NCBI RefSeq assembly: GCF_039645975.1
Contig: NZ_CP147918.1
Span: forward strand, 1,550,001-1,614,000
Reading direction: 5' to 3'
Source of the DNA: Sulfurimonas sp. HSL-1716
Lineage (GTDB): Bacteria; Campylobacterota; Campylobacteria; Campylobacterales; Sulfurimonadaceae
DNA length: 64,000 bases
Part shown: positions 1 to 64,000 of the stretch, piece after piece
How the letters are laid out: every line of letters starts with the position of its first letter
Numbering within the stretch: position 1 is the first letter of the stretch
Notes under the pieces: generated by a model
The model's input: only the letters and a program-made list of their open reading frames with translations
Database searches by the model: none
What the model was told of the DNA's origin: nothing
Position numbers and translations under genes: made by a program

Positions 1-204
1 CGTTGCATAATGAACCAGCGCTTTGAACATAAACGTGTTTTTGTTCGTATAAGAGATCTCCTCTTTTTGGCCTTCGCGGCTTTCCATGTAGAGCTTAACC
101 TCTTTTACGCCGCTTGTATCTACATCACCGAGTTTTTCGACGACTTTCTCATCCGCAATTGTATTTCCCATATCTGCAGGGAAGTGGAAACCTAAAATAA
201 ACAT
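1..204 (-). CDS. Small protein downstream of nifH, C-terminus cut off by window edge
   Basis: The first 68 codons of a minus-strand gene, starting at an ATG with a clear AAGGAG site about 7 bases upstream; the rest lies outside the window. The protein begins MFILGFHFPADMGNTIADEK and is mostly hydrophilic after a short hydrophobic start. It lies 95 bases after nifH on the same strand, so it is probably co-transcribed with it. It is not NifD, whose N-terminus is different. I do not recognise the family, and nif association rests on position only. Confidence 0.7.
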   Translation of the reverse strand, partial: MFILGFHFPADMGNTIADEKVVEKLGDVDTSGVKEVKLYMESREGQKEEISYTNKNTFMFKALVHYAT

Positions 205-299
205 AATAATTCTCCTTCTTTGTCTTTTATAGTTTTCTTTTCATTACAAAATATGCCGTTGAAGCCAAGCCTCAGCAGCAAACTCACACATCTTCTGTT

Positions 300-1235
<936 letters not shown>

Positions 1236-1286
1236 TTAACCGATAAACGGCTCTTTGAAGGTATTTATGTATTTCACTTAGGTCAA

Positions 1287-1302
1287 TGCATCCGTCATTC
1301 TC
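1287..1302 (-). promoter_or_regulatory. Imperfect sigma-54-like site upstream of nifH
   Basis: On the minus strand GAGAATGACGGATGCA has AG-N10-GC spacing and shares 10 defined positions with the TAGAACg-N4-ATGCA sites found elsewhere in this nif island. A start about 12 bases past the GC would leave a leader of roughly 70 bases to the nifH ATG, like that of nifB. It is weaker than the other sites because the C of TAGAAC is T and the first T is G. Confidence 0.35.
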
Positions 1303-1322
1303 GATTTTTGGTACAAAAAAAA

Positions 1323-1409
1323 CCTACAAAAGCGCTTTATTCCTACAAAGCGCGTAAATGCCGACAAATTTGTTAGAACGATATATGCAAAAAAGCGGTT
1401 TTTGTAGAA
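1323..1409. repeat. Repeated CCTACAAA-GCGC boxes in the nifH upstream region
   Basis: Two direct copies of CCTACAAA(a)GCGC start at 1323 and 1342, 19 bases apart. A related inverted copy (GCGGTTTTTGTAG read on the plus strand) lies at 1394-1406. Between them, at 1362-1373, is CGACAAATTTGT with a perfect 10-base palindrome. The arrangement suggests regulator binding sites for nifH; no known consensus is assigned. Confidence 0.35.
1374..1389 (+). promoter_or_regulatory. TAGAAC-N5-ATGCA site pointing away from nifH
   Basis: TAGAACGATATATGCA matches the island-wide motif perfectly, but it lies on the plus strand between divergently facing nothing: nifH and the LRR gene are both on the minus strand. 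If it is a promoter it would make a transcript antisense to the LRR/GNAT gene from about 1401. It may instead be a bound but unproductive site, or part of the nifH control region. Confidence 0.4.
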
Positions 1410-1416
1410 AAACAGA

Positions 1417-2931
1417 TCACGCAGAAGATGAAACCGTATAGTGGTAGATATTGAGATGCGTCTTTTTAAAGCCGCGTCTGCTGTAAAACTGCAGCGCGTT
1501 TTTGTTGTCCACATCGGCTGCGAGCTGAATGCGTTTATAGCCGTACTCTACGGCCATACTTCTCATCTTGTTTATAAGACGGCTCCCCACACCCATCTTT
1601 CGGTACTCTTCATGCACCACAAGGTCTTCTATCTGACCGACGTAGTCGCCCTCGGCACTCGAGATGAGACGCTGCATCGTCACCATGCCGACGACTCTGC
1701 CTTCATATTTTGCCGCAAGCAGGTCGCTGCTCTCATGTTCAAAGAGCCGGGTGATCCCGGAGAGCTGTTTGTCGTAATCGATCGTAAAATCCGACTCTAT
1801 TGCAAACAATACACCGAGCAGTTCGGCCATTTGGGGCAGATCCTGTTTTATCGCTTTTTCTATGGTTATTCCTGTTTTCATATTCATATCGCATATCTCC
1901 GGGTTCAAAATGGTTATCACTTTTTTTGCTTCTTCGCCGAGCGGATTGCCGTTTACGTACAATATATTTAGATAAGAGAGATTTGCCAAAGTGTCGGGCA
2001 GCTCTTTTATCTTGTTGCCGTCGATATCCAGCTCTTGCAGCCGTATATATCTGCCTATCTCTTTTGGGATCGTCTCTATCTCGTTAGAGGAAAAGCATAA
2101 AAGTTCCAGATTTTCAGAAGCAGGCAGCAAAAGCTCGCGCAGTCCGCAGCCCTCGCAAGAAAGCTCTTTTAAACAGGGTGCAAAGCCGTCATCGATGTCC
2201 AGTATCTCAAACGGATTGTCGTCAAGGATCAGGCTTTCAAGAGACACGAGAGAGCCAAGATGCAAAGATGCAAGCAGGTTCGAACTCAGATCGACGCGCT
2301 CTACGTCCAGTGCAAAAAAGGCAGCATCTATCTTTTCTATCCTGTTATGCGATGCTGCGAACTCCTCTATGGACGACAGTTCTTTGACTGTTTGGGGTAT
2401 CTCTTTTATGATGTTGTCGCTGATATCGAGTCTCTGGACTTTTTTTAGCATCGAAAAGACACCGCTCATGTCATGCAGCAGATTTGACGAAAGGTTCAGC
2501 GTACGGATCTCATTATTTGAGGCAAAACAGCCGTCTACGCATTTTAAGGCATTGCCGCTTAGATCGAGAACTCTTAGATATTCACACTCTTGTAATATCG
2601 ATACGTCGCTTAACTTGTTGGAGCTCACATTGATGGAGCGAAGGTTTATATCTCTGAGTACAAAAGGCAGCGCCTTAAAACTGTTTCTGCGCAGGTTGAG
2701 ATTGACAAGTCTGCTTAGTTTACGCATCGAATCGGGCAAAGAGTCCAGCTTGTTGTTTGAGAGGTTCAGCGCATTTAAGTTTCTCAGCAGACCGATCTCT
2801 TCGGGCAGCTTTGCTATCTTGCGTCCGCTGAGATCGAGCCTGTTGATCTCTGCGAGCGACCCGATCTTCTCATCGACGGCACCAAGCGATACCAACCAGT
2901 TTTTGAGTCTCTGTTCTTTGCTACTCATCAT
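1417..2931 (-). CDS. Leucine-rich-repeat protein fused to a GNAT acetyltransferase
   Basis: A 504-residue fusion. Residues about 27-335 are a run of 22-24-residue leucine-rich repeats (LxxLxLSxNxL type). Residues about 353-500 form a GNAT domain with the acetyl-CoA loop RKMGVGSRL near 444-452 and a typical NALQFYSRRGF ending. No signal peptide, so cytoplasmic. I chose the ATG at 2931 because GAAGGAG lies 6 bases before it; a GTG at 2946 would sit on that SD. The start overlaps the stop of the preceding gene, so it is the last gene of the nifB operon. LRR domains bind proteins, which suggests a targeted protein acetylase; the substrate is unknown. Confidence 0.85.
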   Translation of the reverse strand: MMSSKEQRLKNWLVSLGAVDEKIGSLAEINRLDLSGRKIAKLPEEIGLLRNLNALNLSNNKLDSLPDSMRKLSRLVNLNLRRNSFKALPFVLRDINLRSINVSSNKLSDVSILQECEYLRVLDLSGNALKCVDGCFASNNEIRTLNLSSNLLHDMSGVFSMLKKVQRLDISDNIIKEIPQTVKELSSIEEFAASHNRIEKIDAAFFALDVERVDLSSNLLASLHLGSLVSLESLILDDNPFEILDIDDGFAPCLKELSCEGCGLRELLLPASENLELLCFSSNEIETIPKEIGRYIRLQELDIDGNKIKELPDTLANLSYLNILYVNGNPLGEEAKKVITILNPEICDMNMKTGITIEKAIKQDLPQMAELLGVLFAIESDFTIDYDKQLSGITRLFEHESSDLLAAKYEGRVVGMVTMQRLISSAEGDYVGQIEDLVVHEEYRKMGVGSRLINKMRSMAVEYGYKRIQLAADVDNKNALQFYSRRGFKKTHLNIYHYTVSSSA

Positions 2932-3199
2932 CGCCGGCTCCTTCACATAATCTTTTGATCCTCTCTAGTCTTTGTTCTATCAAGTAGGCGATCTCGTCAT
3001 AATCGTATCTGCCGTATCGATTCATATCATAAAGCTTCATAAGCACTGCTCTGCAGCAGCTTTTGTTGCATTCTGTCACAAGTTTTTTGGCTTTTTTAAA
3101 CGGGAGAGCCGTGTTTTGGAAGATATCGACCGCTTGGGCGACATTTTTTTGACCGCATTCACAGATCTCCATCTCAAGGATCTTTTGCTTCTCTTGCAT
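2921..3199 (-). CDS. Small cysteine-containing nif-operon protein
   Basis: 92 residues with two Cys pairs: CEC near residues 13-15 and a CNKSCC group near 44-49. The C-terminal half is helical and charged. SD AAAGGAG is well placed before the ATG. It sits between the DUF683 protein and the LRR/GNAT protein on the same strand, overlapping the latter's start. The Cys pattern could bind a metal or Fe-S cluster, but no family is recognised; nif linkage is by operon only. Confidence 0.75.
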   Translation of the reverse strand: MQEKQKILEMEICECGQKNVAQAVDIFQNTALPFKKAKKLVTECNKSCCRAVLMKLYDMNRYGRYDYDEIAYLIEQRLERIKRLCEGAGDDE

Positions 3200-3255
3200 A
3201 CGAAACTCCTTTTTTTGACGATGCTAAAAAAATGCGATGCCAGCCAAAGAATCCC

Positions 3256-3450
3256 TTACAGACCCTTTGCTTCTTTAAAGCTGTTTGCTTCTTCGACCGC
3301 GGCTTTTAGTTTTAGGCTGAGTTCTGGCATCCTGACATAATCCGTCCACAAAGTGTCCTCTACTATATCGTGTATCTCAGAAGCGATCTCGACCGCTATT
3401 CTCTTTAGCTTTGCCAGCTCTTTTTTATTTTCTTTTAGTTCTTCAGACAT
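3256..3450 (-). CDS. DUF683/CCE_0567-type small nitrogen-fixation protein
   Basis: 64 residues predicted to be two helices, with the pattern KKELAKLKRIAVEIASEIHD and then TDYVRMPELS. This resembles the small Rop-like helical-hairpin proteins (DUF683, CCE_0567 type) encoded near nifX/nifE/nifN in many diazotrophs. Their biochemical role is not established. SD AAGGAG lies 7 bases before the ATG. It is the fourth gene of the nifB transcription unit, 25 bases after the GNAT gene. Confidence 0.75.
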   Translation of the reverse strand: MSEELKENKKELAKLKRIAVEIASEIHDIVEDTLWTDYVRMPELSLKLKAAVEEANSFKEAKGL

Positions 3451-3475
3451 GTTCTTACTCCTTAAATCTTATTTT

Positions 3476-4300
3476 TTACAACGAAAACGCGTAGATGTTT
3501 TCAAAGTCGATCTCGGTCGTCACGCCTCGCGACATATGTACAAAGCGCTGTTTGCTTTGAAAATGATACTTTTCATACAGATCGACTACATGTTTGATGC
3601 CCAAAGGGACGTCTGCGACCACTCTTTTTAATCCCCTGAAGTACAGCACCCCGCGCATCATCTTCTCGGCTTCATCTTCGTGCCCTGCGCGGACCTGCCA
3701 AGGACCCAGGTAAACATTTCTTGCATTCACGATGCTTGAGTGCTGAAAACCGTTTGGCAAAGTCAGTTTAAGCGAACTGTTCCTATCCATTTCATCTAGT
3801 AAAAAGTCCATTCTATTCTCATGAAATGTCTCTTTGTCGATCGCAGAGATAACCGCTTCAAAGTTACTTCCGTCCAGCTCTTTGGCATGGGCATTGGTAA
3901 AGTTAAACGGAGGGACTTTTCCGACGTTTATATATCTTCCGACCTGCATCTTCTCCTCAAAACCGTAACCTTTGAAAAAGTCGACCAAATCCGGATTTGC
4001 ATGGATGTAAAGACAATCATATTCGTTCACTGCACCCAAAAGAGTCTCGAATAAACGGCGTCCGATCCCCTGTTTTTGATAGCTTGGTTTAACCATAAAA
4101 TACTTTATCATGGCAGAGTGCTCAAACTCTATGGCCATAACCGCACCTACGAGTTTACCGTTGTCGTATGCACCGTAACACAAATGCGGCGAGTGCATCA
4201 TCATCAGCTTGACATGATAGCCGTCAAGCAACCAGCCTACCTCTTCTGACATGCTTACAAATTCGGCAACATCGATGAATTTAAGCCATCCTATAAACAT
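3476..4300 (-). CDS. GNAT-family acetyltransferase in the nifB operon
   Basis: 274 residues. Residues about 1-135 form a GNAT fold with the acetyl-CoA-binding YQKQGIGRRLF near 95-105 and a DLVDFFKGYGFE ending. The C-terminal half is the second GNAT-like domain found in two-domain acetyltransferases (YitH/Acetyltransf_18 type). It overlaps the end of nifV by 10 bases (translationally coupled) and precedes the DUF683 gene, so it is made with nif proteins. With the LRR/GNAT protein it makes two acetyltransferases in one nif operon. Substrate unknown. Confidence 0.85.
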   Translation of the reverse strand: MFIGWLKFIDVAEFVSMSEEVGWLLDGYHVKLMMMHSPHLCYGAYDNGKLVGAVMAIEFEHSAMIKYFMVKPSYQKQGIGRRLFETLLGAVNEYDCLYIHANPDLVDFFKGYGFEEKMQVGRYINVGKVPPFNFTNAHAKELDGSNFEAVISAIDKETFHENRMDFLLDEMDRNSSLKLTLPNGFQHSSIVNARNVYLGPWQVRAGHEDEAEKMMRGVLYFRGLKRVVADVPLGIKHVVDLYEKYHFQSKQRFVHMSRGVTTEIDFENIYAFSL

Positions 4301-5403
4301 AGGCTTTCCCTGTAAAGAGTGACAAGCTCGGCATCATCTAAGACTCTTTTTCTGGATGTAACTATATCACGGATACGTGGCAGCAATAGTGCCAATGTCG
4401 ATCTTTCCGCATTAATGCCGAGCTGTTTGAGATGGTACAAAATTGTTCCCGTCCCCGAGTGCTTTCCTATGGGAAACTCTCTTGAAGAACCGACCTCTTC
4501 AGCTTCAAAAGGCTCATACGACTTAGAGTTTTTCATCATACCGTCCGCATGAACTCCGCTTTCATGGGCAAATATTCTCTCACCTACGATCGGCGCACTA
4601 GGAGAGAGAGTCATTCCTGCCGCATTTGCGACTAAAAGCGCAAGATTGCGCATACCCAGCGTGTCTATAGGACGGGTTTGTCCGTAAAGATGTTTGAGCG
4701 CCATCGAGATCTGCTCGAACGATGCGTTGCCCGCTCGCTCTCCTAGACCTATGACCGTCGTATTGACGCTTAGGGCACCTGCATCCAAACCGCTGAGCGC
4801 ATTGGCATTTGCCAAACCGAAATCGTTGTGAGTGTGCATCTCTATAGGAAGAATATCCGCAGAAACCAGTTCACGTATATCGTTATAAATCTGCATCGGG
4901 GTCATGATGCCTACCGTATCACAGTAGCGAAAGCGATCAGCCCCGAGTTCGCGCCCAAGTCTCATAACCTCTTTCATAAAAGAGAGAGAACCGCGCGAGC
5001 TGTCCTCTCCTCCGATACAAACATAGACACCTTCGGCTTTTGCTACTTTGATGACATTTTCAAGTTCACGCAGCATAGCATCTTTGTTGCCGCCGAACTT
5101 CACATCTATTAAAATATCCGAAATGGGAATAGAAAGATCAACTGCTTTAACACCACAGCTAAGTGACGCTTCCAGGTCACTCATCTTTGCACGGTTCCAA
5201 GTCATCATGCATACGTCCAAACCAAGAGAGAGCAGCTCTTTGATATCTTCTTGCTCTTTGCTTCCCATAGCAGCGATACCGATCTCCAGTTCATCGGCAC
5301 CGCAGGCTACGAGCGCTTTGGCAATGGTAAGCTTCTCCTCTGTATTAAACGCTACGTAGGGAGCCTGTTCACCGTCGCGAAGAGTCGTGTCATTGATAAG
5401 CAT
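4291..5403 (-). CDS. nifV: Homocitrate synthase NifV
   Basis: Condenses acetyl-CoA with 2-oxoglutarate to make R-homocitrate, the organic ligand of FeMo-cofactor. The 370-residue TIM-barrel protein has the HMGL-like N-terminal motif DTTLRDGEQAP (residues 5-15) with catalytic Arg9, and metal ligands H190 and H192 in MHTHNDFGLANAN. It begins 4 bases after nifB and is followed by an overlapping GNAT gene. Isopropylmalate synthase is the main alternative; the length of about 370 and the nifB neighbour favour NifV. Confidence 0.95.
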   Translation of the reverse strand: MLINDTTLRDGEQAPYVAFNTEEKLTIAKALVACGADELEIGIAAMGSKEQEDIKELLSLGLDVCMMTWNRAKMSDLEASLSCGVKAVDLSIPISDILIDVKFGGNKDAMLRELENVIKVAKAEGVYVCIGGEDSSRGSLSFMKEVMRLGRELGADRFRYCDTVGIMTPMQIYNDIRELVSADILPIEMHTHNDFGLANANALSGLDAGALSVNTTVIGLGERAGNASFEQISMALKHLYGQTRPIDTLGMRNLALLVANAAGMTLSPSAPIVGERIFAHESGVHADGMMKNSKSYEPFEAEEVGSSREFPIGKHSGTGTILYHLKQLGINAERSTLALLLPRIRDIVTSRKRVLDDAELVTLYRESLCL

Positions 5404-5407
5404 CTTG

Positions 5408-6826
5408 TCAATTCCCTTCCATCTCTTCGGAGAGGTTAAAGTATTTTCTCGCCGCTTTTAAAACAGAAACCTCAATCGGCTCGTAAGCGTAGCTTTGATC
5501 TGCAGCGATTCCGGCTTTAGCCAGATCGTCTTGCGGGCATCCGCCGATCTTTGCTGTAAGGATGAGTTTTACATCTTTGAGTTTTTCAAGGATAGGGTCC
5601 ATAGGGTTTGCACCGTCCGGTCCCGCACAGTATTCATAATCGAGTTTTCTATGGTGAACGAAGCGGATACCTTTGTCACCCGCTTCATAGATAAGAAACT
5701 CTCTGACTGAGCCGAAATGCTGGTTTATCATCCCCTCGCCTGCAGTCGTGACCGCTACAAGGACAGTATTGCCGTCAGAGCTGAGTTCCTCTTTTTCTTT
5801 ACGCACGCGTTCGTTTGCCTGATCCAAGAAAAATCTAAATTTTTCGATCTTTGCCTGTGCTTCTTGACGTCCCTGCAGATCGTACTTAGTCTGTAGTTCA
5901 TCAAAATTCATCTCGTTAAAAGCCGCTTTTGTGAACTCCTGTCCTCTGTCCTCGCCGATAAGGCCCACGGCATCCGCACGGCATTGGCGGCAGTGCTGCA
6001 TAAGTTTCATGTCCATTCCGCATGCTTCTTGTACTTCCATCTGCTGCTGATCGGTCGCGCTTGGTACGCCTGCGAGCCCAAATGCAGTACCGTGTTCAGG
6101 CTCGGAGATGATAGGCATGATGTTATGCAAAAACACACCGATCTCTTTGAGCTTTTTAGAGACTTCAGGAAGGTGTTTGTCGTTGATGCCGGGGATCAAA
6201 ACAGAGTTGGCTTTGATAAGTATCCCTTTTTCGACACACTTTTTCATCCCTTCAAGCTGACGTTCTAAAAGGATCTGCGCCGCTTCTTTACCGTAGTATC
6301 TTTTATTGTTGTAAAAGATCCAAGGATATATTTGCGAACCGATCTCACCTGTTTCGTCCACGCTGTTGATAGTGACGGTGACATGGTCTATGTTGTACTT
6401 GACCATCTCATCTACATATTGAGGCAGTTCAAGCCCGTTTGTTGAAAGACACAGTTTTAAGTCAGGCGCATAATCACGTACCAACTCAAATGTCTCGAAT
6501 GTCTTTTGAGGGTTAGCAAGTGCGTCACCGGGTCCCGCTATGCCCAAAACGCTTAAACGCTGTACCTCGCCGCCGACAAACAAGACTTTTTTCGCAGCTT
6601 CTTTGGGAGTAAGCCTTTCGCTTGTGACACCGGGACGGCTTTCGTTCGAACAGTCGTATTTTCTGTTACAGTAGTTGCACTGGATATTACATGCAGGGGC
6701 GACCGCTACGTGAATGCGGGCATAATGATGATGTGCGCCTTCTGAATAACACGGGTGGTTGTGTATCTTCTGGCGAATATCTTCGGGCATAAAGTTTTCA
6801 GCAGGATTGTTTGAGCAACAACTCAT
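5408..6826 (-). CDS. nifB: FeMo-cofactor radical SAM enzyme NifB
   Basis: Builds NifB-co, the [8Fe-9S-C] precursor of FeMo-cofactor, with radical SAM chemistry. The 472-residue protein has the radical SAM triad C46-x3-C50-x2-C53 in ACNIQCNYCNRKYDC. From about residue 350 it has a C-terminal NifX-like domain beginning VLVAVTTAGEGMINQHFG. ATG start with SD AAGGAG. It is the first gene of a minus-strand operon running to the LRR/GNAT gene, driven by the TAGAAC-N5-TGCA site at 6908-6923. Confidence 0.97.
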   Translation of the reverse strand: MSCCSNNPAENFMPEDIRQKIHNHPCYSEGAHHHYARIHVAVAPACNIQCNYCNRKYDCSNESRPGVTSERLTPKEAAKKVLFVGGEVQRLSVLGIAGPGDALANPQKTFETFELVRDYAPDLKLCLSTNGLELPQYVDEMVKYNIDHVTVTINSVDETGEIGSQIYPWIFYNNKRYYGKEAAQILLERQLEGMKKCVEKGILIKANSVLIPGINDKHLPEVSKKLKEIGVFLHNIMPIISEPEHGTAFGLAGVPSATDQQQMEVQEACGMDMKLMQHCRQCRADAVGLIGEDRGQEFTKAAFNEMNFDELQTKYDLQGRQEAQAKIEKFRFFLDQANERVRKEKEELSSDGNTVLVAVTTAGEGMINQHFGSVREFLIYEAGDKGIRFVHHRKLDYEYCAGPDGANPMDPILEKLKDVKLILTAKIGGCPQDDLAKAGIAADQSYAYEPIEVSVLKAARKYFNLSEEMEGN

Positions 6827-6907
6827 TTTAGCTCCTTATTTGACTATTGTTAGGAATTCAAATGATCTCGCACACGAAAGCTATAATCATTTACTAAAAT
6901 GAGATTA

Positions 6908-6923
6908 TGCAATTGACGTTCTA
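6908..6923 (-). promoter_or_regulatory. Sigma-54-like promoter of the nifB operon
   Basis: On the minus strand TAGAACGTCAATTGCA: -24-like TAGAAC, -12-like TTGCA, AG-N10-GC spacing. The predicted start near 6896 gives a leader of about 70 bases before nifB. Same architecture as the sites at 7834, 11105, 19458, 21750 and 21764. Confidence 0.65.
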
Positions 6924-6952
6924 GCACTATCTTTGATATTGAAACAAAAAAA

Positions 6953-6964
6953 CGACAATTTTGT
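6953..6964. promoter_or_regulatory. CGACAATTTTGT element upstream of the nifB promoter
   Basis: A partly palindromic box (ACA-ATTT-TGT core) that ends 29 bases upstream of the -24-like element of the nifB site. Similar boxes lie at 1362-1373 before nifH and at 19501-19512 before a ferredoxin gene. Possible activator binding site; it does not fit the TGT-N10-ACA NifA consensus. Confidence 0.3.
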
Positions 6965-6994
6965 ATGTTTAAAAATTTATTTGAGAAGGAAAGC

Positions 6995-7720
6995 TCACTC
7001 CTCTTTATCAAATTCGTCAAGCTGTTTTTGATACTCTTGCTGCTCTTTCTTTTTAAGCTCCGCTTCGCTCATCATCATCACTTTAAGCTTTTTTACGAGA
7101 AATGTTCTGTCGGGAAGTTTTGTCATGTAAGCATATCCGCCGTAGATCATCCCTGTAAAGGTGACGACAACTATAAATTTTTGTAAAAGAGAGAATCTTT
7201 GAACAGGCTCTTTTATCCTCATTTCACATACGCCGCCCGGGCAGTGGCTTGCTTTTTCTCTTCTGATGACACTAAATATCTTACAACCAAGGCAGATAGA
7301 AAAAGCAGCCTCTAAAAAAAGTAAAGCCATACAGATGAGACAGACAAGGACTTTAATGGGATTTGGCTGAAAATCTATGACAAGGTAGTAAAACATGGGC
7401 CATGCAATAATCATCCCAAGCAGCCAGGCGAAACGTTTTTGTTCGGCTCCGACATATTCGGGTGTCTGATTCTGCACAAAAAAACGACCGATCAGCAGGC
7501 TAGGCGCATACTTCGGTTTGATGACACGGATGGTAAAATCGAGCGCAAAAAAGCTCACGAAGTACTCTGAAAAAACCGCCGTTCCAAGCATAACGCCGTT
7601 GGTAAGTCCTAAAAACGCTCCTACAAAAAGTATGCCCGCCGCAGCCCTGGCTTCTCTTTCATTCAAAACTCTTACGTCATATCCCGCAACTTTTTCACCG
7701 TATGCAAATAACTCTTTCAT
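6995..7720 (-). CDS. DUF4395 integral membrane protein
   Basis: 241 residues with about four to five hydrophobic helices in residues 25-150 and 175-200, the DUF4395 hallmark CLGC near residue 146, a CPGGVC Cys pair near 165, and a charged C-terminal tail rich in E, K and Q. DUF4395 proteins are inner-membrane proteins of unknown function, sometimes found with thiol/sulfur metabolism genes. SD GAGGA precedes the ATG. It is separated from nifB by the nifB promoter and has its own -10-like TATAAT upstream, so it may not belong to the nif regulon. Confidence 0.8.
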   Translation of the reverse strand: MKELFAYGEKVAGYDVRVLNEREARAAAGILFVGAFLGLTNGVMLGTAVFSEYFVSFFALDFTIRVIKPKYAPSLLIGRFFVQNQTPEYVGAEQKRFAWLLGMIIAWPMFYYLVIDFQPNPIKVLVCLICMALLFLEAAFSICLGCKIFSVIRREKASHCPGGVCEMRIKEPVQRFSLLQKFIVVVTFTGMIYGGYAYMTKLPDRTFLVKKLKVMMMSEAELKKKEQQEYQKQLDEFDKEE

Positions 7721-7756
7721 TACCGTCCTCTACCAATATCACTTTTTTATCACAAA

Positions 7757-7762
7757 ATTATA
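7757..7762 (-). promoter_or_regulatory. Probable -10 box for the DUF4395 gene
   Basis: TATAAT on the minus strand, 37 bases before the ATG at 7720, in a very A/T-rich stretch. No good -35 hexamer can be fixed. Confidence 0.35.
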
Positions 7763-7833
7763 GCTTTTTTTTTATTTGAAATATAGTTTCATTAAACATC
7801 AAATACAAATGTCAGACTCAATGAACATCCATC

Positions 7834-7849
7834 TAGAACGCTATATGCA
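7834..7849 (+). promoter_or_regulatory. Sigma-54-like promoter of the Tpx-like/SIR2-like/clpP/clpX operon
   Basis: TAGAACGCTATATGCA, AG-N10-GC spacing. The predicted start near 7860 leaves about 20 bases to the ATG at 7881. It differs from the nifH-proximal site at 1374 at only one of 16 positions. Confidence 0.65.
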
Positions 7850-7880
7850 AATACTTGGCTAATTATATAAAGTACAGTCT

Positions 7881-8432
7881 ATGAAGACGATAAAAAAGTC
7901 TTTTAAAGGAGCTCACTTGCAGATAAAGTACGGCACATACACGATGCGTCTTGATGAGATGCCTCTTGACATCGGTTATGCATCCGACAAGGTCGGTGTA
8001 AAAGGTAAAAACGGCAAAGAACACACCATCGGCGGGCAAAACGGAAAGACTCAGCTCATCATCACTGCGCCTTTCATAGACGAAAATCTTTTAAAAGAGC
8101 TTCGGGAGATGGAAGCCTCGCTGCCAAACACAGCAGAGCATGAGGTCACGGCCTCACTTGTACTGGCACATGAACTAAAAAACGATTTGGCCCTTGCAAA
8201 ATTCAAGCAGTATACAGACAAAAAAGAGGAGTTCGGCGATCTCTACGGTGTCAGGCTCAGCGGCGAACCCTACGAAAGAGAGCTTACAAAAGCTGTCTTT
8301 CTTATCTCAAAAGACGGCGCGCTTTTTTATGACGAGATCGCAAAAGACCTGAGCGAGAGATTCGACCAAGAGACGCTTATGAGAAAAATATACGCAGCAC
8401 AAACCTGTTATACGGGTAAAGGATGCCACTAA
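7881..8432 (+). CDS. Thiol-peroxidase-like (redoxin fold) protein lacking the catalytic cysteines
   Basis: 183 residues. From about residue 25 the order of motifs follows thiol peroxidase (Tpx): a strand before the active site (QLIITAPFID), LVLAHEL, then FGDLYGVRL and AVFLISKDGALFYDEI. The position of the peroxidatic Cys in Tpx (DTGVC) is here DENLL (residues 67-71), and the resolving-Cys segment is AKFKQY. The only cysteines are Cys176 and Cys182 at the extreme C-terminus (CX5C). It is probably not a normal peroxidase. An in-frame TTG at 7917 has a better SD (AAAGGAG) than the ATG at 7881. First gene of the operon with clpP/clpX. Confidence 0.75.
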   Translation: MKTIKKSFKGAHLQIKYGTYTMRLDEMPLDIGYASDKVGVKGKNGKEHTIGGQNGKTQLIITAPFIDENLLKELREMEASLPNTAEHEVTASLVLAHELKNDLALAKFKQYTDKKEEFGDLYGVRLSGEPYERELTKAVFLISKDGALFYDEIAKDLSERFDQETLMRKIYAAQTCYTGKGCH

Positions 8433-9262
8433 TGAACGAGATGATACAAAACATAAAAAAAGAGTTGAGAAACCAAACGACCGTACCCTATTTCGGACTG
8501 GGAATATTTCAGGGCATCACAACGAAAAACGGTGAAGAGATGCCTTATGATTCGGATTCGATGATACTTGCGATGAACAGCGGAAGAGCGATGAGCCAAA
8601 GGCTGATGTTCGAGTATTCACGCGCTGCCATGCACCTCGAACAGCGCAGGGGTGTAGAGTATATGACCCAGCTTATGAACCATATCTACACAAAAGAGTT
8701 CGAGCCTACCTCTTTGCAAAAAGCGGTGCTGGACATGTCGCCGCGCTACATCATAGATACCAACCGCGATATGAAGATACAAGAACTCTTGGCGTATGAA
8801 CCACACTGTCTTATCATCGGCAAATCAAGAATAATGGCTGATAAAAACAGATATGAAGTGTATGAGTACGACGTCGAGAACAAAAAATACTTTCTTGTAG
8901 AAGACGAAGTCTTGGACAATGCGAAGAAAATACTTTTCAAACCGATGGGCTCGCCCCTACCTGAGCCGAGCTTCATCATCTCCGATGCCGATTATGTGGA
9001 TTGGCTGACCGAAGCTATGGGCGGGTTTGCGCTTCCTTGCATATTAAAGACATATAGAAAGACAAAAAAGTATCTTTTTTTAGGCACATCGTTCGACCGC
9101 GATACCGACAGAATGGTCGCCAACGAGCTGACACTCAATCTTGAAGGCGGTTACGTCATCACGGACAAAGAACTTGGTAAAAAAGAGAAAAAATTCATCG
9201 AAAAACATAACTTGGAAGTCATCGACATGTCGCTTCAAGATTTCATAAAAGAGTTCGTTTAA
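8432..9262 (+). CDS. SIR2-like protein with altered catalytic motifs
   Basis: 276 residues resembling SIR2_2-type NAD-binding proteins: PYFGLGIF near residues 20-26 in place of the GAGxS loop, a TNRD near 110-113 in place of TNYD, a following segment with acidic DADY, and a C-terminal YLFLGTSFDRDTDR like the SIR2_2 LGxxxxD motif. The usual KLHGS, which supplies the catalytic His, reads KPMGS (about 170-174). NAD cleavage or deacetylation is therefore doubtful. I chose the ATG at 8432 (overlapping TAATG, SD AAAGGA); an ATG at 8423 is possible. The family call is by motif reading and is moderate. Confidence 0.6.
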   Translation: MNEMIQNIKKELRNQTTVPYFGLGIFQGITTKNGEEMPYDSDSMILAMNSGRAMSQRLMFEYSRAAMHLEQRRGVEYMTQLMNHIYTKEFEPTSLQKAVLDMSPRYIIDTNRDMKIQELLAYEPHCLIIGKSRIMADKNRYEVYEYDVENKKYFLVEDEVLDNAKKILFKPMGSPLPEPSFIISDADYVDWLTEAMGGFALPCILKTYRKTKKYLFLGTSFDRDTDRMVANELTLNLEGGYVITDKELGKKEKKFIEKHNLEVIDMSLQDFIKEFV

Positions 9263-9296
9263 TAGGGACAGAGAACATAACACAAGGAGTTTGTAA

Positions 9297-9896
9297 ATGC
9301 CAATAATACCGACAGTAAAAGACCTCTCGCCCAGAGGCGAGAGATATTTTGACCTTTTTTCAAAACTTTTAAACGACCGCGTCATCATCATCACCGAACA
9401 AGTGGACGACCAGATGATGGGCATCATCGTCTCTCAGCTTCTCTACCTTGAAGCAGAGGATTCAAGTGAACCCATCCATATGTACATCAGCTCGCCGGGC
9501 GGTTCAGTGATGGCAGGACTTGCCATCCTCGATACGATGCAGCTCATCTGCGCACCCGTCTACACATACGCGATGGGAATGGTCGCTTCCATGGCAGCCG
9601 TCCTTTTTACATGCGGCGAGAAGGGACACAGGTATATGCTGCCAAATGCCCAGATCATGATACATCAGCCTTTAGGCGGCGCATCCGGACAGGCAAGCGA
9701 CATAGAGATACAGGCAAAACATATCATGAACCTTAAAAAAAGACTCTACAAAATCATTTCAAAGGCGACGGAAAAACATGTTAAGACTATTGAAAAACAG
9801 AGCGATCGTGACAACTATTTTGAAGCAGAAGAGGCTATTGCATTTGGATTGGCCGACACAATACTAAGCAGCATTGAAAAAAAGGATAATCGATGA
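9297..9896 (+). CDS. clpP2: Second ClpP protease subunit, nif-linked
   Basis: Serine peptidase that forms the 14-subunit chamber of ClpXP. The 199-residue protein has the full triad: Ser98 in GMVASMAA, His123 in MIHQP, and Asp172 in SDRDNYF. SD AAGGAG precedes the ATG. Housekeeping ClpP usually carries GQAASM at the nucleophile; GMVASM here, together with the setting between a SIR2-like gene and clpX under a nif-type promoter, points to a dedicated copy. It overlaps clpX by four bases (ATGA). Confidence 0.92.
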   Translation: MPIIPTVKDLSPRGERYFDLFSKLLNDRVIIITEQVDDQMMGIIVSQLLYLEAEDSSEPIHMYISSPGGSVMAGLAILDTMQLICAPVYTYAMGMVASMAAVLFTCGEKGHRYMLPNAQIMIHQPLGGASGQASDIEIQAKHIMNLKKRLYKIISKATEKHVKTIEKQSDRDNYFEAEEAIAFGLADTILSSIEKKDNR

Positions 9897-11101
9897 GCCA
9901 AGAGAAAATCTGCTCGTTTTGCGGGCGCAAACAAAGCGAAGTCAAAAAGATGTTCTCATCGGAGAAGACGCATATCTGTAACGAGTGTATCGCTACATGT
10001 TCGAACATCCTGCAAAAAGAGGTGAAGTACGAACAGCGCGCGCAGATGCAAGAACAGCTTCCAAAACCCCAAAAGATCGTCGAGCATCTCGACAAACACA
10101 TTATTGGTCAAGAAGATGCGAAAAAAGTACTGGCAGTCGCTTTGTACAACCACTACAAACGCATCGAGAGTCCCATCTACAACAATGTAGAACTTGAAAA
10201 AAGCAACATCCTGCTTTTGGGACCAACGGGCAGCGGCAAGACCCTTCTTGCAAAATCACTGGCTCGTATCATGAAGGTTCCTTTTGCCATAGCCGATGCG
10301 ACTGCACTGACTGAAGCCGGATATGTTGGCGAGGACGTCGAGAGCATCCTCTCGCGCCTGCTCGCCGCTGCGAACTACGACATCGAACTTGCTCAAAGAG
10401 GGATCATCTACATAGACGAGATAGACAAGATTGCACGAAAAAGCGAATCTTCCACTATGGGACGCGATGTCTCCGGCGAAGGCGTACAGCAGGGACTTTT
10501 AAAGATACTAGAAGGTGCAGAGGTCTACGTTCCTCTCAAGGGAAGCCGTAAAAATTCAACGACGGAGACCGTGCTTTTTGACACATCTCATGTACTTTTT
10601 GTCTGCGGCGGAGCGTTTGTGGGACTGGTCCCCGACACAAACAGTAAAAAAAGCAACAGAGTCGGTTTCGGTTCGCTCAAAGACAAAGAGGCGAAAGAGT
10701 TCAAAGTCGACCAAAAAGCGCTCGTGCATTACGGCATCATTCCCGAGTTCATCGGACGTATCCCCGTCATAGCCCAGCTTAAAGAGCTGACAAAAGAGCA
10801 GATGGTTCAGATTTTAAAAGAGCCAGACAACGCGCTCATTAAACAGTTTCAGGCTCTCTTTGAGATGGACGGCATAACGCTGCGGTTCGAAGACAAAGCA
10901 CTCGAAGCGATCGCTCAACAAGCGATAGAAAAAGGCGTGGGTGCCAGAGGGCTTCGAGGGATCATCGAAGAGGTGATGCTGCCGCTTCAATACTCCTGCC
11001 CTTCGCGCGAAGATCTACAGAGTTGTACCATAACAGAAGCGCTCGTAAAAGATCCTTCAAAAGAACCAATATTTACCTATAAAACGGAAAAAGAAGCGTA
11101 A
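9893..11101 (+). CDS. clpX2: Second ClpX unfoldase, nif-linked
   Basis: AAA+ unfoldase that feeds substrates to ClpP. The 402-residue protein has an N-terminal C4 zinc domain (C7, C10, C29, C32), Walker A GPTGSGKT at 110-117, pore loop GYVG near 143-146, Walker B IIYIDE at 171-176, and a ClpP-docking tripeptide VGF at 257-259 where E. coli ClpX has IGF. A nif-cluster ClpX (ClpX2) is known in Azotobacter vinelandii, where it affects levels of cofactor-assembly proteins. A similar quality-control role is inferred here. Confidence 0.93.
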
Positions 11102-11104
11102 ATC

Positions 11105-11120
11105 TAGAACCGAAATTGCA
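11105..11120 (+). promoter_or_regulatory. Sigma-54-like promoter right after clpX2
   Basis: TAGAACCGAAATTGCA, AG-N10-GC spacing, 4 bases past the clpX2 stop. The predicted start near 11132 gives a leader of about 22 bases to the ATG at 11155. It also rules out the longer reading from 11116, whose start codon lies inside the -12 element. Confidence 0.65.
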
Positions 11121-11154
11121 TCGGAAAAGTCAAACAAATCAAAGGAAACAGCAC

Positions 11155-11721
11155 ATGTCAAAAGTACAAGAGTTCATCTATGAAAACAACCTGCAATGGC
11201 AGGCATCGTTCAGTGCAAAAACGGATAAGTACGCTTACGGATACAGAGGAAGTCTGGTGATCACTCCGGGTAAGGTTATGTCTGCGGACAAACAGCTGCC
11301 GCCAAAAGCGACCGCTACTCAAGCCATCTTGGTGAGCAGCGGCGATAAGATCGATTTTCTCGCTTGCGAACTGGAGAGTTTGGATTTTTTTGAGCCTTTT
11401 GTAGAGCGTTACAAAGAGGTTCTTTCACCAAGCGGTCTGTACATACTTTTCGTGACGGATCTCGACGGTGACGGCAAGTTTGAATACGAAGGTTTCACTT
11501 TCTACACGTTCGCACTCGATGAAAGTTCAGTATGGAACGAGCTTTTAGACCACGCCGACCTTTCAAAAGGCGATCTGAAAAAAGCGAGTGCCGAAGAGAA
11601 GATCGACATCGTATACGACGAGATCAAAGGGAGTACTTTACGTATGAGCGGCAAGTCTTACGACGAGATCAAAGCGCTTCAAAACGAAGACGCGGGAAAA
11701 ACACTTTTTGGAGCCGTCTGA
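11155..11721 (+). CDS. Unknown nif-regulated protein with an EF-hand-like loop
   Basis: 188 residues, no signal peptide. Near residues 103-113 it carries DLDGDGKFEYE, which fits a calcium-type EF-hand loop, but the flanking segments look like strands rather than the usual two helices. The C-terminal third is acidic. Start at 11155 chosen by SD AAGGA 8 bases upstream and by the promoter position. It is a single-gene unit ending against a convergent HAD gene. I do not recognise the family; nif association comes from the promoter motif and location. Confidence 0.8.
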   Translation: MSKVQEFIYENNLQWQASFSAKTDKYAYGYRGSLVITPGKVMSADKQLPPKATATQAILVSSGDKIDFLACELESLDFFEPFVERYKEVLSPSGLYILFVTDLDGDGKFEYEGFTFYTFALDESSVWNELLDHADLSKGDLKKASAEEKIDIVYDEIKGSTLRMSGKSYDEIKALQNEDAGKTLFGAV

Positions 11722-11726
11722 TCTCC

Positions 11727-12371
11727 CTACTTTTTTAAAGATTTAAGCAATAAGGGAAGCTCTTTGAGCGCTTTTATCCGGAAGGCCGCGCCGCTGAAAT
11801 CATGTGTCGCGGTGAAAGTGTTATCTACAACGGCACACTCTATGCCTGCATTCACAGCTGCTTGAAGCCCTCTTTGAGAATCTTCTATGACAAGACACTC
11901 CCGCTGCAAGGCACCAAACTTTTTCATCCCCGCCAAATAGGGATCGGCATAGGGTTTTGCTCTTGGGTACTCCTCTACACACAGGCTGAAATCCATATAT
12001 TTCACTATCTCTCTTTGCGAATGTATGAGATTAAAATCAACCCGTCTGGCAGTCGTGACGATGCCCATCCTGTACTCACGTGAGAGCTCTTCAAGCACAT
12101 CGAGAACTCCCTCTATCTCGATATGTTCGCTTAGCAAAAACTCCTGGTAGTATGCATCCCTTCTGCGTCTTTGTTCATCTATGAGCTCTTTGGGACGCCC
12201 GAGTTTCTGCGCCGCTTCCCAAGCCGTACCGCCTCGCGCCATAATCTCCATATAGACATCGAACTCCAGCTCCACGTCTATCTCTTTTAAAGCTTTTTTA
12301 TTTGCTTCGTAGTACCATTTTTCAGTCTCTACAAGGACACCGTCATTATCAAAAAGAAGAAATTTTTTCAT
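11727..12371 (-). CDS. HAD-superfamily hydrolase, beta-phosphoglucomutase-like subfamily IA
   Basis: 214-residue cytoplasmic phosphatase or phosphomutase. Motif I is FDNDGVL (residues 7-13; nucleophile Asp8, acid/base Asp10). A helical cap follows with KWYYEAN and REEL-type helices. Motif II is the TT of VTTARR, motif III the Lys in RAKPYADPY, and motif IV VIEDSQRGLQAA. DND instead of the usual DxD with L/M/F is still functional in the family. Substrate cannot be told. Convergent with the unknown nif-regulated gene. Confidence 0.9.
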   Translation of the reverse strand: MKKFLLFDNDGVLVETEKWYYEANKKALKEIDVELEFDVYMEIMARGGTAWEAAQKLGRPKELIDEQRRRRDAYYQEFLLSEHIEIEGVLDVLEELSREYRMGIVTTARRVDFNLIHSQREIVKYMDFSLCVEEYPRAKPYADPYLAGMKKFGALQRECLVIEDSQRGLQAAVNAGIECAVVDNTFTATHDFSGAAFRIKALKELPLLLKSLKK

Positions 12372-12443
12372 TTTTTTATAATATCAAAACTTAACAAATA
12401 TATATAGTTTCATTTGTCTTTGAGCTTTTAAAACTCATCCCTA

Positions 12444-12449
12444 TATAAT
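12444..12449 (+). promoter_or_regulatory. Probable -10 box before the disulfide oxidoreductase gene
   Basis: TATAAT 17 bases before the ATG at 12466. A loose TTTGAG lies about 18 bases further upstream. An SD-like AAAGG lies at 12454-12458. Confidence 0.4.
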
Positions 12450-12465
12450 ATTTCAAAGGCTCTTC

Positions 12466-13812
12466 ATGAAGATTTTAGACACAGACGTCGCTATCGTCGG
12501 TTCGGGTTCGGTCCACACTGTCGCCATGCATCTTGCCAAAGGTGGGAAGAAAGTGGTTTTGATCGAACAGGACGAGCTTGGCGGCACATGCGCGCTGCAT
12601 GGGTGTCTGCCCAAAAAATACCTTGTAGAACACGCTCACATCCGCATGATGATCCGCCATCTTTTGACAAGAGGGTTTGAGACCCTGCCAAAAAGTTCCT
12701 GGAGTTCGCTTCAAGCCGCCAAAGAGGAGTTTACAAAAAGTGTCCCAAACCACACGCGCAAACTGCTTCAAGCCGCCGGCGTGGAGTTTGTGCAGGGAAA
12801 AGCGGTTTTTGGCGGAACGCATTCTCTTAAGGTCGGCGATTCATATGAAATAAACGCAAAAAAAATCATCGTAGCCACCGGCTCAAAACCAAAAAAAGCA
12901 AAAGAGATAGAGGGCTCACAGCATATCCTTAACAGTGACGATTTTCTTAACCTAAAAGAGCTTCCGAAAAATACGGTGTTCATCGGAGGCGGCTATATCA
13001 CGATGGAGTTTGCACACATACTCGGTGCATTCGGAAGCAAAGTCACGATCATCCACAGGGGAGATACACTTCTGAAACGGCTGGATCAAGAGATATCTTC
13101 AAGACTTGAAAACGTTTTGGCGGATATGGACATAAATATCATAAAAGAGACGACGGTATCGAAGATAAAAAAGGTTGGCGGAGCATTTGAGATCACCGAC
13201 TCAAACGGCACTCTGCACAGATGTGAAAAGATCTTTTCGGCGATAGGCAGAGTACCCAATCTCTCCGTACTAGAGGGCGGTCTTGGAGAAGTCGAATATA
13301 ATGCGCACGGCATCAAAGTCAACAGTTTTTGCCAAAGCATATCCAACCCCGACGTCTATGCCGCGGGAGATGCCGCAGCAACACCTTTTATGCTCTCTTC
13401 GACCGCGGATCAGGAAGCTCGTGTAGCGGCGAGAAATATCCTGCACGGCAACAGTGAGAGCATAGATTACGACATCGTTCCCACTTCCATCTTCACCTAT
13501 CCCGAAGCAGCAGCCGTCGGACTCGATGAAATGCAGGCAAGATCACAGGGGCTTTCGTTTGAGATTTACAGCGGCGAGACAAAAGAGTGGTCTTCATCAA
13601 AAAGGATCGGAGAAGAACACGGCTTTTACAAGATCATCGTCGAAAAAAAGAGCGCCCGTATACTGGGCGCACATCTTATCCGCCACCATGCCTCGGAGCT
13701 GATAAACCTCTTTGCCCTTGCCATCAAGACAAAGGCGACGACACATGACCTCAAGCACATGATGTGGGCGTATCCGAACTTTACTTCCGACATACGATAT
13801 ATGCTGAGCTGA
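12466..13812 (+). CDS. Class I pyridine nucleotide-disulfide oxidoreductase without the C-terminal His dyad
   Basis: 448 residues, glutathione reductase/dihydrolipoamide dehydrogenase family. FAD-binding GSGSVHTVAMHLA at the N-terminus, redox CX4C in GGTCALHGCLPKKYL (about residues 42-47), NAD(P)-binding GGGYITMEFAHILGAFG near 170-185, and the FAD-tail motif VYAAGDAA near 295. The dimer-interface motif HPTxSE, which supplies the active His-Glu pair, reads YPNFTSD. It is therefore likely to work on something other than a standard dithiol substrate, or as a different reductase. Not evidently nif-related. Confidence 0.9.
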   Translation: MKILDTDVAIVGSGSVHTVAMHLAKGGKKVVLIEQDELGGTCALHGCLPKKYLVEHAHIRMMIRHLLTRGFETLPKSSWSSLQAAKEEFTKSVPNHTRKLLQAAGVEFVQGKAVFGGTHSLKVGDSYEINAKKIIVATGSKPKKAKEIEGSQHILNSDDFLNLKELPKNTVFIGGGYITMEFAHILGAFGSKVTIIHRGDTLLKRLDQEISSRLENVLADMDINIIKETTVSKIKKVGGAFEITDSNGTLHRCEKIFSAIGRVPNLSVLEGGLGEVEYNAHGIKVNSFCQSISNPDVYAAGDAAATPFMLSSTADQEARVAARNILHGNSESIDYDIVPTSIFTYPEAAAVGLDEMQARSQGLSFEIYSGETKEWSSSKRIGEEHGFYKIIVEKKSARILGAHLIRHHASELINLFALAIKTKATTHDLKHMMWAYPNFTSDIRYMLS

Positions 13813-13932
13813 GAGATATAAGAGATTTTTTAACGATCTAAATCCCTGAGTATTATCTAATAATATTTTTTTATAGATATATAATCAATTCTGAGAGATA
13901 ATAGTTTTCATTATATTACAGAGGAGTTGGGT

Positions 13933-15000
13933 ATGAATATTTTTTCGACTATAAAACTTGGAAATTACAATTTAAAAAATAGAATTTTCATGGCTCCGAT
14001 GACACGATGCAGAAGCGTCAAGAACAACGTTCCAAACGATCTGATGGCTAAGTATTACGCACAAAGAGCTTCAGCGGGTCTGATCATAACCGAAGGAACA
14101 CAGATCTCGACTCAGGGCATCGGCTATCCTGCAACTCCCGGGATTCATACGGATGCTCAGATAGAAGGTTGGAAAAAGATCACAAAAGCCGTACATGAAA
14201 AAGAGGGAAAGATATTTTTGCAGCTGTGGCACGTGGGAAGAGTATCGCATTCATCTTATCACGGCGGAAAACTTCCCGTGGCTCCTTCTGCCATCAAACC
14301 TTCGGGTCAGATATACACCTACGAGGGGATGAAAGATTTCGAAACGCCAAGAGCACTTAAAATAGAAGAGATAAAAGAGATCGTAAAAGAGTATGCCCAA
14401 GGTGCTAAAAATGCGATTGAGGCAGGCTTTGACGGCGTTGAGATACACAGCGCAAACGGTTATCTTCCCGATCAGTTTTTGCGAGACGGTACAAATATAA
14501 GAAGCGACGAATACGGCGGGACGATAGAAAACAGAGCCCGTTTTCTTTTTGAAATCGTCGAAGCCGTGACGGCCGCCGTCGGTGCGGCAAAGACGGGTGT
14601 CAGGATCTCCCCGAGCGGAACTTTTAACAGTATGACCGACTCCAACCCGCAAAAACATTTTGCTTACGTATGTCAAAAGCTCAACGAGTTCAACCTTGCG
14701 TATCTTCATGTGGTCGACGCACTTGAAGGCGACATAAGACACGGTGCCAATGTCGTGGAACTGGCGGTACTTAGAGATGCTTACAAAGGTCTTTTGATAG
14801 TAAACGGCGGGTATGACAAAGCAAAAGCGAACAAGGTCATCGAAGACCATCTGGCAAACGCCGTCTCTTTTGCGGCGCTGTTTCTCGCCAATCCGGATCT
14901 GCCGGAGCGTTTTAAAACAAATGCTCCGCTCAACGAAGCCGATCCTGATACTTTTTATACACAGGATGCAAAAGGCTATACGGACTACCCCTCTTTATGA
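13933..15000 (+). CDS. Old yellow enzyme family NADH:flavin oxidoreductase
   Basis: 355-residue FMN TIM-barrel ene-reductase close to NemA/XenB. N-terminal FSTIKLGNYNLKNRIFMAPMTRCRS, the catalytic HSANGYLPDQFLRDGTNIRSD region (His/Asn pair about residues 170-200), and C-terminal VSFAALFLANPDLPERF, which positions the flavin phosphate. Such enzymes reduce electrophilic enones, maleimides and nitro compounds. I chose the ATG at 13933 with GAGGAG 6 bases upstream; a TTG at 13927 overlaps that site. The stop region overlaps the end of the convergent cyclase gene. Confidence 0.92.
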   Translation: MNIFSTIKLGNYNLKNRIFMAPMTRCRSVKNNVPNDLMAKYYAQRASAGLIITEGTQISTQGIGYPATPGIHTDAQIEGWKKITKAVHEKEGKIFLQLWHVGRVSHSSYHGGKLPVAPSAIKPSGQIYTYEGMKDFETPRALKIEEIKEIVKEYAQGAKNAIEAGFDGVEIHSANGYLPDQFLRDGTNIRSDEYGGTIENRARFLFEIVEAVTAAVGAAKTGVRISPSGTFNSMTDSNPQKHFAYVCQKLNEFNLAYLHVVDALEGDIRHGANVVELAVLRDAYKGLLIVNGGYDKAKANKVIEDHLANAVSFAALFLANPDLPERFKTNAPLNEADPDTFYTQDAKGYTDYPSL

Positions 15001-16169
15001 AACAGTGTCGATAAAGACTCTTCTTCAACTCTGCTTTCTACCCTGTTCCTGCCGTTGTTCTTAGCCAGATAAAGAGCCGAATCCGCACGCTCGATAAAGT
15101 CCATGACAGGTTCGCCGGCAATATATGTCGATACTCCTATACTCACGGTCGTTTTGATCTTTTTTGATTCTATATCGATATCCTCTTTTTCAATATTTAA
15201 AAGAACCCTTTGCGCGACCGCATCCGCATCTTTAAGATCGGTTTCCGGAAGAATGATCAAAAACTCTTCTCCTCCCCATCTACCGCAGATATCCGTCGGA
15301 CGAACACTCTTTAAAATGGTTTTTGCAACGGCGACGATCACACTGTCACCCGCATTATGTCCGTATGCATCGTTGATCTTTTTAAAAAAATCGATATCCA
15401 CCATCATGACCGAGATCGGCTGCTTATCGATCCTGTTTCTGATAAGAAGCTTTTCAAGCAGTTCCAAAGTGAGTCTTCTGTTCGCGAATTTCGTCAGATA
15501 ATCATGTGTAGCAAGTTCATACAGCAAGGTCGCGAAATATTTTATCTTTTTGATTATCGGCCGGAAAATAAAGAGTGCTTCGACAAACAGCGTGGCTATG
15601 ATCACGATAAGGACTATTCGCTGTGTATACGTTATCATCTCTATCTGTTCGATGCTTTGAGTTTCGTACAGCCTGACAATTTTGTCCAGCCCTTCGAGCA
15701 ATGAATCATGAGACTTGCTCATAATCTCTTTAAGAAGTTCCTTATCCGTCGGATTATACAAAAACTGTTTTGCCAAAGCGATATATTCTTTGACCTTATG
15801 ATCCAGATCGTATTTTTTCCCGTAATATACGTCATAAATTTCAGGCGGCAGAGTCGAAGGAAAATCTAAAGTCTTATCGCCTTTGGTTAGAGCAAGATGT
15901 GCACTTTCCATCGAAGATATCGCTTGGGAGAGCGATTTTTTATTGTAATCGTTTTGATTGAGCGCATAGTGGCAGGAAAGCATCCCTATTCTTTGAGAGA
16001 GCATCCTTTGTTTACCGCTTACATTGATAAGCGAAGCGAAGCAGGACTGCACTTTGATGACTTTGTAAAGAAAGAAATGGGAACTCACGGACAATGCCGC
16101 GATGATGCTGAGCGCGATGATATAGCCTATAGTCAAAGCATTAATATATTTTTTCGTCTCTTCAAACAT
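14985..16169 (-). CDS. Membrane diguanylate cyclase with a type IV pili methyl-accepting-like sensor
   Basis: 394 residues: helix 1 near residues 12-32, a periplasmic helical domain with the PilJ-like stretch INVSGKQRMLSQRIGML, helix 2 near 180-200, then a GGDEF domain with DHYLTKFANR-type start, DIDFFKKINDAYGHNAGD and an active GGEEF (A-site). It makes c-di-GMP in response to a periplasmic cue. The start at 16169 is preferred: the earlier ATG at 16199 lies immediately after a TATAAT-like -10, inside the promoter. Confidence 0.88.
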   Translation of the reverse strand: MFEETKKYINALTIGYIIALSIIAALSVSSHFFLYKVIKVQSCFASLINVSGKQRMLSQRIGMLSCHYALNQNDYNKKSLSQAISSMESAHLALTKGDKTLDFPSTLPPEIYDVYYGKKYDLDHKVKEYIALAKQFLYNPTDKELLKEIMSKSHDSLLEGLDKIVRLYETQSIEQIEMITYTQRIVLIVIIATLFVEALFIFRPIIKKIKYFATLLYELATHDYLTKFANRRLTLELLEKLLIRNRIDKQPISVMMVDIDFFKKINDAYGHNAGDSVIVAVAKTILKSVRPTDICGRWGGEEFLIILPETDLKDADAVAQRVLLNIEKEDIDIESKKIKTTVSIGVSTYIAGEPVMDFIERADSALYLAKNNGRNRVESRVEEESLSTLFHKEG

Positions 16170-16286
16170 CAAAGTTCCGCCGATTCTTAAAACTAGCATA
16201 ATTATATATGCGTAATGTTAATATCACCTAAAATAATATTAATAATTTCGACCGGTGATTATCACAATTTTTGATATTGCTCAAAT

Positions 16287-16319
16287 GTTACCCATTAGTT
16301 ACCATAGAAGATTTATGAT
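16287..16319 (+). promoter_or_regulatory. GTTACC direct repeat and -10 box upstream of the EF-hand gene
   Basis: GTTACC at 16287-16292 and 16298-16303, an 11-base period typical of OmpR/PhoB-class response regulators, followed 10 bases later by TATGAT at 16314-16319. The repeat covers the -35 position, as in activated promoters. An OmpR-type regulator is encoded just downstream (17094), so autoregulation of this locus is a natural inference. Confidence 0.45.
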
Positions 16320-16368
16320 TTTCATTGGGCAAGAACTCTTTCTTGCTACACCAAACAAGGAGTCTACT

Positions 16369-17031
16369 ATGACAGTTAGCTCTAGCTACAATGCATATTC
16401 GTCTTACAGCTCTTCGGGTGTTACCTCCTCTGCACACAGAGGAAAGCCTGATTTTGAAAAGATGGCACAAGAGCTGCTTACCTCTATGGACAGCGACAAC
16501 AGCAGTTCCATAGACAAAACAGAATTCAGCGCGGCTGCACAAGCTCTCGCATCAAATTCAAACAGCAGCACCAGCAGCACTAGCAGCGACACTTCATCCG
16601 CATCAGATGTGTTCGATACGCTTGATACAAACAGCGACGGTACCCTAAGCACCGACGAGCTTATGGCAGCGCTTAAGAATATGAAGCCACCAAAACCTCC
16701 GCAGGGTCAAGACGGAGATATGCCTCCGCCTCCGCCGGGAGGAATGCCTCCACCGAATGATTCATCATCCGCATCATCGGATACTTCGGGCATCGACAAG
16801 CTTTTTTCGGCACTCGATACGAATCAAGACGGCAGCATCAGTTCCGATGAACTTTCCGCTCTTTTCGGGGATTCGACGGATCAAGACAGTTCAACAACCG
16901 CATCGGCATCCTCTACGGACAATATCACTAAACAGATCAGTAACGACTGGCTTCAAAAGATCCTCTCTTACTACGGCAACAACAGTGCATCCTCTACGGA
17001 CACTACATCGCTTCTCAACACAAGCGCATGA
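16369..17031 (+). CDS. EF-hand protein with Ser-rich and poly-Pro linkers
   Basis: 220 residues of low complexity. Three EF-hand loops are readable: residues 41-52 (DSDNSSSIDKTE), 86-97 (DTNSDGTLSTDE) and 150-161 (DTNQDGSISSDE). A Pro-rich linker (PPPPPGG, MPPP) lies at about 106-129, with long Ser/Thr/Ala runs elsewhere. The N-terminus is Ser/Tyr-rich with no Sec signal, so export, if any, is by another route. ATG at 16369 chosen by SD AAGGAG; a GTG at 16255 is upstream of the promoter. Followed by a hairpin and a two-component system that may control it. Confidence 0.85.
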   Translation: MTVSSSYNAYSSYSSSGVTSSAHRGKPDFEKMAQELLTSMDSDNSSSIDKTEFSAAAQALASNSNSSTSSTSSDTSSASDVFDTLDTNSDGTLSTDELMAALKNMKPPKPPQGQDGDMPPPPPGGMPPPNDSSSASSDTSGIDKLFSALDTNQDGSISSDELSALFGDSTDQDSSTTASASSTDNITKQISNDWLQKILSYYGNNSASSTDTTSLLNTSA

Positions 17032-17034
17032 CAC

Positions 17035-17066
17035 ACATGCCCTGCTTGGGGCATGTTACTTTTTAT
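17035..17066 (+). terminator. Hairpin terminator after the EF-hand gene
   Basis: Stem ACATGCCC/GGGCATGT with a 6-base loop, then TACTTTTTATTT. The following regulator gene starts at 17094, so partial read-through could link them. Confidence 0.6.
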
Positions 17067-17093
17067 TTACTTTCTTAAAGATATAATCAAGAG

Positions 17094-17762
17094 ATGATAA
17101 ACGTATTGATGATCGAAGACGACGATGAGTTGGCGCAGCTGCTAAAAAAAAGCCTCGAAAAAGAGGATATCGACGTCACTCTGGCTTCTACTCCGCTGGA
17201 AGGATTGAGCCTTTTTCAAAAAAACAGCTACGACCTGCTCGTACTCGATCTCTCGCTTCCGCAGATGGACGGGATGCAGATATGCCGTCTTATACGTCAG
17301 GAAAGCGATATCCCCATCATCATCTCCTCAGCCCGTTCAGATATTAGAGACAAGATGATGGGATTCTCACGCGGTGCAGACGACTACATACCAAAACCGT
17401 ACGACTCACAGGAGCTTGTCTTTCGCATCAATGCCATCATGCGGCGTATCAATCCCGTTATGGTAAAGAAAACGGCTCCTTTTGAAATAGATGACGAACG
17501 GCATGAGATCTCAAAATACAACATCCCTCTGCAACTGACGCAAGCAGAATACGACATAGTCTCGTATATGATAAGAAAAGAGCGTTTTGTCATAGCGCGC
17601 GAAGAGCTGCTTTTAAACATAGGCTCCATCCGTTACGAAAGCAGTCTCAAAAGTATAGACGTTATCATGGGGCGCATACGCCAAAAAATAGGAGACGACC
17701 CGAAAAATCCCAGACACATAGTATCCGTACGTGGAGTAGGATATAAGTTTCTCAATGCATAA
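17094..17762 (+). CDS. OmpR-family response regulator
   Basis: 222 residues. The receiver domain has acidic pocket EDDD (residues 8-11), phospho-acceptor Asp52 in LDLSLPQMDG and the switch Lys in PKPYD. A winged-helix DNA-binding domain begins near residue 125 and ends in HIVSVRGVGYKF. SD is weak (AAGAG). It overlaps the kinase gene by 8 bases, so the pair is co-translated. ArsR/HP0166-like arrangement. Likely target: the GTTACC repeat at 16287-16303. Confidence 0.93.
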   Translation: MINVLMIEDDDELAQLLKKSLEKEDIDVTLASTPLEGLSLFQKNSYDLLVLDLSLPQMDGMQICRLIRQESDIPIIISSARSDIRDKMMGFSRGADDYIPKPYDSQELVFRINAIMRRINPVMVKKTAPFEIDDERHEISKYNIPLQLTQAEYDIVSYMIRKERFVIAREELLLNIGSIRYESSLKSIDVIMGRIRQKIGDDPKNPRHIVSVRGVGYKFLNA

Positions 17763-19017
17763 ACACTCTCTTCTACGTCTTATCAGTATATTTTTCTTTC
17801 TCATCTTTACCCTTATAAACGGACTGTTCTACATAGCGCATCAGCACTTCAGCAAACAAAAAGAGAGCGAACAGATACGCCGTTTTCTTCTTGCGGACAG
17901 ATTGTTTCATGACAATAAACAAGACTTTTCCGCAGAGCTGAAACAGCTTATGGTACGCCCATCAAACCTGTCTTCTCAAGAACTCTTTTCAAAAGGAAAG
18001 ATACTTATGGAACTTCCCTTTGGCAAGATGGTGAGCTTTAAAGACCGTACTTTCTTTGCAAACGACAGACCTCCCCCGCCTCCGCCTCCGGCATTTGATC
18101 TCGGACGTTTTGACCTTATGCCTCCGCCTTTGTTTGCACCGTGGATGGATCATTTTACTTCCGTCGTTCTTGAGGACATCGCACCGCATTCGCTAAAAGT
18201 GTTTTGGGCCGTTGTAGCTGCAGTGGATTTACTCATCCTCCTGTTTTTCGCATATATTATCCGCAAGCTGCTTCCTCTGCACCGCCTCAAAAACGCGATC
18301 ATCGCTTTTAAGGACGAAGACGCGACCCTCGATCTGCCCGTCAGCGGAAACGACGAGATATCTCAGATAACGCATGAGTTCAACTCCGCTTTAAACAAGA
18401 TCGCGGCGATGCGCGAAGCACGTTCGCTCTTTTTAAGAAACGTCCTGCACGAGCTGAAAACACCCATCATGAAAGGTTCTCTCACGACCGATTGTCTGGA
18501 ATCTTCCGCCGATCAACAACGGCTTAAGAGGATATTTTCACGTATGGATTACCTTTTAAACGAGTTTGCGAAAATGGAAAACTTCAACAGCGGAGAGTGG
18601 CGTCTAAATCTGCAAGAATACAGGTTTGTAGATCTTTTAGATCACTCCTGCGACATGCTCCTTTGCAGCAGAAAAAGCATCATCGTTCACGGAGAAGAGA
18701 ACCAGCTCATCGTAAAAGCGGATTTTGATCTTTTCACCGTCGCGCTCAAAAACCTCCTCGACAATGCGCTGAAATACTCTGTATCAAAACCCGTCCTCAC
18801 CATAAAAGCCGATGCTTTTGAGATATGCAGCCAAGGCGAGCCGCTGCCCGCAGAGAAGCAAGATTTCAGCAGACCCTTCAACCGCGATTTTGAAAACTCC
18901 TCCGCAGGTCTTGGACTGGGACTTTACATAACCGATTCTGTACTAAAAAAACATGGTTTCAGGCTCATCTACAAATATACAGAAGGATACAACTGCTTTC
19001 ATGTCGTCTTAAATTAG
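17755..19017 (+). CDS. ArsS-type sensor histidine kinase
   Basis: 420 residues: transmembrane helix 1 near 10-28, a periplasmic domain of about 120 residues with poly-Pro (RPPPPPPPAFD near 105-115 and MPPPLF near 122), helix 2 near 150-170, HAMP-like segment, H-box with His232 in VLHELKTPI, N-box NLLDNALKYS and G-box GLGLGLYIT. Periplasmic and inner-membrane sensor for the regulator at 17094. The Pro-rich periplasmic stretch echoes the Pro-rich linker of the adjacent EF-hand protein. Signal unknown. Confidence 0.93.
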   Translation: MHKHSLLRLISIFFFLIFTLINGLFYIAHQHFSKQKESEQIRRFLLADRLFHDNKQDFSAELKQLMVRPSNLSSQELFSKGKILMELPFGKMVSFKDRTFFANDRPPPPPPPAFDLGRFDLMPPPLFAPWMDHFTSVVLEDIAPHSLKVFWAVVAAVDLLILLFFAYIIRKLLPLHRLKNAIIAFKDEDATLDLPVSGNDEISQITHEFNSALNKIAAMREARSLFLRNVLHELKTPIMKGSLTTDCLESSADQQRLKRIFSRMDYLLNEFAKMENFNSGEWRLNLQEYRFVDLLDHSCDMLLCSRKSIIVHGEENQLIVKADFDLFTVALKNLLDNALKYSVSKPVLTIKADAFEICSQGEPLPAEKQDFSRPFNRDFENSSAGLGLGLYITDSVLKKHGFRLIYKYTEGYNCFHVVLN

Positions 19018-19022
19018 CTGCT

Positions 19023-19418
19023 TTACCCGGCTTCCAATTCTTCAGGCTCTTCTTGTACTTTTTCACCTATACCGCGTTTAACAAGAGAGATATCTTTGCG
19101 GAACTTTTTCTCTTTATATGCAGGAGATCTTACCTGTCCCTCTTTAGCCATGCCGAGTCTGTATATCTCTTCATTTAAAAAATGCCCGTCGAACTCTTTG
19201 GTAAAAGGCATATCCCATGTGATACATCCGATGCTTGGACAGATCGCCGCACACTGAGGATCGTCATATATACCGACGCACTCGACGCATTTTTCAGGAC
19301 AAACATAGTAGCGGGGATTGCCCGTCGGATTGTTCAAATCATCCACTATCGCCCCAACCGGACAGTTTTGCGCACATGCATCGCAGGTTATACAAGTATC
19401 ATCTATTATTACCGACAT
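19023..19418 (-). CDS. 2[4Fe-4S] ferredoxin, nif-linked (copy A)
   Basis: 131 residues. Cluster 1 motif C9-x2-C12-x2-C15-x3-C19-P; cluster 2 motif C44-x2-C47-x8-C56-x3-C60-P, the long-spacer form seen in FdxN-like nif ferredoxins. Extra Cys40 and Cys65. After the second cluster comes TWDMPFTKEF (about 67-76), shared by the two other ferredoxins of this island, then a basic/acidic tail. Likely electron donor for nitrogenase or NifB. Own sigma-54-like promoter at 19458-19473; SD AAGGAG. Confidence 0.9.
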   Translation of the reverse strand: MSVIIDDTCITCDACAQNCPVGAIVDDLNNPTGNPRYYVCPEKCVECVGIYDDPQCAAICPSIGCITWDMPFTKEFDGHFLNEEIYRLGMAKEGQVRSPAYKEKKFRKDISLVKRGIGEKVQEEPEELEAG

Positions 19419-19457
19419 TATTATCTCCTTGATCTAAGATCTCTATATCCGAACATT

Positions 19458-19473
19458 TGCAAGATGTGTTCTA
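19458..19473 (-). promoter_or_regulatory. Sigma-54-like promoter of ferredoxin copy A
   Basis: On the minus strand TAGAACACATCTTGCA, AG-N10-GC spacing. Predicted start near 19446, leader of about 28 bases to the ATG at 19418. Confidence 0.65.
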
Positions 19474-19500
19474 GAAGGCTTATCTACAGGGGAAAAATCG

Positions 19501-19512
19501 TGTAAATTGTCG
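19501..19512. promoter_or_regulatory. CGACAATTTACA element upstream of the ferredoxin promoter
   Basis: On the minus strand CGACAATTTACA lies 27 bases upstream of the -24-like element, nearly the same distance as the CGACAATTTTGT box at nifB (29 bases). A possible activator site; only three copies are seen. Confidence 0.25.
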
Positions 19513-19589
19513 GTTTTGCAAATATTGCTTTGTAGCTTTTATATTATTTGTTATACTAATAATTCAAGAAAAGAAAAAAGGAGTCAATT

Positions 19590-19844
19590 ATGAGTATAAA
19601 AGCAATTATAGACCCTGAGAATGCAAGCAGACATTATATCATCGACGAAAACGAGAAGATGAAAACTCTGGTAAGCGATGAAGCCATCAAATACTGCAGC
19701 TCATACGAAACTGATGAAGATGGAGCTCTGAGTTTTTACAAAGACCACATCAAAGTCGCTTTGAAGAACAGATCAGCGGAGATGGTATCGGGATATTACC
19801 AATCACATATCTATCAGTATGACGTCTGCCCGGATGAAGAGTAA
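19590..19844 (+). CDS. Unknown 84-residue protein between the nif ferredoxins
   Basis: A small acidic cytoplasmic protein with cysteines at about 36 and 79 (CSSYE and DVCPDEE). SD AAAGGAG is well placed. TATACT, 40 bases upstream, may be a -10. It has no TAGAAC-type promoter of its own, unlike its neighbours. No family is recognised, and a nif role is only suggested by position among ferredoxin genes. Confidence 0.75.
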   Translation: MSIKAIIDPENASRHYIIDENEKMKTLVSDEAIKYCSSYETDEDGALSFYKDHIKVALKNRSAEMVSGYYQSHIYQYDVCPDEE

Positions 19845-19869
19845 AAAAGATCGATTTTAAACTTCATGC

Positions 19870-20259
19870 CTAATTATAAAGCCTCAGTGTCTCACCGATG
19901 CTGACATGGTTTTCTCTCTGCTCTTTTGTGATGTTCTCTCTGTAGGCCTGCGGGTTTACTGCGGGGGAGAGCAAACCCTTTTTCTTATGCACGCGGATGA
20001 CATACGCATCACTTTTGGTAAAGTAGTCGTTATATTCTTTTGTGTAGGGCATATCCCAGACTATACATCCTTCGCTCGGACAGACATCGGCACATTTAGG
20101 TACCGCGGCATCCATACACTCTATGCATTTTTCAGGCTTGACATAGGTATGCTCTGCATCTTTTAAAGGCGATTCTTCGGTACTTACGATCGCCGTTGCG
20201 GGGCACTCCTCTATGCAGGCGTCACAGTTTATGCAAGATTCAGTGATAAGAACGGCCAT
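19870..20259 (-). CDS. 2[4Fe-4S] ferredoxin, nif-linked (copy B)
   Basis: 129 residues. C9-x2-C12-x2-C15-x3-C19-P and C45-x2-C48-x7-C56-x3-C60-P, then VWDMPYTKEYNDYF (about 67-80) and a basic tail (HKKKGLLSPAV). Copy C shares this tail pattern (HKSKGLMLPAV), so B and C are closer to each other than to A. Its start overlaps the nifX stop (TAATG), so it is translationally coupled to nifX. Likely an electron carrier for nitrogenase or cofactor assembly. Confidence 0.9.
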   Translation of the reverse strand: MAVLITESCINCDACIEECPATAIVSTEESPLKDAEHTYVKPEKCIECMDAAVPKCADVCPSEGCIVWDMPYTKEYNDYFTKSDAYVIRVHKKKGLLSPAVNPQAYRENITKEQRENHVSIGETLRLYN

Positions 20260-20636
20260 TACGCACTCCTGTTCTGTGATTTATGAAATATCCTCTGCAG
20301 CCATAAAGGCGGATTGCCGTTTAACATCTCCTGCAGTTTTTTTGCAGCTTCTTTAATGCTCTGGCCCTCGGCGACTCTTGCGGGATAGATGCCTGAAGAT
20401 TGAAGCATCTTCGAAGCGGTCGGCCCTATCTGCGTGCAGTACATGATGTCCGAACTCCCAAGTGTTTTGATCTTGTAGTGCAGCTTCTCCTGCTCGTCCT
20501 CAGGCTCCTCTGAGCTGTCGGACACCGTAACGAACTCGACTTTTTCTTTATCGACTTCATAGATATAAAAACTTTTCGACCAGCCGAAATGCTGGTCTAT
20601 TTTCTCTCCGTCAGTCGACGCAAATGCTACGTTCAT
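20259..20636 (-). CDS. nifX: FeMo-cofactor carrier protein NifX
   Basis: 125 residues. It starts NVAFASTDGEKIDQHFGWSK, the NifX/NafY-type cofactor-binding fold, and has YCTQIGPTASKML (about 66-78) and the C-terminal MLNGNPPLWLQRI, both typical of NifX. It binds NifB-co and VK-cluster between NifB and NifEN. It lies between two ferredoxin genes, 5 bases after copy C and overlapping copy B. The same fold forms the C-terminal domain of NifB here. Confidence 0.93.
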   Translation of the reverse strand: MNVAFASTDGEKIDQHFGWSKSFYIYEVDKEKVEFVTVSDSSEEPEDEQEKLHYKIKTLGSSDIMYCTQIGPTASKMLQSSGIYPARVAEGQSIKEAAKKLQEMLNGNPPLWLQRIFHKSQNRSA

Positions 20637-20641
20637 GATCT

Positions 20642-21034
20642 TTAAAACGAATCCATGACGTTCGCATGCGATGCTCGGGCATCCATAGATATCTCTGCTA
20701 TAAACGCCTGCTCTTTTACGGCAGGAAGCATAAGTCCTTTTGATTTGTGTTCACGGATCTTGTACGTTCCGCTTTCATTGCCTTGGGTAAAATACTCATT
20801 GAATTCCACGGTATAAGGCATATCCCAGACGATGGAACCTTCCGTCGGACAGGCTTCCGCACAGCGGGGAGTGTCGGCATGACTCACACACTCCACGCAT
20901 GTTTCGGGTTTTACGTAAAATCTCTCGCCCTCATACGGATTTTTCTCATTATCGTCAGAAAGTATCGCAGCTACCGGGCATTCCGATGCGCACGCATCAC
21001 AGTTTATACACTCATCAGTTATCATTACAGCCAT
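20642..21034 (-). CDS. 2[4Fe-4S] ferredoxin, nif-linked (copy C)
   Basis: 130 residues. C9-x2-C12-x2-C15-x3-C19-P and C46-x2-C49-x8-C58-x3-C62-P, then VWDMPYTVEFNEYF. The Cys found just after the second cluster in copies A and B is Ser here (EGSIVW). SD AAGGAG. It follows the Sel1-NifU gene by 55 bases on the same strand, with no separate promoter motif found, so the sigma-54-like site at 21750 probably serves the whole run Sel1-NifU, ferredoxin, nifX, ferredoxin. Confidence 0.9.
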   Translation of the reverse strand: MAVMITDECINCDACASECPVAAILSDDNEKNPYEGERFYVKPETCVECVSHADTPRCAEACPTEGSIVWDMPYTVEFNEYFTQGNESGTYKIREHKSKGLMLPAVKEQAFIAEISMDARASHANVMDSF

Positions 21035-21089
21035 TGTTTTTCTCCTTGTTGATACATCGATCTATAATATGCAACTTTTATTCTGTACC

Positions 21090-21710
21090 CTACATTAGAT
21101 AAAGTACGACATTTTTGTCTATCATTGTTTCAAAATGATCAAGCAGCATATCCGCCGTTGACGTAAAAGAGAGATGACAGCCCGAACATGCGCCTTGGTA
21201 GTTCAGCCACACCTGCGGTTTCTCTTTTGCTGCATAATGTACAAGCTCTATCCCGCCGCCGTCACCCGCGAGCATAGGACGTATCTTTGTTTGCAGCAGC
21301 TCCTCTACCAAGGCTCTTTGTTTGGATTCTTCCAAAAGGTGAAACGCTTCGTTCTTCTCTGCGGACAAAGAGGAGTTGCTCACATACGTGATGATCGACT
21401 GCGCCTGTCTGTTATTGTTATGCGCCGCCGTAATGAGATAGCGCATAGACTCGAAGATCTCTCCCTTTTGTCTGTACAACAGTCCCGTCTTCAGCTGGGC
21501 GTCTATATGACCGCAGTCTGCGGCTTTTTTAAAGTACTCCAAAGCTTTGTCCTCATCTATACCGCCGAGCATGCCTCTTTCGTAAAAAGCTCCCAAAGCG
21601 TATTGTGCATTTATATCGCCTGTGCGGGCGGCTTCTTCAAATAGATCGTACGCATAGGCGTAGTTTTTTGCCTCGAACTCCCGTATCGCCGTATTGAATG
21701 TCTCGCTCAT
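21090..21710 (-). CDS. Sel1-repeat protein fused to a NifU C-terminal domain
   Basis: 206 residues. Residues about 1-125 are three Sel1/TPR-like repeats (AQYALGAFYERG, AQLKTGLLY). Residues about 132-206 are the NifU/Nfu C-terminal Fe-S scaffold domain, with IRPMLAGDGGGIELV and the cluster-binding CSGC (Cys175, Cys178). The usual NifU N-terminal IscU-like and [2Fe-2S] domains are absent. It may deliver Fe-S clusters to partners chosen by the repeats, for example the ferredoxins or NifX downstream. Own sigma-54-like promoter. Confidence 0.9.
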   Translation of the reverse strand: MSETFNTAIREFEAKNYAYAYDLFEEAARTGDINAQYALGAFYERGMLGGIDEDKALEYFKKAADCGHIDAQLKTGLLYRQKGEIFESMRYLITAAHNNNRQAQSIITYVSNSSLSAEKNEAFHLLEESKQRALVEELLQTKIRPMLAGDGGGIELVHYAAKEKPQVWLNYQGACSGCHLSFTSTADMLLDHFETMIDKNVVLYLM

Positions 21711-21749
21711 GCCGCTATCCTTTTTTATATGTATCTTTAAAAAGCACTA

Positions 21750-21765
21750 TGCATCAACTGTTCTA
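21750..21765 (-). promoter_or_regulatory. Sigma-54-like promoter of the Sel1-NifU/ferredoxin/nifX operon
   Basis: On the minus strand TAGAACAGTTGATGCA, AG-N10-GC spacing; predicted start near 21738, leader of about 28 bases. Its -24-like element overlaps that of the divergent site at 21764-21779. Confidence 0.62.
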
Positions 21766-21779
21766 GAACCGTTTTTGCA
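21764..21779 (+). promoter_or_regulatory. Sigma-54-like promoter of the 170-residue unknown gene
   Basis: TAGAACCGTTTTTGCA, AG-N10-GC spacing; predicted start near 21791, leader of about 24 bases to the ATG at 21815. Together with the opposite site it makes TGCA-N7-TTCTAGAA-N7-TGCA, an exact 30-base symmetrical frame. Confidence 0.65.
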
Positions 21780-21814
21780 TAGTACTCTTAACAACAGATC
21801 TAAAAAGGAGCCGC

Positions 21815-22327
21815 ATGGACTATGAACAGCTAAAGACTCAACTGCTTAAACACGCCAGAAATGCTTTTGAAACAGCATCTACGCTGTATGAGAGCCAGAG
21901 AATAGAGGTGTACTTAGACGGCGGTGTGCCCAAAATGTCGGACATACTAGAAAAAGAGGAGGAGATACTCTACACCCCCTCGCGCATACTCTGCTACAAG
22001 ATTCACGGTTATGACTATCTGCAAGAGGAGATAAAGACCTGGATAGATTATGCAAGAAAGCTCGAACATCCAAAAGACGACGGTACGCCCCTGCCCGAAC
22101 CCACGGATATTGAAAAATCGATACGAGAACTGATAGACGAGATCGCCAAAAGAAACGGCGTGAATAAAGATGCCGTCAGCTCTTTTGAAGTGTTTGCAAA
22201 TTTGCCCATAGATCTTTTGGGGACGATAGAGCAGCAGATCATAGAATACTGGTGGAACGCGAACGAAGAGGAAAACGGCAAAAAACTTGCGCTATTGCAG
22301 ATACAAGAGGCTTTAAAAACTCTTTAG
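21815..22327 (+). CDS. Unknown 170-residue protein under a nif-type promoter
   Basis: A soluble, acidic, mostly helical protein without a signal peptide or membrane helix. The single cysteine is in ILCYK (about residue 60). SD AAGGAG. It is divergent from the Sel1-NifU operon and shares its promoter region, which suggests co-expression with nif genes. It ends overlapping the stop of a convergent Sel1 gene. I do not recognise the family. Confidence 0.82.
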   Translation: MDYEQLKTQLLKHARNAFETASTLYESQRIEVYLDGGVPKMSDILEKEEEILYTPSRILCYKIHGYDYLQEEIKTWIDYARKLEHPKDDGTPLPEPTDIEKSIRELIDEIAKRNGVNKDAVSSFEVFANLPIDLLGTIEQQIIEYWWNANEEENGKKLALLQIQEALKTL

Positions 22328-22731
22328 TAGCCTTTTCTTTTTAACTCCTTGTATTTTCTACAGCTCTTTTTAAAGCCAGCATCGCATGCTTTTTTGTAAA
22401 GTTCCGCCGCTTTTTTCCTATCCTGTTTTATGCCGTAGCCGTAGTCGTACATCCTTGCAACTTTCGCGCAGTCTTCGCCGTTGCCCGATATACATACTTT
22501 TAAAAACAGCTCTTTAGCTTTAAGACGGTCTTTTTGCGTACCGTATCCAAAATAATACATCGAGCCGAGTTTGTCACACGCTTCCATAAAACCGTCGCTG
22601 CACGCTTTTGACCATATGCTTATGGCATCGTCGAGATTACCCTTCTCGTACGCCGAGGAACCGTCTTTCATCATGTCCGCAAAAAGATTAACACTTAAAA
22701 ACAAGGAAATTATCAATAATATTTTTTTCAT
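22324..22731 (-). CDS. Secreted Sel1-repeat (Hcp-like) protein
   Basis: 135 residues with a signal peptide (KKILLIISLFLSVNLFA, about residues 2-18) and three Sel1-like repeats, each with a Cys pair about 8 apart (ACSDGFMEAC, VCISGNGEDC, ACDAGFKKSC). This is the disulfide-locked repeat seen in Helicobacter cysteine-rich proteins. Periplasmic. The partner is unknown. Confidence 0.88.
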   Translation of the reverse strand: MKKILLIISLFLSVNLFADMMKDGSSAYEKGNLDDAISIWSKACSDGFMEACDKLGSMYYFGYGTQKDRLKAKELFLKVCISGNGEDCAKVARMYDYGYGIKQDRKKAAELYKKACDAGFKKSCRKYKELKRKGY

Positions 22732-22767
22732 TTTTATCCTTCAATAGATCTATTATAACCAAACTCT

Positions 22768-24537
22768 TTATATCAACTGATTCTTTATAAACTCCATATA
22801 GTGCCCCTCTTGCTCTTCAAGCTCTTTATGAGTTCCGCTTTGCACTATCTTTCCGCTGTCAAGTACGTAGATCATATCCGCGTTTTTGACCGTACTCAAG
22901 CGGTGGGCTATGGTTATGACTGTTTTCTCTTTTAAAAGCGGCATAACGGCGGTGTAAAGTTTTGCCTCCGTCTGCACATCGAGCGCGGAGGTCGATTCAT
23001 CGAAGATGACGACGCTCGGATCGGCGATTATCATCCTTGCGATACTCAGACGCTGTCTCTGCCCTCCTGAGAGACGGACACCATGATGTCCTACGATGGT
23101 GTCCAGACCGCGCGGCATCGCATCTATCATCTCACGCAGCTGTGCTGTTTCAAGCGCTTTATATATCGCCTCGTCATTAATGCGATCGTCTCCCATCGTG
23201 ATATTGAAACGCAGCGTAGAGTTGAAGAGTATAGGCATCTGAAGAACTAAGAATATCCGCTGTCTGAGCGAATGTTTGTCGAGTTCTTCTATGTTTATGC
23301 CGTTGTATGTAAGAGCCCCTTCATCCTTTTCGTAAAATCCAGATATCACCTGAGCCAATGTGGTTTTTCCGCTTCCGCTAGCCCCGATGAGCGCTATCTT
23401 CGAACCTGAAGGGATATCAAAGGAGATATCCTGAAGTATCTTCTTATCCGCGGTATATGAAAAGCTCAGATGTTTTAAAGATATATCCACTTGTGCCGAA
23501 TCGAGCACCTCTTTTCCGCTGGCTTCCGTTTTTAGCGCGAGTATCTTGTTGAGCCTCTTTATCGCGCTCATCGCAGAAGCGTAGGAGTACTGCATGGAGA
23601 GGATATCCTGTACGGGAGTCATGATAAACCAGATGTAGCCAAACATCGCAAACATCATCCCGATACTCAGATCACTGTACGCCACAAGCAAAAGCCCGCT
23701 GGCACGCAGAAGCTCGAAGACTACAAGAAAGATGGTGTATGAAAGCTTCTCGTAGGCGACGCTTTTGTATCCGAACTCGTTTGAAGTCTTCTGGATCGTA
23801 TCTGCCTGAATGATGGCCTTAGAGAAAAAATAGTTCTCTTTGTTGCTTGCTTTTATCTGCCCGTAAAGCTCCAGAGTCTCTCCCACCTCCTCTTGAAACT
23901 TCTCGATCGATTCGTTCTCCTCTTTTTTTAATACGCCTACCCTTTTTGCCATCTTTTTACTGATGAACATTATGAGAGGCTGTATGAAAAGGATAAGTAC
24001 TCCCAGAGTCGGGTCTATCATGATCATGACCACGCCTACGGCCACAAGGGTCAAAACAGAAGAAACAAAACGGCTTACGCTGGTAATGATGAAAGCATCG
24101 AGCGTGTTCACGTCAGTGATGAGATTGGCTGTGATCGCACCGCTTCCAAGAGTCTCGTACTCGTTCATGGAGGCGATCTTGAGATGTTCTATGAGTCTGC
24201 GTCTTATCATAAAGGTCACATACTTGGATATTTTCGTAAATATTTTTGTGATGATGACGCCCAGAACAAAATATATGAACCGCAGTAAAATGACTGCCAG
24301 AGTGACGAGTCCTATGTAGTAAAATGCACTGCCGGTGCCGAAAAGAAAATCGATCGTATGTACGAAGTGCGACGGTTTGTGCAGCAGCACCTCATCCACC
24401 ATGACGGGAAGCATAAGCGGGATCGGAACACTAAGAAGTATGGCGATCACCGTTATGATCTGCCCGTATATCAAAGCTGATCTGTTGTGCAGTATGAGCC
24501 TAAAAATATATTTCAGCGTTATGGGTTCATTATTCAT
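22768..24537 (-). CDS. ABC exporter, fused permease-ATPase (half-transporter)
   Basis: 589 residues. An N-terminal six-helix ABC exporter domain (about 20-310) is followed by an ATPase domain: Walker A GASGSGKTT, signature LSGGQRQRLS, Walker B VVIFDEST and H-loop TIAHRLST. It works as a homodimer or heterodimer in the inner membrane. MsbA-like, lipid or drug export cannot be separated. It stands alone, divergent from a NUDIX gene. Confidence 0.92.
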   Translation of the reverse strand: MNNEPITLKYIFRLILHNRSALIYGQIITVIAILLSVPIPLMLPVMVDEVLLHKPSHFVHTIDFLFGTGSAFYYIGLVTLAVILLRFIYFVLGVIITKIFTKISKYVTFMIRRRLIEHLKIASMNEYETLGSGAITANLITDVNTLDAFIITSVSRFVSSVLTLVAVGVVMIMIDPTLGVLILFIQPLIMFISKKMAKRVGVLKKEENESIEKFQEEVGETLELYGQIKASNKENYFFSKAIIQADTIQKTSNEFGYKSVAYEKLSYTIFLVVFELLRASGLLLVAYSDLSIGMMFAMFGYIWFIMTPVQDILSMQYSYASAMSAIKRLNKILALKTEASGKEVLDSAQVDISLKHLSFSYTADKKILQDISFDIPSGSKIALIGASGSGKTTLAQVISGFYEKDEGALTYNGINIEELDKHSLRQRIFLVLQMPILFNSTLRFNITMGDDRINDEAIYKALETAQLREMIDAMPRGLDTIVGHHGVRLSGGQRQRLSIARMIIADPSVVIFDESTSALDVQTEAKLYTAVMPLLKEKTVITIAHRLSTVKNADMIYVLDSGKIVQSGTHKELEEQEGHYMEFIKNQLI

Positions 24538-24611
24538 AACGTAATTATATCTCTTATAGGTAAAGCAACGGTTTTTTATGTAAAATTATAAAAACAGTTT
24601 AAAAGAGCATC

Positions 24612-25190
24612 ATGAAACGTGTAGAATTCGGCGATCATTACAGAGACAGGACAAATGCCGTTTTTTTGGCTATCTACGTAAAAGAGATATCGCCATGGAA
24701 ATATTTTAACGACGATATAAAACATATGATATGCCCTGCGCTCATCATGATAGACAGATGGGACGGAAGGATGGGATTTCCCGGAGGTACCGTCAATGAG
24801 GGCGAAGATCTCCTGGACGCTTTGGTGCGCGAGGTCAAAGAGGAAGTGGGTATCACGGTAAAGCCCGAAAAAGTCCGCCCGATCGCAACGCATGTAGGAA
24901 AGATAGCCACGCATCTTTATGCGCTTGAGGTACTGGAGATAGAGTTTTTGCACATCTACTACCATATCCTAAACAACTTTTCGCGTTCGATCCTTCTGCA
25001 TGCCTACGAAGAGGGAGACAAATCGCATTTTATGTCCGAGATCACGGGCATAAAGATCGTCCCCGTCTTTGAACACAAGAACAAGGGGATCAATCTCTTT
25101 TTGCAAAACTCCTTTGCGGGTTCTTCAAAGAATGAAATACTGATCATGCTCGACGAACTTTTTAAGATCGATATAACCAAGTTTAACTGA
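24612..25190 (+). CDS. NUDIX hydrolase
   Basis: 192 residues. The Nudix box GTVNEGEDLLDALVREVKEE followed by VGI (about 56-78) is complete, with MGFPGGT before it. The layout resembles NUDT16-like nucleotide or capped-RNA hydrolases (long insertion after the box), but the substrate cannot be fixed. It overlaps nothing and faces the convergent phosphoesterase gene. Confidence 0.88.
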   Translation: MKRVEFGDHYRDRTNAVFLAIYVKEISPWKYFNDDIKHMICPALIMIDRWDGRMGFPGGTVNEGEDLLDALVREVKEEVGITVKPEKVRPIATHVGKIATHLYALEVLEIEFLHIYYHILNNFSRSILLHAYEEGDKSHFMSEITGIKIVPVFEHKNKGINLFLQNSFAGSSKNEILIMLDELFKIDITKFN

Positions 25191-25199
25191 ACACACCTT

Positions 25200-26318
25200 T
25201 TACGAAGGTTCGAGCGTCATATCGGTTATCTCGGAGTTGGCTCCCAGCCTCATCGGCGGTCCCCAGAAACCCGTTCCTTTATTGACGTATATCTGCAGGT
25301 CTTTTCTATGGCGGTGCAGTCCGCTGATATAAGGCTGCACAAGGCTTATCAGAAATTTAAACGGATATATCTGCCCGCCGTGGGTATGACCGCTTAGCAT
25401 CAGATCCACTTTTTCTTTGACCTCTTCTATAAAGCGCGGCTGATGCGCCAAAAGGACGGTCGGAGAGTCTTTGATGCCTTGCAGTGCTTTTTGCAGGTCG
25501 GGCATGTATGTTTTCGTCCTATATCCAAAAACGTCGTAAACGCCGGCGAGATTGAACCCTCTTCCCTCTTCTCCGATATAGACGTTCTCGTTTTCAAGCA
25601 CTCTTATGCCGAGCGCCTTTACGGCTTTTATTATCTCCTTTATACCGTGAAAATACTCATGGTTTCCGACGATGTAGTATGTTCCGTATTTGGAACGAAG
25701 TTCTTTGAACTCATCAGTCGTATCTTTTGCATAAAGGGCTTTGACATCGACAAGATCTCCCGTTATCACTATCAGATCTGGCGTTAGGGCATTGACCTTT
25801 TGCACGACCTCTTTTATGAACTCTCTGCCGATAAGACCGCCTATGTGCAGGTCGCTGATCTGCGCTATTTTATAGGGACGCGCAAGCCCTTTTATCTTGA
25901 CGCTCACTTTTTCGACCTCTACGAACCTCGCTTCATACATCGCTCTGGCGCTGAGAGAGACCGCTACGAAAAGAGAGGAGATATCAAGAGATCTTTTAAA
26001 AAAATTCCTGCGCGAGGATGAGATGGGCGCGATAGAAAGCACAAGCCTTGAAACGTCATAGACAACAGCGGTACAAAAAAGCAAAAAAAGTACGCCGATA
26101 GGCAAAGAGAGCAGATAATAAAGCCAGCTCGGGATGTTTATGTAATACCTCGCCGAAATATAAGCGACGATGCCAAAAAAGTTAACGAGCAAAAAGATAT
26201 TTAGAAAATGTTTTATCTTCTTTGAGAGGTCGAGCTTCTCTATGAGCCTTTTATGGATATAGAGATTCAACAATACAAATACGGCCGAGAATATCGTTCC
26301 AAACATAAGCGCGTTCAT
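25200..26318 (-). CDS. Membrane-anchored metallophosphoesterase (YaeI/YkuE-like)
   Basis: 372 residues with three to four N-terminal transmembrane helices (about 1-110), then a calcineurin-like phosphoesterase domain: ISDLHIGG, ITGDLVD, VGNHEYF, and HTHGGQIYPF with LSGHTHGG. Two metal ions are expected. A stretch SSRRNFFKRSLD resembles a twin-arginine-like sequence but follows membrane helices. Family members act on UDP-diacylglucosamine or cyclic phosphates; the substrate is not clear here. Confidence 0.9.
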   Translation of the reverse strand: MNALMFGTIFSAVFVLLNLYIHKRLIEKLDLSKKIKHFLNIFLLVNFFGIVAYISARYYINIPSWLYYLLSLPIGVLFLLFCTAVVYDVSRLVLSIAPISSSRRNFFKRSLDISSLFVAVSLSARAMYEARFVEVEKVSVKIKGLARPYKIAQISDLHIGGLIGREFIKEVVQKVNALTPDLIVITGDLVDVKALYAKDTTDEFKELRSKYGTYYIVGNHEYFHGIKEIIKAVKALGIRVLENENVYIGEEGRGFNLAGVYDVFGYRTKTYMPDLQKALQGIKDSPTVLLAHQPRFIEEVKEKVDLMLSGHTHGGQIYPFKFLISLVQPYISGLHRHRKDLQIYVNKGTGFWGPPMRLGANSEITDMTLEPS

Positions 26319-26393
26319 AGATTCGATTATATCAGATTAATATAAATTTGATAAAATGGTCTGAGTAAAAGCTATGAGCAAAAAGGTATGAAG

Positions 26394-27320
26394 ATGATCG
26401 ACATCGAAAAGATACTTCAAGAGATACAAGAGGAGATAAAGCCCTTTATGTCGCAGGGAAAAGTAGCGGACTACATCCCGGCTCTTGCCAAGGTCGACCC
26501 GGACCAGTTTGCTATGAGCGTCACTCTTTTCGACGGCACGACGCACAGTATCGGATGCAGCGACACGAAATTTTCCATCCAAAGCATCTCCAAGGTCTTC
26601 ACCTTTACCAAATCTCTTAATATCTACAGTAAAGAGCTTTACAAAAGAGTCGGAAAAGAGCCTTCGGGAAACCCTTTTAACTCACTGGTACAGCTGGAAT
26701 ATGAAAGAGGTATCCCGAGAAATCCTTTTATAAACGCCGGAGCTATCGTCATCACCGATACGCTGCTCTCACACTATAAAAATGTAAACGACACTTTCGA
26801 AAAAGTCATGGATTTCATAAAAGCGGTCGCCGGCGACAGAGCGATCACGCATGATCAGGAGGTCTGCGACTCCGAATATGCGCACGGGTACAGAAACCTT
26901 GCCCTTGCAAATCTTATGAAAAGTTTTGGCAATCTGGATAACGACGTCGAAGATGTCGTCAAAACCTATTTTAAACACTGTTCGGTCACAATGAGTACAA
27001 AAGAGCTTTCGCGTGCAATGCTGTTCTTGGCCAACCACGGCACCGATCCCATCTCAAACCATCGGTTCATCACGGACAATCAGGCAAAAAGGGTAAATGC
27101 CATGATGCTTACCTGCGGGCATTACGATGCCTCGGGAGAGTTTGCTTTTCATGTGGGGCTTCCCGGCAAAAGCGGTGTAGGAGGAGGTATCGTCGCAGTG
27201 GTGCCAAAACAGATGAGCATTGCCGTTTTCTCACCGAGGCTCAACAGCTGGGGCAATTCGCTTGCCGGAACGCAGGCACTCGAGCTCTTTTCCCAAAAGA
27301 GCGGGCTCTCCGTTTTTTAG
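26394..27320 (+). CDS. glsA: Glutaminase
   Basis: Hydrolyses glutamine to glutamate and ammonia. 308 residues, serine-dependent beta-lactamase-like fold: SIQSISKVF carries the catalytic SxxK (about residue 62-65), then EPSGNPFNS, NPFINAGAIV, and VGLPGKSGVGGGI near the C-terminus. I prefer the ATG at 26394, 7 bases after AAAAGG; the ATG at 26388 is too close. Ammonia supply may matter next to a nif island, but no operon link is seen. Confidence 0.93.
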   Translation: MIDIEKILQEIQEEIKPFMSQGKVADYIPALAKVDPDQFAMSVTLFDGTTHSIGCSDTKFSIQSISKVFTFTKSLNIYSKELYKRVGKEPSGNPFNSLVQLEYERGIPRNPFINAGAIVITDTLLSHYKNVNDTFEKVMDFIKAVAGDRAITHDQEVCDSEYAHGYRNLALANLMKSFGNLDNDVEDVVKTYFKHCSVTMSTKELSRAMLFLANHGTDPISNHRFITDNQAKRVNAMMLTCGHYDASGEFAFHVGLPGKSGVGGGIVAVVPKQMSIAVFSPRLNSWGNSLAGTQALELFSQKSGLSVF

Positions 27321-27330
27321 CCGAACGTTC

Positions 27331-27366
27331 TCAGCATGAAAGGATGCTGATAGTATCTTCTTTTTT
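27331..27366 (+). terminator. Possible terminator after glsA
   Basis: Stem TCAGCAT/ATGCTGA with loop GAAAGG, followed by TAGTATCTTCTTTTTT. It overlaps the stop of the convergent cupin gene. Confidence 0.4.
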
Positions 27367-27687
27367 GGGTACGAGACATAAAAACTCATAATCCTCATCG
27401 CCTATCGTCTCATACATATGAGGCGCATCTGCGGGGATATAAAGGATGTCTCCTTTTTTTGCTTCGAACACCTCATCGCCGACGGTTACTTTTGCTCTGC
27501 CTTGCAACACGAACTGCTCATGCTCCACGCTGTTCGTATGAAGAGGCATATATCCGCCCGCTTTGATAGTAAACTGCCTCATCGCAAAATTTTCGGCCTC
27601 TTCTCCTGAGAGAAGCATCTTCATAGAAACGCCTTTACCCGCTTTTTGCTCTATAGAAGCTATGTCCATAACCGCTTTTTTTATCAT
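27331..27687 (-). CDS. Small cupin-domain protein
   Basis: 118 residues, single cupin barrel: motif 1 HTNSVEHEQFVLQG (metal-binding HxH-like with Glu) and motif 2 GDILYIPADAPHMYE. Metal enzyme or binding protein, function not assignable. Convergent with glsA. Confidence 0.9.
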   Translation of the reverse strand: MIKKAVMDIASIEQKAGKGVSMKMLLSGEEAENFAMRQFTIKAGGYMPLHTNSVEHEQFVLQGRAKVTVGDEVFEAKKGDILYIPADAPHMYETIGDEDYEFLCLVPKKEDTISILSC

Positions 27688-27809
27688 ACAAAGATCCTTT
27701 TGTGACCATCACTGAAATTTTTGAAAAATATATCCAAATTATTATTAAAAATCCTTACAGTTTTTTATAATATAATCCCATAAAAAGATTCGCACCAAAA
27801 GGATACTAA

Positions 27810-28172
27810 ATGACGACCATTATCATGCTCTTTATCCTGCCTCTTGGCATCCTTGTCTATTTTTTTGATAAAAAGGTTCAAAAAAACAACAAAGCGAATT
27901 TTCAGCATTACATATCTCAGGTAAAAGCTACGGATATCACACTAAAAGAAAAACTTGACAAGATAGACGAGATGTACTATCAAAACGGGTACAAAAGGAT
28001 TTTGCGCACGGACGATACGCTCGTTGTGGAAAAAAAACATTTCAATCTGGGAGTTCTGCTCATCTTTTTTGGAGCACTCGCCTATTTCGGGCTTCCGCTG
28101 TATTATCTTTATTACAGATTTATCTTAAAACCCGCACGCATAGAGATATCTTTACAAGATTCATCTGTCTGA
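27810..28172 (+). CDS. Small membrane protein with two helices
   Basis: 120 residues. Transmembrane helix near residues 3-20, a charged cytoplasmic or periplasmic middle of about 55 residues, and a second helix near 78-102. No family recognised. SD AAAGGA. Ends within the stop of the convergent DksA-type gene. Confidence 0.8.
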   Translation: MTTIIMLFILPLGILVYFFDKKVQKNNKANFQHYISQVKATDITLKEKLDKIDEMYYQNGYKRILRTDDTLVVEKKHFNLGVLLIFFGALAYFGLPLYYLYYRFILKPARIEISLQDSSV

Positions 28173-28505
28173 GGCGCAATCCGTACAATGCTTAGCTTCG
28201 GGAAGAAGCAAAAGACGTTCAAAAAGGATATCTTCGCCGCATTCGGCACAGCTTCCATATTCATCGTCACCGTCTATAGTGCCGAGAATATGCTTCAGCC
28301 TGTTAAGCCGTGTCTGCGAGTTACGCAGAGCTTTATGAAACACATCCTGTTCATGCATCATCTCAAAACGCGTCAGGTCGCCCAGGGAACAATCCGGTGC
28401 TATAGGTTTTATTTTCTCCTGCAGTTCTGTTATCTCATTTTCGAGCGACGCGATATGCTCGACGATATTCTCTTTGATCTGCTCTTTTTGTGAAGTAGTC
28501 ATCAT
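28161..28505 (-). CDS. DksA/TraR-type C4 zinc-finger protein
   Basis: 114 residues: an N-terminal coiled-coil helix pair (about 10-80) and a C-terminal zinc finger CAECGED with CTDC, as in DksA/TraR proteins that act in the RNA polymerase secondary channel. The DxxDxA tip motif of classical DksA is not evident. I chose the double ATG at 28502-28505; an upstream TTG at 28532 has no SD. Confidence 0.85.
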   Translation of the reverse strand: MMTTSQKEQIKENIVEHIASLENEITELQEKIKPIAPDCSLGDLTRFEMMHEQDVFHKALRNSQTRLNRLKHILGTIDGDDEYGSCAECGEDILFERLLLLPEAKHCTDCASDR

Positions 28506-28678
28506 CTTCTCTTTTCGATACAAATTTCTCAATTATAATATAAATATTAATCATAAAGGTAAATTATGAATATAATAAACCAAAATAAACTATAAACCGC
28601 TTTGGATCATTCGGGTAAAAAGAGATACATTTTTTTGTTACAATAGTATGAGATATTCTTTGAGATCGGATAATTACA

Positions 28679-29227
28679 ATGCTTCAATGGCTAAAAAAAA
28701 TGTTCTACAAAGAGCCCGAAAGATCCAACGACTTCCCCATCGACGTCGAAGAGCTCTTGAAAAAATGCAGAACTCTTACCGACTACATAAATGTCCTTGA
28801 ACTCACTATCGATGAATGCTGCGGCATGTTCGAAAAAAAATTTGACTATAAAGATAAAAGCAAAATATATCTCCTTCTCGCAAATATTTTTGCCAGAGCC
28901 AGCGACCATGAAAATTTTTCCAAAGCCGAAGACAAGATACATTACAACCTTCTCTCTATTATCATTAACAGATCCGATCCTCTGAACGAAGAAGCGGGGT
29001 TTAAAAACTTTGAAGAGAGCATAACCTACATACAGAGTATTCTTTCTGCAGTCATCATCGACGACGACAACGCGATGTTCATCGTCTCAAACGCTTATGC
29101 AAGCTATCTATACCCTGATACGGATCTCTATAAACTGTCGCTTCAAGCTCTTATGATAAATGATTTCTTTGCACCCATAAACATTTTGGCAAAAGAGCAG
29201 AAAAAATTTTTTATAAAACTAAAGTAA
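28679..29227 (+). CDS. Unknown 182-residue helical protein
   Basis: Cytoplasmic, mostly alpha-helical by composition, with CC near residue 47 and acidic/basic patches. TTGTTACAATA, about 40 bases upstream, may hold a -10. It overlaps the end of the convergent HD-GYP gene by nine bases. No family recognised. Confidence 0.75.
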   Translation: MLQWLKKMFYKEPERSNDFPIDVEELLKKCRTLTDYINVLELTIDECCGMFEKKFDYKDKSKIYLLLANIFARASDHENFSKAEDKIHYNLLSIIINRSDPLNEEAGFKNFEESITYIQSILSAVIIDDDNAMFIVSNAYASYLYPDTDLYKLSLQALMINDFFAPINILAKEQKKFFIKLK

Positions 29228-30961
29228 CTTTTCCAGATCTGCTATATTGTTAATATTCTCTTCATTGATATCAAAATGTTTATATGAAATATATATGTCC
29301 GTACCGAGCAGAACCTCTTCAAGTTTTGATATATGCTCACTCATCTCATAATGCTCTGCATTTAGGACTATAAAGTCGTCACCGTAGACCCGAAAGACAT
29401 AATCGCTCTCATTGATACCGTCCAATACTTCGGCGAATTTTTTTAAGAACTCATCGCCTTTTTCCCAGGTGTGCTTTTGGTTATAACGGCTAAAGTTATG
29501 CAGATAGATGATATTGATACATCTGAGATTAAACTCGTCCGTATGGTTGTAGGCCAAAACAAAATCCAGATACTCTTTGTTGTATACGCCGGTGGTTTGA
29601 TCTCTATAAAAGTACGAGAACCTCTCCTGCTCGATCTTGGTTTTTGGACGCTGCGTTATCGATGCTTCTACCTGAATATCTTTTAATACTTTTGTCGCCG
29701 CTCGTACTATCTCGGCGTTAAACTGTTTGGACGCCAGTTCATTTAGCTCGGCTATCGCATCTTTAACGCTTTTTCTGGCTTTATACACTCTGTTGGTCGT
29801 CATAGCGTCAAAAGCATCGGCTACCGTCATTATCTGAGACATGATAGGGATTTCATCCCCTTTAAGCCCCTGCGGATAACCGCTACCGTCGTAACGTTCA
29901 TGATGATGACGCACTATTTCGGCGATATCTTTGTAAATATCGACGTTCATCAAAAGCTCATAGCTGACATTGACATGCTCTTTGATTATGTCATACTCTA
30001 TCGCGCTGAGTTTGCCCGGCTTGAGCAAAATAGAATCGGGAGTAGAGATCTTGCCTATGTCGTGAAGCATACAGGCTCTGTAGATATCGTCTATCTCCTC
30101 CTGGCTAAAGTTCATCTCTTTTGCGATCATCACCGCATATTTGGCGACTCTTTGCGTATGTCCCGCCGTATAACTGTCTCTTTTTTCCATGATGTTGACC
30201 AAAGAGAAGATATGCTGTTCGTAATCTTTGATCTTGTTGTCCAAAAACTCTTTTGATTTTTTCTTGGCGAACAGTATCACTCCCAGACCCAAAATATATA
30301 TCAGAAAAAATACGATACCGTTATCAAGCGAATGGATAAAAGCCTCTTTTTTATACTTTGCCATCGGTATCGACACTGATACCCCACCGCGGATATCGCC
30401 TGCCTTATACCCCTGAAAAGCATGACATTTCAAGCATGAAGGTTTTGTCACCAGAGGATTGAGATATCGAAAGTACTCTTTTCCGTTGATGATCGATTTT
30501 TCAAAAACGGGTTTTCTGGTGATCTCTACGGTCTTAAGCGCTTTTTCTTCCCACTCATCGGGTTTGTTCTTTGGATTCATCAGTTTCGTGCTTGTTATAT
30601 GCCCCTTCGTTCCGTAGAGTTTCGAATAATCTCTCATCATCTGCGAAAGGGTATATGCAGGGTTCATAAGCGTCAGTTTTTGATTATCAAGCGTCGTAAC
30701 GTCCCTGTTTTTTATATGTGAAAGGTACGGATTGGGAGGGGTTCTTTTCGTAATAGGCACATAAACGCCGCCATGCGAAGATACCCAAGAACGATAAGCC
30801 AGATCTTTATTGACGCTCACAACTGCTTCATTTTTCACTAATGCGTCTGCATACTTATAATCATTATAGATAGAAACGGATGCCGATGCAAAAATTAACA
30901 CCGACCATACCAATGCCAACACATAAGCAATTTTGTTTATAAAACGTGCTCTGAACGCCAT
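29219..30961 (-). CDS. Haem-binding sensor with HD-GYP and degenerate GGDEF domains
   Basis: 580 residues. Helix 1 near 12-30, then a periplasmic DUF3365/Tll0287-like domain with c-type haem motif CLKCH (in PSCLKCHAFQGY), helix 2 near 215-232, then an HD-GYP c-di-GMP phosphodiesterase domain with HDIGK and HHERYDGSGYP, and at the C-terminus a GGDEF-like domain whose signature reads YGDDF. Predicted to degrade c-di-GMP according to redox state or a small ligand. The GGDEF at the end, after HD-GYP, is an uncommon order and is probably inactive. Confidence 0.9.
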   Translation of the reverse strand: MAFRARFINKIAYVLALVWSVLIFASASVSIYNDYKYADALVKNEAVVSVNKDLAYRSWVSSHGGVYVPITKRTPPNPYLSHIKNRDVTTLDNQKLTLMNPAYTLSQMMRDYSKLYGTKGHITSTKLMNPKNKPDEWEEKALKTVEITRKPVFEKSIINGKEYFRYLNPLVTKPSCLKCHAFQGYKAGDIRGGVSVSIPMAKYKKEAFIHSLDNGIVFFLIYILGLGVILFAKKKSKEFLDNKIKDYEQHIFSLVNIMEKRDSYTAGHTQRVAKYAVMIAKEMNFSQEEIDDIYRACMLHDIGKISTPDSILLKPGKLSAIEYDIIKEHVNVSYELLMNVDIYKDIAEIVRHHHERYDGSGYPQGLKGDEIPIMSQIMTVADAFDAMTTNRVYKARKSVKDAIAELNELASKQFNAEIVRAATKVLKDIQVEASITQRPKTKIEQERFSYFYRDQTTGVYNKEYLDFVLAYNHTDEFNLRCINIIYLHNFSRYNQKHTWEKGDEFLKKFAEVLDGINESDYVFRVYGDDFIVLNAEHYEMSEHISKLEEVLLGTDIYISYKHFDINEENINNIADLEKLL

Positions 30962-31084
30962 TAAAACCCTTCGATATATTCTAAAAAATAATAGATTGTA
31001 CTAAACCTACGATATATTCAAAGTATACTCAATTTATACCAAAAAGTAAAAAAAACAAACTAAACTTTTCAATAAATGTGTTTT

Positions 31085-32236
31085 TTATTTTGTTCTAGCC
31101 GTTTTATAAAAAAGTTTTTCGGTGGAGAGTTCTTGCGGTATCTTGTCTGCATGCAGTATGTTTTGGCTTAAGATTTTTGCCAGATAGGGGCCAAATACGA
31201 AACCTCTGGAACCAAGAGCGTTTATGACATAGATATTTTCATGATATTGGAGTTTTTCCGGCGGGATCTTTGTCCCTTTTTTAATAGAAGGGTATTTTTT
31301 TAAAGAGTTTTCATGATCGATCGCTCTACCGATCACCGGAAAATAACTTTTAATAGTCGCCCTTGCACCTTTATATGTTTTTAGCACCTCTACGTTTTCG
31401 AGTCTTATCAACTCCTCCGCTTGGCTTAAAAGGGTTTGTATCTGTCCCTCTTCACTGTTTACGTAGTACTCGCATTTATCGCATGTGGTCAAACATGTCA
31501 TCGCTTCATTGTCATGTCTTTGATGCGTGGCTCCAATGGCTACCGTACCGTCAGATTTGTTGGTTGAGATAGAGATGGATTTATGTATGTTAAAAGGGAT
31601 CTTTGTCGTTGTTTTGACATCGATCCTGAGTCCGAAGATCGGAGATATTTTCATATAGGGAAGTTCTACCAAAGAACTGCTGGCTCCCTGGGCTAAAACG
31701 ATATGTTTTGCTTTGATCTCTCCCACTTTATAAAGTCCGTCTTCAAAAGTCAGCGTTTCGACATTTTCAATATAAAAGTCGCATCCCTCTATCAACTTTT
31801 TACAGATTTTCAAAGGATCCAAAACAGCTGCATCGGCATAAAAGTATCCGTCGATCTCTTTAAAATTCTCAGAAATTTTTTGCAGTTCTTGACTGCTGTA
31901 ATATTGATGTCCTATGCTGTTTGTCTGCAATTTTTCTTCTGTAAAGTTATCGTTTTTGACTCGAAGAACACCCTTTGCATCTATATCTTCGGGAAACAGT
32001 CTTTGATAAAAATCGATCGAAAAATCCAGTGCATTGTTTACAAAAGTGTTGTAAAGATTTGTCTTACCCGGAAGCGGAGATAAAAATGCTCCCGCCGCAC
32101 CGCTTGCACCTCCTGCAATACCCTCTCTATCGACAACGGCGACTTTTTTGCCGCTTTGTTTTAGAAAATAAGCCGTATTGCATCCGGCGCTTCCCGCACC
32201 GATAATTAAGTAGTCGTATGTTTTCATCGGCGACAT
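31085..32236 (-). CDS. FAD-dependent oxidoreductase, DAO family (MnmC C-domain-like)
   Basis: 383 residues. N-terminal FAD-binding IIGAGSAGCNTAYFL, then GGASGAAGAFLSPLPGK, and a C-terminal GSRGFVFGPYLAKIL. The layout resembles the MnmC oxidase domain or glycine oxidase-like DAO enzymes. A tRNA-modifying role is possible but unproven. TATAAT lies directly before the ATG at 32236; if it is the -10, translation would start at the next ATG (32227) on a nearly leaderless mRNA. Confidence 0.85.
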   Translation of the reverse strand: MSPMKTYDYLIIGAGSAGCNTAYFLKQSGKKVAVVDREGIAGGASGAAGAFLSPLPGKTNLYNTFVNNALDFSIDFYQRLFPEDIDAKGVLRVKNDNFTEEKLQTNSIGHQYYSSQELQKISENFKEIDGYFYADAAVLDPLKICKKLIEGCDFYIENVETLTFEDGLYKVGEIKAKHIVLAQGASSSLVELPYMKISPIFGLRIDVKTTTKIPFNIHKSISISTNKSDGTVAIGATHQRHDNEAMTCLTTCDKCEYYVNSEEGQIQTLLSQAEELIRLENVEVLKTYKGARATIKSYFPVIGRAIDHENSLKKYPSIKKGTKIPPEKLQYHENIYVINALGSRGFVFGPYLAKILSQNILHADKIPQELSTEKLFYKTARTK

Positions 32237-32296
32237 TATAACCCAAAATAATAATGATAAAAAGTCTTGGAAAAGTATATTTTAGAAAGTTAGGAG

Positions 32297-32373
32297 TGGT
32301 GGGTCCTCCGAGACTCGAACTCGGGACCGCTCGGTTATGAGCCGAGAGCTCTAACCAACTGAGCTAAAGACCC
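32297..32373 (-). tRNA. tRNA with CAU anticodon (Met or Ile2)
   Basis: 77 bases including encoded CCA. Acceptor stem GGGTCTT/AGGACCC (one G-T pair), D-arm AGCTCAGTTGGTTAGAGCT, anticodon stem CTCGG/CCGAG with loop CTCATAA, and T-arm CCGAG-TTCGAGT-CTCGG. CAU may be elongator Met or, if modified with lysidine, Ile2. It is not the initiator type, because the first pair is G-C and the anticodon stem lacks three G-C pairs in the initiator pattern. Confidence 0.92.
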
Positions 32374-32410
32374 TCCACATCAAGTATGCAGGTGCATATT
32401 TGAGACCGAA

Positions 32411-32416
32411 ATTATA
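32411..32416 (-). promoter_or_regulatory. Probable -10 box of the tRNA gene
   Basis: TATAAT on the minus strand, about 38 bases before the tRNA 5' end, in an A/T-rich stretch. No clear -35. Confidence 0.45.
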
Positions 32417-32453
32417 CTAGATATTTATTAAAAAAAATTGAAATCTCAAAAAT

Positions 32454-33566
32454 TCACAAGAAACTTTTCGTACCGCGCGAATCGTATGAATCTTTGAATC
32501 TGAAAGCTATAAGATTCTCCATCACCGCAAAGAGGATCAAAAAGTTCAAAAAGCTGCTTCCTCCGTAACTGAACATAGGCAGAGGCACGCCGACGACGGG
32601 AGCAAGCCCCATCGTCATGGCAATATTTACGCTCATGTAGATAAATATCATGAATGCGACGGCGGAGGAAACCACTTTGATGTAATAGTCGTCATGATAC
32701 ACGCTGATCGCAAAAAGATGAAGGATGAGCAGTACATAGATGGTGATCAAAAGCAAAGAGCCCAGAAAACCGGTCCTCTCGACCACATAAGCAAAAATAA
32801 AATCACTTGTTGCGATCGGCAGAAAACGCATCTGCGTCTGCGTCGCGTCATCTTTGTCCTTGCCGCTCCATCCCCCTGAACCTATGGCAATGATAGACTG
32901 CTGCACGTGGTATGAGGGTTTTTCGCTTACAAAGTCCAATATTCTCTGCTTTTGGTAATCATGAAGCAGCTGTGTATAGATTATGGGAAACATCAAAATG
33001 ACGGCCACGAAAATACCCGCCCAGATCTTCCAGTATACTCCTACAAAAAACAACACTCCAAATCCGATCATTATAAGAACCATCGCCGTGCCCAGATCGG
33101 GTTCTTTGGCGATAAGAACAAAAGGAAGCAGGATGTAGGCGGATATCTTTAAGAACTCCTTGAGTCTGTAGCCTTCAAGAGGAGGAGGCGATTTGCTGAT
33201 AAGATATGCGAGCATCAGTATGAGAGCGGGTTTTACGAATTCCGAGGGCTGTATAGTAGCATGAATAAAAGGTATCTCTATCCAGCGCTTCGCACCGAGG
33301 CGCGTATGCCCGAAGAACTCCACCGCGACAAGAAGCAAAATGTTGATCCAGTAGATGATGGGGATAAGCCAGTTCATCCGTCTGATAGGCAGAAAAAAGA
33401 CAACGGCAAATGCCAAAAATGCGAAGAATACGTACGCGGTATGTTTTTGCGCCAGCATCGGGACGACCTCACCGATAAGCCAATGCGAGATAAATATAAG
33501 CGGCATAATGAATATAATTGAAATAAAATCAAATTGTGCTAAAATTCGCCTATCGATTCTCCACAA
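32454..33566 (-). CDS. rodA: Rod-shape peptidoglycan glycosyltransferase RodA
   Basis: SEDS-family polymerase of the elongasome, inner membrane. About 370 residues and ten hydrophobic helices. Family motifs: RRMNWLIP, RLGAKRWI, PSEFVKPALILMLAY, EPDLGTAMVL, and C-terminal GVPLPMFSYGGSSF. RodA rather than FtsW by length and the early WRIDRRI start. The longest reading starts at a TTG at 33575 that directly abuts AGGAG; the TTG at 33566 has a proper 9-base spacing and is preferred. Confidence 0.92.
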   Translation of the reverse strand: MWRIDRRILAQFDFISIIFIMPLIFISHWLIGEVVPMLAQKHTAYVFFAFLAFAVVFFLPIRRMNWLIPIIYWINILLLVAVEFFGHTRLGAKRWIEIPFIHATIQPSEFVKPALILMLAYLISKSPPPLEGYRLKEFLKISAYILLPFVLIAKEPDLGTAMVLIMIGFGVLFFVGVYWKIWAGIFVAVILMFPIIYTQLLHDYQKQRILDFVSEKPSYHVQQSIIAIGSGGWSGKDKDDATQTQMRFLPIATSDFIFAYVVERTGFLGSLLLITIYVLLILHLFAISVYHDDYYIKVVSSAVAFMIFIYMSVNIAMTMGLAPVVGVPLPMFSYGGSSFLNFLILFAVMENLIAFRFKDSYDSRGTKSFL

Positions 33567-33624
33567 ACTGCGCAACTCCTAAAAAAATTATGAGATTGTA
33601 ACATACAAAGGTACTTATTTAATA

Positions 33625-34602
33625 ATGAATGAAAAAATATACACGATCGAGAACGAACAGAGGTTAGATACGTTTTTAACCGATAAAATAGGACAGACGA
33701 GATCGCAGATAGTACAGCTCATAAAACAAAGCGCCGTATGCGTAGACGGCAAAACGGTCACTAAACCCGGCATAAAACTCAAACCGGGACAAGAGATCGC
33801 CATAACATTTCCAGAAGCAAAAGAGAGCGCTCCCAAAGAGGTTGATTTCGATGTGGAGATACTTTATGAAGACGACGATCTGATGGTTATCAACAAGCCC
33901 TCGGGCGTAACAGTCCACCCTGCTCCCAGCGTTAAAGAAGCCACTCTTGTCGATTGGCTGAAAAAAAGAGGCATCAGACTCTCTACCATCAGCGGAGAGG
34001 AACGCCACGGCATAGTTCACAGACTCGACAAAGGCACAAGCGGAGCCATGGTAGTCGCAAAAACGAACGAAGCACATGAAGCGCTTTCTCTTCAGCTCCA
34101 AGACAAGACCATGGGAAGATATTACCTTGCCATCAGCACTCCTCCGCTCAAAGACGATCTAACCGTTGTAGAGGAGCCTATAGCAAGAAGTTCTCACAAC
34201 CGCCTGAAGATGGCTATCCAGCCGCATGGAAAATATGCAAAGACCGAATTCAAAAAAACACTTTTAAGCAAAGATGAAAGCTGCGAGATCCTTACCTGCA
34301 AACTTTTCACCGGAAGAACGCATCAGATCAGGGTTCATCTGGAAAAACTCAACAGGCATATAATAGGCGATCATCTCTACGGCACAAAGGATAAAAAGGG
34401 CAAATCGGAACATATCTTGCTTCATGCCTATCTGTTATACTTTGTGCATCCGACGATGAAAACAATGCAATATTTTACGGCTTCGTTAGATAATGATATG
34501 TTACAATTTATAGAGAAAAACTTTGATATGGAGAATTTTAATGAAAATCTTAAACCTGATAGCATTAGGCACGGCTTCAGCACTTCTGATCAGCGGATGT
34601 AA
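33625..34602 (+). CDS. RluA/RluD-family rRNA pseudouridine synthase
   Basis: 325 residues. An N-terminal S4 RNA-binding domain (about 10-75) precedes the pseudouridine synthase domain with catalytic Asp in HGIVHRLDKGTSGAMV (about residues 132-147), and RTHQIRVHL further on. The S4 plus RluA layout and length resemble RluD (23S rRNA positions 1911/1915/1917). RluC is the alternative. Its last 60 bases overlap the start of the lipoprotein gene. Confidence 0.92.
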   Translation: MNEKIYTIENEQRLDTFLTDKIGQTRSQIVQLIKQSAVCVDGKTVTKPGIKLKPGQEIAITFPEAKESAPKEVDFDVEILYEDDDLMVINKPSGVTVHPAPSVKEATLVDWLKKRGIRLSTISGEERHGIVHRLDKGTSGAMVVAKTNEAHEALSLQLQDKTMGRYYLAISTPPLKDDLTVVEEPIARSSHNRLKMAIQPHGKYAKTEFKKTLLSKDESCEILTCKLFTGRTHQIRVHLEKLNRHIIGDHLYGTKDKKGKSEHILLHAYLLYFVHPTMKTMQYFTASLDNDMLQFIEKNFDMENFNENLKPDSIRHGFSTSDQRM

Positions 34603-35917
34603 TTCTACTCCCACACCGCCCAACGAAGATGCTATAGACACCACTTTACCCGTTGTAACTTTAAACGGTCATATCGAGGATATGAAATCGGTCGCTTTTG
34701 AATGGAAGGACACGAAAGATCCTAGAGTAAACGGTATCTACGTTTATAGAAGCAATCCTGAAGACAGCGATCCGCAGATCAGACGATACGCCACCATACC
34801 AAACCGTTTTGCGACACACTTCGTAGATACCGGCGTAAAACCGGACACAAAATACCAATACTTTTTTACGACTTTTTCAGATAAAGCCCAAGGCGGAAAA
34901 TCGGAGACCGTAACGGTCAATACTTTACCTGTCTTGCAATCGGTCGCGTGGATACAGTGCATACAAAACATGCCAAGAAGCGTCAAGATACTCTGGAGAC
35001 CGCATACAAATCCTAGAGTGAACGGATATATTCTGGAAAGAAAATCACTTAAAGACGATGATTTCAAAAAGATAGCGCATATAGACGGCAGACTCAATGC
35101 TGAGTACATAGATACGGATCTCAAAGACGGTCAGGTCTACAAGTACAGATTAAGAGCCGTAACGTACGATGATGTCGTCTCGACTCCGAGCATAATCATA
35201 CAAGCCGTGACGAAACCTCTTCCGCATGACGTCCAAGGTCTGATGGTCACAAACAACCTGCCTAAAAAGATAAGACTCTCATGGCAGCCTTCTGATGCGA
35301 AGGATTTTGATTATTACAAAATATACAGAGGAACAAGTGCAACGGGAAGTCTTGACTATTATGCCAAAGTCAACAATAACGAGTTCACAGATGCCATCGA
35401 AAAAGATGGAAAACAGTATTTTTATAAAGTAACCGTAGTGGACAAAGACGGTCTTGAAAGCGATCAGAACGTTCCTGCCCTTCAAGGTCTTACTCTGTCA
35501 AAACCAAAACCGCCTGCAGTCATCGGAGCGAAAATAGTCGATAACAAAGCCGAACTCAAATGGTCGCAAGTCGATCCGAGAACAAAGACCTATACAGTCA
35601 TAAAAACGTCGAAAAAAGGATGGCTTGATTCTCAAGTGGACGAGATAAAAGGGATACCAAATACCAGCTATACCGACCCTAATATCTATGCCGGCGTAGA
35701 ATACATATACCAAGTCATTGCCGTCGATGAGAATAACATCGAATCAGAGCCTAGCAGCGAAGTAAAGATATCATCGGATGAACTTCCTCCTCTTGTGGAG
35801 CAAAAAGACGGAAAAATGATGGAGAACAAAGCACCTGACAATACGATGCAAAACAGAACTCCAGCGGTAAAAGATTCAGTCAAAGCAGCACCTGATTTGG
35901 ATACGAGTTCGCTGTAA
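34541..35917 (+). CDS. Lipoprotein with about four fibronectin type III domains
   Basis: 458 residues. Signal peptide with lipobox LISGC (lipid-attached Cys about residue 20). Four FN3-like units, each opening with a W and a YxxY strand (FEWKDTKDPRVNGIYVYRS, LWRPHTNPRVNGYILER, LSWQPSDAKDFDYYKIYRG, LKWSQVDPRTKTYTVIK). Acidic, disordered C-terminus. ATG at 34541 chosen by GGAG 7 bases upstream; an earlier TTG lies in the rluD-like gene. Its stop overlaps the trmB ATG (TAATG). Envelope protein of unknown role. Confidence 0.88.
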   Translation: MKILNLIALGTASALLISGCNSTPTPPNEDAIDTTLPVVTLNGHIEDMKSVAFEWKDTKDPRVNGIYVYRSNPEDSDPQIRRYATIPNRFATHFVDTGVKPDTKYQYFFTTFSDKAQGGKSETVTVNTLPVLQSVAWIQCIQNMPRSVKILWRPHTNPRVNGYILERKSLKDDDFKKIAHIDGRLNAEYIDTDLKDGQVYKYRLRAVTYDDVVSTPSIIIQAVTKPLPHDVQGLMVTNNLPKKIRLSWQPSDAKDFDYYKIYRGTSATGSLDYYAKVNNNEFTDAIEKDGKQYFYKVTVVDKDGLESDQNVPALQGLTLSKPKPPAVIGAKIVDNKAELKWSQVDPRTKTYTVIKTSKKGWLDSQVDEIKGIPNTSYTDPNIYAGVEYIYQVIAVDENNIESEPSSEVKISSDELPPLVEQKDGKMMENKAPDNTMQNRTPAVKDSVKAAPDLDTSSL

Positions 35918-37095
35918 TGCCGCATCTGCATATCGAGGATTTTAAAAATCTGAACTTTCCCGTAGATGACGGGACGTTCAGATTCAATTTTTTGGCAAAG
36001 AACATTAACCATCCCGAGGAACAGCTCATCGCTGCAGAAGCCGAGGGAGAAGAATTTTTTTTACTTTCAATTCAAGACGAAGGAAAAAGTCTTTTAAAGA
36101 CGGATAAACTGACCCGTCCCTCTTCCACATATCTGGTACATCAGGCTCTTTTGTCCTATGCGAAAGATTCTGGGATGAACGTCATCGCCTCTAATGTCAT
36201 CGACGGTAAAAAGAACATCCACCTCAATAACGTCACGGCACTCAAAGATATAGAGTATTTTGCATCGAACTTCCCTCAAGACAAAGAGGTAAGGATAGAG
36301 GTCGGTTTCGGTTCGGGAAGACATATTTTGCATCAGGCAAAGAGCAATCCCGATATTCTTTTCATAGGCATAGAGATACACCGCCCCTCTATCGAACAGG
36401 TTTTAAAACAGATAAGCATCAATAAACTGGACAATCTTCTGCTTCTCGATTATGATGCAAGACTCTTCTTAGAGCAGGTTCCATCAAACATCGTGGGCAG
36501 GATATATGTGCATTTTCCCGTGCCTTGGGATAAAAAACCGCACAGACGCGTCATCTCCAAAAAGTTTCTGGACGAAGCGACCAGAGTGCTCAAGGTCGGC
36601 GGACAACTGGAGCTGAGAACCGACAGCGAGAACTATTACGCTTATTCATACGAGACCTTCATTTCCCGCACGAAAGTCAAGCTGCAGATAAACAAAAATC
36701 AGGATATCGCCATCATCAGCAAATATGAGGACCGCTGGCGCAAGATGGAAAAAAACATCTACGACATAACTATGATAAACGAAGAGGAGAGCGAACCGCT
36801 GCAGGTCCAAGGCAATTTTGATTTCGATCTTGTAAAGACAGATTTTCAAGCGCTGGAAAAACTCAATTCCGCCATAAAAAGATTCGATGAAGGATTCATT
36901 CACATCGAAAGAGTATATAATATCGAAGACCAAAATGCGATCCTGTTTCGGATCTCTATGGGAAGTTTCGACAGACCCGAACACCTGTATGTACTGATAG
37001 GCGAAAACGAGACAAGATACTTTCCAAAACCGCCTTTAAAATCATCGGCGAACGTAAAAGCACACCAAATCTTAAAAGAGATGCTCCATGGATAA
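35917..37095 (+). CDS. trmB: tRNA (guanine-46-N7)-methyltransferase, long form
   Basis: 392 residues, versus about 220-240 in most bacteria. The central domain (about 115-255) is TrmB: VEVGFGSGRHIL (SAM loop), GIEIHRPSIEQV, RIYVHFPVPWDKKPHRRV and LELRTDSENYY. Extra N- and C-terminal regions are usual for Campylobacterota TrmB. It precedes ftsE with an 8-base overlap. Confidence 0.93.
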   Translation: MPHLHIEDFKNLNFPVDDGTFRFNFLAKNINHPEEQLIAAEAEGEEFFLLSIQDEGKSLLKTDKLTRPSSTYLVHQALLSYAKDSGMNVIASNVIDGKKNIHLNNVTALKDIEYFASNFPQDKEVRIEVGFGSGRHILHQAKSNPDILFIGIEIHRPSIEQVLKQISINKLDNLLLLDYDARLFLEQVPSNIVGRIYVHFPVPWDKKPHRRVISKKFLDEATRVLKVGGQLELRTDSENYYAYSYETFISRTKVKLQINKNQDIAIISKYEDRWRKMEKNIYDITMINEEESEPLQVQGNFDFDLVKTDFQALEKLNSAIKRFDEGFIHIERVYNIEDQNAILFRISMGSFDRPEHLYVLIGENETRYFPKPPLKSSANVKAHQILKEMLHG

Positions 37096-37759
37096 AGTGA
37101 TAGTAGCTGAAGACCTGACTCTTTCATACAACAAAAACGAAACGATCATAAACCAGGCTTCTTTTTCCATCGAATCGGGTAGTTTCACTTTTATCACGGG
37201 TGCGAGCGGAAGCGGGAAATCCACCCTGCTAAAATCGCTTTACGGCGCACTTAAACCCGCGCAGGGAAGCCTTATCGTCGGCGGTGCGCAGATAAACAAT
37301 ATCAGCACAAAAAAACTGAACTTTCTAAGACAGCATATCGGTATCGTCTTTCAGGATTACAAACTCGTCAAAGAGTGGACCATCGAGAAAAACGTCATGC
37401 TGCCGCTCATCATCGGCGGATATGAAAAAAGTGTCAGCGAACAGCAGGTTCACAAACTTTTAAACCATGTAAAGCTCAACCATCAATCGGGAAAATATCC
37501 TCTTGAACTAAGCGGGGGCGAACAGCAGCGTGTCGCTATGGCAAGAGCACTTTCACACAACCCTATTCTCATTCTTGCGGATGAGCCTACGGGAAATCTG
37601 GATGATTATTCTTCTGAACTTATCTGGAACCTGCTAGAGGGTGCCAACACTCAGCTAAAGACCACTATCATCGTTGTCACACACCATATCCCGGAAACAA
37701 TGAAGATAGACTATAAACATCTCCACATCGAATATGGAACAATATATGAAGTCACTTAA
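37088..37759 (+). CDS. ftsE: Cell-division ABC ATPase FtsE
   Basis: 223 residues. Walker [11 protein letters not shown]-loop VFQDYKLV, signature [15 protein letters not shown], Walker [15 protein letters not shown]-loop VTHH. Works with FtsX to switch on peptidoglycan hydrolysis at the septum through an EnvC-type activator. The gene order ftsE-ftsX-envC-like is complete here. Confidence 0.93.
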
Positions 37760-38558
37760 AAACCACTTTTCACTTATATTGGCACTTTTTTCCATACTGT
37801 TTGCAATCCAGGTATTTACAATAAACAGCAGAGCTCTAAAAGCATATGAAGAGAAGCTTTCAAGCAACTACTCTATGATCGTTGTCGCCAACAGTGCGAT
37901 CACCGATGAAGTATTTAAAAAATACAGCCCGAACATAGATAATATAGAAGAGCTCTCGGCCGATGAGATCATTGAAAAACTCCAGGAGAACATAAGCAAG
38001 AAGAATATAGAACTGCTTAAGATATCCATGCCGAAGTTTTATCGTATACACTTAAAGACTTTTCCTTCTCCAAGCGAGATAAAGAACCTAACATCGTCTC
38101 TTATGAAGAATGATACCGTCACCAAAGTAGAAGATTTTTCAAACAATCACGATACAGTATACAAACTTCTTCTTCTGTTTAAAGAGATAACACAGCTCTT
38201 TGCACTTGTCATTATCGTAGTCACCGTACTTCTTATAGCAAAAGAGATGAGGATCTGGCAGTTCAAGCACAGTGAACGTATGAATATCATGGGGCTTTTC
38301 GGAGCGCCCGTATGGCTGAGAAGCGCCGTACTTTTCAGGCTTGCCATTGTCGATGCCATTTTATCGTCGATATTGGCTATTGCACTTTTTTCCGTCATAG
38401 CCAAGACATCATGGGCAAAAGAACAGCTGCATGTCATAGGTATAGATATAGATATTTTTAAATTTGTAAGTGACGGGAGCGTCCTTGGTCTTGTCTCCGT
38501 GAGCATCTCTATCTTACTTGCCGGCATGATAGTCATAGGATATAAAGAAGAGGTATGA
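37734..38558 (+). CDS. ftsX: Cell-division membrane protein FtsX
   Basis: 274 residues. Helix 1 near 12-32, periplasmic domain of about 115 residues, then three helices in about 150-270, the FtsX topology. It starts within the end of ftsE. An alternative ATG at 37746 (MKSLKNHF) is possible. Its stop overlaps the start of the envC-like gene (ATGATG). Confidence 0.9.
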   Translation: MEQYMKSLKNHFSLILALFSILFAIQVFTINSRALKAYEEKLSSNYSMIVVANSAITDEVFKKYSPNIDNIEELSADEIIEKLQENISKKNIELLKISMPKFYRIHLKTFPSPSEIKNLTSSLMKNDTVTKVEDFSNNHDTVYKLLLLFKEITQLFALVIIVVTVLLIAKEMRIWQFKHSERMNIMGLFGAPVWLRSAVLFRLAIVDAILSSILAIALFSVIAKTSWAKEQLHVIGIDIDIFKFVSDGSVLGLVSVSISILLAGMIVIGYKEEV

Positions 38559-39769
38559 TGAGATTCTTTTTATCATTTATCATAGTTTTTTTTCCTCTTT
38601 TCGTCAATGCTTCAAATATCGATAAAAAAATAAAAAGCACTGCTTCGGCTATCAAAGACAAAAAGAGCGAATACTCCTCGATCCATTACAAAATGCAGCA
38701 AAACGCCCAGGAGATACTAAAACAGAAAAAAGAGATTCTTCAGCAGCAAAAAAGATTGAAAGAACTTGAACTCGAACTGGCGATAAAAGAGGATGTATAC
38801 AAATCCAACATAACGGAACTTCAAAACCTCTCACAGACCCAGTCGAATCTTAAAAAAGAACAAGAAGACATCGAACAAAAGCTCATATTCAACATTGCCA
38901 GGATGGCATCACTCACGATACTTATGGACAAAAAAGAAAGCACAAGCGTCGACTCCATCATGAGTGAAGAGATCATAAAGATACTTGCAAAACAGACAGA
39001 TACCGACATAAAAGACCTAAACGAGAGATTTTTTAAGAATAATGAGCATATTGCCTCCTTGGAGAAAAAAAGCGGTCACATAAAAGAGGAGATAACCTCC
39101 ATCGATCAAAAACGCAAAGAATTGAAACAAACAAAAAAAGAGAACGAAAATGAGCTCGCCGAGTTAAAAAAGAACAAGCAAAACTATAAGATCGCTCTTG
39201 AAAAGATACTAAAACAGCAGGATTCTTTGAAGCAGACTCTTGCAAACCTCAACATCATAAAGATCGACGAAATCAAAAGAGCACGGGAGAAAGCGCAGCA
39301 AGAACAGGCGATGAAAGAGGTCGATCTCTCCAACATGCCTAAGGTCAAAAAAGTGGGAAGCAGCTACCAAAGCGTAAAAACCGTACGTTACAGGGGTCCA
39401 AAGACAATATCTCCGCTGGACGGTTATACGGTCACCAAAAAATACGGAAACTACACGGACCCTATCTATAAGATAAAGATCTTCAACGAATCCGTGTCGC
39501 TGGCACCGAAAAAAAAGGATGCCAAAGTGAGAAACGTTTTCAACGGGAAAGTCATCTTTGCAAAAAGTACGCCGCTTTTAGACAATGTGGTCATCGTCGA
39601 ACATGATAACGGAATGCATACGATCTACGCGAACCTTTCTCAGATAGCGCCAGACATCAAAAAAGGCAAAAAGATCAAAAAAAGCTCGGTCATCGGACGG
39701 GTAAACGACGAACTTGTCTTTGAAGTGACACAAAAAGATTCCCATATAAACCCGTTAGAACTGTTTTGA
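38555..39769 (+). CDS. EnvC-like murein hydrolase activator
   Basis: 404 residues. Signal peptide (about 1-19), then a long coiled coil (about 20-255, rich in K, E and Q heptads), then a C-terminal LytM/M23 domain (about 285-404). The zinc ligands of active M23 peptidases are not conserved (HTIYANLSQ replaces HxH), as in EnvC, so it should activate an amidase and not cut itself. Follows ftsEX directly; periplasmic. Confidence 0.9.
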   Translation: MMRFFLSFIIVFFPLFVNASNIDKKIKSTASAIKDKKSEYSSIHYKMQQNAQEILKQKKEILQQQKRLKELELELAIKEDVYKSNITELQNLSQTQSNLKKEQEDIEQKLIFNIARMASLTILMDKKESTSVDSIMSEEIIKILAKQTDTDIKDLNERFFKNNEHIASLEKKSGHIKEEITSIDQKRKELKQTKKENENELAELKKNKQNYKIALEKILKQQDSLKQTLANLNIIKIDEIKRAREKAQQEQAMKEVDLSNMPKVKKVGSSYQSVKTVRYRGPKTISPLDGYTVTKKYGNYTDPIYKIKIFNESVSLAPKKKDAKVRNVFNGKVIFAKSTPLLDNVVIVEHDNGMHTIYANLSQIAPDIKKGKKIKKSSVIGRVNDELVFEVTQKDSHINPLELF

Positions 39770-40048
39770 CATATTGTGTTCTTTTACGAACACATCGACC
39801 TTTCTCATCTCTTCAAACAGTTCCTCTTTTGTAGAAAAAAGTATCTCGATTCTGTTTTTTACAACCTCGCCCAAAGCATCAAAATCAAAAACCAGAACAT
39901 AGTTGCTAAGTTTTACTTTATCACCGTTTAGCTCCGCCCACTCCAGCGAAACCTGTGCTATCTCTCCGTGGACATCGACCTGCACCGCTGGATAGAGCCT
40001 CGTTATTTTTTTTAGATCAAGTTCATGACCGTGAGACTTATATATCAT
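39755..40048 (-). CDS. Unknown 97-residue protein
   Basis: Soluble, with alternating strands (VQVDVHGEIAQVSLEWAELNGDKV). The ATG at 40048 has AAGGA 5 bases upstream; the ATG at 40054 is too close. It overlaps the stop of the small membrane protein gene and runs into the end of the convergent envC-like gene. No family recognised. Confidence 0.75.
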   Translation of the reverse strand: MIYKSHGHELDLKKITRLYPAVQVDVHGEIAQVSLEWAELNGDKVKLSNYVLVFDFDALGEVVKNRIEILFSTKEELFEEMRKVDVFVKEHNMSKQF

Positions 40049-40292
40049 TATCATCCTTATTTAAATTTTTTCGCATCTTCCCCGTCTGCATCTTAAAAAA
40101 TGCGAGTACGCCGAAAGTGACTCCCACTACGATAAAGAACATTCCCAGGTAGTCGTCCCTTTCATAAGCCATTATCACCCAGCACAAATCGGCCAAAAGA
40201 AAAGCCGCAACCGATTCGTATATCTTTCCTTTAAAGGTGAGATATGCTCCGATATTCAAAAGAATACCGCCGATAACCGCAAAAGAAACCAT
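40038..40292 (-). CDS. Small inner-membrane protein (84 residues)
   Basis: Three hydrophobic segments (about 3-20, 28-42, 48-66) with a basic tail KMRKNLNKDD. Resembles small uncharacterised membrane proteins that follow MFS genes. 3 bases after the MFS gene stop, so probably co-transcribed. Confidence 0.75.
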   Translation of the reverse strand: MVSFAVIGGILLNIGAYLTFKGKIYESVAAFLLADLCWVIMAYERDDYLGMFFIVVGVTFGVLAFFKMQTGKMRKNLNKDDNDI

Positions 40293-40295
40293 CTC

Positions 40296-41492
40296 TCAAC
40301 CCCTTATATATCTTTTATATATCCACGCATAATAAATAGAGCTCATAAAAAACGCTGCTGCCATATAAGCGACGATGCTTTGCAGCGAAAATCCAATTTT
40401 AGCCAATTCTCCCGTTAAAAGAGAAGTAACCGAAGCGACAGTCAAAAATATCATGTCATTGTATGCTACGATACGACCATAATACTCCTTGTCGGTCTTA
40501 TGCTGTATCAAAGTGTAGCTGTAAGACCAAAGCGTCGTCGTAAAGAATCCGACAAAAACCGATGCGAGAAGCGAGAGATAAAAATACTCCATCACGTACG
40601 ACCAGACAAAAAGTGCAATTCCCTGAAACAAAAAAAGATACAAAAGTCTCTTGTCGTTTATCCATTTTCCCAAGAACACAGGACCAAACACGAGTCCTAC
40701 GGCCCTTGATGAATGCATAAGCCCAAGAGCAAGCGAAGTGGCTATGACTGCGGAGTAGTATCTATCTACCATAAGTGCAACGACCGCATCAAACGATGTC
40801 AATCCGACAAGAGAGTGAACAAACATCAAGTGCAGAACATGTTTGTTCTCTTTGAGATACGTGAACGTTTTTTTCATCATCCTTATGACCGACTCGCCCG
40901 ATTGTGTGACAATAACGTCTATCTTTACGTTAAAAAGAAGTAAAAAACCGATAAAGAACAAAAGCGCATCAAGAACAAATGCCGCCTTAACACCCAGTGC
41001 ATAAACGACAAAACCGCTCACCGCCATACCGACGGTATATGAAAACGACCAGATAACCGAATGTATCTCGTTTGCCTGCTTTAAATGATCGTGATGAAGT
41101 ATCCTCGGCAAAAGAGACATCTCGGCGGTAAAGTAGAAACTGGCCGCACCCATTCGTATAAATATGATGATATATAAAAGCCACAATAAAGAGATGTCTT
41201 GTACCATTAAAAGCGAAAGAGTTGAGACGATCTCTATCGATAAAAGCCAAAGCATAAGTTTTTTCGGAGCAAGCCGATCTATGAACGTTCCGCTTACGGG
41301 TGCCTGCAAAACGCCCGGGAGGAAATGCAAAGCGGCGACGAGTGCAATCACGCCTGCTGAAACATCCATCTCGATAAGCAGAGTATAGATCGCCACATTG
41401 CTAAACCACGCACCGAAATACGAGATCAATTGTATGGTCGACAATCGTCTTAAAACGTATTCGTTCTTCAATAATTTTATATACTGTTTCAT
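40296..41492 (-). CDS. MFS transporter, EntS-like
   Basis: About 398 residues and twelve hydrophobic helices. The loop motif GTFIDRLAPKKLM between helices 2 and 3 is the MFS A-like motif. The family resembles EntS-type MFS exporters with the SYFGAWFSNVA start. ATG at 41492 (MKQYIKLL) chosen as the natural N-terminus; in-frame ATGs at 41501 and 41531 are possible. Substrate unknown. Confidence 0.85.
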   Translation of the reverse strand: MKQYIKLLKNEYVLRRLSTIQLISYFGAWFSNVAIYTLLIEMDVSAGVIALVAALHFLPGVLQAPVSGTFIDRLAPKKLMLWLLSIEIVSTLSLLMVQDISLLWLLYIIIFIRMGAASFYFTAEMSLLPRILHHDHLKQANEIHSVIWSFSYTVGMAVSGFVVYALGVKAAFVLDALLFFIGFLLLFNVKIDVIVTQSGESVIRMMKKTFTYLKENKHVLHLMFVHSLVGLTSFDAVVALMVDRYYSAVIATSLALGLMHSSRAVGLVFGPVFLGKWINDKRLLYLFLFQGIALFVWSYVMEYFYLSLLASVFVGFFTTTLWSYSYTLIQHKTDKEYYGRIVAYNDMIFLTVASVTSLLTGELAKIGFSLQSIVAYMAAAFFMSSIYYAWIYKRYIRG

Positions 41493-41577
41493 ACTCGCCA
41501 TAGTACCAAAAACAGCTATTATTTTACACATAACATTGAATAAATTTAAATTTGTTAAAAAAAATTCAAAGATTTAT

Positions 41578-41604
41578 TAAAGTTTTTATTTTTATAGACG
41601 ATAA
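41578..41604 (+). promoter_or_regulatory. Sigma-28 (FliA) promoter of flaG
   Basis: TAAAGTTT-N11-GACGATAA, one base from the consensus TAAAGTTT-N11-GCCGATAA. About 40 bases before the flaG ATG. Confidence 0.85.
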
Positions 41605-41643
41605 TATGCCCAGAGTGATATTCTTATACATAAGGAGTTTGCC

Positions 41644-42015
41644 ATGGACGGCTTACAAAACGTTGCAAGACAGCAAGTGTCACAGATGTCTAATCCGAAT
41701 GCTCAAGGAAGAGCGGCTGCGGAGCAAACACAACAATCTACAGTTGTTCAACAGATGCAAAATGAAGATATGCATCCTACAAAAAAAATTACTTCTCAAG
41801 ACGAAGTGAATGATCTGGTAAAAAAAATGAACGATGCTTTAAGCCCGTTTAATACATCGATCAAATTCGGGGTCGACAAACAAGACACTTTTTATGTTTC
41901 GGTCGTAGATACACAATCACAAAAAATGATAAGACGTTTTCCTGTTGAACAGGCTACCGAATTTCTTCCAAAAATGAAAGAACTGACCGGAATAATATTT
42001 GATACGAAAGGCTAA
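41644..42015 (+). CDS. flaG: Flagellar protein FlaG
   Basis: 123 residues: a disordered Gln-rich N-terminal half, then the FlaG domain (about 55-123) with LNDALSPFNTSIKFGVD-like and MIRRFPVEQATEFLPKMKELTGIIFD. It controls flagellar filament length. SD AAGGAG and a near-perfect sigma-28 promoter. The window has no flagellin or other filament genes near it. Confidence 0.93.
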   Translation: MDGLQNVARQQVSQMSNPNAQGRAAAEQTQQSTVVQQMQNEDMHPTKKITSQDEVNDLVKKMNDALSPFNTSIKFGVDKQDTFYVSVVDTQSQKMIRRFPVEQATEFLPKMKELTGIIFDTKG

Positions 42016-42117
42016 GGAAACTTATCCTTTTCGTATACTCCTCCTCCACTAACTGTTTTTTAATCTATTTTGTTGTAACATCACGCATATTATTTTATCT
42101 ATTACGAGGTTTTGTGT

Positions 42118-43353
42118 ATGAAAAAAGAGGTAAAAAAAGTAGTTTTGGCATATTCGGGCGGACTTGACACCAGTGTGATACTAAAATGGCTTCAAGACGA
42201 ATACAAGGCTGAAGTCATTACTTTTACGGCAGATCTCGGACAGGGCGAAGAGGTCGAACCTGCACGTGAAAAAGCACTTAAAATGGGGATCAAACCGGAA
42301 AATATCTTTATCTTGGATATTCGCGAAGAGTTCGTAAAAGACTTCGTGTTCCCGATGTTTAGAGCAAATACCATTTATGAGGGCGAATACCTTTTGGGAA
42401 CTTCAATCGCAAGACCGCTTATCGCAAAAAAACAGATCGAAATTGCAAATAAAATGGGTGCCGATGCGGTCAGCCATGGAGCAACAGGAAAAGGAAACGA
42501 CCAAGTACGTTTTGAGCTTGGGTACCTGGGACTAAACCCTGATATTACGGTAATCGCTCCGTGGAGAGAGTGGGACCTTAACTCTCGTGAAAAACTTCTC
42601 GGCTATGCAAAAGAGCATGGTATCGATATCTCTCAAAAACATATCGATGAGAACGGTAACCCGAAAGTAAGCCCTTACTCAATGGATGCAAACCTTCTTC
42701 ACATCTCTTATGAGGGACTACACCTAGAAGATCCGAATGCAGAACCTGAAGACTCTATGTGGTTATGGACGACTGACCCCGTAAATGCACCGGATGCGCC
42801 GGAATACATCACTATCAGTTATAAAAACGGTGATCCTATAGCAATTAACGGCGAAGAGATGTCTCCTGCTACACTTTTAAAAAAACTTAACGACTATGGA
42901 AACAAACACGGTATCGGACGTATCGACATTGTTGAAAACAGATATGTAGGTATGAAAGCACGCGGATGTTATGAAACTCCGGGCGGAACGATCATGTTAA
43001 AAGCTCACCGTGCGATCGAATCGATCACACTTGACCGTGAAGCTGCACACCTAAAAGATGAGATCATGCCAAAATATGCAAAACTTATCTACAACGGTAT
43101 GTGGTTTACCCCTGAACGTGAGGCTCTTCAAGCACTTATCGACAATACACAAAAATTTGTCGAGGGTGATGTGAGATTAAAACTTTACAAAGGAAACGTG
43201 ATGGTCGTAGGTAGAACTTCGCCGAAAACACTTTTCTCAGAAGCGCACTCTACATTTGAAGCAGATACAGTTTATAACCAAAAAGATGCAGAAGGCTTCA
43301 TTCGTTTGAACGCACTTCGTTTAATCATCGCAGGTAAAGCCAGAGGAAACTAA
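42118..43353 (+). CDS. argG: Argininosuccinate synthase
   Basis: 411 residues. N-type ATP pyrophosphatase motif [11 protein letters not shown] (about residues 10-20), then [16 protein letters not shown] and [12 protein letters not shown]. Joins citrulline and aspartate in arginine synthesis. ATG at 42118 chosen; a TTG at 42112 lies in the SD spacing. It leads a run of genes with short gaps (FTR-rhodanese, rplI, hslV, hslU, era). Confidence 0.96.
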
Positions 43354-43367
43354 GAAAGGAAATCATT

Positions 43368-44105
43368 ATGAGTATAATCAAGATAGATATGAATTCACCG
43401 GAATTTCAAGCAGAGCTTGAAAAAACCGTCCGTTTTACGGATAAAGTGATCAATCAGTTCGGCTGGGAATACAACCCTGAAGATATGATCAACGAGGGTG
43501 TCCAAATGGGACTTGCCCGCAATAAGATGATGTACAACAAAAGATTTTGCCCATGTTTCATGGTCGAAGAGGTCGAAGGAAAACCAAAAAGCGTAGAAGA
43601 CAGAGTATGTCCTTGTACTCCTGCTATTGAAAAAGAGATCCCCGAAGAGGGTGTATGTCATTGCCAGATATTTTGTACTCCGGAATATGCCGCTAAAAAA
43701 AGAATCGAGATGGGTATGGAAGAGGTCGTTCACCAACATTCCCGCGGTCTGACCAAAGAGGAATGCGAAGTTTTGGTAAACAACAGCGAACTCGATTCAG
43801 ACGAACTTATATCGCTGCTTGAAGCGCGTGAGCTCGGAATGGTCAAGTTTAAACTTGTCGACGTCCGCGAATACATGGAGTGGCAGATGGGTCACATCAA
43901 AGGCGCAGATCAGCTGATCCCGACAAGCAGTTTCTTCAATACGCTAAACGAATCTCAGCTTGATAAAAATGAAAACATCATCGTCTATTGCCATGTAGGA
44001 AGCAGAAGTGCACATGTTGCAAGAATATTGAAAGATATGGGATATACCAAGATAGGGAACTTGACACACGGTATTATTTCTTACGACGGTGAGATTGAAC
44101 GTTAA
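43368..44105 (+). CDS. Ferredoxin-thioredoxin reductase catalytic chain fused to rhodanese
   Basis: 245 residues. The N-terminal FTR-beta domain (about 1-115) has the full Cys set: C61-P-C63, C81-P-C83, C97-H-C99 and C103, which hold a [4Fe-4S] cluster beside a redox disulfide. The C-terminal rhodanese domain (about 140-245) has the active loop C208-HVGSRS. It may couple ferredoxin electrons to sulfane sulfur or thiol handling. 14 bases after argG. Confidence 0.92.
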   Translation: MSIIKIDMNSPEFQAELEKTVRFTDKVINQFGWEYNPEDMINEGVQMGLARNKMMYNKRFCPCFMVEEVEGKPKSVEDRVCPCTPAIEKEIPEEGVCHCQIFCTPEYAAKKRIEMGMEEVVHQHSRGLTKEECEVLVNNSELDSDELISLLEARELGMVKFKLVDVREYMEWQMGHIKGADQLIPTSSFFNTLNESQLDKNENIIVYCHVGSRSAHVARILKDMGYTKIGNLTHGIISYDGEIER

Positions 44106-44122
44106 TAAATTTAGGATAAACT

Positions 44123-44569
44123 ATGAAAGTATTATTGACAAAAGATGTAAAAGGCTTGGGTAAAGCCGGAGAAGTAAAAGAGGTCAAAGACGGTTACGGA
44201 AAAAATTTCCTTATCGGGAAAGGCCTTGCACAGCATGCGACCAACGATGTTTTGGCGCGTCATGCCGCCCAGGAAAGAAAAAGAAAAGAGAATGAAGCCC
44301 AGGAGATTGCAGAATTAAAAGCTCTTGCTCTCAAACTGGATAAACTGGAGATAGTCATCACAAAAAAAATAGGCCAGAATAACCACCTTTTCGGTGCAGT
44401 GACCAAAGATGAGATAGCAAATGCACTGCAAGAACAGCATGGTATCGAAATAGACAAAAAACATATCGTCTCAAAGGAAAACATCAAAACCGTCGGTGAG
44501 CACGATATAGATTTCAAACTGGGACACGGTCTGCATGCGACTTTGCATGTAGATGTTGTCGGTGAATAA
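44123..44569 (+). CDS. rplI: Ribosomal protein bL9
   Basis: 148 residues. It begins [18 protein letters not shown] followed by [10 protein letters not shown], the L9 N-domain, then a long helix rich in E and K and a C-terminal domain ending HVDVVGE. Overlaps the hslV ATG by one base (TAATG). Confidence 0.96.
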
Positions 44570-45114
44570 TGTTCGACGCTACGACCATACTGGCATATAA
44601 AGGCAAAAATAAAGCGGTCATAGGCGGCGACGGACAGGTGACGTTTGGCAACAGTGTTCTAAAAGGCAACGCTACCAAGATCAGAACTCTTTATAACGGC
44701 AAGATCCTCGCGGGATTTGCCGGAAGTACCGCCGATGCATTTAACCTTTTTGAAATGTTCGAAGATTATTTGACAGACAGAAAAGGCGACCTTCTCAAAG
44801 CCGTCATCGATTTTTCCAAAGCCTGGAGAAAAGACAAAGTTCTGCGCCGCTTAGAAGCAATGATGATCGTACTTAATAAAGAGCATATCTTTATTCTTAC
44901 GGGAAACGGTGATGTCGTAGAGCCTGAAGACGGCGAGATCGCATCTATTGGCAGCGGCGGCAACTTTGCGATCTCTGCGGCACGCGCTCTTAAACGTCAT
45001 GCACAAGGCATGGACGAAGAATTTTTAGTCGAAGAAAGCTTAAAGATCGCAGCAGAGCTTTGCATCTACACCAATCACAACATTAAAACACTTATATTAG
45101 AGGAAGACTCGTAA
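44569..45114 (+). CDS. hslV: ATP-dependent protease peptidase subunit HslV
   Basis: 181 residues. Threonine protease; the catalytic Thr is Thr5 after a short MFDA propeptide (ATTILAYKG). Then [24 protein letters not shown] and ICIYTNH. It pairs with HslU encoded next, overlapping by one base (TAATG). Cytoplasmic proteasome-like complex. Confidence 0.96.
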
Positions 45115-46442
45115 TGGATATGACTCCAAAAGAGATCGTAGAGTATCTGGATAACTATGTCATCGGCCAAAAAGATGCAAAAAAAAGCATTGCACTGGCG
45201 CTGAGAACCAGATACAGAAGAATGCAGCTTGACAAGAATATCCAAGACGAAATAATGCCAAAGAACATCCTGATGATAGGTTCTACAGGTGTCGGAAAAA
45301 CCGAAATATCCCGCCGTCTTGCAAAGATGATGAAAGTTCCTTTTATCAAGGTCGAAGCCAGCAAATATACCGAAGTCGGATTTGTAGGACGTGATGTCGA
45401 GTCTATGATAAGAGATCTCGTCGTCGCATCGATCTCGATCGTAAAGACGGAAAAAGAGGAAGAGAATGCCGAAAAGATAGAGAACTATGTCGTAAACAAG
45501 ATAGTCGAAAAACTTCTGCCTCCTATCTCCGATCTGGCTTCCGAACAGAAAAAAACCGAGTATAAAGAGCTTTTAAAAAAAATGGAAGACAAAGTCGTAT
45601 CGAACGAAATGGACGATAAAATCATCAAGATCGATCTGGCAAAGGCATCTGTCGAGTTCAATGATACGAATCTCCCGCCCGAGATGGTGAAAGTCCAGGA
45701 ATCTTTTACAAAGATGTTCAGCTCACTTTCCAAAGAGAACAATACCGTAGAAGTCACGGTAAAAGACGCAAAACAGCTTCTCCGTCAAGAAGCAAGTTCA
45801 AAACTGCTTGATATGACCAATATCCATAACGAAGCGTTAAAACGCGCAGAAGACGGCGGTATAATCTTTTTAGATGAGATCGACAAGATAGCTGTCAACT
45901 CTAAAAGCGAAGGCAGAAACGATCCGAGCAAAGAGGGAGTCCAGCGCGATCTGCTTCCCATAGTCGAAGGAAGCAGCGTCACTACAAAATACGGCGTGAT
46001 CAAGACCGACCATATTTTATTTATTGCTGCGGGAGCCTTTCATCTATGCAAGCCCAGCGATCTTATTCCGGAGCTTCAAGGACGTTTTCCTTTACGTGTC
46101 GAACTTGAATCTTTAGATGAAGAATCGCTTTACAAAATACTTGTTCAGACAAAGAACTCTCTGCTTCGTCAATACAAATCTCTGCTGGATGTGGAAGGCG
46201 TCGAACTGGAGTTTAGCGAAGAATCGATCCGTGCGATCGCAAAAGTCTCGCACAGAGCGAACGAGATAACCGAAGATATAGGGGCAAGACGTCTGCATAC
46301 CGTACTTGAAAAAGTTTTAGAAGACGTAAGCTTCAATGCCGATGAGTTCAGCGGTCAAAAATATATCGTTACGCCGGAACTCGTTCACGAAAAACTTGAC
46401 CTTGTCGTCGAGAACCAAGATCTTTCAAGATATATACTATAA
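45114..46442 (+). CDS. hslU: HslU unfoldase ATPase subunit
   Basis: 442 residues, AAA+. Walker A GSTGVGKTE (about 60-68), pore loop KYTEVGFVGRDVE, intermediate domain (about 105-225), Walker B IIFLDEIDK, sensor and C-terminal DLSRYIL, whose tail docks in HslV. Its presence alongside ClpP2/ClpX2 and presumably a housekeeping ClpXP gives the cell several self-compartmentalised proteases. Confidence 0.97.
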   Translation: MDMTPKEIVEYLDNYVIGQKDAKKSIALALRTRYRRMQLDKNIQDEIMPKNILMIGSTGVGKTEISRRLAKMMKVPFIKVEASKYTEVGFVGRDVESMIRDLVVASISIVKTEKEEENAEKIENYVVNKIVEKLLPPISDLASEQKKTEYKELLKKMEDKVVSNEMDDKIIKIDLAKASVEFNDTNLPPEMVKVQESFTKMFSSLSKENNTVEVTVKDAKQLLRQEASSKLLDMTNIHNEALKRAEDGGIIFLDEIDKIAVNSKSEGRNDPSKEGVQRDLLPIVEGSSVTTKYGVIKTDHILFIAAGAFHLCKPSDLIPELQGRFPLRVELESLDEESLYKILVQTKNSLLRQYKSLLDVEGVELEFSEESIRAIAKVSHRANEITEDIGARRLHTVLEKVLEDVSFNADEFSGQKYIVTPELVHEKLDLVVENQDLSRYIL

Positions 46443-46450
46443 GGCAAAAT

Positions 46451-47326
46451 ATGAGCAAATGCGGTTTTGTAGCACTGGTAGGACGTCCAAACGCAGGCAA
46501 GAGCACACTGATGAATTCGATTCTCGGAGAAAAGATCGCGATGGTCTCCCAAAAAGCCAATGCGACAAGAAAACGCTCCAATGCAATCGTTATGCACGGC
46601 GATGCCCAGATCATCTTCGTCGATACTCCGGGACTGCATGAAAAAGAGAAGATACTCAACCAGTTCATGCTCGAAGAAGCGTTAAAAGCGATCGGCGACT
46701 GCGATCTCATCGTATATCTTTCACCCGTCACCGATTCACTCGAGCATTATGAAAAATTCTTAAAGATCAACGGCGGTAAGAAAAAACATATCGTGGTCCT
46801 CAGCAAGATAGATCAGGTCTCGCAGGAGAAACTTTTCAAACGTATAAACTCTTATAACCAGTATTCAGACCGGTTCGAAGCTTTGATACCTGTGAGTATC
46901 TCAAAAAAAGTCGGGCATAAAGATCTGCTGGACACGATAGTAAAGTACCTCGATGAATCTCCGTATCTGTATGACCCTGAAGATATTACGACACAGATGC
47001 TAAGAGATATTTACAGAGAGTTCATAAGAGAAGCTATCTTTGACAACGTCAGCGACGAGGTTCCCTACGAATCGGACGTTATCATCGATAAAATAGATGA
47101 AAAAAGAGATATAGATCATATACGGGCGACAATCATACTTGAAAAAGAGAGCCAAAAAGGGATCATTCTCGGAAGCGGCGGCTCTACGATCAAAAGAATC
47201 GGAAAAAGTGCACGACTTAAAATTGAACAGCTTTCTGGTAAAAAAGTGTTTTTGGACCTTTTTGTTTCCGTTAAAAAAGGCTGGACAAACGATAAAAAAT
47301 TTTTAGAGGAGATCGGTTATAAATGA
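46451..47326 (+). CDS. era: GTPase Era
   Basis: 291 residues. G1 GRPNAGKST (about 10-18), G3 DTPGLHEKE, G4 LSKID, C-terminal KH domain with GSGGSTIKRIGKSAR. It binds 16S rRNA 3' end during 30S assembly. Overlaps the L,D-transpeptidase-like gene (TAAATGAT). Confidence 0.96.
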   Translation: MSKCGFVALVGRPNAGKSTLMNSILGEKIAMVSQKANATRKRSNAIVMHGDAQIIFVDTPGLHEKEKILNQFMLEEALKAIGDCDLIVYLSPVTDSLEHYEKFLKINGGKKKHIVVLSKIDQVSQEKLFKRINSYNQYSDRFEALIPVSISKKVGHKDLLDTIVKYLDESPYLYDPEDITTQMLRDIYREFIREAIFDNVSDEVPYESDVIIDKIDEKRDIDHIRATIILEKESQKGIILGSGGSTIKRIGKSARLKIEQLSGKKVFLDLFVSVKKGWTNDKKFLEEIGYK

Positions 47327-48285
47327 TAAAGGTATTATTAGTTCTGGTATTTGTAAACTTTGCTTTTGCACAAGACATACTGACACAATATAGGCTAAAC
47401 GGGATAGACGGCATCGAACAAAGGCTCGATCAAGAACTGTCGGAAAAATCTTATTGGGACAAAGTGTTGAGTCACGCCGACACAAAATACGGATATTTCG
47501 AAGCAGATATGGACATCCTTACCTGTAATAAAAAGGAATCTTCGCTTGAACTGCATGTAATGGACAAAAACAACACTTTTCATGAGATAAACAACTACAG
47601 TGCGTTCACGGGAAAATACAGCGGCGACAAAATGAAAGAGGGAGATCTAAGAACACCCGTGGGGATCTATACCATTGTGAAAAAGATCGATAAGATCGAT
47701 TCCTTTTACGGTCCTTTGGCACTTGTGACCTCATACCCGAACCTTTACGACAGATACAACAATAAAGACGGCCACGGTATCTGGATCCATGGTCTGCCTA
47801 TAAATAAAGAGAGAGACGAGTTCACAAAAGGATGTATCGCCATAGGCAACGACGATATCGTTTGTCTGGATAGAAAAATAAACTATGACAAGACTCTGCT
47901 TATCATAAACGATACGAACATCAAAACGTATCCTTCAAAAGATGATCTCTCCGTCATCCTTGCAAACCTTTATAAATGGAGATATTCTTGGATATACAAC
48001 GATCTAAAAACCTATTTGAGTTTTTATGACGAATCTTTTAAACGCTTCGACGGAATGCAGATCAATGATTTCAAGAAATATAAGACCAGAATATTCAATA
48101 AAAATGAAAAAAAGAGCATCGTATTTACCAATATATCGGTGATCCCTTATCCAAACTATGAAAAAAACATCTATGAGATCAGTTTTAATGAGACTTACAG
48201 ATCGGACAGTTTTTCGTTTTCAGGTAATAAAAAACTGATCGTGCAGTTAAGCGACACCGCATTTAAAATACTAACAGAAAGATAA
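47323..48285 (+). CDS. Csd6/Pgp2-type L,D-carboxypeptidase (YkuD fold)
   Basis: 320 residues. Signal peptide (about 1-16), YkuD domain with catalytic His156 (HGLPI) and Cys171 in TKGCIAIG, then an NTF2-like C-terminal domain (about 210-320, YKWRYSWIYNDLKTY). This two-domain layout matches Csd6/Pgp2, which trims peptidoglycan tetrapeptides to tripeptides and sets helical cell shape in Helicobacter and Campylobacter. The next gene is Csd4-like. Confidence 0.88.
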   Translation: MIKVLLVLVFVNFAFAQDILTQYRLNGIDGIEQRLDQELSEKSYWDKVLSHADTKYGYFEADMDILTCNKKESSLELHVMDKNNTFHEINNYSAFTGKYSGDKMKEGDLRTPVGIYTIVKKIDKIDSFYGPLALVTSYPNLYDRYNNKDGHGIWIHGLPINKERDEFTKGCIAIGNDDIVCLDRKINYDKTLLIINDTNIKTYPSKDDLSVILANLYKWRYSWIYNDLKTYLSFYDESFKRFDGMQINDFKKYKTRIFNKNEKKSIVFTNISVIPYPNYEKNIYEISFNETYRSDSFSFSGNKKLIVQLSDTAFKILTER

Positions 48286-48286
48286 G

Positions 48287-49576
48287 ATGCTGCGCTTTTT
48301 TCTTGCAATATGCATGATCTTCGTATCTGCACAGGCCTATGATTTCAACTTTATCAAAAAACACGGAACCGATAACAACAATACGCTGCTGGTCATAGGA
48401 GGTATACACGGTAACGAGCCCGGCGGATACTTTTCCGCGGAAATACTTGCTTCGCACTATAAGATAAAATCCGGTAATCTGTGGATCGTTCCAAACTTAA
48501 ACGCAAGAAGCATTCAAGCCGACAAAAGAGGCGTCTTCGGTGATATGAACCGCAAATTCTCAACGATCACCAAAAATGACCCCGACTTCGACATAGTTTC
48601 CGATATCAAAAAGATCATCCTCGACAAAAACGTAACGCTTATCATCAATCTTCACGACGGACACGGATTTTACAGGAACAAGAATTTAGGAACTATTTTC
48701 AATCCTAAGGCATGGGGACAGACCTGCGTCATCGATCAGTGTAACTTAAAAAACAGCGCGACATATAACAATATGGATAAAATCGCGACAAAAGTGAAAG
48801 AGAACATCAACAAAAGCCTTATTGAAAACCATCATATATTCAACGTCAAAAACACCAATACCAAATTTGACGACGAAGAGATGAGACACTCTCTTACCTA
48901 TTTTGCCGTAACACACAACAAGCCTGCATTCGCGATAGAAACGAGTAAAAACCTTTCAAGTCTTTCACAAAAAGTTTATTATCAATTAAACGCCATAGAA
49001 GAATTTATGACCATTATGAACATCAAATTCGAAAGAGATTTTAAACTTGATTCAAAAGATATAACGAACATAATAAACGATTATGGAAGTATTATTATAA
49101 ATGGTAATATTTTATTAGATTTGCGAGATATAAAAAAATCTTTAAGTTTTATTCCGCTACAATGGAGAAATAACGATTTTGTGTTTTCTAGTTCAATAGG
49201 GAGTGTAAAAACACAAAATGGCTCTTTTGATTTATATGTCGGAAACAAGAAGATAACGACCTTACACAGAGAAAACTTCTCTCTTTGTAAAAAGTCGGAC
49301 AATAATGTTTCTATAGAAGTAGATGGAAAAGTTAAACAGTTCAAATTCGCTTCAGAGTTTTTCGTTAATGACGATTTTAAAGTAGTGAATTCTAATAACC
49401 TAAGGGTAAACGTCATCGGATTTACCGACAAAACTCATAAAAACGAAAGCGGTTTGACGATCAACTATAAATCTTTGGATAAAAATTACTCGATAGATAA
49501 TCATAAAAAAAGATTTCGTATCGAATTTTATGATAAGAGTTCGTTCTGCGGAATGATCCTCGTTAATTTTAGGTAG
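48287..49576 (+). CDS. Csd4/Pgp1-type D,L-carboxypeptidase (M14)
   Basis: 429 residues. Signal peptide (about 1-17), M14 peptidase domain with zinc ligands His41 and Glu44 (HGNEPGG) and His123 (NLHDGHG), and a C-terminal beta-rich domain (about 245-429). It should cleave peptidoglycan tripeptides to dipeptides. One base separates it from the Csd6-like gene, so both trimming steps are encoded in tandem. Helicobacter Csd4 uses an unusual Gln ligand; here it is a regular His. Confidence 0.88.
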   Translation: MLRFFLAICMIFVSAQAYDFNFIKKHGTDNNNTLLVIGGIHGNEPGGYFSAEILASHYKIKSGNLWIVPNLNARSIQADKRGVFGDMNRKFSTITKNDPDFDIVSDIKKIILDKNVTLIINLHDGHGFYRNKNLGTIFNPKAWGQTCVIDQCNLKNSATYNNMDKIATKVKENINKSLIENHHIFNVKNTNTKFDDEEMRHSLTYFAVTHNKPAFAIETSKNLSSLSQKVYYQLNAIEEFMTIMNIKFERDFKLDSKDITNIINDYGSIIINGNILLDLRDIKKSLSFIPLQWRNNDFVFSSSIGSVKTQNGSFDLYVGNKKITTLHRENFSLCKKSDNNVSIEVDGKVKQFKFASEFFVNDDFKVVNSNNLRVNVIGFTDKTHKNESGLTINYKSLDKNYSIDNHKKRFRIEFYDKSSFCGMILVNFR

Positions 49577-49584
49577 GTGTCAAA

Positions 49585-51120
49585 ATGAATCAAGAAAAGC
49601 AGCAGAGTTTTACAAGCGTCATATCTGTTGATCCATATAAAAGAGAATATTATAAAAGTGTATCTAGTCACCTAAGTCAAGAATCGGATCCAGGATATTC
49701 TAAAAGTCAGTATGCCATATCCTATCTTGGAACAAAAAGTTTTATCAGCGCACTGATAAGCGTAAGTAAAAATATACCAGAAGACGACCTGCCCGATGTC
49801 ATAGAAAACAAAGTATACGAAGAACTGGCTCTTGATATGGCCATTTCGTATAAAACGAACTATATCGAAGCATACAACAATGTGGATGAGAGCAATAGGT
49901 TCTTCCACGTATTCGTCGTCGATCCTCTTACCCTGGACGAAGATTTCAAAAACGTCGTAGAAGACATAAAGTATATCGATCAGATCATCCCCGCTCCACT
50001 ATTGTTAAAAACGCTCTATACGAAAGAGATCATTGACGATGCGGGAGTCCACTGCTTTATATATTTTCAAGAAAACGACACCTTTTTAACCATATATAAT
50101 GAAAATGAGTTCGTCTATACAAAATCCCTGAAATATTCGTTAAAAGAGATCTACGAGAGATTTTGCGAACTTCTCGGAGAACAGCTTCCTCTTGATATAT
50201 TCCTTCAGATCTTGTCAAACGAAGGATTGGCGACAGCGAACAAAGAGTACCAAAAACATCTGATCAAACTTTTTGCCGAAGTCTTTTTACATATCAGCGA
50301 TGTATTGACTTATGCGAAAAGAGCGTTTGAGATAGAAAAGATCGATCATATTTATATCGGAAGCGAACTTACCGGTATCGCAGGACTCGACGAATACGCT
50401 CAAACATATCTTGCCGTGAAGGCGAGCACTTTCGATTTTGACTATGGATATACTTCCGATACCGGTCATATCAACCAGCTTCATGCTCTTATGCAGCTTT
50501 ATACCACGATGCCCGGCGAGCAGAGATATGAATGTAATTTTACCGTCTTTAACAGACCTCCTCCTTTTATAAAAAGAGAAAGCGGAAAACTGATCCTATT
50601 AACCTCTGCTGCTTTGGTGATAGGACTTATATATCCTATTGTGAACTGGTCACTCGCTTATGCGGAAAGTCTGAGATACGCCATTTTGGACACAAAATAT
50701 ACCGAAGTACATAATACAAGGGTTACGCGAGAGGCTACGATAAAGCTGAAAAAAGCACACAAAGTAGAAGCCCAAAAACTAAAAGACGCAGAGGAAGACG
50801 AGTATAACAACAAAAAGAACACGCTAATGAAGATCCGTGATGTCAAAGTCAACTACCCTATGAAATCTAAACATTTGGCAGAATTGACAAAAGACCTCAA
50901 CAGATACTCGATCATGCTCACAAACATCTCATATGATGAAAAAGAGGGGAAAAAAGCGTTCGTATTTACTTTGATGTCGACGACTGACAAAAAGATCACC
51001 GAACTGCTGGAGTATCTAACGAAATCAAAAACTAACAAATACAAATTCTCTTTAGAAAGTATAGATTATAATGAAAAAGAGAAACAGTATATTAGTGAAC
51101 TGAAGGTAACACTGCTATGA
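49585..51120 (+). CDS. mshI: PilM/MshI-like actin-fold protein fused to PilN-like domain
   Basis: 511 residues. The N-terminal part (about 20-310) reads as a PilM/MshI-like ATPase-fold assembly protein. Then a transmembrane helix (about 335-355, LILLTSAALVIGLIYPIVN), then a coiled coil (about 370-430) and a C-terminal PilN-like domain. So it joins PilM and PilN roles in one chain. First gene of the MSHA-type operon; overlaps the PilO-like gene (ATGA). Divergent in sequence, so the family is inferred from layout and order. Confidence 0.72.
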   Translation: MNQEKQQSFTSVISVDPYKREYYKSVSSHLSQESDPGYSKSQYAISYLGTKSFISALISVSKNIPEDDLPDVIENKVYEELALDMAISYKTNYIEAYNNVDESNRFFHVFVVDPLTLDEDFKNVVEDIKYIDQIIPAPLLLKTLYTKEIIDDAGVHCFIYFQENDTFLTIYNENEFVYTKSLKYSLKEIYERFCELLGEQLPLDIFLQILSNEGLATANKEYQKHLIKLFAEVFLHISDVLTYAKRAFEIEKIDHIYIGSELTGIAGLDEYAQTYLAVKASTFDFDYGYTSDTGHINQLHALMQLYTTMPGEQRYECNFTVFNRPPPFIKRESGKLILLTSAALVIGLIYPIVNWSLAYAESLRYAILDTKYTEVHNTRVTREATIKLKKAHKVEAQKLKDAEEDEYNNKKNTLMKIRDVKVNYPMKSKHLAELTKDLNRYSIMLTNISYDEKEGKKAFVFTLMSTTDKKITELLEYLTKSKTNKYKFSLESIDYNEKEKQYISELKVTLL

Positions 51121-51746
51121 AAACAAATATTGAAGACTACCTTTACAAGATAGATAACGTACTCAACCAAAAGTCTAAAAAAGATCTGTATATGCTGTAT
51201 ATATTGATAGTCGTCTCTATAATCGCACTGTCATATCTGACTTTGTTTGATTCATCCAAAGCGCTTTTCGACCAGGAACACGCAAAAGTCGAAAGACTCC
51301 AGCAGAAACTAAATGTCGACAATGAGTACCTGAGGATAAACACCGAACTTACGGTCGCTCAGCTGGATAAAGAGATCAAAACGTTAAAAAATCAATACAT
51401 GATGTACAAAGATTATAATGAATATATAAAATATCAGATCGAAAGGATCTCTTCTTTGTTCTATGATGAGCAGACATGGGGAGAATATATCGATTCGATT
51501 TCCGAAAATGCTAAAAAATACAATGTAAAAATACTTAATTTCAATAATAAATATGCAACGAACAGCACGACCTTCGGACATGTCCTTGATATCAACGTAA
51601 GAGTGGACGGAACGTATAAAAATACGCTCAAGTTTATAAACTCTATCGAGCAGAGCTTTTTGGTCGTTGATCTGCACAACCTCTCTATGAAAGCCGAAGA
51701 CAAGCTGTATAGCGATCTTAATATCTCGGTATGGGGGATCAATTGA
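51117..51746 (+). CDS. mshJ: PilO/MshJ-like inner-membrane assembly protein
   Basis: 209 residues: a short cytoplasmic start, one helix (about 24-44), coiled coil (about 50-105), then an alpha/beta periplasmic domain with VRVDGTYKNTLKFINSIEQ and LHNLSM, typical of PilO/MshJ. Links the PilM/N-type protein to the secretin through the PilP/MshK-like protein that follows. Confidence 0.78.
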   Translation: MKTNIEDYLYKIDNVLNQKSKKDLYMLYILIVVSIIALSYLTLFDSSKALFDQEHAKVERLQQKLNVDNEYLRINTELTVAQLDKEIKTLKNQYMMYKDYNEYIKYQIERISSLFYDEQTWGEYIDSISENAKKYNVKILNFNNKYATNSTTFGHVLDINVRVDGTYKNTLKFINSIEQSFLVVDLHNLSMKAEDKLYSDLNISVWGIN

Positions 51747-51747
51747 T

Positions 51748-52227
51748 ATGAAGAATATAATCTTAATTCTAAGCGTATTGCTTATGTCATCCGTTGTTTT
51801 CGCCCAAGGTGCCGTCCCTATAGAAAAAGCGCCTCAAGGGACCGTAAAAAGCAAAGAGCTGTCCTGGGTCGATGAACAGATAAGAGCTATCATACCGGCA
51901 AGAAAAGGAACGACCAATGCCTTTATAGATACGATCAACCAGCCTTTTATCTTTGTCGTCAAAAAAGAGAAAGCAGAAAATGCCCAATCTAAAACGGCCT
52001 CGGGCACAAGAGTCTTCAAAAAACGTCGAATATGGCCTCTAAGAGTCACTTTGATAATAAATTCAAAAGCGTTCATCAACGGCAGATGGTACGGTATAAA
52101 CGATAAAGTACGAGGCTACAAAGTGACTTCTATCGATAAAGTAAAAGTGTCTCTTGTAAAAAACAAGAAAGTAAAAATATTATCGATAAAAAAAGATAAT
52201 AAAAATATAAAAATCAATACAAAGTAG
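51748..52227 (+). CDS. mshK: PilP/MshK-like periplasmic protein
   Basis: 159 residues. Signal peptide (about 1-19, SSVVFAQ), then a flexible stretch and a small basic C-terminal beta domain with INGRWYGINDKVRGYKV, like the HR domain of GspC/MshK. It should connect the PilO-like protein to the secretin. One base after mshJ. Sequence similarity is too weak for certainty; position supports it. Confidence 0.7.
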   Translation: MKNIILILSVLLMSSVVFAQGAVPIEKAPQGTVKSKELSWVDEQIRAIIPARKGTTNAFIDTINQPFIFVVKKEKAENAQSKTASGTRVFKKRRIWPLRVTLIINSKAFINGRWYGINDKVRGYKVTSIDKVKVSLVKNKKVKILSIKKDNKNIKINTK

Positions 52228-52236
52228 GAAAATAAT

Positions 52237-53841
52237 ATGAAAACACAATACAAAAACATATTAAAAACATCGGTTGTAAGTACAGTAGCAGCATTAATGT
52301 TATTATCTACTTCTGTATCGGCGGATTGTACGTATGAGCTGTTTAATATCAGCTCGGTAAAAGGTACCAGAATCACGGACTTTATCGACCAGCTTAGTGA
52401 TGAATGTGAATTTACCGTCGTCGTTTCCGATTCACAGGCGGAAAAAATACTGAGAACTCCGTTAAATAAAACTCATATAAAGAATCTTACTATCAACGAG
52501 GTATTGGACCTGATACTCAAACAAAACAACTTAACCTACTCTTTTGAGAACAATATACTTAAGATCTCGTATTTAAATACAAGAGTGTTCAACATAGACT
52601 ATATTCTTTCCCAAAGAAAAGGAAAAGGCAGCACCGACGTCACCCTCTCATCTTCCGGAGGGGCCAGCAGCCTTGATACAGCGGCATCTGGTACAACAAG
52701 TTCATCGACGGCAACGGCATCTTCTACTGTAACAACAACCAATCCTTCTACGGCAAACTCGGGAATATCGATAGAATCTACTGATGAAGTAGTGTTCTGG
52801 GCACAGCTGGATAAAGAGCTCGAACATGTGCTTAACAGACCTGAAGATAAATATAAAGCCGAAGCTCCAATCATAAACAAAAATGCCGGACTTATCACCG
52901 TTACGGCTACGCAAGAACAGATCAACAGACTTGACAAATATTTGAAAAAGCTGCAAGACAAGGTCAAACTGCAGGTTCTTATCGACGTTCAGCTCTTAAC
53001 CGTTTCTATGAGTAAAAGCAAAACGACCGGTATCGACTGGAGCCAGCTGTATAAACTGCAAAATATAAAAGTCGATGCCTCGTACAACACCGATCATGCG
53101 TCAGGTGATGACTATATCAAAGCAACCGGAGCAAGCATCGATCTGGATCAAGTCGTCAAATTCTTAAAAACACAAGGAAACGTAAGCTCGATCTCAAATC
53201 CTAAAGTATTGACTCTAAATAATCAGCCCGCACTCGTAACTGCGGGAACGGAATATTTTTATAAAATACAGCAATCGACTAACCAGCAGGGAACAGGCGG
53301 CGGAGTGGCTGCTACTACGCAAAACGAAGAGATAAGCTCCGTATTTGCAGGAATTCTTTTGGATATCACACCTGAAATATCCGATAACGATATGATCACA
53401 TTGAAAATAAACCCGTCTCTATCGGAAACGACAACTGATATGTCCAATACGTCATCTGCGAACAGAACTACACCGCCCGATCTTAACAGAAGACAGCTTT
53501 CTTCTGTCGTAACCGTTAAAGACGGCAACAGGATAATCTTAGGAGGTCTGATTCATACGAGCACTTCAAAAGGCGGTAACCATGTACCGATACTTGGAAG
53601 TATCCCAGGCCTTAGCTATCTTTTCAGACGCGAAGAAAACACTAAGCAAATTGAGGAGCTCGTAATAGTCATCGAACCTCATATCATTCGAAAAGCAAAA
53701 TCAAACCTTTCACTTTCCGATCTTGGATATGAAGGCATCAGCAATAATCTGCTTAACCACAACCTGACGGCAGAAGAGTTAGAAAAAGGCACAACAGAAA
53801 ACAAGTCAACAAAGAAAGCTGAAAAACAGGATGACAAATAA
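52237..53841 (+). CDS. mshL: Secretin MshL (PilQ/GspD family)
   Basis: 534 residues. Signal peptide (about 1-29), an N-terminal STN domain (about 35-115), a Ser/Thr/Ala-rich low-complexity linker (about 130-175), N-domain, then the secretin pore domain (about 285-490) with SISNPKVLTLNNQPALVTAG, the VPILGSIPGLSYLF signature and IEELVIVIEPHII. Outer-membrane channel. Lacks a separate pilotin in the window. Confidence 0.93.
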   Translation: MKTQYKNILKTSVVSTVAALMLLSTSVSADCTYELFNISSVKGTRITDFIDQLSDECEFTVVVSDSQAEKILRTPLNKTHIKNLTINEVLDLILKQNNLTYSFENNILKISYLNTRVFNIDYILSQRKGKGSTDVTLSSSGGASSLDTAASGTTSSSTATASSTVTTTNPSTANSGISIESTDEVVFWAQLDKELEHVLNRPEDKYKAEAPIINKNAGLITVTATQEQINRLDKYLKKLQDKVKLQVLIDVQLLTVSMSKSKTTGIDWSQLYKLQNIKVDASYNTDHASGDDYIKATGASIDLDQVVKFLKTQGNVSSISNPKVLTLNNQPALVTAGTEYFYKIQQSTNQQGTGGGVAATTQNEEISSVFAGILLDITPEISDNDMITLKINPSLSETTTDMSNTSSANRTTPPDLNRRQLSSVVTVKDGNRIILGGLIHTSTSKGGNHVPILGSIPGLSYLFRREENTKQIEELVIVIEPHIIRKAKSNLSLSDLGYEGISNNLLNHNLTAEELEKGTTENKSTKKAEKQDDK

Positions 53842-54643
53842 TAGTATTTATGAAAAACCTAAAATGGTTTTTCTTGATACGGTCGATGCGAAGAACTACG
53901 TTCATATAGACCGCAGTTCAAGTATATATCAATCACTTAAAGAGACTGTACAAAAACCATTGAAGATGATACTTCTCTACGGAAAACCGGGTACAGGAAA
54001 GAGTATGCTCCTCACCAAGCTTTTTAGCGATCTTTCCAAACATCAGAAGATCCATCTGTACAGCACTCCGCTTATAGATGAAAGCGAGTTTTTCAAATCT
54101 CTGGCAGCCGATCTTTTTGAAGTGAAATATAACGGGGAACTGAACTTGACACAGTTCTTAAAAATCGCTAAAAACTATGAGTCAAAACATGTTCCTCTTA
54201 TCCTGCTTGACGAAGCACAACTCTACCCGCCGGAGTTGATGGAGAAGATAAGACTGCTGTCCGATTCGAGAATCGTAAAATTTGTAATAGTGCTTCACAA
54301 GACCGAACAAGAGGATATTATCGCCAAAGAACATTTTCAAACAAGAATCTGGGAAAGTATAGAACTGAGCAATGCCACAAGTGGCGAACTTAAAATATAC
54401 ATACAAAAAAAACTTATGAAAGCTAACTGCTTCGATATTGCAAATATGTTTCATGACAAAGCTGCAGAAAAGATACATAAGATCACCCGCGGCAATTACA
54501 GAGATACCAACAAACTGGTACACTCGCTATTTGAAATATACGAATGGTACGACAATAACCAGCCATATAAACTAAATAGAAGTTTCGTATCCAATAAGAT
54601 CATAGAGATGGCTGCTATCTCCACAGGACTTGTCAATGCTTAA
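53831..54643 (+). CDS. mshM: MshM/ExeA-like AAA ATPase
   Basis: 270 residues. Walker A YGKPGTGKS (about 52-60), Walker B LILLDEAQ, sensor and a winged region near the C-terminus. ExeA/MshM proteins use ATP to help secretin assembly across peptidoglycan. No peptidoglycan-binding C-domain or membrane helix is present here, unlike ExeA. Overlaps mshL and mshN. Confidence 0.88.
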   Translation: MTNNSIYEKPKMVFLDTVDAKNYVHIDRSSSIYQSLKETVQKPLKMILLYGKPGTGKSMLLTKLFSDLSKHQKIHLYSTPLIDESEFFKSLAADLFEVKYNGELNLTQFLKIAKNYESKHVPLILLDEAQLYPPELMEKIRLLSDSRIVKFVIVLHKTEQEDIIAKEHFQTRIWESIELSNATSGELKIYIQKKLMKANCFDIANMFHDKAAEKIHKITRGNYRDTNKLVHSLFEIYEWYDNNQPYKLNRSFVSNKIIEMAAISTGLVNA

Positions 54644-55448
54644 TGTGCCGGAACTTGAAAAAAAATGGATAAAATATAAGTTAAAAGCTTTTTTACCCTA
54701 TATTCTTCTCTTTGCTTTTGTGATCGTATCCGTCCCGCTTGTCATAATATTTTATCCTGCTAAAAAACCGATCGAAAAAGTGGCCGAACCTAAAAAGCTA
54801 GCAGCAGCGGCAAAAGAGGACAATAAGACCCGCACCGATGTCAATATATCTGTGCCGCCTGTTGTGCAAGCCGTTAAAAAAGATCTTAACACCTCTGCCG
54901 ATATAAAAGAAGAGGATAAGCTAGTACTCAAACCGTCTCTTAATTTTGTCAATAAGATGGAAGACTCCATGGTCACATATTACGATGATAAAAGCAATAA
55001 TAAAAAATCCGTAAAGAAAAGAGCACCTCAAAAAACCGCCGCGAAAGTAAAAAGCAGTGTACATCCCAAGCCAAAAGTAGTTAAAAAGAAACCGGATCCC
55101 GTAAAAGAGGAAAAAAAGAGCGAGATCACTATCAAAATGCACAGTGTCGATAAAAACCTGCAAGACGTGATTCAAAGATTCAAAAAGACCAATAATCCCG
55201 TATTAAGCCTTTTTCTGGCTAAAAAATATTATGCTATGAAAAAATACGATCTATCCTATAATTATGCTCTTGTAACGAATCAGATCGATAATAAGATAGA
55301 TATGAGCTGGATCATTTTTGCAAAATCGTTAGTAAAACTCGGACAAAAAGATATGGCCGTGAACACGCTTAAATCCTACATCAAAAATTCAAATTCTCAA
55401 ACTGCCATAACATTGCTCGATGAGATACAGACAGGACGTTTTCAATGA
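54636..55448 (+). CDS. mshN: MshN-like membrane protein with TPR end
   Basis: 270 residues: one N-terminal helix (about 20-42), a long Lys/Pro/Glu-rich linker (about 45-165), then TPR-like repeats (about 180-265). ATG at 54636 preferred (AGGA 8 bases upstream); an earlier TTG at 54630 is less likely. Bitopic inner-membrane protein with a periplasmic TPR end. Gene order matches MSHA, but the sequence is low-complexity, so the call is by layout. Confidence 0.68.
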   Translation: MLNVPELEKKWIKYKLKAFLPYILLFAFVIVSVPLVIIFYPAKKPIEKVAEPKKLAAAAKEDNKTRTDVNISVPPVVQAVKKDLNTSADIKEEDKLVLKPSLNFVNKMEDSMVTYYDDKSNNKKSVKKRAPQKTAAKVKSSVHPKPKVVKKKPDPVKEEKKSEITIKMHSVDKNLQDVIQRFKKTNNPVLSLFLAKKYYAMKKYDLSYNYALVTNQIDNKIDMSWIIFAKSLVKLGQKDMAVNTLKSYIKNSNSQTAITLLDEIQTGRFQ

Positions 55449-55990
55449 GATCGCTTCTTCTGCTCATATCCCTCTTTACCCTCCTTTTTTCCGACGCAAA
55501 ACAGGATATTTACAGTTTATACCAGTTAAAACAGTATGATAAAGCCTGCAAGCTTGGATTACTGCATTTCAGTAAACACAGAGATGATGAAAATTTCGTG
55601 TCTATCTATGCTTTTTCCTGTCTTAATGCAGACTATATAGATAGATTAAGCGTTCCCATAACGATCTTAAAAAACTCAAAAGAAGCCCGTTCCAACGCCG
55701 CTTACTTGTCGATCATATTGATGCAGAAAAAATTATTGGAGCACTCTTTAAAGGACAATTACAACATAAAATCGTTAAAACTTCCCACAACGGATAACAT
55801 CTTATCTAAAGTATTTGACCTCTACTCAAACCTGCAAATACATAAAAAGATTCCGCTCTATGTATTTATTGATCCAAATAATGCTAAAATAACTTATAAA
55901 CTGTATTTGTCCGGCAATGCGGATTCAAGCAATATGGTTATCGAAGAGTTATATGATTCGACATTGGTAAAAAAACATATATATAGATAA
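55445..55990 (+). CDS. Unknown secreted protein in the pilus operon
   Basis: 181 residues. Signal peptide (about 1-17), then TPR-like helices in about 20-60 and a C-terminal domain with strands. Cysteines at about 35 and 58 could pair. It lies between the mshN-like and mshE genes, where the usual MSHA order has no gene. Not recognised; operon membership (overlaps mshN by 4 bases) suggests an accessory to the same machine. Confidence 0.8.
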   Translation: MRSLLLLISLFTLLFSDAKQDIYSLYQLKQYDKACKLGLLHFSKHRDDENFVSIYAFSCLNADYIDRLSVPITILKNSKEARSNAAYLSIILMQKKLLEHSLKDNYNIKSLKLPTTDNILSKVFDLYSNLQIHKKIPLYVFIDPNNAKITYKLYLSGNADSSNMVIEELYDSTLVKKHIYR

Positions 55991-56003
55991 ACAAGGGTAA
56001 AGT

Positions 56004-57740
56004 ATGGATAGAATCACTTTAGATTTATTGACACATAATCATATTACCCAACGTCAAATCGACAGATTGGTCTCACATGGCGTCCATGAAGACACCGTAT
56101 TATATACACTTATAAAAGTCGGTGCCGTTTCGGCGAATTTCGTGAAGCGGTTTATAGTCGAACAGATAAAAAGCGGCAAATACGCCATCAGCATCTTAAA
56201 AAACTATCAATTTATTAAAGAGTCCGATGTTCTTCAATCTCTTGCTGAAGCGATGCACCTGAATTTTGTCGACCTTGATTCGATAGATATGGACTATAAA
56301 CTGGCAGAGCGCGTTCCGTTGAACCAGTTAAAAAAATATAATCTTCTTCCGATATCCCAAGACGATCTGAATCTGATCGTCGTCTTTGCGGATCCGTTTA
56401 ATATCGAGGCACAGGAAGCTATCCAGAGGATATTTCCAAGAAAGCCGGTCAAAGTAGCGATCGCCACAAACAAACAGATACAAGAGTACCTGTTTAAGAT
56501 CGCCCTTAAAGACAGTGTAAAAGAGCTTGTCACCAATATCCGAACGGAACTTAACTCCATCGGAAGCATAGAAGAACAGCAGGAAGCTTCATCCATTCTT
56601 CAGCTTATTGATGTAATACTAAATGCGTGTATAAAAAGCAGAGCCAGCGATATCCATGTCGAACCGACGGAAAAGAACTGTGTCATACGTTCGCGTATCG
56701 ACGGCAAGTTAAGCGAGATATTCATCTTTGACAAAGATATATATCCGCCCCTTGCATCAAGACTAAAGCTTTTGGCAAATCTTGATATTGCGGAAAAAAG
56801 AAAACCTCAGGACGGCCGTTTTTCGGCAACACTGAGCGATAGAGAGTTCGATTTTCGTATATCGACATTGCCTATACTTTACGGAGAATCCATAGTTATG
56901 CGTATCTTGGATAAAACCAAAGCGCTGGTAAAACTCGAAGACGCCGGAATGGATACCGCAAGCTATAACAAGCTGCTAAAAGGTCTGGGCTCTCCTTTTG
57001 GGATAATCCTGGTCACCGGACCTACCGGTTCAGGAAAGACAACTACGCTTTACGGTGCGTTGAACGAACTGAGAAACGTGGAAGACAAGGTGATCACGGT
57101 TGAAGATCCCGTAGAGTACAGGATGAACCTAATTCAGCAGGTTCAGGTAAATGCCAGTGTCGGTCTCAGTTTTGCCGACGCATTAAGATCTATACTCCGT
57201 CAAGACCCCGATAAGATAATGATCGGGGAGATCCGTGACCAGGAAACACTTGAGATCGCTATCAAAGCAGCATTGACGGGTCACCTGGTGATCTCTACGC
57301 TACATACGAACGACTCAATCAGCGCGATCCCGCGTATGATCGATATGGGAATCGAACCTTATCTTATAAGCGGTGCTTTGGTCACGGTTCAGGCACAAAG
57401 ACTTGTAAGAAAGATCTGTCCTAACTGCAAGGCTCCAGACCATCTGCCGGAATCTTCTTTAGAGACATATAGATATATGATCCCTAAAGATACGATCTTT
57501 TATAAAGGCGAAGGATGTAACGAGTGTAACGGAACGGGTTATATGGGGCGTGAGATGATATGTGAGGTTCTGCCGATATCTGAAAAACTATCTAGTATGA
57601 TCGCGAAAAATTCATCGAAAGAGGATCTGCATAAACAAGCGATCGAAGAGGGTTTTATCGGTATGTTTGAAAACGGCATGCAAAAAGCGATAAACGGCGT
57701 AACGACATTTGAAGAGATATTAAGGGTGGCAAAAGTATGA
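56004..57740 (+). CDS. mshE: Pilus/T2SS assembly ATPase MshE (GspE/PilB family)
   Basis: 578 residues. GspE N-domain (about 1-150), then the motor: Walker [11 protein letters not shown], Asp box DIHVEPTEK, Walker B DPDKIMIGEIRDQE, His box STLHTND, and the tetra-Cys zinc motif CPNC/CNEC. The N-terminal type-II domain could bind c-di-GMP, as shown for Vibrio MshE; the binding motif was not traced here. Polymerises pilin subunits. Confidence 0.95.
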   Translation: MDRITLDLLTHNHITQRQIDRLVSHGVHEDTVLYTLIKVGAVSANFVKRFIVEQIKSGKYAISILKNYQFIKESDVLQSLAEAMHLNFVDLDSIDMDYKLAERVPLNQLKKYNLLPISQDDLNLIVVFADPFNIEAQEAIQRIFPRKPVKVAIATNKQIQEYLFKIALKDSVKELVTNIRTELNSIGSIEEQQEASSILQLIDVILNACIKSRASDIHVEPTEKNCVIRSRIDGKLSEIFIFDKDIYPPLASRLKLLANLDIAEKRKPQDGRFSATLSDREFDFRISTLPILYGESIVMRILDKTKALVKLEDAGMDTASYNKLLKGLGSPFGIILVTGPTGSGKTTTLYGALNELRNVEDKVITVEDPVEYRMNLIQQVQVNASVGLSFADALRSILRQDPDKIMIGEIRDQETLEIAIKAALTGHLVISTLHTNDSISAIPRMIDMGIEPYLISGALVTVQAQRLVRKICPNCKAPDHLPESSLETYRYMIPKDTIFYKGEGCNECNGTGYMGREMICEVLPISEKLSSMIAKNSSKEDLHKQAIEEGFIGMFENGMQKAINGVTTFEEILRVAKV

Positions 57741-58984
57741 ATTATTTTACTGCAACTGTTCTTTCAAAAGGAAAGAAAGAGGAACACGGGTTTTATGCTG
57801 AGAGTAAAAAAGAAGCTCATTATCTTGCAAAGATCAAGTTTTCAGGGATAATAATCAAAGTTGTTGAATCAAAACCTCCATTAGAGGAGCAGTTAAAACA
57901 ATTTAAAGCGAGCCTGACAAAAAATCTAAAAAGAAAAAAAGTAAAACAGGATGCATTGATCGCATCGACAAGACAACTGGCCGTTATGACAAACGCCGGT
58001 ATTTCCATACATGACTCCATCAAAGAGATCGCTCGCTCGACCAATGACGAAAATTTAAGAGACATCTTCTTATCTATTGCAGACGACATAAATTCTGGGC
58101 ACAGTCTTTCCCATGCCGTAGGAAACTATAGATACGAACTCGGTAACCTTACATTAGCTATGGTCGAGCTCGGTGAGAAAACAGGGAATGTCGCAGAAGC
58201 TCTGTACTCCCTTTCGGACATGCTCGAAGAGATACGTTCAAACATTATCAAATTCAAAAAAGCAATGGCATACCCAAGAAATGTTATGATCGCTATGGCT
58301 GTCGCTTTTACCATACTTATCTCTTACGTCGTGCCTCAGTTCAAATCCATTTTCGAAGAGCTTGGAGCACAGCTTCCGCTTCCGACCATCATTCTTTTAA
58401 AACTGGAATATCTCTTTAACAACTTCGGTCCGTATCTTTTGGCTGCACTGTTTATCATTTATATGATCTTTAAATATCTGATTAATAACTATAGAAATAT
58501 ACGGTACGGCTTTCATAAGTTTCTTTTACGAGTGTATCTCATAAAAAATATCATTAAATTTGCTACCCTAAGCCGTTTTACCCTTGTCTTTTCAGAGCTC
58601 GTGCGTGCAGGTATCCCAATTGCAGAAGCTCTGGAGACTTCCATTACGATGATCGACAACCTTCCTTTAAAAGAGAAACTTTCTACTGTCAGAGCCACTG
58701 TTGAAAAGGGCGGAACGCTCAATACGGGTTTAAAAGAGACCGAGCTGTTTGAAAATATGATTGTACAAATGGTGTCCGCGGGTGAATCGAGCGGTCAGCT
58801 GGATTCGATGATGCAAAAAGTCGCAGATTACTATAAAATGAGATTTGATGCCATTATCGACGGATTGTCCGAAGCCATCGAGCCCGTCATGCTCTTTATC
58901 ATCGCAGCCATGGTTTTATTATTGGCACTGGGGATATTCCTGCCTATGTGGGATATGGGCAACGCCGTCCATGGAAGAAGATAA
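57737..58984 (+). CDS. mshG: Inner-membrane platform protein MshG (GspF/PilC family)
   Basis: 415 residues. Two GspF domains (about 70-195 and 275-400) with three hydrophobic helices (about 175-200, 220-245 and 378-400). Typical MTNAGISIHDSI and AGIPIAEALET motifs. Overlaps mshE by four bases (ATGA). Last recognisable gene of the operon; no pilin (prepilin peptidase-type N-terminus) follows before the helicase gene on the other strand. Confidence 0.94.
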   Translation: MNYFTATVLSKGKKEEHGFYAESKKEAHYLAKIKFSGIIIKVVESKPPLEEQLKQFKASLTKNLKRKKVKQDALIASTRQLAVMTNAGISIHDSIKEIARSTNDENLRDIFLSIADDINSGHSLSHAVGNYRYELGNLTLAMVELGEKTGNVAEALYSLSDMLEEIRSNIIKFKKAMAYPRNVMIAMAVAFTILISYVVPQFKSIFEELGAQLPLPTIILLKLEYLFNNFGPYLLAALFIIYMIFKYLINNYRNIRYGFHKFLLRVYLIKNIIKFATLSRFTLVFSELVRAGIPIAEALETSITMIDNLPLKEKLSTVRATVEKGGTLNTGLKETELFENMIVQMVSAGESSGQLDSMMQKVADYYKMRFDAIIDGLSEAIEPVMLFIIAAMVLLLALGIFLPMWDMGNAVHGRR

Positions 58985-59023
58985 AATATCTTCTTCACAT
59001 GCTAGATTTTCTCATTTAAAAAT

Positions 59024-61108
59024 CTATTTCTCTTCATCTTTATTATTTTTTTTGACCAGCTTCTTATAATTTTCATCCATCGCAATAAGTCCGGCCTCAT
59101 ACAAAAACTGTGAAGCTGCAAAATCTATCTTTTTTATCTTGTCGTATTTCGCAAAACTTAGATAAAGTATATCTTTTGCGCGTGTGACCGCAACATAAAA
59201 AAGTCTTCTCTCCTCCTCTATGCTGCCGCCTCTGGACATCAATTTTCTATTTGGAAATCTTCCGTCCATCAAATCGATAACATAGACCTCCTGATACTCC
59301 AGCCCTTTGGATGCATGAATACTAAGCAGATGCACGCCTTCACCTTGTGTCAAATCCTGAGAACCCAGTATCATGGCGTTTAAAAACCGCTCATGCTCCT
59401 TATACGGTTTAGAGAGTTCTTCAAGCAGTATCGATTTTCTAGATATTCTTGACTTTGCTTCCTGTTCTAAACGCTCGTCTATCGAACCGTCTTTTAACTG
59501 TGCCCTTTTTTGTGCAAGCTGATTGATTATCAGCTTATACAGCTCTGATGAAGCCATCTTCCTGACAATCGTTTTAGGCTGCTTTATTCCTTTAAGATCA
59601 CGGAAAAGCTGATAAAACAGATGCAGAAAAATCGCACCGTCCTTCGTCAGTTTCGGATGCTTTAAAACAACGTTCTTTAAAAACTTCTCTTCAAATCCGA
59701 GCTTGGCAAAACGTCCTATCGCACCGAGTTCCAAAAAATCATCGAAAAGTCCCAGCTGATGGTTCAGTGTTCTTTTCTCAAATGGGTTTGATATCGAACT
59801 GTCAGGCGCATAAAGACCGTAAAAAATAGAACCGTTTCCAAGAGTTTTCAAAGCTATATATATCTCTTTTGCCATCGACGTTCCGACACCTTTGGCATAC
59901 TCGAATAGATGGATAAAAGCCATCATGTCCGACTCATTGATGAGAAGCGTATAAAGATCAAGCAGAACTTTTATCTCTTTTGAATCAAAAAAGCTCGTTC
60001 CGCCTTTTCTTCTGCAGGCTATACCAAGCTCTTTTAAGGCTACTTCGATACCGTCAGCCGAAGAGTTGTTTCTAAAGATAACGGCTATCTCATCCCTTTG
60101 AGTCATGGAATCCCTGATGGACGAGGCTATGTCATGGTACTGATCGAACAGCTCGTCATAAGCTATCAGCTTCGGTGCACGGGCATTCTCTTGTGTTCTT
60201 GTAAACTCCAGGGCTTTTGGATAGATACGTTCATTGTAAGAGATCACCTTGTTTGCAAGAGAAAGGATGGGGATGGTAGAACGGTAGTTTTTGTTCAGGG
60301 TAAAGATATTCGCATCGCTGAACTTTTTAGAAAAGCTCCCTATAATAGATATATCCGCTCCGTTAAAAGCGTATATGCTTTGATCGTAATCTCCGACACA
60401 AAAGAGTGATTCGGGTCTCATGGCATCGATCAGCGTTCCCTGAAGAGCGTTCGTGTCTTGATACTCGTCTATTAAGACCTCTTTATATCCCAGAGCCTTG
60501 TTTTTACACAGATCTCGCATCTTTATAAGCAGATCGTTAAAATTCAAAAAACCGTATTGCGTTTTTAATGCTTCGAATTCATCGACGATATCCGCATATA
60601 TCATCGCAAACGTTTCATGTTCGCTCTGATTTTCTTTTATCCATACTTCAAAATCAAGACTCATCTCCGTATTTTGGTAAAATGAGTACAGATCATAAAG
60701 ATAGTTGCCGCCGTAAGGAGTCACTTCGGCGGAAATATGCATGAAGCTTCTTTTATCATGTACGCTTCTAAAGAGCGTCTTCAGCTCTCTTTGCTGTTTT
60801 AAGACTACTCTTTTATCTTCGCGTTTGAGCCATCTGTAACTCACCGCGTGAAAGGTTCCCGCATCGATCTTTGCCGCGATCTCGGCTCCGAAATATTGGG
60901 CGACGCGCTCGATCATCTCCGCTGCGGCCTTGTTTGTGAAAGTAAGCAGAAGTATTTCGTTTGGTTTAACGCCGCTGTTTAGGAGATGCGCAATGCGTCC
61001 GACTATCGTGGAGGTCTTCCCCGTTCCGGCTGAAGCTATGATAAGATTGTGACCGAATGAAGCCGTTGCTGCTGAGAGCTGCTGTTCGTTTAAACGTGAT
61101 AGTGGCAA
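59024..61108 (-). CDS. UvrD/Rep-family superfamily 1 DNA helicase
   Basis: 694 residues. Motif I SAGTGKTSTI (about 26-35), Ia TFTNKAAAEM, II LIDEYQDTNA, III VGDYDQSIYAF, IV NYRS, V LLSIHASKGLEY, VI FYVAVTRAK. UvrD/PcrA/Rep class 3'-5' helicase. TTG start with AAGGA 9 bases upstream; no in-frame ATG fits. Its 3' end is convergent with the pilus operon. Confidence 0.93.
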   Translation of the reverse strand: MPLSRLNEQQLSAATASFGHNLIIASAGTGKTSTIVGRIAHLLNSGVKPNEILLLTFTNKAAAEMIERVAQYFGAEIAAKIDAGTFHAVSYRWLKREDKRVVLKQQRELKTLFRSVHDKRSFMHISAEVTPYGGNYLYDLYSFYQNTEMSLDFEVWIKENQSEHETFAMIYADIVDEFEALKTQYGFLNFNDLLIKMRDLCKNKALGYKEVLIDEYQDTNALQGTLIDAMRPESLFCVGDYDQSIYAFNGADISIIGSFSKKFSDANIFTLNKNYRSTIPILSLANKVISYNERIYPKALEFTRTQENARAPKLIAYDELFDQYHDIASSIRDSMTQRDEIAVIFRNNSSADGIEVALKELGIACRRKGGTSFFDSKEIKVLLDLYTLLINESDMMAFIHLFEYAKGVGTSMAKEIYIALKTLGNGSIFYGLYAPDSSISNPFEKRTLNHQLGLFDDFLELGAIGRFAKLGFEEKFLKNVVLKHPKLTKDGAIFLHLFYQLFRDLKGIKQPKTIVRKMASSELYKLIINQLAQKRAQLKDGSIDERLEQEAKSRISRKSILLEELSKPYKEHERFLNAMILGSQDLTQGEGVHLLSIHASKGLEYQEVYVIDLMDGRFPNRKLMSRGGSIEEERRLFYVAVTRAKDILYLSFAKYDKIKKIDFAASQFLYEAGLIAMDENYKKLVKKNNKDEEK

Positions 61109-61163
61109 GAGGTACGATCCTTATTTAAAAAACGGATTATACCAGATTTGCTTTATTGTAAAA

Positions 61164-61550
61164 TTATGCCGCTATCATAAAAGTTTTTAATTCTTCAGCG
61201 AATCCAAAGTTCGGGTAATCCGCAGCACGAAGAGTGATCTGACCCATCAAACCTTTGTCTTTATTGAAAATGATCGGTGCCAGAAAGTTAACTCTTGACT
61301 CGTTCAAAGGATTTTGGACGACCATGATGTTATAGACTAAAATATTTGACGTTTCATCGATCCCGAGCAGAACTTTTGCCGAATTTGGCAGATCGAACGA
61401 ATACTCTCTTAAAAGATAGGGATTCACCAATGTAAAAGAGATAGGTTCTCCGTTACTTTTAATAGTCGCAAAAAGATTATCTACTTCTATAAACTCCATA
61501 CTGCTGATATTCTCAAAGCCGAGTATCTCTGTTTTTACTTCGTAAGTCAT
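61164..61550 (-). CDS. fliW: Flagellar assembly factor FliW
   Basis: 128 residues matching FliW: FENISSMEFIEVD, FTLVNPYLLREYSFDLP, NILVYNIMVVQNP and NFLAPIIFN. It counters CsrA to control flagellin translation. A classical sigma-54 promoter lies upstream at 61587-61604, in keeping with a flagellar class-II gene. Confidence 0.93.
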   Translation of the reverse strand: MTYEVKTEILGFENISSMEFIEVDNLFATIKSNGEPISFTLVNPYLLREYSFDLPNSAKVLLGIDETSNILVYNIMVVQNPLNESRVNFLAPIIFNKDKGLMGQITLRAADYPNFGFAEELKTFMIAA

Positions 61551-61586
61551 ATCGCTTCCTTATGTAATTTCTATATTTTTGTTAAA

Positions 61587-61604
61587 AAGCAAAAGCTATT
61601 CCAA
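61587..61604 (-). promoter_or_regulatory. Classical sigma-54 promoter of fliW
   Basis: On the minus strand TTGGAATAGCTTTTGCTT matches the Campylobacterota flagellar sigma-54 consensus TTGGAAC-N5-TTGCTT at all but one base, with GG-N10-GC spacing. Predicted start near 61577, leader of about 27 bases. Confidence 0.8.
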
Positions 61605-61649
61605 AATTGCCGTTATCGGTATGTAAGGATATTTTCACGTCATTTTGGT

Positions 61650-61655
61650 TATAAT
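61650..61655 (+). promoter_or_regulatory. Probable -10 box of valS
   Basis: TATAAT 35 bases before the ATG at 61691, with TTTTCA about 17 bases further up. Divergent from the fliW promoter. Confidence 0.45.
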
Positions 61656-61690
61656 CGCGAAATTTTAATCCACAATTTTAAGGTAATTTT

Positions 61691-64000
61691 ATGTCCACCA
61701 ACAGCTATGAACCCGGCAAAATAGAAGATAGATTTTATAAACTTTGGGAAAACAGAGGCTATTTTGAGATAGACGGAAACAAAGCCATCCAAGAAGATGA
61801 TAAAAAATTCGCAATCATGATGCCTCCTCCAAACGTCACGGGAAGTCTTCACATCGGTCATGCGCTTACATTCACGCTGCAAGATATTATCACCAGATAT
61901 AAAAGAATGGACGGATATAAGACCCTGTGGCAGCCGGGAACCGATCATGCGGGGATCGCTACGCAAAACGTTGTGGAAAAACAGATCATGGCCGAAGGAA
62001 AAACAAAAGAGGAACTCGGACGAGAAGAGTTCTTAAAACGTGCTTGGAAGTGGAAAGAGTTCAGCGGTAATACTATGGTTTCTCAGCTACGTAAACTTGG
62101 AGTTTCTCCTGCTTGGAAACGTGAGAGATTTACAATGGATGCGGGTCTGCAAAAATCGGTTCGTGAAGCGTTTGTCCACCTCTACAACGAAGGGCTTATC
62201 ATCCGCGGAAACTACATGGTCAACTGGTGTACGCATGACGGCGCGCTCAGCGACATCGAAGTGGAGTACGAAGAACATCAGGGAAACTTCTACCATATGA
62301 AATACCCGTTTGCAGACGGCAGCGGAGAGATCACCGTAGCAACGACGAGACCTGAAACATACTTCGGAGATACAGCTGTCATGGTACATCCCGAAGATGA
62401 AAGGTACAAACACCTCATCGGAAAAAAAGTCAAACTGCCTTTAACTGAGCGAGAGATCCCTATCATTGCGGACAGCTACGTTGATATGGAATTTGGAACG
62501 GGTATGGTAAAAGTGACCCCTGCACATGATCCAAACGACTACGAAGTTGGAAAACGTCACGACTTGGAGTTCATCACGGTATTTGACGAAAACGGAATAC
62601 TTAACGATTTTGCCGGCGAATTCAAAGGTTTGGAGCGTCTTGCCGCACGCAGCTCTATCGTAAAACGTCTCGATGAAGAAGGGTTTATGGCAAAGGTCGA
62701 AGAGCATACGCATCAAGTGGGACACTGTTACCGCTGTAAAAACGTGGTCGAGCCGTACATCTCAAAACAGTGGTTCATTAGAAGTGAGATCGCTAACAAA
62801 TCTATCGAGAAGACAAATGATGGTCTTGCGAAATTTTTTCCTCCTCACTGGATCAACAGCTATAACTCTTGGATGGGCGAACTGCGTGACTGGTGTATCT
62901 CCCGTCAGCTTTGGTGGGGACATCAGATACCGGTATTTTACTGCTCTTCTTGCGACCATGAGTGGGCAAGTATAGATGAACATCCAACGCAGTGTCCAAA
63001 ATGTGCTTCAAAAGAGTTTGCACAAGACCCTGACGTCCTAGATACATGGTTCTCATCTGCGCTTTGGCCTTTCTCAACTCTTGGATGGGGTAACGGCGAC
63101 AGCGAGATGGACAGACTGTTTGAGACTGACGATTTAAAAGAGTTCTACCCGAACTCTCTTCTTATCACAGGCTTTGACATCCTTTTCTTCTGGGTCGCAA
63201 GAATGATGATGATGGGTGAAACGTTTATGGATAAGCTGCCGTTTGAGCATATCTACCTACATGCACTTGTCCGCGATGAGAACGGCGATAAAATGAGCAA
63301 ATCAAAAGGCAACGTGATTGATCCTCTTGACACCATCAACGACTATAGTGCAGACATCCTGCGCTTTACTCTGGCTATCAGTGCGGCGCAGGGGCGCGAC
63401 ATCCGTATGAGCAATGATAAACTGGAGCAGACCCGTAACTTTACCAACAAGCTCTACAATGCGGCCAAATATCTGCAGATGAATGCCCAAACCTTCCCGG
63501 ATATCAACGGTTTTTGTATGGACACGAATCTGGGAAAATATATGGTCTCACGCCTAAACATGGCAACAAAAGAGGTTCGTGCATATTTGGATGAATACAG
63601 ATTCAACGATGCTGCTACGGTACTGTACAGATTTTTATGGAACGAATTCTGCGACTGGGGTATCGAACTCTCTAAGGCAGACAAAGCTTCCATAATCGAA
63701 CTTGGAGCGATATTCAAAGAAGCGATGAGACTTCTGCATCCGTTTATGCCTTTTATCACAGAGTATCTCTATCAGGAACTTTCAGGCAAAGAGCTCGAAG
63801 ACACCGAATCTATCATGATCTCAAAATTTCCTACAAAAACAAAAAAACGCGAAAAAGAGGAAGCCAAATTTGAAATCATCATGGATGCCATCATATCTAT
63901 CAGACGTGCAAAAGTTCTCGTGGATATGGCAAACCAGAAGATCGCCAAAGCGTATGTGAAAATAGACGGTGCAACCGAAAAAGACAAAGAGATGATGAAA
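61691..64000 (+). CDS. valS: Valyl-tRNA synthetase, C-terminus cut off by window edge
   Basis: 770 codons are open to the window end without a stop. Class I synthetase: MMPPPNVTGSLHIGHAL (HIGH motif about residues 53-56), editing domain with TTRPETYFGDTAVMVHP, and NGDKMSKSKGNVIDP (KMSKS about 535). The anticodon-binding domain is under way at the edge. SD AAGG with ATG at 61691. Charges tRNA-Val. Confidence 0.97.
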   Translation, partial: MSTNSYEPGKIEDRFYKLWENRGYFEIDGNKAIQEDDKKFAIMMPPPNVTGSLHIGHALTFTLQDIITRYKRMDGYKTLWQPGTDHAGIATQNVVEKQIMAEGKTKEELGREEFLKRAWKWKEFSGNTMVSQLRKLGVSPAWKRERFTMDAGLQKSVREAFVHLYNEGLIIRGNYMVNWCTHDGALSDIEVEYEEHQGNFYHMKYPFADGSGEITVATTRPETYFGDTAVMVHPEDERYKHLIGKKVKLPLTEREIPIIADSYVDMEFGTGMVKVTPAHDPNDYEVGKRHDLEFITVFDENGILNDFAGEFKGLERLAARSSIVKRLDEEGFMAKVEEHTHQVGHCYRCKNVVEPYISKQWFIRSEIANKSIEKTNDGLAKFFPPHWINSYNSWMGELRDWCISRQLWWGHQIPVFYCSSCDHEWASIDEHPTQCPKCASKEFAQDPDVLDTWFSSALWPFSTLGWGNGDSEMDRLFETDDLKEFYPNSLLITGFDILFFWVARMMMMGETFMDKLPFEHIYLHALVRDENGDKMSKSKGNVIDPLDTINDYSADILRFTLAISAAQGRDIRMSNDKLEQTRNFTNKLYNAAKYLQMNAQTFPDINGFCMDTNLGKYMVSRLNMATKEVRAYLDEYRFNDAATVLYRFLWNEFCDWGIELSKADKASIIELGAIFKEAMRLLHPFMPFITEYLYQELSGKELEDTESIMISKFPTKTKKREKEEAKFEIIMDAIISIRRAKVLVDMANQKIAKAYVKIDGATEKDKEMMK

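Follow-up and report, generated by a model that had tools for sequence, protein, structure and literature searches.

A nif-linked operon of Campylobacterota with a second ClpX and two altered enzyme folds as a candidate module for nitrogenase assembly

The window analysed here, 64,000 nucleotides of Sulfurimonas sp. HSL-1716 (NZ_CP147918.1, positions 1,550,001 to 1,614,000), carries a compact operon encoding a Tpx-fold protein (P1), a SIR2-fold protein (P2), a second ClpP (ClpP2) and a second ClpX (ClpX2). Our favoured explanation, in which we place moderate confidence, is that these genes form a module, controlled by NifA/sigma54, that serves nitrogenase assembly by maturing and turning over its machinery. 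We favour it because P2, ClpX2 and P1 are nearly confined to genomes with a full-length NifB, because the module recurs in two nif operon contexts, because ClpX2 forms a separate clade that keeps the ClpP-docking loop, and because clpX2 of Azotobacter and the NifA-controlled clpX and clpP of Azoarcus set a precedent. Little is known of how cells dispose of or protect nitrogenase cofactor proteins that are only half built, a question of importance for transferring nitrogenase to other hosts.

The four genes, their order, their tight packing and the nif-type promoter are as the initial annotation had described them (Table 1). P1 and P2 meet at a TAATG junction, 34 bp separate P2 from ClpP2, and ClpP2 and ClpX2 overlap by 4 bp. 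There are five TAGAACRNNNNWTGCA sites in the window where 0.05 would be expected, the motif (TAGAAC) having been defined after the sites were seen, and four of the five are located 40–85 bp upstream of nif-type operons (P1, nifB, fdx and nifU-like). A promoter match of at least 11/12 is found upstream of P1 in 9/28 relatives, compared with 20/840 random 200-bp stretches. The canonical sigma54 consensus TGGCAY-N5-TTGCW showed no enrichment in the scan (23 matches, 25 expected). P1 most likely starts at the TTG at 7917 and not at the ATG at 7881, since there is a Shine-Dalgarno sequence (AAAGGAG, 7905–7911) and the relatives begin there. The 12 extra residues read from the ATG look like the C-terminal remnant of a nifX-like gene; in relatives such a gene precedes P1, ends ...AIKNFLIGAS- and overlaps the P1 start, and the window has no nifX-like gene at this position. 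P5 probably closes the operon. In relatives nifS sits between clpX2 and P5, and family searches with the P5 protein gave no known family.

Table 1. Features of the operon, in coordinates of the window.
Feature	Position	Strand	Remark
nif-type (sigma54 -24/-12-like) promoter site TAGAACGCTATATGCA	7834..7849	+	67 bp 5' of P1 TTG start
Putative 3'-end remnant of nifX-like gene; carries P1 Shine-Dalgarno	7881..7916	+	
P1, Tpx-fold protein	7917..8432	+	
P2, SIR2-fold (ThsA/DSR2-like) protein	8432..9262	+	upstream in-frame ATG at 8423
ClpP2, second proteolytic subunit	9297..9896	+	
ClpX2, second ClpX ATPase	9893..11101	+	
P5, conserved nif-linked 188-aa protein	11155..11721	+	53 bp 3' of clpX2

Linkage to nitrogen fixation was followed in 397 Campylobacterota genomes, 74 of them scored as nif+ by a full-length NifB and 323 forming the remainder. 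P2 is present in 71/74 nif+ genomes and in 1/323 of the others (Fisher 9e-74; counts are per genome and not phylogenetically independent), which bears out the nif linkage proposed for the set. ClpX2 was found in 56/74 and 0/323 respectively, and all 52 genomes with P1 are nif+. The distribution of P1 follows that of ClpX2: P1 is encoded in 51 of the 56 nif genomes with ClpX2 and in 1 of the 18 without it, and ClpX2 is present in 51 of the 52 P1 genomes. About 18 nif+ genomes have no ClpX2, so ClpX2 is not essential for fixation, and of the 72 genomes with P2 about 17 have no ClpX2. P1-P2 are also kept without adjoining Clp genes (genome G360; loci L217 and L219–L221). In the main Sulfurospirillum-type genus P1 and clpX2 are both absent and nifA-P2 is retained; as only this genus is concerned, the joint absence may go back to one event.

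The genes occur in two nif operon contexts, nifA-P1-P2-clpX2 and nifX-like-P1-P2-clpP2-clpX2-nifS-P5. ClpP2 is confined to one clade and elsewhere the unit is nifA-P1-P2-clpX2, so the four-gene set first taken as the unit gives way to a conserved set without ClpP2. Arcobacter-, Sulfurospirillum- and Sulfurovum-type genomes have this unit or nifA-P2, and in one genome (G166) clpX2 adjoins nifA. Such neighbourhoods would suit a NifL-like role in which P1 and P2, encoded after nifA, respond to the redox or nucleotide state and adjust either the activity of NifA or its turnover by ClpX2. This is distinctly unlikely, however, given that P2-ClpX2 lies beside nifB in a genome whose best NifA match spans query residues 214–494 only (G117), that in Sulfurimonadaceae nifA is elsewhere, 26 kb before the window, and that the proteobacterial P2 homologue described below follows nifT in the nifB operon, itself a NifA target.

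ClpP2 is a predicted peptidase with a triad, Ser98/His123/Asp172, that is intact as first annotated (PF00574, E 2e-71), and ClpX2 has a C4 zinc finger (zf-C4_ClpX), a Walker A motif and a score above the cut-off of the ClpX equivalog (NF003745/TIGR00382). The housekeeping copies elsewhere in the genome show 48% (ClpP1) and 51% (ClpX1) identity, and in the tree ClpX2 forms a single clade separate from ClpX1 (100/100). A plasmid search with ClpX2 returned ClpX from many genera at about 50–55% identity. The docking loop of ClpX2 is VGF (residues 257–259), where ClpX1 has LGF. Across ClpX2 this loop differs where a private ClpP occurs, being VG[FL] in the ClpP2 clade and, with few exceptions, [ML]GF outside it, a pattern that adaptation of the loop to ClpP2 would produce. 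In this clade ClpX2 would dock on ClpP2, its own partner, and in other lineages on the housekeeping ClpP, and it would unfold or degrade cofactor-assembly proteins (NifB/NifEN-type clients) during nitrogen fixation, as in Azotobacter.

P1 matches NF045827 (Prx-SUH) with an E-value of 3e-10, its profile matches Aquifex Tpx (E 7.7e-13), and the AlphaFold model (pLDDT 91) has a Tpx-type fold, with 2yzh as the Foldseek match (E 6.5e-14, TM 0.83). The likeness to bacterial Tpx of the Prx-SUH type, in fold and in sequence profile, runs along the entire body, but P1 has no PxxxTxxC motif. The peroxidatic position is not Cys (mostly Ile, Lys or Leu), the resolving Cys is also gone, and an invariant Lys stands at the position of the active-site Arg. 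A Tpx-like protein without either cysteine is also the description given initially. What had been overlooked is the C-terminal tail, Y[TN]GxGCH, an addition relative to bacterial Tpx that is invariant and disordered. It would seem likely that P1 is unable to reduce peroxide and that this flexible YTGxGCH tail is its working part. P1 was found in Campylobacterota only, the search beyond the phylum being of plasmids, in which there was no match at E 0.1; it is a second, lineage-specific factor with a seven-residue tail open to mutation.

P2 scores above the cut-off for PF13289, as do 38/38 relatives. In the structure comparison (VIA) it gave Z-scores of 19.2 to ThsA and 17 to DSR2 and KomC (range 16–19), which makes these SIR2 NADases of phage defence the nearest solved fold. 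A PDB sequence search with an alignment of Campylobacterota P2 alone gave nothing meaningful; with proteobacterial rows added it finds ThsA. Among 71 Campylobacterota members the catalytic Asn, located via TTNYD of ThsA, is kept in 68, and the His in none, Met or Leu standing at the His of KLHG. The resulting KP[ML]G is present in 71/71, in line with the KLHGS to KPMGS change noted at the outset, and the Ser of GAGxS is an invariant Phe, again in 71/71. A further conserved motif is SDAD[FY]VDWLTEAM. In the eight proteobacterial homologues aligned the Asn is replaced by Trp and some retain the His, and no member of the alignment (A5) has both residues. Since the catalytic residues have been lost by two different routes, a non-enzymatic role is directly testable; P2 would have lost NADase chemistry and would contribute to nitrogenase maturation by binding, whether ClpX2 is present or not.

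P2 might instead be an enzyme of another kind, such as a sirtuin-like protein ADP-ribosyltransferase that does without the His and modifies a nitrogenase protein in the manner of DraT. The classical His is missing from some ADP-ribosylating sirtuins, and the SIR2 fold and the mostly kept Asn would be in keeping with this, but the loss of the Asn in Proteobacteria and the Phe in place of the GAGxS Ser make it very improbable. DraT (PF07357) was unmatched in 10 of these genomes, which would also suit such an enzyme, but it was unmatched in all controls too, so its absence is not shown by that search. Compared with ThsA, DSR2 and KomC, P2 has an incomplete Asn+His pair, an altered GAGxS loop and a nif context with no defence neighbours seen. 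PADLOC gave weak SIR2 matches only, which disfavours a role in defence.

A tblastn search with P2 against 72,556 plasmids found 72 records (E to 1e-18), all from Rhizobium, Sinorhizobium, Mesorhizobium, Bradyrhizobium, Methylococcus or Paraburkholderia, and 7/7 of the homologues inspected are within nif clusters. In a scan of genome contigs, those of the best 80 of 122 relatives with a named lineage were all Campylobacterota, so the distant homologues come from plasmids only. The operons that hold the proteobacterial homologues are of the form nifB-fdxN-nifZ-nifT and have no Clp gene in their vicinity. In the favoured module reading P2 would represent the Campylobacterota branch of the SIR2-like family of proteobacterial nif operons. 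The nif-operon SIR2-like protein is widespread, from Campylobacterota to rhizobia, and belongs to a little-studied family.

These distributions bear on the initial proposal that P1 and P2 serve a private ClpXP, as adaptors or redox sensors passing damaged nitrogenase proteins to it. P1 and P2 do share an operon with clpX2/clpP2, both are binding folds without catalytic residues, and P1 follows ClpX2. P2, on the other hand, occurs without ClpX2 in Campylobacterota and without clp genes in proteobacterial nif operons, and P1-P2 persist at loci free of clp genes; for the two proteins together we think the proposal unlikely. The nif-linked operon, the second ClpXP and the two degenerate enzyme folds stand, and P2 as a dedicated ClpXP adaptor of the SspB/MecA kind is not supported: its occurrence apart from ClpX2 and in proteobacterial nif operons argues for a general nif factor. 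P1 appears the better candidate for a ClpX2 partner, and its reading as such a partner or as a redox sensor is strengthened by the invariant Cys-His tail. In the favoured module, P1 would most likely serve with ClpX2 as a delivery factor, a regulated client or a thiol/metal-responsive sensor. A more far-reaching version, which we consider quite improbable, is that P1 is a peroxidase put to new use, whose tail binds an Fe-S or cofactor species or senses its oxidation and, via ClpX2, settles the choice between keeping and destroying cofactor-assembly proteins. P1 would then be part of a redox-gated proteolysis switch specific to nitrogenase and replacing NifL/DraT-type control.

SIR2-like proteins of nif operons are known from M. 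loti (Msi351; PMC3538637), R. capsulatus (Rcc03262; PMC6925177), P. stutzeri (PST_1325; PMC11332353) and Z. mobilis (ZMO1821; PMC8594446). The set had been thought undescribed, which does not hold for the SIR2-like part, as nif genes of that kind have been published, with their function not given (PMC3538637, PMC6925177, PMC8594446). The gene is NifA-dependent in M. loti (PMC3538637) and R. capsulatus (PMC6925177). The homologue-like msi351 is dispensable for symbiotic fixation (PMC3538637), and P2 therefore does not have to be a core factor in assembly. Proteins of the Msi351 type are, as P2 is, SIR2-like proteins of nif clusters; the likeness in sequence is that of the rhizobial-plasmid, Methylococcus and Paraburkholderia homologues, which match P2 over its full length with SD[AS]D[YF]V..LTE. 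The proteobacterial homologues compared are 20–27% identical to P2, have lost the Asn rather than (always) the His, and mostly follow nifT.

For the Clp genes, Azoarcus has clpX and clpP under NifA control (PMC3916325). In strain BH72 ClpX and ClpP (clpX-clpP, azo2070-azo2071) are both raised during nitrogen fixation and controlled by NifA; that account does not show a duplicate private pair and does not report P1. In A. vinelandii clpX2 is located in the nif cluster (PMC9866876) and, by the title of Martinez-Noel 2011 (cited in PMC5715403), ClpX2 regulates NifB and NifEN levels. By location and by the role named in that title, it is like the protein described here, a second, nif-encoded ClpX tied to nitrogen fixation; in Campylobacterota, by comparison, P1, P2 and either nifA or nifX/nifS belong to the same operon as the gene, and ClpP2 has been added in one clade.

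Among the 397 Campylobacterota genomes compared, 74 encode a full-length NifB and are referred to here as nif+. P2, the SIR2-fold protein, is present in 71 of these 74 against 1 of the 323 others, while P1, the protein with a thiol peroxidase (Tpx) fold, and ClpX2 are found in 52 and 56 genomes respectively, all of them nif+, though genome counts are not independent events. The co-occurrence with nif genes that the initial annotation called for is seen for all three proteins. Within the nif genomes P1 accompanies ClpX2, occurring in 51 of the 56 with ClpX2 and in 1 of the 18 without it. The lone P2 genome outside the nif+ set, G223, has split nif genes. At its locus those examined (nifH, nifB, LRR, P2 and clpX2) are broken by frameshifts or stops, reflecting either decay of the cluster or numerous assembly errors (L141). 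Several genomes of one genus (f3/g9; G154, G082, G212 and others) lack full-length NifB and carry a 282-residue radical SAM protein that resembles NifB but has no NifX domain.

The window (G000 C1 1550001-1614000) comes from a genome of 2.26 Mb, whose named relatives, among the best 80 of 122, are Sulfurimonas, Sulfuricurvum and other Campylobacterota. Ahead of the P1-P2-clpP2-clpX2 genes, which are followed after 53 bp by P5, lie nifH, nifV and nifB on the minus strand, with nifA 26 kb ahead of the window start. P1 probably starts at a TTG codon, since a Shine-Dalgarno sequence precedes it and relatives share the same start. The motif upstream of P1 has 5 copies in the window against 0.05 expected, in a form defined after the fact, and relaxing the motif still leaves an excess (8 against 1.5); in the window scan four of the five copies sit 40-85 bp upstream of nif-type operons.

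Features of the nif region in the window
Feature	Position	Strand	Remarks
Promoter-like site TAGAACGATATATGCA	1374-1389	+	between nifH and LRR gene, pointing away from nifH
LRR/GNAT fusion	1417-2946	-	within nifB-nifV gene run
GNAT protein	3476-4300	-	within nifB-nifV gene run
Promoter-like site TAGAACGCTATATGCA	7834	+	copy of the five-copy motif
P1	7917-8432	+	probable start codon TTG
P2	8432-9262	+	
clpP2	9297-9896	+	
clpX2	9893-11101	+	
P5	11155-11721	+	188 aa, conserved, nif-linked; EF-hand-like DLDGDGKFEYEG stretch

No obvious gene lies downstream of the TAGAACGATATATGCA site on the plus strand, and it is possibly an antisense RNA promoter or a chance match. LRR proteins are likewise found in the nif operons of Methylococcus and Paraburkholderia. 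A nifX-like gene and nifS are absent from this place in the window, the nearest NifS-like gene being far off and 60% identical. In relatives a NifX-like gene (weak PF02579 match; 7092-7529 of locus L172, same place in L168 and L215) overlaps the P1 start; in the window it is gone, leaving a short remnant. P5, without a match in Pfam or NCBIfam, is 74-90% identical across related nif loci and 51-53% in loci L230/L231.

The Tpx fold of P1 is supported alike by profile, AlphaFold model and Foldseek. Its relatives have neither the peroxidatic nor the resolving Cys, and an invariant Lys occupies the position of the active-site Arg. In each of the 51 aligned relatives the C-terminus is Y[TN]GxGCH, followed by one residue at most; no other window ORF of at least 50 codons has GCH within three residues of its C-terminus. 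The tail is predicted to be disordered. Its conservation exceeds that of the body, where mean column identity is 48%, which makes it likely the working part of P1.

P2 has a Pfam SIR2-like domain, and its model resembles the phage-defence NADases ThsA (Z 19), DSR2 and KomC (both 17), but it lacks the KLHG His. In all 71 Campylobacterota sequences KLHG is replaced by KP[ML]G and the Ser of GAGxS by Phe; Asn114 (numbered from ATG 8423) is kept in 68 of 71, and SDAD[FY]VDWLTEAM is the most conserved stretch. A tblastn search of 72,556 plasmids gave 72 records, from rhizobial genera, Methylococcus or Paraburkholderia only. All seven neighbourhoods examined are nif clusters, most rhizobial ones having the order nifA-nifB-fdxN-nifZ-nifT-SIR2 or near it. 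In the eight proteobacterial homologues aligned, with the Asn site placed by alignment to TTNYD of ThsA, the Asn is replaced by Trp (D-x-W-Y-D) and the His position holds His, Leu, Ile or Tyr; no aligned member has both Asn and His. Operon position and annotation would also place in this family the SIR2-like nif genes Msi351, which is NifA-regulated and whose mutant is symbiotically effective (PMC3538637), Rcc03262, whose protein was not detected in a nifA mutant (PMC6925177), PST_1325 (PMC11332353) and ZMO1821 (PMC8594446), none of which is given a function in these papers.

ClpX2 forms a single clade separate from the housekeeping ClpX1. Only the Sulfurimonadaceae-type clade has ClpP2. There the ClpX2 docking loop is VGF or VGL, against almost always MGF or LGF in other clades and LGF in ClpX1. 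Together the loop and the distribution fit a ClpX2 that would pair with the shared ClpP elsewhere and with a private ClpP2 here. Under inferred lineage labels, genomes of the Arcobacter and Sulfurovum types, and part of those of the Sulfurospirillum type, have the gene order nifA-P1-P2-clpX2; the main genus of the Sulfurospirillum type has only nifA-P2. P2-clpX2 adjoins nifB in G117/G394, clpX2 adjoins nifA without P2 in G166, and the order in Sulfurimonadaceae is nifX-like-P1-P2-clpP2-clpX2-nifS-P5. Four Sulfurimonadaceae-type loci (L217, L219-221) retain P1-P2, with the clp genes absent there.

The proposal that P1 and P2 both serve a private ClpXP as adaptors is too restrictive for P2 but may hold for P1. 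P2 is most plausibly a nif maturation factor that has no catalytic role and no need of ClpX2. P1 is most plausibly associated with ClpX2, and its Cys-His tail may sense oxidation, bind metal or itself be recognised. ClpX2 of A. vinelandii, whose gene lies in the nif cluster (PMC9866876), controls NifB and NifEN levels according to a title cited in PMC5715403, and NifA controls clpX and clpP in Azoarcus (PMC3916325). By analogy, ClpX2 with a ClpP would remove cofactor-assembly proteins during fixation; we infer the clients, binding and sensing in this scheme. Linkage to nif was already known for a ClpX and, separately, for a SIR2-like gene. New within the literature searched are P1 and its tail, the module P1-P2-clpX2, the loss of SIR2 catalytic residues in two different ways, and the change of docking loop that goes with ClpP2.
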